This document shows positions 1 through 14,413 of a stretch of 14,413 bases of DNA, in pieces. This DNA is from Methylobacterium sp. (lineage in GTDB: Bacteria; Pseudomonadota; Alphaproteobacteria; Rhizobiales; Beijerinckiaceae): positions 1-14,413 of the forward strand of contig JADCCH010000055.1 in NCBI GenBank assembly GCA_020252865.1, given 5' to 3'. The first letter of the stretch is position 1, and every line of letters begins with the position of its first letter. A program made the translations under genes and the position numbers. The notes below the pieces were generated by a model, which worked only from the letters and a program-made list of their open reading frames with translations, searched no databases and was not told the DNA's origin.

Positions 1-937
1 CGGCCCGCACTGCAAGCCATGTCGCGCCGAGAATGCCGAACTGCTTGCCCACGAAGAGGCCGATAATGATGCCCATCGTCAGCGGGACGAAGAGCGCATC
101 CAGACCCATGCCGGCCAGCGGCAACCCGGCATTCGCGAAGGCGAAGATCGGCACGATGAGGAAGGAAACCCACGGCTGGAGCCCGTGCTCGAGATCCTCC
201 AGCGGCGTCGCACCGGATTTCGTATGCAGCGGAATGAAAAGGCCCATGACCACGCCGGCGAGTGTGGCATGGATGCCGGATTTCAGAACCAAGGCCCACA
301 TAACGATGCCCACCAGCATATAGGCTGCGATGCGACGCACGCCGAGCCGATTGAACGCCACGAGAATCGCGAGGCAGACCATCGCGAGCCCCAGCATGGG
401 GAGCGAGAGCTTCGCCGTGTAGAACAGGGCGATCACCACCACGGCCATCAGGTCATCGATGATCGCGATGGCCAGCACGAAGACCTTGAGACTGAAGGGC
501 ACAAGCCGTCCGAGGGCCGCGATGAGGCCCACGACGAAGGCAATATCGGTCGCGGTCGGCACAGCCCAGGCGGCGAAGTTCTGCGGCGAACCGATGTTGA
601 GCGCCACGAACAGAAGTGCCGGCACCGCGAAACCGCCGCAGGCCGCGATGAGCGGCAACAGGGCCCGCCGCCAATCCGAGAGTTCGCCCGCGAGGAACTC
701 GCGCTTGATCTCGAGGCCGACGAGCAGGAAGAAGATGGCCATCAGCCCGTCATTCACCCAGAGCAGCAATGGCTTGGCGATCGCGAAGTCACCGATGGCC
801 ACCTGAATGGGAAAGCCGAGAATCGCCGAATAGGCGCCTGAAAAGCCGGAATTGGCGAAGATCAGCGCGAGGATCGCGGAGGCTGCCAGGACAAGGCCCG
901 CCCAGCGTTCCATCGCGGCTTGGTCACCCGCAGCCAT
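1..937 (-). CDS. nhaA: Na+/H+ antiporter NhaA (N-terminal part; C-terminus off the left edge)
   Basis: Inner-membrane antiporter that exports Na+ in exchange for H+ for pH and salt homeostasis. Reading leftward from ATG at 937-935 gives about 312 codons without a stop; the E. coli protein is 388 aa, so roughly the last 75 residues are missing. The frame shows the family hallmarks: TATDIAF with D131 (equivalent of E. coli D133), and the ion-binding aspartate pair IIDDLMA at D161/D162 (E. coli D163/D164). It also has the VGLEIKREFL segment near residues 73-82. Many hydrophobic helices are evident throughout. The start is supported by a purine-rich GGGAGGGG seven bases upstream; an ATG at 944-942 is out of frame. 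It is divergent from the UPF0114 gene. Identity is very secure; nothing in the visible part looks broken. Confidence 0.96.
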   Translation of the reverse strand, partial: MAAGDQAAMERWAGLVLAASAILALIFANSGFSGAYSAILGFPIQVAIGDFAIAKPLLLWVNDGLMAIFFLLVGLEIKREFLAGELSDWRRALLPLIAACGGFAVPALLFVALNIGSPQNFAAWAVPTATDIAFVVGLIAALGRLVPFSLKVFVLAIAIIDDLMAVVVIALFYTAKLSLPMLGLAMVCLAILVAFNRLGVRRIAAYMLVGIVMWALVLKSGIHATLAGVVMGLFIPLHTKSGATPLEDLEHGLQPWVSFLIVPIFAFANAGLPLAGMGLDALFVPLTMGIIIGLFVGKQFGILGATWLAVRA

Positions 938-1011
938 CGGCCATCCCCTCCCTTTCGGCTGGGATGCCAGGCGCTTCCCAAGTCCATCTCCCAGTGTTAC
1001 TCGATACGGGC

Positions 1012-1040
1012 GAAATAGGGCCGGGTTGGCCATTCGCCAA
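1012..1040 (-). promoter_or_regulatory. possible sigma-70 promoter for nhaA
   Basis: On the minus strand TTGGCG (1040-1035) is followed 17 bases later by TATTTC (1017-1012). This leaves a leader of about 70 bases before the nhaA start. The match to the consensus is only moderate, and the -35 side lies inside the hairpin at 1021-1046. This is inference from spacing and position only. Confidence 0.25.
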
Positions 1041-1046
1041 GCCCGG
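1021..1046 (+). other. hairpin in the leader of the UPF0114 gene
   Basis: CCGGGTTGGC and GCCAAGCCCGG pair as two five-base stems (TTGGC/GCCAA and CCGGG/CCCGG) separated by one bulged G, around a five-base CATTC loop. The structure ends only a few bases before the AGGA ribosome binding site of the + strand gene starting at 1062. It could influence translation of that gene, or it may be a small repeat relic. No T-tract follows, so it is not a typical terminator. Confidence 0.45.
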
Positions 1047-1061
1047 ACGAGGAATGGCCCG

Positions 1062-1604
1062 ATGATCGAACGCCTTCTGGAGCGGTTTCTGTTTGCGAGC
1101 CGCTGGCTTCTCGCGCCCTTCTACGTGATGCTCGTGGCCGCCCTGGGCGTTCTGCTGCTGAAGGCGGGTCAGGAACTGGTTCATTTCGTCGGCCATGGCT
1201 ACACGGCCACCGAATCGGAGGTGATCCTCGGGGTTCTGGCGCTGGTGGACCTCACGCTGACAGGCTCGCTGATCGTGATCGTGATCTTCTCCGGCTACGA
1301 GAATTTTGTGTCGCGCATCGATCCGGGCCAGACCGAGGATTGGCCCGAATGGATGGGCAAGATCGACTTCACCGGGCTTAAGCTGAAGCTGCTCTCGTCC
1401 ATCGTGGCCATCTCGGCCATTCAGGTGCTCAAGGCCTTCATGAACGTGAAGAACACCTCGGATCGTGATCTTACATGGCTGGTGGCGATCCATATGGTCT
1501 TCGTGGTGTCTGGCCTCATCATGGCGCTGACGGATCGCTTCTCGGAAGCGTCGCACGGCAAGAAGAGCAGCGAAACCAAGGCCGGGGCCGAACGCGGCCA
1601 ATGA
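1062..1604 (+). CDS. UPF0114 / YqhA-type inner-membrane protein
   Basis: A 180-residue membrane protein of unknown function in the UPF0114 (TIGR00645, YqhA) family. Four hydrophobic segments are visible at about residues 15-35, 54-78, 108-126 and 137-157. After the second segment comes the family-typical stretch FSGYENFVSRID (76-87), then a polar loop with DWPEWMGKIDF (93-103). The C-terminal ~25 residues are hydrophilic and charged. The ATG at 1062 is chosen because AGGA lies about eight bases upstream and the homology-like part begins there; the frame is open further upstream (to 852), but that part is antisense to the nhaA N-terminus. It stands alone on the + strand, divergent from nhaA and convergent with ptsN with a 14-base gap. 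I cannot assign a biochemical role. Confidence 0.9.
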   Translation: MIERLLERFLFASRWLLAPFYVMLVAALGVLLLKAGQELVHFVGHGYTATESEVILGVLALVDLTLTGSLIVIVIFSGYENFVSRIDPGQTEDWPEWMGKIDFTGLKLKLLSSIVAISAIQVLKAFMNVKNTSDRDLTWLVAIHMVFVVSGLIMALTDRFSEASHGKKSSETKAGAERGQ

Positions 1605-1609
1605 CAGGC

Positions 1610-1630
1610 CGTGCGGCTTCAAGCCGCGCG
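1610..1630. terminator. hairpin at the convergent UPF0114/ptsN junction, candidate bidirectional terminator
   Basis: CGTGCGGC and GCCGCGCG form an eight-pair stem (one G-U type pair) around a TTCAA loop. It begins six bases after the UPF0114 stop and covers the last codons and stop of ptsN. Both strands read into it from coding sequence. It has no T-tract on either side, so termination efficiency is uncertain. Confidence 0.4.
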
Positions 1631-2083
1631 CGGCGAGGATTCAGAGGTCAGGATCGCGAAGAGCGCGGCAGGGTCATCCGCCTGCCGCAGCATCTGCACT
1701 TGCGCGGGCGAGCGGAAGAACCGCGCCACGCGCGAAAGTGCCTGCAGGTGATCGGCGCCCGCGCTTTCCGGCGCCAGCAGCACGAAGATGAGATCCACCG
1801 GCTGGCCATCGACCGATTCGAAATCCACGGGCCGCCCGAGCCGGGCGAAGAGCCCGAAGAGATGCGGCAGGCCGGGAATCGCGGCATGCGGGATCGCAAC
1901 GCCCTGCCCGATGCCGGTGGAGCCGAGACGCTCCCGCTGGAGCAGCTGATCGAAGATGATGCGCTCCGGGCGACCGCTGATTTCGGCCGCACGCAGGGAC
2001 AGCTCGTGCAGGAGCTGCTTCTTGCCGTTGGGCTTCAGATCCGAAAGCACGGCCTCCGGAACAAGGAGTGACGTAAGCGCCAT
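1619..2083 (-). CDS. ptsN: PTS IIA-like nitrogen regulatory protein PtsN (EIIA-Ntr)
   Basis: A 154-residue cytoplasmic protein of the nitrogen phosphotransferase branch. It receives phosphate from NPr and acts as a regulator (potassium homeostasis and stress signalling in proteobacteria) rather than in sugar uptake. It is one complete PTS EIIA type-2 domain, with the phosphorylated histidine in GVAIPHA (H66; H73 in E. coli). The preceding LLQRERLGSTGIGQG motif and the later DLIFVLLAPESAGADHLQ are typical. Length matches the family. The ATG at 2083 has AGGTG just upstream, slightly close. It is the last gene of the rpoN-hpf-ptsN group, the usual order, 83 bases after hpf. Its 3' end faces the UPF0114 gene. 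Confidence 0.95.
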   Translation of the reverse strand: MALTSLLVPEAVLSDLKPNGKKQLLHELSLRAAEISGRPERIIFDQLLQRERLGSTGIGQGVAIPHAAIPGLPHLFGLFARLGRPVDFESVDGQPVDLIFVLLAPESAGADHLQALSRVARFFRSPAQVQMLRQADDPAALFAILTSESSPRAA

Positions 2084-2130
2084 GACACCTGACCAAGCAG
2101 GCGGCGTGCCGTTCTGCGACGCCGACCTGG

Positions 2131-2142
2131 AAGTTGCAACTT
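2131..2142. repeat. 12-base perfect palindrome between hpf and ptsN
   Basis: AAGTTGCAACTT is its own reverse complement. It lies in the 83-base gap between hpf and ptsN, about 50 bases upstream of the ptsN start, in a locally A/T-richer patch. It could be a protein-binding site. A perfect 12-mer palindrome is expected a few times by chance in a window of this size, so only its position makes it worth listing. Confidence 0.3.
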
Positions 2143-2166
2143 GAGGACTTTTCCACCCCGCCCCTA

Positions 2167-2739
2167 TCAGCCGATATCGACCCAGCCGTAATGGCCATCC
2201 TTCCGGCGGTAGAGCACATTCACGCGGCCGGTGCCAGCGTTTCGAAACACGAGCACCGGGAGATCTGATTTCTCGAAGGCCTCCACGGCGGAAGTGGTGC
2301 TGTGGCGCGGGGCATTCGCCACGGCCTCGGCAATGATCACTGCGCCGGCGCCTGTGGTGGCGACCACATCATCCTCGTCGTCCTCCGGATCGTCGAAGGC
2401 GGCCGGCGGGCTGTTGTCGAAACCATTGATCATTACGCGATCCGCGCCGTGCTTGTCCTTCCTGCGCTTGAAGCGGCGCAGGGATTTCGCGATCCGCTCG
2501 ATCGCGACCGAGAGCGATTGATAGGCATCGGGCGCCTCACCCGTCACATGCATCACCGGGCCATGGTCGAATCGCACGGCGCATTCGGTCTTGAAGCCGA
2601 TGCCGTCACGCGAGACCGTGACATGGCCGGTAAAGTTGGAATCGACGTATTTCCGGATCACTTCGTTGAGGCGATGCTCGGCCTGGTGGCGCAGCACTTC
2701 TCCGAGATCGATGTTCTTGCCGGAAACACGAATTTCCAT
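2167..2739 (-). CDS. hpf: ribosome hibernation promoting factor, long form
   Basis: Binds the 30S subunit in the decoding region and, in the long form, dimerises ribosomes into inactive 100S particles in stationary phase. The 190-residue protein has the two-domain layout. An N-terminal sigma-54 modulation/S30EA domain spans about residues 1-98, with MEIRVSGKNIDLG at the start and a basic patch SLRRFKRRKDKH near 86-97. A linker rich in Asp/Glu (115-124) follows. The C-terminal dimerisation domain is about 133-190, with LPVLVFRNAGTGRVNVLYRR and the terminal GHYGWVDIG. The short E. coli HPF/YfiA lack this last domain. The start has AGGGGAG six bases upstream. It sits between rpoN and ptsN, as in most proteobacteria, with its own likely promoter. 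Confidence 0.96.
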   Translation of the reverse strand: MEIRVSGKNIDLGEVLRHQAEHRLNEVIRKYVDSNFTGHVTVSRDGIGFKTECAVRFDHGPVMHVTGEAPDAYQSLSVAIERIAKSLRRFKRRKDKHGADRVMINGFDNSPPAAFDDPEDDEDDVVATTGAGAVIIAEAVANAPRHSTTSAVEAFEKSDLPVLVFRNAGTGRVNVLYRRKDGHYGWVDIG

Positions 2740-2786
2740 GATCGACTCCCCTGTTCACGCCCCCGATTCCCCGGAGGCGATGGAAA

Positions 2787-2816
2787 AGGCTACGTCCGGC
2801 TGGCAGGGCTCGTCAA
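2787..2816 (-). promoter_or_regulatory. likely sigma-70-type promoter for hpf-ptsN
   Basis: On the minus strand TTGACG (2816-2811) is separated by 18 bases from TAGCCT (2792-2787), within the 128-base rpoN-hpf gap. The predicted start would leave a leader of about 40 bases before hpf. The -35 box is close to consensus and the -10 box is partial. A separate promoter fits the known need to express HPF in stationary phase independently of rpoN; this assignment is inference. Confidence 0.4.
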
Positions 2817-2867
2817 TCGAAAGCAGCCAATGCCTGAACGGGCCGAAGCATCGTGCCTAACGCAGGA

Positions 2868-4406
2868 TCAACCCGCTTTTGCACGAGGCATTGCGGCAAG
2901 TTTCTCGCGCCGGCGGATCGAGGAGGAGGCAATTCCCAACCCTTCCCGATATTTGGCGACCGTGCGCCGCGCGATATCGATACCCATTTCCCTGAGCTTA
3001 TCGACGATCGCATCGTCCGAGAGGATCGATTGCGCTTCCTCGGCATGGATGAGCTGCTTGATGCGGAAGCGCACGGCTTCCGCCGAAACCGAGGCCCCGC
3101 CATCGCTGGCCGCGATCGCGGTCGAGAAGAAATACTTCATCTCGAACAATCCGCGCGGCGTCGCCATGTACTTGTTGGCCGTGACGCGGCTGATGGTCGA
3201 TTCGTGCAATTGCACGGCATCCGCGATGATCTTCAGGTTCAAGGGCCTCAGATGCGCCACGCCATAGGTGAAGAAGGCATCCTGCTGGCGCACGATCTCG
3301 GTCGCGACCTTGAGAATGGTGCGCGCGCGCTGCTCCAGGCTGCGCACGATCCAGTTCGCGTTGGTCCAGTGCTCATCCACGAAGCTGCGGGCGGCCTTGT
3401 CCGGGTTCCTGGAGACCCGGGCATAGAAGGAGCGGTTGGCGACCACGCGAGGCAGCGCGTCGGAATTCAACTCCACCTGCCAGCCGCCATCGGATGCCGG
3501 GCGCACATGGACATCCGGCACGATGGCATCGATCATCGAGGAGCCGAAAATGAGTCCGGGCTTCGGATCGAGCCGGCGGATCTCGGCGATCATGTCGGCG
3601 AGATCATCCTCATCGACGCCGCAGGCGCGGCGAAGAGTCGCAAATTCCCGCTTCGCCAGAAGATCGAGATGGCTGATGAAGGCATCCATTGCCGGATCGA
3701 GCCGGTCGCGCTCGCGCAACTGCAGGCGCAGGCATTCCGCGAGGTTGCGGGCACCCACGCCGGTGGGCGAGAAGCCATGCACCACTTCCAGCGCGATCTC
3801 GCAGCGCTTCAGCGGCACGCCGAGGCGCTCCGCGAGGCTCGCCAGTGTTTCCAGGAGATAGCCGGTCTGGTCGATCTGGTCGATGATCTGGCCGGCGATC
3901 AGCCGGGTGAGGTCATCCGTGTCGCAGCAGCCGAGCTGGCTTGCGAGGTGCTCGTGCAACGTGCTGCCCGCCGCGATATAGGCCTCGAGGTTCGGGTCGT
4001 CGTCATCCAGCGAGGGGCCGCGGCCCGAACCGCCGGAAAGGTTCCAGTAGGCGCTCTCGGCCTGCGGGCCATCCTGCGTCACCACCGCTTCATCGGGGAA
4101 GGCGTTTTCGAAGCTGGTGCCGGTCTCGCGTTCCAGCGTGGCGCGGTCGGCCGGCATGTCCTCGCTGGCCCAATCGCCGGGCGAAGCCTCGGTGCGAGCC
4201 GGCTCCATCGGGCCGGTATCCGGCGCGATGGGACCCTCATCGTCGCGGCTGTCACGCTCGAGCAGGGGGTTGCGCTCGAGCTCGGTCTCGACGAAAGCCT
4301 GCAACTCGGTCGTCGAGAGCTGAAGAAGCTTGATCGCCTGCAGCAGCTGCGGCGTCATCACCAGAGACTGGCTCTGGCGCATCATCAGTTTCTGGCCAAG
4401 GGCCAT
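2868..4406 (-). CDS. rpoN: RNA polymerase sigma-54 factor RpoN
   Basis: Sigma-54 directs RNA polymerase to -24/-12 promoters that need AAA+ activators, typically nitrogen-assimilation genes. The 512-residue protein shows all regions. Region I is at 1-50, opening MALGQKLMMRQSQSL and continuing with glutamine/leucine-rich TPQLLQAIKLLQL. An acidic region II spans about 50-145. The core-binding region contains GFSPTGVGARNLAECL. The helix-turn-helix is near 400-422 (LHESTISRVTANKYM, then TPRGLFEMKYFFS). The RpoN box ARRTVAKYRE is at 479-488. I chose the ATG at 4406 because region I begins there and GAAGAGG lies about seven bases upstream. The frame is open from a GTG at 4466, but the extra residues are arginine/serine-rich and unlike the family. 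It lies 188 bases downstream of lptB. Confidence 0.97.
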   Translation of the reverse strand: MALGQKLMMRQSQSLVMTPQLLQAIKLLQLSTTELQAFVETELERNPLLERDSRDDEGPIAPDTGPMEPARTEASPGDWASEDMPADRATLERETGTSFENAFPDEAVVTQDGPQAESAYWNLSGGSGRGPSLDDDDPNLEAYIAAGSTLHEHLASQLGCCDTDDLTRLIAGQIIDQIDQTGYLLETLASLAERLGVPLKRCEIALEVVHGFSPTGVGARNLAECLRLQLRERDRLDPAMDAFISHLDLLAKREFATLRRACGVDEDDLADMIAEIRRLDPKPGLIFGSSMIDAIVPDVHVRPASDGGWQVELNSDALPRVVANRSFYARVSRNPDKAARSFVDEHWTNANWIVRSLEQRARTILKVATEIVRQQDAFFTYGVAHLRPLNLKIIADAVQLHESTISRVTANKYMATPRGLFEMKYFFSTAIAASDGGASVSAEAVRFRIKQLIHAEEAQSILSDDAIVDKLREMGIDIARRTVAKYREGLGIASSSIRRREKLAAMPRAKAG

Positions 4407-4435
4407 CGACTTGCCTCTTCCCGAATTCCGCGAAT

Positions 4436-4450
4436 CGCGCCTCCTGCGCG
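4436..4450 (-). other. small hairpin presenting AGGAG in its loop, rpoN leader
   Basis: On the minus strand CGCGC-AGGAG-GCGCG forms a five-pair GC stem with a Shine-Dalgarno-like loop, about 30 bases upstream of the rpoN ATG. No start codon in the rpoN frame is at a suitable distance from this AGGAG. It may be a decoy ribosome contact, a protein-binding hairpin or chance. It is seen in the sequence; any function is speculative. Confidence 0.3.
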
Positions 4451-4502
4451 AAACCTGATTCGGCACATTTATTGCAGATACTTAATTTCGGAACTCTGAA
4501 GG

Positions 4503-4528
4503 GCAAGCCGAAACTTTCACCGGCTTGC
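4503..4528 (-). terminator. hairpin between lptB and rpoN, possible attenuator or weak terminator
   Basis: GCAAGCCG and CGGCTTGC are perfect eight-base complements around a ten-base loop, about 70 bases after the lptB stop and about 100 bases before rpoN. The stem is not followed by a T-run on the minus strand, so intrinsic termination would be weak. It could partly insulate rpoN from lpt transcription. The remaining ~188-base gap is comparatively A/T-rich and could hold an rpoN promoter that I cannot place with confidence. Confidence 0.35.
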
Positions 4529-4594
4529 GGAAGCCTTCGCATAAAGCCATGCAATTCCGGCATGCGGCGAGGCGCTGACCCGGGCTGCAATGCC

Positions 4595-5497
4595 TCAGAG
4601 GCGGAAATCCTCGCCGAGGTAAAGGCGGCGTACATCCGGGCTGGCGATGATCTCATCCGGCTGGCCTTCCATCAGAACCTCGCCGGAATGGATGATATAG
4701 GCGCGGTCGATGAGCGAAAGCGTTTCACGAACGTTATGATCGGTGATGAGAACACCAATCCCACGTGATTTCAGATGCTTGACGAGATCCTGAATGTCGC
4801 CCACCGCAATCGGATCGATGCCTGCGAAAGGCTCGTCGAGCAGCATGAAATGCGGGCGCCCCGCCAGTGCGCGGGCAATCTCGCAGCGCCGGCGCTCACC
4901 GCCGGAAAGCGCGATCGAGGGCGAATGCCGAAGACGGGTGATCGAAAACTCGTCCAGCAGGGCGTCAAGTTCGCGCTCGCGCTTTTTCGAATCGGGCTCG
5001 ACCGATTCCAGCACGGCGCGGATGTTCTGCTCCACCGTCAGCCCCCGGAAGATCGAGGCTTCCTGGGGCAGATAGCCGATTCCGAGCCGCGCGCGGCGAT
5101 ACATCGGCAGGCCGGTGATGTCGAAACCGTCGAGATGGATACGCCCGTGATCGGCCGGAACGAGGCCGGTGATCATGTAGAACACGGTCGTCTTGCCCGC
5201 GCCGTTCGGGCCGAGCAGGCCCACAGCCTCGCCCCGGCGCACATAGAGGCTCACATCCTTCACGACCTTACGCTTGCCGTAGCTCTTGCCCAGCGATTCC
5301 GCCACGAGAACGTCGATCGAATGCATCACTTTGGTACCCGGCTGGCCGCGAAGGCGCAGTCCGATCGCCGCCGGACCCTGCCTCGCGGTGGACGCGGCCG
5401 GCTTCTTGCCTAGAAGGTGCAGGAGGGACTGGAGCACCGGAAAAACACTCGAACGAACGGAAAAACTGGATTTCTCGCTTATCGCAGCTTCAGGCAA
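4595..5497 (-). CDS. lptB: LPS export ABC transporter ATP-binding protein LptB
   Basis: Cytoplasmic ATPase that, with LptF/LptG, drives extraction of lipopolysaccharide from the inner membrane onto the LptC-LptA bridge. Numbering from the TTG start (300 aa): Walker A GPNGAGKT at 96-103, the Q-loop in GYLPQEASIFRG, ABC signature LSGGE at 197-201, Walker B FMLLDE at 217-222 and the switch histidine in ITDHN (H254). The ending RRLYLGEDFRL is typical. The ABC domain proper starts near residue 58, so about 57 residues precede it. I favour TTG at 5497 because AGGTGA lies just upstream and it is only 25 bases after the lptA stop; extended N-termini are common in Hyphomicrobiales LptB. ATG at 5326, or GTG at 5329, would give the short form but has no visible ribosome binding site. 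Confidence 0.95.
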   Translation of the reverse strand: MPEAAISEKSSFSVRSSVFPVLQSLLHLLGKKPAASTARQGPAAIGLRLRGQPGTKVMHSIDVLVAESLGKSYGKRKVVKDVSLYVRRGEAVGLLGPNGAGKTTVFYMITGLVPADHGRIHLDGFDITGLPMYRRARLGIGYLPQEASIFRGLTVEQNIRAVLESVEPDSKKRERELDALLDEFSITRLRHSPSIALSGGERRRCEIARALAGRPHFMLLDEPFAGIDPIAVGDIQDLVKHLKSRGIGVLITDHNVRETLSLIDRAYIIHSGEVLMEGQPDEIIASPDVRRLYLGEDFRL

Positions 5498-5522
5498 TCG
5501 TCACCTGCTGCGCGCGATGGGC

Positions 5523-6155
5523 TCAGGGCCGGGCCGGTTCCGGGCATTCCTTCGAGCGAGCCGGCGTGCTGCCCGCATTGCGGTTATTGCCGCCCGGCGC
5601 CTCGGAGCCCGGCGTGAAGACGCCCTGCACGCGGCCCGTGGGCCCAGCATCGACTTTCGCACGGCCGGTCTTCACATCATAGACCACCCGTTCGCCGCGC
5701 TGCACATTGTCGCAATCGGCGATGACCACGCGGCCCGTAAGCGTCACCGTATCGCTCGCGGCATGATAGACCATCTTCTGCGATGTGGCCGAAAGCGTGC
5801 CCGAGAGCAGCGAAACAGGGCCTTCGCACTCGATCTGCTGGATGGAGGTTGAACCCGGTGCCGGAGCCCCGCCGCCACGCGCCTGGGCATAGGAGATGAT
5901 CATGCTCGCGCAGCGCAGGGTGCTCTGGCCCTGCACGGCAACGACATCGCCCGAATAGACCGCCCTGCTCTCCTTGTCGAAGACCTCGAGGCGGTTCGCA
6001 TCCACTTTCACCGGCTCGCGGCTGTTCGAGCCGAAGCCAAGGAACGGCGTGCCGGCACTGCCGCGGCGGGTCGCATCCTGGGCGGTGGCCGCGCCGGCAA
6101 GGACAAGGCCAGCGGCGATCGCCACCAGAAGCTTCGGGAGGGGACATTGCATCAT
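5523..6155 (-). CDS. lptA: LPS transport periplasmic protein LptA (OstA-like)
   Basis: Periplasmic bridge protein that carries LPS from LptC to the outer-membrane LptD/LptE complex. The 210-residue product has a signal peptide (MMQCPLPKLL, then a hydrophobic stretch to about residue 22, cleavage plausible after ATA at 23-25). An OstA/LptA beta-jellyroll domain follows, with VKVDANRLEVFDKESRAVYSG near 49-69, ending around residue 180. The C-terminal tail is rich in Gly, Pro and Asn and looks disordered. The ATG at 6155 overlaps the lptC stop as ATGA, indicating translational coupling; a second ATG follows immediately at 6152. lptB follows after 25 bases. Confidence 0.93.
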   Translation of the reverse strand: MMQCPLPKLLVAIAAGLVLAGAATAQDATRRGSAGTPFLGFGSNSREPVKVDANRLEVFDKESRAVYSGDVVAVQGQSTLRCASMIISYAQARGGGAPAPGSTSIQQIECEGPVSLLSGTLSATSQKMVYHAASDTVTLTGRVVIADCDNVQRGERVVYDVKTGRAKVDAGPTGRVQGVFTPGSEAPGGNNRNAGSTPARSKECPEPARP

Positions 6156-6838
6156 GGTTCGGTCTTTCCGGCCGGGGCGGCATTGACGAATTCGGAATGC
6201 ACGCGTCCCTCAAACACGAATTTGTGGCCATTCTCCAGCACCTGCAAGCTGTCGGCCGAAATCTGCCCCGCCTGCATGCGCACTTCGACCGGCTTGTTGG
6301 AGACAACCGTGCCGGCCCTGAATTCGATTTCGGCTTCCTCGAGCTTCGCCTCGGTGCCGGTATCGCTCTTCACGCGCACATTGCCGCGCAGGTTCAGCTT
6401 CTCGGCCTTGCTGTCATAGGTGCCCCCATCGCCCGAGAAATCAGTCCAGCTCTGCCGGCCCTGCTGCACGCGCGCCGAAAGGGTAAACATCTCGACGACA
6501 TTCGGGTTGCGCAAGTCCTGCAGGGCCTTCTGCGCATTCACCTCGTAGGACGAGCCATCGCGGCGGAAGCCGGAGAGCTTCGGCTTTTCGACGACAATCT
6601 TCCGGTCCTCGATCGACACGGAACCGGCGATGTTCACCGGCACGCTCACCAGAAAACCCAGCACCGTGCGAGCCAGGAGAAACAGCACGAGGCCCCCGCA
6701 GGCGAACGGGATGAGCCGCTTCAGCCAGCGCACGCGCCGGGAATGGCGCGCGGCCGCGACGAATTCCGGACGATGCGCCAAAGCCTCCGGCAGGGCCGGA
6801 AAACGGGCGCGGAAGGAAGGGGACGCCAGAAGCGACAC
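6152..6838 (-). CDS. lptC: LPS export membrane-anchored protein LptC
   Basis: Bitopic inner-membrane protein that passes LPS from LptB2FG to LptA. From the GTG at 6838 it has 228 residues: a basic cytoplasmic N-terminus (HSRRVRWLKRL near 32-42), one membrane helix at about 43-65, then a periplasmic LptC/OstA domain with IEDRKIVVEKPKLSGFRRDG and later LNLRGNVRVKSDTG. Its TGA overlaps the lptA ATG. The start is uncertain. The frame is open back to a GTG at 6949 that overlaps the rnd stop as GTGA (265 aa), and an ATG at 6886 lies between. I prefer 6838 because AAGGCGG is eight bases upstream, the alternatives lack a ribosome binding site, and the extra N-terminal sequence covers a strong hairpin and a palindrome and does not look like a protein domain. 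Confidence 0.88.
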   Translation of the reverse strand: MSLLASPSFRARFPALPEALAHRPEFVAAARHSRRVRWLKRLIPFACGGLVLFLLARTVLGFLVSVPVNIAGSVSIEDRKIVVEKPKLSGFRRDGSSYEVNAQKALQDLRNPNVVEMFTLSARVQQGRQSWTDFSGDGGTYDSKAEKLNLRGNVRVKSDTGTEAKLEEAEIEFRAGTVVSNKPVEVRMQAGQISADSLQVLENGHKFVFEGRVHSEFVNAAPAGKTEP

Positions 6839-6862
6839 GCGAAGAACCGCCTTTTCTCCTAA

Positions 6863-6879
6863 ATGTATTCCGAACACAT
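6863..6879. promoter_or_regulatory. 17-base near-perfect palindrome upstream of lptC, possible operator
   Basis: ATGTGTTC-G-GAATACAT (minus strand) is symmetric about 6871 with one mismatched pair out of eight. It is about 25 bases upstream of the preferred lptC start, in a short A/T-rich patch within otherwise GC-rich DNA. By chance a few such palindromes are expected in 14 kb, so the evidence is positional. If lptC starts at 6949 instead, this palindrome would be coding. Confidence 0.3.
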
Positions 6880-6901
6880 GCAACATGCTCGCGGCGGAGT
6901 T

Positions 6902-6943
6902 ATGGCGCGGGAAACACCAAAGTGAGGTTCCCGCCCGCGCCAT
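6902..6943 (-). other. strong inverted repeat immediately after rnd
   Basis: ATGGCGCGGG and CCCGCGCCAT are perfect ten-base complements separated by 22 bases, starting three bases after the rnd stop codon. The inner CGGGAA/TTCCCG offers alternative pairing. There is no T-run, so it is not a classical intrinsic terminator, but it could stabilise the rnd mRNA 3' end or modulate read-through into lptC. It also argues that this stretch is a leader rather than lptC coding sequence. Confidence 0.45.
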
Positions 6944-6945
6944 CC

Positions 6946-7560
6946 TCACGCATGCGCGAAGATATCTGTCTCCGGCCAGCCCAGAAGGTCGAGCGCGGCC
7001 CGCGAGGGCAGGAAGCGGAAGCAGGCATCAGCCAGGTCCTTCCGGCCGTCCCGCACGAGCAGCGGATCGAGCTTCGCCTTCAGCGCATGAAGGTGCAGCA
7101 CATCGGAGGCCGCATAGGCCAGTTGCGCTTCCGTCAGCGTCTCCGCGCCCCAGTCCGAACTCTGCTGCTGCTTGGAAATTTCCACACCGATGAGATCGCG
7201 GCAGAGATCCTTCAGGCCATGGCGATCGGTATAGGTGCGCACGAGGCGTGAGGCGATCTTGGTGCAATAGACCGGACTCGCCTGAACGCCGAAGGCATGC
7301 TGCAGAACCGCCAGGTCGAACCGGGCGAAATGGAACAGCTTCAGGATTGACTTGTCCTTCAGCATTTTCAAGAGGTTCGGCGCCTTCCTCTGGCCCGGCG
7401 CGATCTGCACGAGATCGGCCGTGCCGTCGCCCAGCGAAAGCTGCACGAGACAGAGGCGATCGCGATGCGGGTTGAGGCCCAGGGTCTCGGTATCGATGGC
7501 CACGATCGATCCGGCCGGGACCGGGGCGGGCAGGTCGCCCTTGTGCAGGCGGATGGTCAT
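6946..7560 (-). CDS. ribonuclease D-like 3'-5' exonuclease (DEDDy)
   Basis: A 204-residue protein consisting of a single DnaQ-like/RNase D 3'-5' exonuclease domain. The catalytic acids of the DEDDy group are visible: D23 and E25 in AIDTETLGL, D82 in FHFARFDLAVL, and Y149/D153 in YAASDVLHL. It lacks the HRDC domains of the full-length E. coli RNase D (375 aa), as is usual for the short alphaproteobacterial proteins encoded next to the lptC-lptA-lptB genes. The expected role is 3' trimming of structured RNA such as tRNA precursors; that comes from the family. The ATG at 7560 has GGAGG about ten bases upstream, a slightly long spacing. It is the first gene of the leftward run and is divergent from the dioxygenase gene. 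It is often annotated rnd. Confidence 0.92.
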   Translation of the reverse strand: MTIRLHKGDLPAPVPAGSIVAIDTETLGLNPHRDRLCLVQLSLGDGTADLVQIAPGQRKAPNLLKMLKDKSILKLFHFARFDLAVLQHAFGVQASPVYCTKIASRLVRTYTDRHGLKDLCRDLIGVEISKQQQSSDWGAETLTEAQLAYAASDVLHLHALKAKLDPLLVRDGRKDLADACFRFLPSRAALDLLGWPETDIFAHA

Positions 7561-7594
7561 GCGGAATACGCCTCCGGCAAAGAAACTGTGTTCC

Positions 7595-7622
7595 TCTCTA
7601 GCCCGTTCTCGTTTGCACTCAA
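7595..7622 (-). promoter_or_regulatory. possible promoter for the rnd-lpt run
   Basis: On the minus strand TTGAGT (7622-7617) is followed 16 bases later by TAGAGA (7600-7595), 34 bases before the exonuclease start. Both boxes are partial matches. It lies in the 188-base divergent region shared with the dioxygenase gene. For the opposite direction I see only a TATATG at 7710-7715 without a convincing -35 box. Confidence 0.28.
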
Positions 7623-7748
7623 CCTTTCATCGCGAGGCGAAGGCCGGATCAGCGCGCTTGGCCAATGTCTGATTGTGTTTGCGCAAGTGAAAAATTCTCT
7701 TACGGCCTCTATATGGGCGAAGACGCAATTTCAGGCCCGGAGTTTCCG

Positions 7749-8693
7749 ATGCAGCTGCTTGGCATCCACCATCTCACCGCGATCTCCGCGAATGCGAAGA
7801 ATAATCACGCCTTCTACGCCGGCCTGCTCGGCATGCGGCTCGTGAAGAAGACCGTCAACCAGGACGACACATCCGCCTATCACCTGTTCTATGCGGATGG
7901 CGAGGGCTCGCCCGGCACGGATCTCACCTTCTTCGAGTTCCCCGTGACGCGCGAGCGGCGCGGCACGCATTCCATCACCCGCACCGCGCTCCGCGTGAAC
8001 GGATCGGAGGCTCTCGGCTTCTGGGAGAAGCGCCTTTCCGCTGCCGGCGTGCCGCTGACCCCAATGCGCGCGATCGACGGCCGCCTCACCCTCGATTTCG
8101 AGGATCCCGAGGGCCAGCGCCTCAGCCTAGTCGATGATGGCGGCGCCGGCGATGCTCACCCCTGGGCGAAGAGCGAGGTGCCCGCCGCATTCCAGATCCG
8201 GGGCCTCGGCCCCATCCGCATGAGCGTGCCGGAACTGCGCCGCACGAAGCTCTTCGTGGAAGGCGTCTACGGCATGCGCGAGGAGCGGGATTACGAGAAC
8301 CCGGATCACAGGGGATCGCGCATCCATGTGTTCGGCATGGGTGAAGGCGGCGCTGCGGCCGAATTGCATGTGGCGGTGGAACCGGGCCTGCAGCCGGCGA
8401 TGCAGGGTGCGGGCGCGGTGCATCACGTCGCCTTCCGCTCGGCCGATGCGGATTACACGAACTGGCTCGCGCGCTACGCCGAAATCGGCCTGCGCTCCTC
8501 GGGTCCGGTGGATCGCTTCTGGTTCCGCTCGCTCTATGTGCGGGAGCCCAACGGCGTGCTCTTCGAGATCGCGACCGATGGTCCGGGCTTTGATGCGGAT
8601 GAACCGAAGGAAACGATGGGCGAGGCCCTCTCGCTCCCCCCCTTCCTCGAGCCCAAGCGGGCCGAGATCGAGGCGGGTCTCACCCCGCTGTGA
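7749..8693 (+). CDS. VOC-family ring-cleaving dioxygenase (MhqO/LinE/PcpA-like)
   Basis: A 314-residue protein with two vicinal-oxygen-chelate (glyoxalase/dioxygenase) modules: about residues 4-132, and 151-282 beginning GLGPIRMSVPEL. Probable Fe(II) ligands are H8 in GIHHLT, H226 in VHHVAF and E273 in GVLFEIATDGPGF; their spacing resembles the H11/H227/E276 set of PcpA. The DRFWFRSLYVREPNGV stretch is characteristic of the hydroquinone/ring-cleaving group, which opens (chloro)hydroquinones; the true substrate cannot be read from sequence. The ATG at 7749 is preferred because CCGGAG lies about six bases upstream and the domain starts at once. The frame extends to 7665, but those residues do not fit the family. 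The last 14 bases overlap the end of the PcaB-like gene on the other strand. Confidence 0.88.
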   Translation: MQLLGIHHLTAISANAKNNHAFYAGLLGMRLVKKTVNQDDTSAYHLFYADGEGSPGTDLTFFEFPVTRERRGTHSITRTALRVNGSEALGFWEKRLSAAGVPLTPMRAIDGRLTLDFEDPEGQRLSLVDDGGAGDAHPWAKSEVPAAFQIRGLGPIRMSVPELRRTKLFVEGVYGMREERDYENPDHRGSRIHVFGMGEGGAAAELHVAVEPGLQPAMQGAGAVHHVAFRSADADYTNWLARYAEIGLRSSGPVDRFWFRSLYVREPNGVLFEIATDGPGFDADEPKETMGEALSLPPFLEPKRAEIEAGLTPL

Positions 8694-10029
8694 GGTTCGT
8701 GTCGAGGCTGGCTTCGGCCCGTGCGATCAGCCGATCCGACAATGCGCGCGCCGGGGCAACCATCGCCTCGGCCCGCGCCACGGCCGCCCAATCCACGGGA
8801 ACTTCCGTCATCGCCGCGAGATGGTCCAGGAGAGAGCGGTCGGAGCCCAGCGTGGCCTCGACCGCATTCTTCACGAGCGCCGTCGCCTCGGGGCGCGGGA
8901 GATGCCCGGCGAGCGCGAAGCTTGCGGCTTCCGCCAGCACGAGACCGCGTGTCGCTTCGATATTCGTCTGCATGCGGCCCGCATCGACACGCAATGCGGA
9001 GAGCATTTCGTCCACGCGCAGAAGCGCTGCACCGGTTGTGGCGACCAGCGGCGGAAGCGCGAGCCATTCCAGCGTCCAGGCCGCGCCATCGCGCTCATTC
9101 AGGTGCAGGCCGGCCTGAAGCAGCGCACCCGCCTCATTGACCGCATAGCGCGCCAGCGACTGCACGATCTCCGCAAGAACCGGGTTCTGCTTCTGCGGCA
9201 AGGTCGAGGAGCCGCCGGCACCGGCGAAACCGACCTCAGCCACCTCGCTCTGCGAAAGAAGCGCGAGATCGCCGCCGATCATGCCCAGCGAGCCCGCGAT
9301 CATCGCGAGCAATTGGCCGAATTCGATGATCCGGTCGCGCCCCTTGTGCCAGGGCTCGGCCCGGCCGAGCGCCAGTTCATCGGCGAGGCCATCCATCACG
9401 GCGAGCGCCTGATCCCCGAAGACCGAGAGATTGCCCGCCGCACCGCCCATCTGCACCACGAGCAGACGCGCGCGCATCTGTGCGAGGCGCTCGCGATGGC
9501 GGATCAGCGGCGCCATCCACTGCGCGGCTTTCAGGCCGAACAGCGTGGGCGCGGCCGCCTGCATGCGCGTGCGGGCAAGGCACAGGGTGTCGCGATGCGC
9601 CTTCGCAAGGTCCGTGAGCCGCCTGATCAGCGCCGCGAGCCGGCGATCCACGATCTGCACGATCTCGCGCAGGCGCAGAACCAGCGCGAGATCGGTCAAA
9701 TCCTGCGAGGTCATGCCCCAATGGAGCCAGCCACCCGCCTCCCTCGGCAACTGAGCACGCAATGCTTCCACGAAGGCCGGCGCGATCACGCCGTCGCGCG
9801 CGATGCCGCCCGCAAGTTCCTCCGGGCGCAGATTGGCCTTGGCGAGGGCCATGACCAGCACCTCGCCCGCCTCCTGCGGGATGATGCCGAGCCGCATCTG
9901 GACACTGGCCAGCGCGCTTTCGACGCGAATCATGGCGGCGAGTTCTGTTTCCTCGCCGAGCAGCGCCGCGATCACCGGATCGCCGAGCAGGCGCTGATGC
10001 AGGCGGTTATCGAGCGGGGAAAGGCTCAT
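8680..10029 (-). CDS. 3-carboxy-cis,cis-muconate cycloisomerase-like lyase (PcaB-like)
   Basis: A 449-residue member of the fumarase/aspartase superfamily. The best fit is PcaB, which lactonises 3-carboxy-cis,cis-muconate to 4-carboxymuconolactone in protocatechuate breakdown. Visible conserved blocks are HWGMTSQD (103-110), the PTLFGLKAAQW stretch (161-171), QMGGAAGNLS (193-202) and the superfamily signature GSSTLPQKQNP (273-283). In the signature the usual methionine is leucine. The NERDGAAWTLEWLALP segment (311-326) is typical of PcaB rather than adenylosuccinate lyase. Length matches PcaB. TGAGG about six bases upstream supports the ATG at 10029. No other pca gene is in the window, so the pathway link is by homology alone. 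It is divergent from uraH and overlaps the dioxygenase 3' end. Confidence 0.83.
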   Translation of the reverse strand: MSLSPLDNRLHQRLLGDPVIAALLGEETELAAMIRVESALASVQMRLGIIPQEAGEVLVMALAKANLRPEELAGGIARDGVIAPAFVEALRAQLPREAGGWLHWGMTSQDLTDLALVLRLREIVQIVDRRLAALIRRLTDLAKAHRDTLCLARTRMQAAAPTLFGLKAAQWMAPLIRHRERLAQMRARLLVVQMGGAAGNLSVFGDQALAVMDGLADELALGRAEPWHKGRDRIIEFGQLLAMIAGSLGMIGGDLALLSQSEVAEVGFAGAGGSSTLPQKQNPVLAEIVQSLARYAVNEAGALLQAGLHLNERDGAAWTLEWLALPPLVATTGAALLRVDEMLSALRVDAGRMQTNIEATRGLVLAEAASFALAGHLPRPEATALVKNAVEATLGSDRSLLDHLAAMTEVPVDWAAVARAEAMVAPARALSDRLIARAEASLDTNLTAG

Positions 10030-10085
10030 GGCGGGCCTCAGGTGATCCGGACGAAGCAGGCGGGCTCAAACGACAGGAAAACGCC

Positions 10086-10129
10086 ATTCCGCACAAGCCG
10101 GAATTGACGTTGCGATCTGGCCGTCAGAT
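10086..10129. promoter_or_regulatory. paired inverted repeats in the divergent pcaB-like/uraH region, candidate operators
   Basis: Two inverted repeats lie close together: ATTCCG-N7-CGGAAT (10086-10104) and ATCTG-N5-CAGAT (10115-10129), with centres about 27 bases apart. They flank and overlap the proposed -35 box of uraH. The halves of the two repeats differ, so they need not bind the same protein. No regulator gene is nearby. The repeats are seen directly; operator function is inferred. Confidence 0.35.
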
Positions 10130-10132
10130 GGT
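10104..10132 (+). promoter_or_regulatory. possible promoter for uraH operon
   Basis: TTGACG (10104-10109) with a 17-base spacer to GATGGT (10127-10132) would place the transcript start about 40 bases before uraH. The -35 box is good and the -10 box weak. The overlap with the inverted repeats at 10086-10129 would allow direct regulation. Confidence 0.28.
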
Positions 10133-10176
10133 CGTCGCACCACAATCCTTATCCCGCGACATTTCCGGAGGATGGC

Positions 10177-10533
10177 ATGGGGCGCCTGTCCACGCATGTT
10201 CTCGACACCACCCATGGCCGACCCGCGAGCGGTATGGTGATCGAGCTTCTCGAGGCCCGGCCCGAAGGCGGCTGGAAGGCGCTGAAGACCATCACCACCA
10301 ATGCCGATGGCCGCACCGACGGTCCCGTTCTCGGCCCGGACGAGATGCGCGCGGGCCGCTTCGAGTTGCGGTTTCATGTCGGGGCCTATTTCCGGGCGCT
10401 GGGCCTCGATCTGCCCGATCCCGCCTTCCTGGAGCATGTGCCGATCCAGTTCGGCATCGCGGATGCCTCGGGGCATTACCATGTGCCGCTTCTGTGCACG
10501 CCGTGGTCCTATTCCACCTATCGGGGCAGCTGA
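10177..10533 (+). CDS. uraH: 5-hydroxyisourate hydrolase (transthyretin-related protein)
   Basis: Hydrolyses 5-hydroxyisourate, the product of urate oxidation, to OHCU. The 118-residue protein is the length of bacterial HIU hydrolases and begins with the family block LSTHVLDTTHGRPA. Expected active-site residues are present: H7, R46 in NADGRTDG, H102 in HYHVPLL, and the C-terminal tetrapeptide YRGS (115-118) that separates true HIU hydrolases from transthyretins. It has no signal peptide, so it is cytoplasmic. GGAGG lies five bases before the ATG. The next gene starts three bases after the stop and carries the following two steps of the same pathway, so the functional assignment is strong. 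Confidence 0.96.
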   Translation: MGRLSTHVLDTTHGRPASGMVIELLEARPEGGWKALKTITTNADGRTDGPVLGPDEMRAGRFELRFHVGAYFRALGLDLPDPAFLEHVPIQFGIADASGHYHVPLLCTPWSYSTYRGS

Positions 10534-10536
10534 AGA

Positions 10537-11970
10537 ATGACCTATCCGCGCGATCTTGTAGGCTATGGCCGCAACGTTCCGCATGCGAAATGGCCGGGCG
10601 GGGCCCGGATCGCCGTGCAATTCGTGATCAATTACGAGGAAGGCGGCGAGAACAACATCCTGCATGGGGATGCAGCCTCCGAGGCCTTCCTCTCGGAAAT
10701 CGTGGGTGCTGCCGCATGGCCGGGCATGCGCCACATGAACATGGAATCGATCTACGAATACGGCTCGCGCTCGGGCTTCTGGCGGCTCCACCGCATGTTC
10801 ACCGATCGCAACATGCCGGTGACGGTCTATGGCGTGGCCCATGCCATGATGCGCAACCCGGATGCGGTGGCGGCGATGAACGAAGCGGGCTGGGAAATCG
10901 CCAGCCACGGCCTGAAATGGATCGATTACCGCGATTTCTCCCCGGAAGACGAGGCAAGGCACATCGCGGAAGCCGTCCGCATCCACACGGAGGTGGCGGG
11001 GAGGCGACCATTGGGCATGTATCAGGGCCGTACCAGCGCCAACACCCTGCGCCTCACGCAAGGCGAGGGCGGCTTCCTCTATTCCGCCGACAGCTATGCG
11101 GATGACCTGCCCTATTACGTCGAGGGGCCGAATGCGCGCGGCGGCACGGGGCCGTTCCTCATCGTGCCCTATACGCTCGATGCAAATGACATGCGCTTTG
11201 CCACGCCACAGGGCTTCAATTCCGGCGATCAGTTCTTCGCCTATCTCAAGGACAGTTTCGACACGCTCCATGCCGAGGGCGAGACCGCGCCGAAAATGAT
11301 GTCGATCGGCCTGCATTGCCGGCTCGTGGGGCGGCCGGGCCGCGCGGCGGCACTGGCGCGCTTCCTCGATTACGTAAAGAGCCACGATAAGGCCTGGGTA
11401 GCGACCCGTCTCGACATCGCAAGACATTGGGTGATGACCCATGCACCGGCCGGAGGCTGGAAACCTTCGCGCCTGCCGAAGCCGCTGTTCATGGCGCGAT
11501 TCGGCGGCATTTTCGAGCATTCGCCCTGGGTGGCGGAGGCGGCTTTCGCGGCGGGCCTCGGCCCCGGGACCGATACCGCGCAGGGCCTTCAGGCGGCGAT
11601 GGTCAAGGCCATGCGTGCGGGAACCGAGGCGCAGCAGCGCGCGCTGATCCTCGCGCATCCCGATCTTGCGGGGCGGCTCGCGCTGGCAAAGCAGCTCACG
11701 GCGGATTCGACCAAGGAGCAGGCATCGGCCGGGCTCGATCGCCTCACGCCTGCGGAACTCATGGAGTTCACGCGGCTGAACGAGGCCTACAAGGCGAAAT
11801 TCGGCTTCCCCTTCATCCTTGCCGTGAAGGGCCGGAACAAGGAGGATGTCTTGCGTGGCTTTAAAACGCGAATCGGTAATAATCCTACCCAAGAATTCGC
11901 CACCGCTCTCGACGAGATCGAACGCATTGCGCGCCTTCGCCTCGGCGAAATCCTGCCGGAAACCGCATGA
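10537..11970 (+). CDS. puuE: bifunctional allantoinase (PuuE type) / OHCU decarboxylase fusion
   Basis: A 477-residue fusion carrying two purine-degradation steps. Residues ~1-310 are a PuuE-type allantoinase of the polysaccharide-deacetylase fold, which opens allantoin to allantoate and is unrelated to the amidohydrolase allantoinases. Typical stretches are [31 protein letters not shown] (35-45) and [12 protein letters not shown] (120-131). Residues ~314-475 are an OHCU decarboxylase (UraD) giving S-allantoin, with HPDLAG (H374), [11 protein letters not shown] (E394) and R468. The intervals between these residues equal those of catalytic H67/E87/R161 in the zebrafish enzyme. The protein order is therefore reversed relative to the pathway. 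It starts three bases after uraH, and its TGA overlaps the pgi ATG. Confidence 0.95.
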
Positions 11971-13625
11971 CCCGACATTCTTCCGCCCTCGATACTGCCT
12001 GGGCGTCTCTTCGCGCGCATCATGCCGGCCTCGCCAGCACGCGCATGATGTCGCTTTTCGAGGCGGACAAGGGGCGGTTCGAGGCCTTTTCCGCCAGCAC
12101 CGATGGCCTGCTGATGGATTATTCCAAATGCAAGGTGACCGTCGAGACACGCCGCCTTCTCCTCGCGCTGGCCGAGGCAGCGGATGTGCAGGGCTTCCGG
12201 GACCGGATGTTCGCCGGCGAGGCGATCAATCTGACGGAAAACCGGGCAGTTCTGCATGCGGCGATCCGCGCGCCAAAGGGCGCGCGCTTCACGCTGGGCG
12301 GGCAGGATGTGATGGCGGATGTCCTCGCCATGCGCGAAGCTTGCTTCGCTTTCGCGCGGGACGTGCGCAGCGGCAAGATCGCCGGCGCGGGTGGGGCCTT
12401 CACCGATGTCGTGAATATCGGTATTGGCGGCTCGGATCTCGGTCCCGTCATGGCGGCGGAGGCCCTCCGGCCGTTTCATGATGGCCCGCGCCTGCATTTC
12501 ATATCGAATGTCGATGGCGCGCACCTGGCGGATGTCCTGAGGGGGCTCGATCCGGCGCGGGCGCTGATCCTCGTGGCGTCGAAGACCTTCACGACCATCG
12601 AGACCATGACCAATGCGCGCTCGGCGCGGACATGGCTCGCAAGAGCTTTGGGCGAACAGGCGGTTTCCGATCATTTCGCGGCCGTTTCCACCGCGCGGGA
12701 GAAGGTCGAGGCCTTCGGCATTCCGGCCTCGCGCATGTTCGGCTTCTGGGATTGGGTCGGCGGGCGCTATTCGGTCTGGTCATCCATCGGCCTGCCGCTG
12801 ATGATCGCCATCGGGCCGGAGCGTTTCGCGGAATTCCTTGCGGGCGGCCATGCGATGGACCGGCACTTCCGCGAGGCGCCGGCGGAACAAAACCTGCCGA
12901 TGCTGCTCGGCCTCATCGGCATCTGGCATCGCAATCTCTGCGGGCATCCGAGCCGAGCAGTCATTCCCTATGCGCAGCGCCTCTCGCGCTTTCCCGCCTA
13001 TCTCCAGCAGCTCGACATGGAATCGAACGGCAAGCGCGTGACGCGCGAGGGCGAGCCTGTCTCCATGCCCACCGGGCCGATCGTCTGGGGCGAGCCCGGC
13101 ACGAATGGCCAGCACGCCTTCTTCCAGCTGATCCATCAGGGCACGGATATCATCCCGGTGGAGTTCCTGCTGGGTGCGAAGGGCGAGGATGATCCCGCAC
13201 ACAAAGCAAGATCAAGCGAAGTGGACTCCGGTTCGCGTGAAGATTTTGCGTTTGAAAAGGCGCTTTCCGCCCATCATCCCCTGCTCGTGGCGAATTGCCT
13301 CGCGCAATCGCAGGCCCTGATGCGCGGGCGCACGCTCGCCGAGGCCGGCGGCAATCCGCATCGCGTCTTCCCGGGCGACCGGCCCTCGATCACGCTTGTT
13401 TTCGAGCGTCTCACGCCCTTCGTGCTGGGCCAGCTCATCGCGCTCTACGAGCATCGGGTTTTCGTGGAAGCCGCGATCTGGAACATCAATGCCTATGACC
13501 AATGGGGCGTGGAGCTGGGGAAAGAACTCGCAACGAAGCTTGAGGGTCCGGTGAAGACCGGCGAGGGGCGGGAGGCGCTGGACGGCTCGACCGCGGGGCT
13601 GATAAGAAGGATCCGAGGGGAATGA
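11967..13625 (+). CDS. pgi: glucose-6-phosphate isomerase, with an unusual internal insertion
   Basis: Interconverts glucose-6-phosphate and fructose-6-phosphate in the cytoplasm. The 552-residue protein carries both family signatures: [16 protein letters not shown] (262-277) and GVELGKEL (514-521). Catalytic residues by comparison with E. coli are R267, E352 (MESNGK), H383 (NGQHAFF) and K519, so the enzyme should be active. Its ATG overlaps the puuE stop (ATGA), implying translational coupling to the purine genes. Residues ~412-432 ([19 protein letters not shown] and neighbours) sit between the EFLLGAKG strand and the [13 protein letters not shown] helix. There the E. coli protein has about 12 residues against 35 here. 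That DNA is lower in G+C and palindromic, and is annotated separately. Confidence 0.96.
13200..13262 (+). repeat. in-frame repeat-like insertion inside pgi with imperfect palindrome
   Basis: About 60 bases within pgi have roughly 47% G+C (28 of 60 counted from 13200), well below their surroundings, and add about 20 residues absent from Pgi as I recall it. The core 13216-13236 is an imperfect palindrome: GCGAA pairs with TTCGC and GGA with TCC about a central C at 13226. Outer TCA/TGA extend it to 13212-13240. GAAGTGGA, then CCGGTTCGCGTGAAGA, resembles a dispersed intergenic repeat I recall from Bradyrhizobium and relatives; that resemblance is from memory, not a search. It holds no stop and keeps the frame. 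Confidence 0.6.
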
Positions 13626-13652
13626 AGGGAGCCACACGAATGAGGATACCCC

Positions 13653-14231
13653 ATGTTGAAACTCGGCACCCGCACCGTTCTTCTGCCCGTCGACCTCCAG
13701 ATGGCGTTTGACGCAGCACCGTGGCCACCCCGCAACAATCCAGCCTCCGACGAAAACGGCTTGGCGCTTCTCGCCGCCTGGCGCAAGAACGGCTGGCCTG
13801 TCATTCACGTCCGGCATGATTCGATCGTTCCGGGCTCGACGCTCGGGCCGGGGATGCCCGGGCATGCGTTCCGGCCCGGTTTCGAGCCCGGGGAGGGCGA
13901 GGCCCTCGTGACGAAATCGGTCAATTCGGCCTTTATCGGAACGGATCTGGACCTGCGGCTGAAGCGTCTTCAGGCCGAAGCGGTGGTGGTCTTCGGGATC
14001 GCAACCGATATGTGCGTCTCCACGACCGTGCGCATGGGCGCGAATATGGGCTGGCGCATGATCCTCGCGTCCAATGCCTGTTTCTGCTTCGACCAGCGGG
14101 ACCTCGACGGCACCCTTATTCCGGCGGACGCCATGCATCGCGCGCATCTCGCAACGCTTGCCGCGGAATTTGCGACGGTCCTGCCAACCGCGGCCTTGCT
14201 CACGGCTGCAAGACCGGACCATTCCGGCTGA
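13653..14231 (+). CDS. isochorismatase-like cysteine hydrolase
   Basis: A 192-residue protein of the isochorismatase/nicotinamidase superfamily. The catalytic triad is intact: D14 in LPVDLQMAF, K88 in VTKSVNSAF, and C121 in GIATDMCVSTTVRMG, where the preceding cis-peptide dipeptide is AT. The SAFIGTDLDLRLKRL segment after the lysine is typical of the generic hydrolase branch (amidases acting on small C-N compounds). Substrate cannot be assigned; members include nicotinamidase, biuret/triuret hydrolases, RutB and N-carbamoylsarcosine amidase. GAGG lies seven bases before the ATG, and the gene begins 27 bases after pgi, so it is the last gene of the uraH-puuE-pgi run. The terminator follows at once. 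Confidence 0.9.
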   Translation: MLKLGTRTVLLPVDLQMAFDAAPWPPRNNPASDENGLALLAAWRKNGWPVIHVRHDSIVPGSTLGPGMPGHAFRPGFEPGEGEALVTKSVNSAFIGTDLDLRLKRLQAEAVVVFGIATDMCVSTTVRMGANMGWRMILASNACFCFDQRDLDGTLIPADAMHRAHLATLAAEFATVLPTAALLTAARPDHSG

Positions 14232-14241
14232 GCGCCCGAAA

Positions 14242-14267
14242 AAAAGCCGCGGTTTGCCGCGGCTTTT
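14242..14267. terminator. strong intrinsic terminator ending the uraH-pgi operon
   Basis: AAAAGCCGCGG and CCGCGGCTTTT are perfect eleven-base complements around a TTTG loop, ten bases after the hydrolase stop, followed by CTGTTTTT. On the other strand the stem is also followed by a T-run (from the A-tract at 14239-14245), so it may also stop transcription of the minus-strand gene entering from the right edge. Confidence 0.93.
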
Positions 14268-14284
14268 CTGTTTTTCGAGACTGG

Positions 14285-14307
14285 ATCACCGGGTCAACCC
14301 CGGTGAT
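14285..14307. repeat. REP-like palindromic repeat
   Basis: ATCACCGGG-TCAAC-CCCGGTGAT is a perfect nine-base inverted repeat with a five-base loop, placed between two convergent genes just beyond the terminator. The layout (flanks CTGG and GACA, stem with CCGGG, loop near TCAA) matches a REP-like hairpin I recall as common in intergenic DNA of alphaproteobacteria. There is only one copy in this window, so the repeat status rests on recall. It could act as a second terminator stem for the minus-strand gene. Confidence 0.55.
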
Positions 14308-14322
14308 GACAGCGGCGGAGGC

Positions 14323-14413
14323 TCAATCCTCGTCGCCGCCCTTGCCGGCTTCGCGCTCGGCTTTCTGCTTGGCCTCGAGGTCTTCGCCGGTGGCCTGATC
14401 CACGACCTTCATC
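14323..14413 (-). CDS. C-terminal end of an unidentified protein, cut by the right edge
   Basis: A minus-strand frame enters from the right edge and stops at TGA (14325-14323). The visible 29 residues begin MKVVDQATGEDLEAKQ and end GKGGDED. They are highly charged, probably helical then disordered. The methionine at 14412-14410 could be an internal residue or, less likely, a start, since nothing upstream is visible. Facing a bidirectional terminator at the end of a convergent operon supports a real gene end. I cannot assign a family. Confidence 0.55.
   Translation of the reverse strand, partial: MKVVDQATGEDLEAKQKAEREAGKGGDED

Follow-up and report, generated by a model that had tools for sequence, protein, structure and literature searches.

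A short hairpin-forming repeat lies in frame inside pgi and other conserved enzyme genes of a Hyphomicrobiales genus

Why does the gene of a central metabolic enzyme, glucose-6-phosphate isomerase (pgi), contain a short palindromic segment of unusually low G+C content within its reading frame, and where might such a segment have come from? The question was raised by a preliminary description of a 14,413-nucleotide stretch from Methylobacterium sp. (contig JADCCH010000055.1; hereafter the window), which reported about 60 bases of ~47% G+C in frame in pgi, a palindrome at 13212-13240 and about 20 extra residues thought to be missing in relatives, and which proposed that a Hyphomicrobiales repeat had been captured by the enzyme. 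In window coordinates, the features of the locus are:

11967..13625, plus strand: pgi, glucose-6-phosphate isomerase, the host gene, 552 amino acids (open reading frame list; Pfam PF00342, PGI, E = 9.6e-187, residues 51-546).
13197..13259, plus strand: 63-bp in-frame insert, residues 411-431, between P410 and A432 (protein and DNA alignment against the empty sites of relatives).
13202..13254, no strand assigned: predicted hairpin at its full extent (strand fold of 13198-13260).
13206..13249, plus strand: 44-bp repeat core, GCAAGATC-AAGCGAAGTGGACTCCGGTTCGCGTGAA-GATTTTGC, common to the other copies; its outer arms, 8 bp each, are of the A-rich type (copies listed in register and searched by profile).

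Relative to the empty site of relatives the insert comprises 63 bp, or 21 codons, in frame and stop-free, and because the flanks are alike its ends can be slid by a few bases. Its G+C content (0.476 vs. 0.654 in the remainder of pgi) is the lowest of any 63-base stretch in the gene. Ordinary codon use had been named as counter-evidence; the insert scores poorer than the remaining gene (mean codon score −0.16 vs. 0.17 when the codon table is trained on congener G009), but pgi has one other stretch whose score is about equally low. The size, composition and palindromic character first described were thus borne out, but not the extent of the palindrome, for which predicted pairing reaches beyond 13212-13240 to 13202-13254. 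Folding of the hairpin gave −12.4 kcal/mol as DNA (z = −2.9; 0 of 200 shuffles as good) and −21.3 kcal/mol as RNA (z = −3.3; 1 of 200 shuffles as good).

Comparison with a crystal structure, which the preliminary description had suggested, leaves the insert unmatched: the best PDB match, 4em6, aligns with Pgi at residues 1-408 and 431-549 only. In the predicted structure (mean pLDDT 87.8, pTM 0.90) the insert lies between the strand 398-403 and the helix 436-453, with short helices drawn at 410-416 and 424-434, and residues 411-420 form the lowest-confidence block (mean pLDDT 51). From this model and the varying loop length among relatives, we infer that the insert is probably a surface loop. 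Residues E352, H383 and K519 are invariant in 25 aligned Pgi rows.

Pgi was searched for in 61 genomes (the window's own, and others of the genus, family and order), 40 of which had a match at E ≤ 1e-20; 30 loci were listed, and the comparison comprises 29 rows, with the window included and L075, which does not cover the site, left out. The 21-residue block is present in three of these, namely the window, G004 (98% identity) and G008 (90%), and absent in the other 26 of 29, as the idea of residues missing in relatives had it. Among the empty-site rows are congeners whose Pgi is 81% and 87% identical. The nearest empty site reads GATCCGGCTCTATCC, and the filled site of G008 reads CCCGCGCTC-AAAGC...GAAAAA-GCTCTATCC, whose flanks GCGCTC/GCTCTA may represent a 6-bp target-site duplication.

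Since the window's assembly is fragmented (392 contigs) and 78% complete, the insert might be suspected of being an assembly or binning artefact of one metagenome-assembled genome. However, the same insert is carried by G004 and G008 and recurs in the protein clusters P0001 (11 members, 4 contigs) and P0003 (38 members, 1 contig), and we give an artefact practically no weight. It is just as hard to credit that the site is simply a natural indel hot spot of PGI whose likeness to a repeat arose by chance: the Pgi loop does differ by a few residues among relatives, but the inserted DNA matches a repeat found genome-wide, and nearly the same peptide occurs in unrelated enzymes.

The preliminary description had looked for similar DNA elsewhere, and it is plentiful. 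A BLAST search of the window's own genome with the pgi insert returned 52 matches at E ≤ 10 and 38 at E < 1e-3, the query counted, one example being 91% identical over 46 bp. The common form in this genome is GCATTTTCAAGCGAAGTGGNNNCCGGTTCGCGTGAAGAAAATGC, which in places makes up head-to-tail arrays with a spacing of 57-62 bp. In the near-complete congener G004 an intergenic consensus gave at least 106 BLAST matches, some of them pieces of one copy (40 of 149 candidates were scored). In a sample of 397 genomes and 141 genera of the order, the core pattern with up to two mismatches was present in 64 and 18, respectively, and a backward control pattern gave 0 throughout. A profile of the encoded peptide found matches in all 17 genomes searched in the genus, and some of these matches lie in long open reading frames.

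The repeat is built of an outer stem of 8 bp, an internal loop and an inner stem of 5 bp. Its outer stem covaries: of 41 distinct variants, 18 pair along their whole length when G-T counts as a pair, whereas 5000 shuffles, which ignore relatedness, averaged 3.6 and never exceeded 11; the variants were drawn from 112 of 122 distinct copies after 10 were dropped by core score or first two bases. In the pgi copy both arms differ from the common form yet still pair, with one G-T pair. Several loci (L019, L035, L037, L082, L085 and others) are composite, with a second palindrome (e.g., CATGTCCCCGCGAAGGCGGGGATGG) within the repeat loop and cores of 66-67 bp. The window itself contains two further structures downstream of an isochorismatase-like gene. 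One, at 14240-14269, is a hairpin (AAAGCCGCGGTTTGCCGCGGCTTTT) that looks like an intrinsic terminator; the other, at 14281-14318, is a second, different palindrome whose reverse complement holds TGTCATCACCGGGGTTGACCCGGTGATCCA and which resembles the CGTC-type REPs of the available text of PMC3733652.

In the window's own genome, copies in thyA, serS, cysS and valS encode nearly the same peptide as that in pgi. Alignment at the DNA level of these and two further genes with their empty sites gave a net insert of 60 or 63 bp relative to the nearest empty rows, with one row each of serS, cysS and hemH dropped when the flank motif was not found:

thyA: insert filled in 2 of 8 rows.
serS: insert filled in 3 of 8 rows.
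cysS: insert filled in 2 of 9 rows.
valS: insert filled in 2 of 6 rows.
hemH: insert filled in 2 of 9 rows.
glyS: insert filled in 2 of 10 rows.

Gene names such as thyA, hemH, argC, lutB and gcvPB are presumptive here, read from Pfam matches. The thyA insert is present in G000 and G008 and absent in G004, and the cysS loop is shorter in G003, G005 and G008, and longer in G012, than in the rows giving 63 bp. G004 valS (L154) holds two repeat copies, at residues 727-759 and 793-809, the second 63 residues further on, of which G000 valS has the first only.

Further genes were compared by length, the position of the gap not being located, and here relatives were 20-21 codons shorter for an SDR enzyme (G008 vs. 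G004 and G007), a PALP enzyme like diaminopropionate ammonia-lyase (G009 vs. G006), and segments of argC (G009 vs. G016) and gcvPB (G010 vs. G002). The gcvPB of G008 (G008:C14:143815-144309) showed no length gap against the insert-bearing G010 query and may carry an insert of its own. For a lutB-like gene the matches of several relatives are interrupted where the insert lies; the comparison was less clean with a TPP enzyme and with glcE than with the other probed genes. A Pfam domain spans the insert in PGI, thymidylate synthase, CysRS, the ValRS anticodon domain, ferrochelatase, TPP_enzyme_N, PALP, SDR and the semialdehyde dehydrogenase C domain. The metagenomic protein P0009, which has dioxygenase domains, contains 15 identical residues in its interior (E = 2.6).

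A long open reading frame was not accepted as a gene by itself, given that 5 of 10 repeat-bearing frames scanned (L138, L140, L146, L148, L149, L150, L158, L160, L165, L174) had no Pfam domain; the repeat lay ahead of the domains in L138, L158 and L174, behind them in L165, and between two weak ones in L140. Ten repeat-bearing frames were also scanned outside the genus. Eight had no domain, in L291 the repeat lies behind MerR domains, and L284, a LysR regulator of G126 from another family, was the only one in which the repeat splits a single domain. The L284 copy (ASSSEVDTGSREENA) is in frame at residue 363 of the open reading frame, between two parts of the substrate-binding domain, so gene capture seems to occur outside the genus too. 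In the same genome three tandem copies at 63-bp spacing (G126:C2:24202-24396) are open in one 660-residue frame. At two minus-strand places in G009 (L254:12586 and L252:19296) coding frame +0 enters the repeat and stops just behind it, so that the repeat may form the C-terminus. Capture of a Hyphomicrobiales repeat by a central enzyme, as first proposed for pgi, is supported, but not as a single event: insertion into genes is a recurrent process in this genus.

The intragenic copies share one reading frame, although the repeat is mostly open in four of its six frames: among 122 distinct copies, 118 were stop-free in frame +0, 117 in +1, 109 in −0 and 119 in −1. DNA searches blind to frame placed 5 of 34 copies in G009 (1.19 Mb), 5 of 50 in G000 and 1 of 48 in G004 within genes; the G004 census was taken around the 30 best matches, copies sharing one core sequence count once in G000 and G004, and six G000 copies near contig ends are unscored. 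All 11 read in frame +0 and in the same orientation. Codon score recognized seven of them, three each in G009 and G000 and one in G004. The thyA and serS copies rest on alignment, and the remaining two, in G009, have one flank that falls below the threshold. Since gene calling by codon score did not recognize the thyA and serS copies as intragenic, it undercounts. One shared frame has a chance of ~4e-6 for 10 events, if these are independent and the four frames equally likely. When all six frames were checked around the copies of G009 and G000, no other gene was seen to run through one, and the lone frame −0 case was the antisense of hemH. One G009 candidate (L248:17050), with flanks coding in a shared frame +1, was rejected as intragenic because it falls after one gene's stop and before the next gene's start.

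With the repeat family, its empty sites, the fixed frame, net lengths in multiples of three, stem covariation and recurrence in enzymes observed directly, we are highly confident in the overall explanation that a hairpin repeat inserted in frame into pgi and was retained in a tolerant place. On this account a ~60-bp hairpin-forming Hyphomicrobiales repeat would have entered pgi in an ancestor that three close species share, or passed between these species, and would have been kept because it arrived in frame and its landing place was tolerant. The scatter of copies and their presence or absence among related sequences suggest that the repeat is mobile, and copies probably spread by insertion of a copied hairpin, through some enzyme or a template-switching process, with insertions that are out of frame or disrupt the protein core presumably removed by selection. 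A search for the Y1/RAYT transposase PF01797 as the mover found it in 0 of 17 genomes of the genus, with control matches in 5 of 14 genomes. Compared with MITEs and their target-site duplications, the repeat shows a possible 6-bp duplication only at pgi, in G008, and none evident at thyA, serS, cysS, valS, hemH and glyS.

By the same account the added peptide would be a hydrophilic linker that the enzymes tolerate and that has hardly any function, if any. The insert peptide does not look free of constraint, however. Pooled over 7 of 8 pairs (the second serS pair left out), with the insert taken as 22 codons around the motif, dN/dS was 0.36 in inserts vs. 0.22 outside, amino-acid identity 0.857 vs. 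0.835, and pS 0.18 vs. 0.39, so that silent differences were fewer in inserts; the outside values are rough, as some outside rows run from stop to stop or are cut by contig ends. Conservation that includes fewer silent differences could reflect nucleotide-level constraint, later arrival of the inserts or exchange between copies. A single clade of insert-bearing rows was rejected for serS only (AU p = 0.006; thyA 0.17, hemH 0.24, glyS 0.44), and in serS either one codon received the insert on two occasions or there was loss or exchange of copies.

Copies in genes may also differ in kind from those between genes. An A-rich stem is found in 6 of 10 intragenic copies and in 2 of the 68 typed copies elsewhere (Fisher p = 2e-5). 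The sample is small, its types were assigned by eye, untyped copies near contig ends are left out, and the same data prompted the idea. A genome_contigs search for the exact A-stem pattern, one that may leave out records near the window's own genome, gave only eight stretches, all of them attributed to five genomes of the genus (G004, G005, G006, G009, G016). Among 30 loci listed from 12 repeat-rich genomes outside the genus, the encoded motif was AFSSEV in 28, ASSSEV in 2 and AKSSEV in none. Such counts would fit an A-stem subfamily of its own, spreading through coding sequence and supplying most in-gene copies, distinct from an intergenic T-stem subfamily; but T-stem copies lie in valS, argC, lutB and gcvPB, and the numbers are small, and we regard this separation as doubtful. 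Slightly less doubtful, and still tentative, is the proposal that the genus has a gene-adapted A-stem subfamily of fixed orientation and frame, with its hairpin kept as the bases of the stem change, that contributes a 20-21-residue hydrophilic linker (AKSSEVxxGSREDFAS) to housekeeping enzymes and has no Y1 transposase.

A different reading is that the hairpin or the peptide was recruited for a host-gene function, such as mRNA stability, translation pausing or protein regulation, and that copies are kept by positive use. The single frame and orientation of the 11 intragenic copies from frame-blind searches, the stem pairing maintained while bases change, the conservation of inserts (at least that of the rest in amino acids, and greater at silent sites) and the A-stem enrichment in genes, typed by eye and post hoc, all fit this reading. 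Yet the host enzymes have no obvious common feature, the insert is absent from most aligned relatives, and dN/dS is somewhat higher inside than outside. Stem pairing could instead be kept by quasi-palindrome correction, a mechanism able to maintain pairing without selection. Recruitment is thus improbable on the whole, and insertion of a repeat retained in a tolerant place remains our preferred explanation; the interpretation in the preliminary description is, as a whole, supported and largely holds.

How does this repeat relate to known elements? Rhizobium intergenic mosaic elements (RIME) are mosaic palindromes of rhizobia, and the likeness here is by description, not sequence. Rfam gave no matches in the window at the gathering threshold. 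Rickettsia palindromic elements (RPEs) and their Wolbachia counterpart, as the available portions of PMC2229807 and PMC3767692 describe them, are hairpin repeats that lie between genes and in frame inside conserved protein genes, with lengths in Rickettsia of 105-146 or 100-150 bp. The present repeat works like RPEs but is shorter: it too is palindromic and in frame in conserved genes (pgi and six others with empty-site relatives), whereas its unit is ~60 bp, its net inserts 60 or 63 bp and its hosts Hyphomicrobiales, compared by description and not by sequence.

GTAG and CGTC REPs, according to the accessible text of PMC3733652, are short palindromes, mostly intergenic, with some copies in genes of non-rickettsial bacteria, including tRNA synthetase genes; the CGTC type predominates in Alphaproteobacteria, is not associated with transposase genes and has a negligible share of head-tail dimers. 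The present repeat is likewise a short palindrome with some copies within genes, but by eye the copies listed have no GTAG or CGTC/TGTC end tag with a CCA tail beside the stem, and, unlike CGTC REPs as that text portrays them, it forms head-to-tail arrays at 57-63 bp. Unlike RAYT-associated REPs, it has no accompanying PF01797 Y1 tyrosine transposase in the 17 genomes of the genus. Br-REP1 and Br-REP2 of Bradyrhizobium, palindromic repeats in 3'-UTRs and intergenic regions in the part of PMC5082802 available, resemble it in being palindromic and from Hyphomicrobiales, but have a different consensus, and in-frame gene copies go unmentioned in that part. In-frame palindromes outside Rickettsia, which the preliminary description took to be rare, are already in print as intragenic REPs: the available text of PMC3733652 reports such REPs in several other bacteria. 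In open-licence papers we found no report of the present repeat family inside Hyphomicrobiales genes.

What this genus, known here mainly from metagenome-assembled genomes, offers is a collection of naturally occurring insertions into core enzymes whose empty-site relatives can be aligned, as for Pgi with its 81% and 87% identical empty congeners. Any mechanism must account for the common frame, the orientation and the covarying stem. Because the empty-site relatives are close enough to align, the rise, spread and tolerance of protein-coding palindromes are testable outside Rickettsia.
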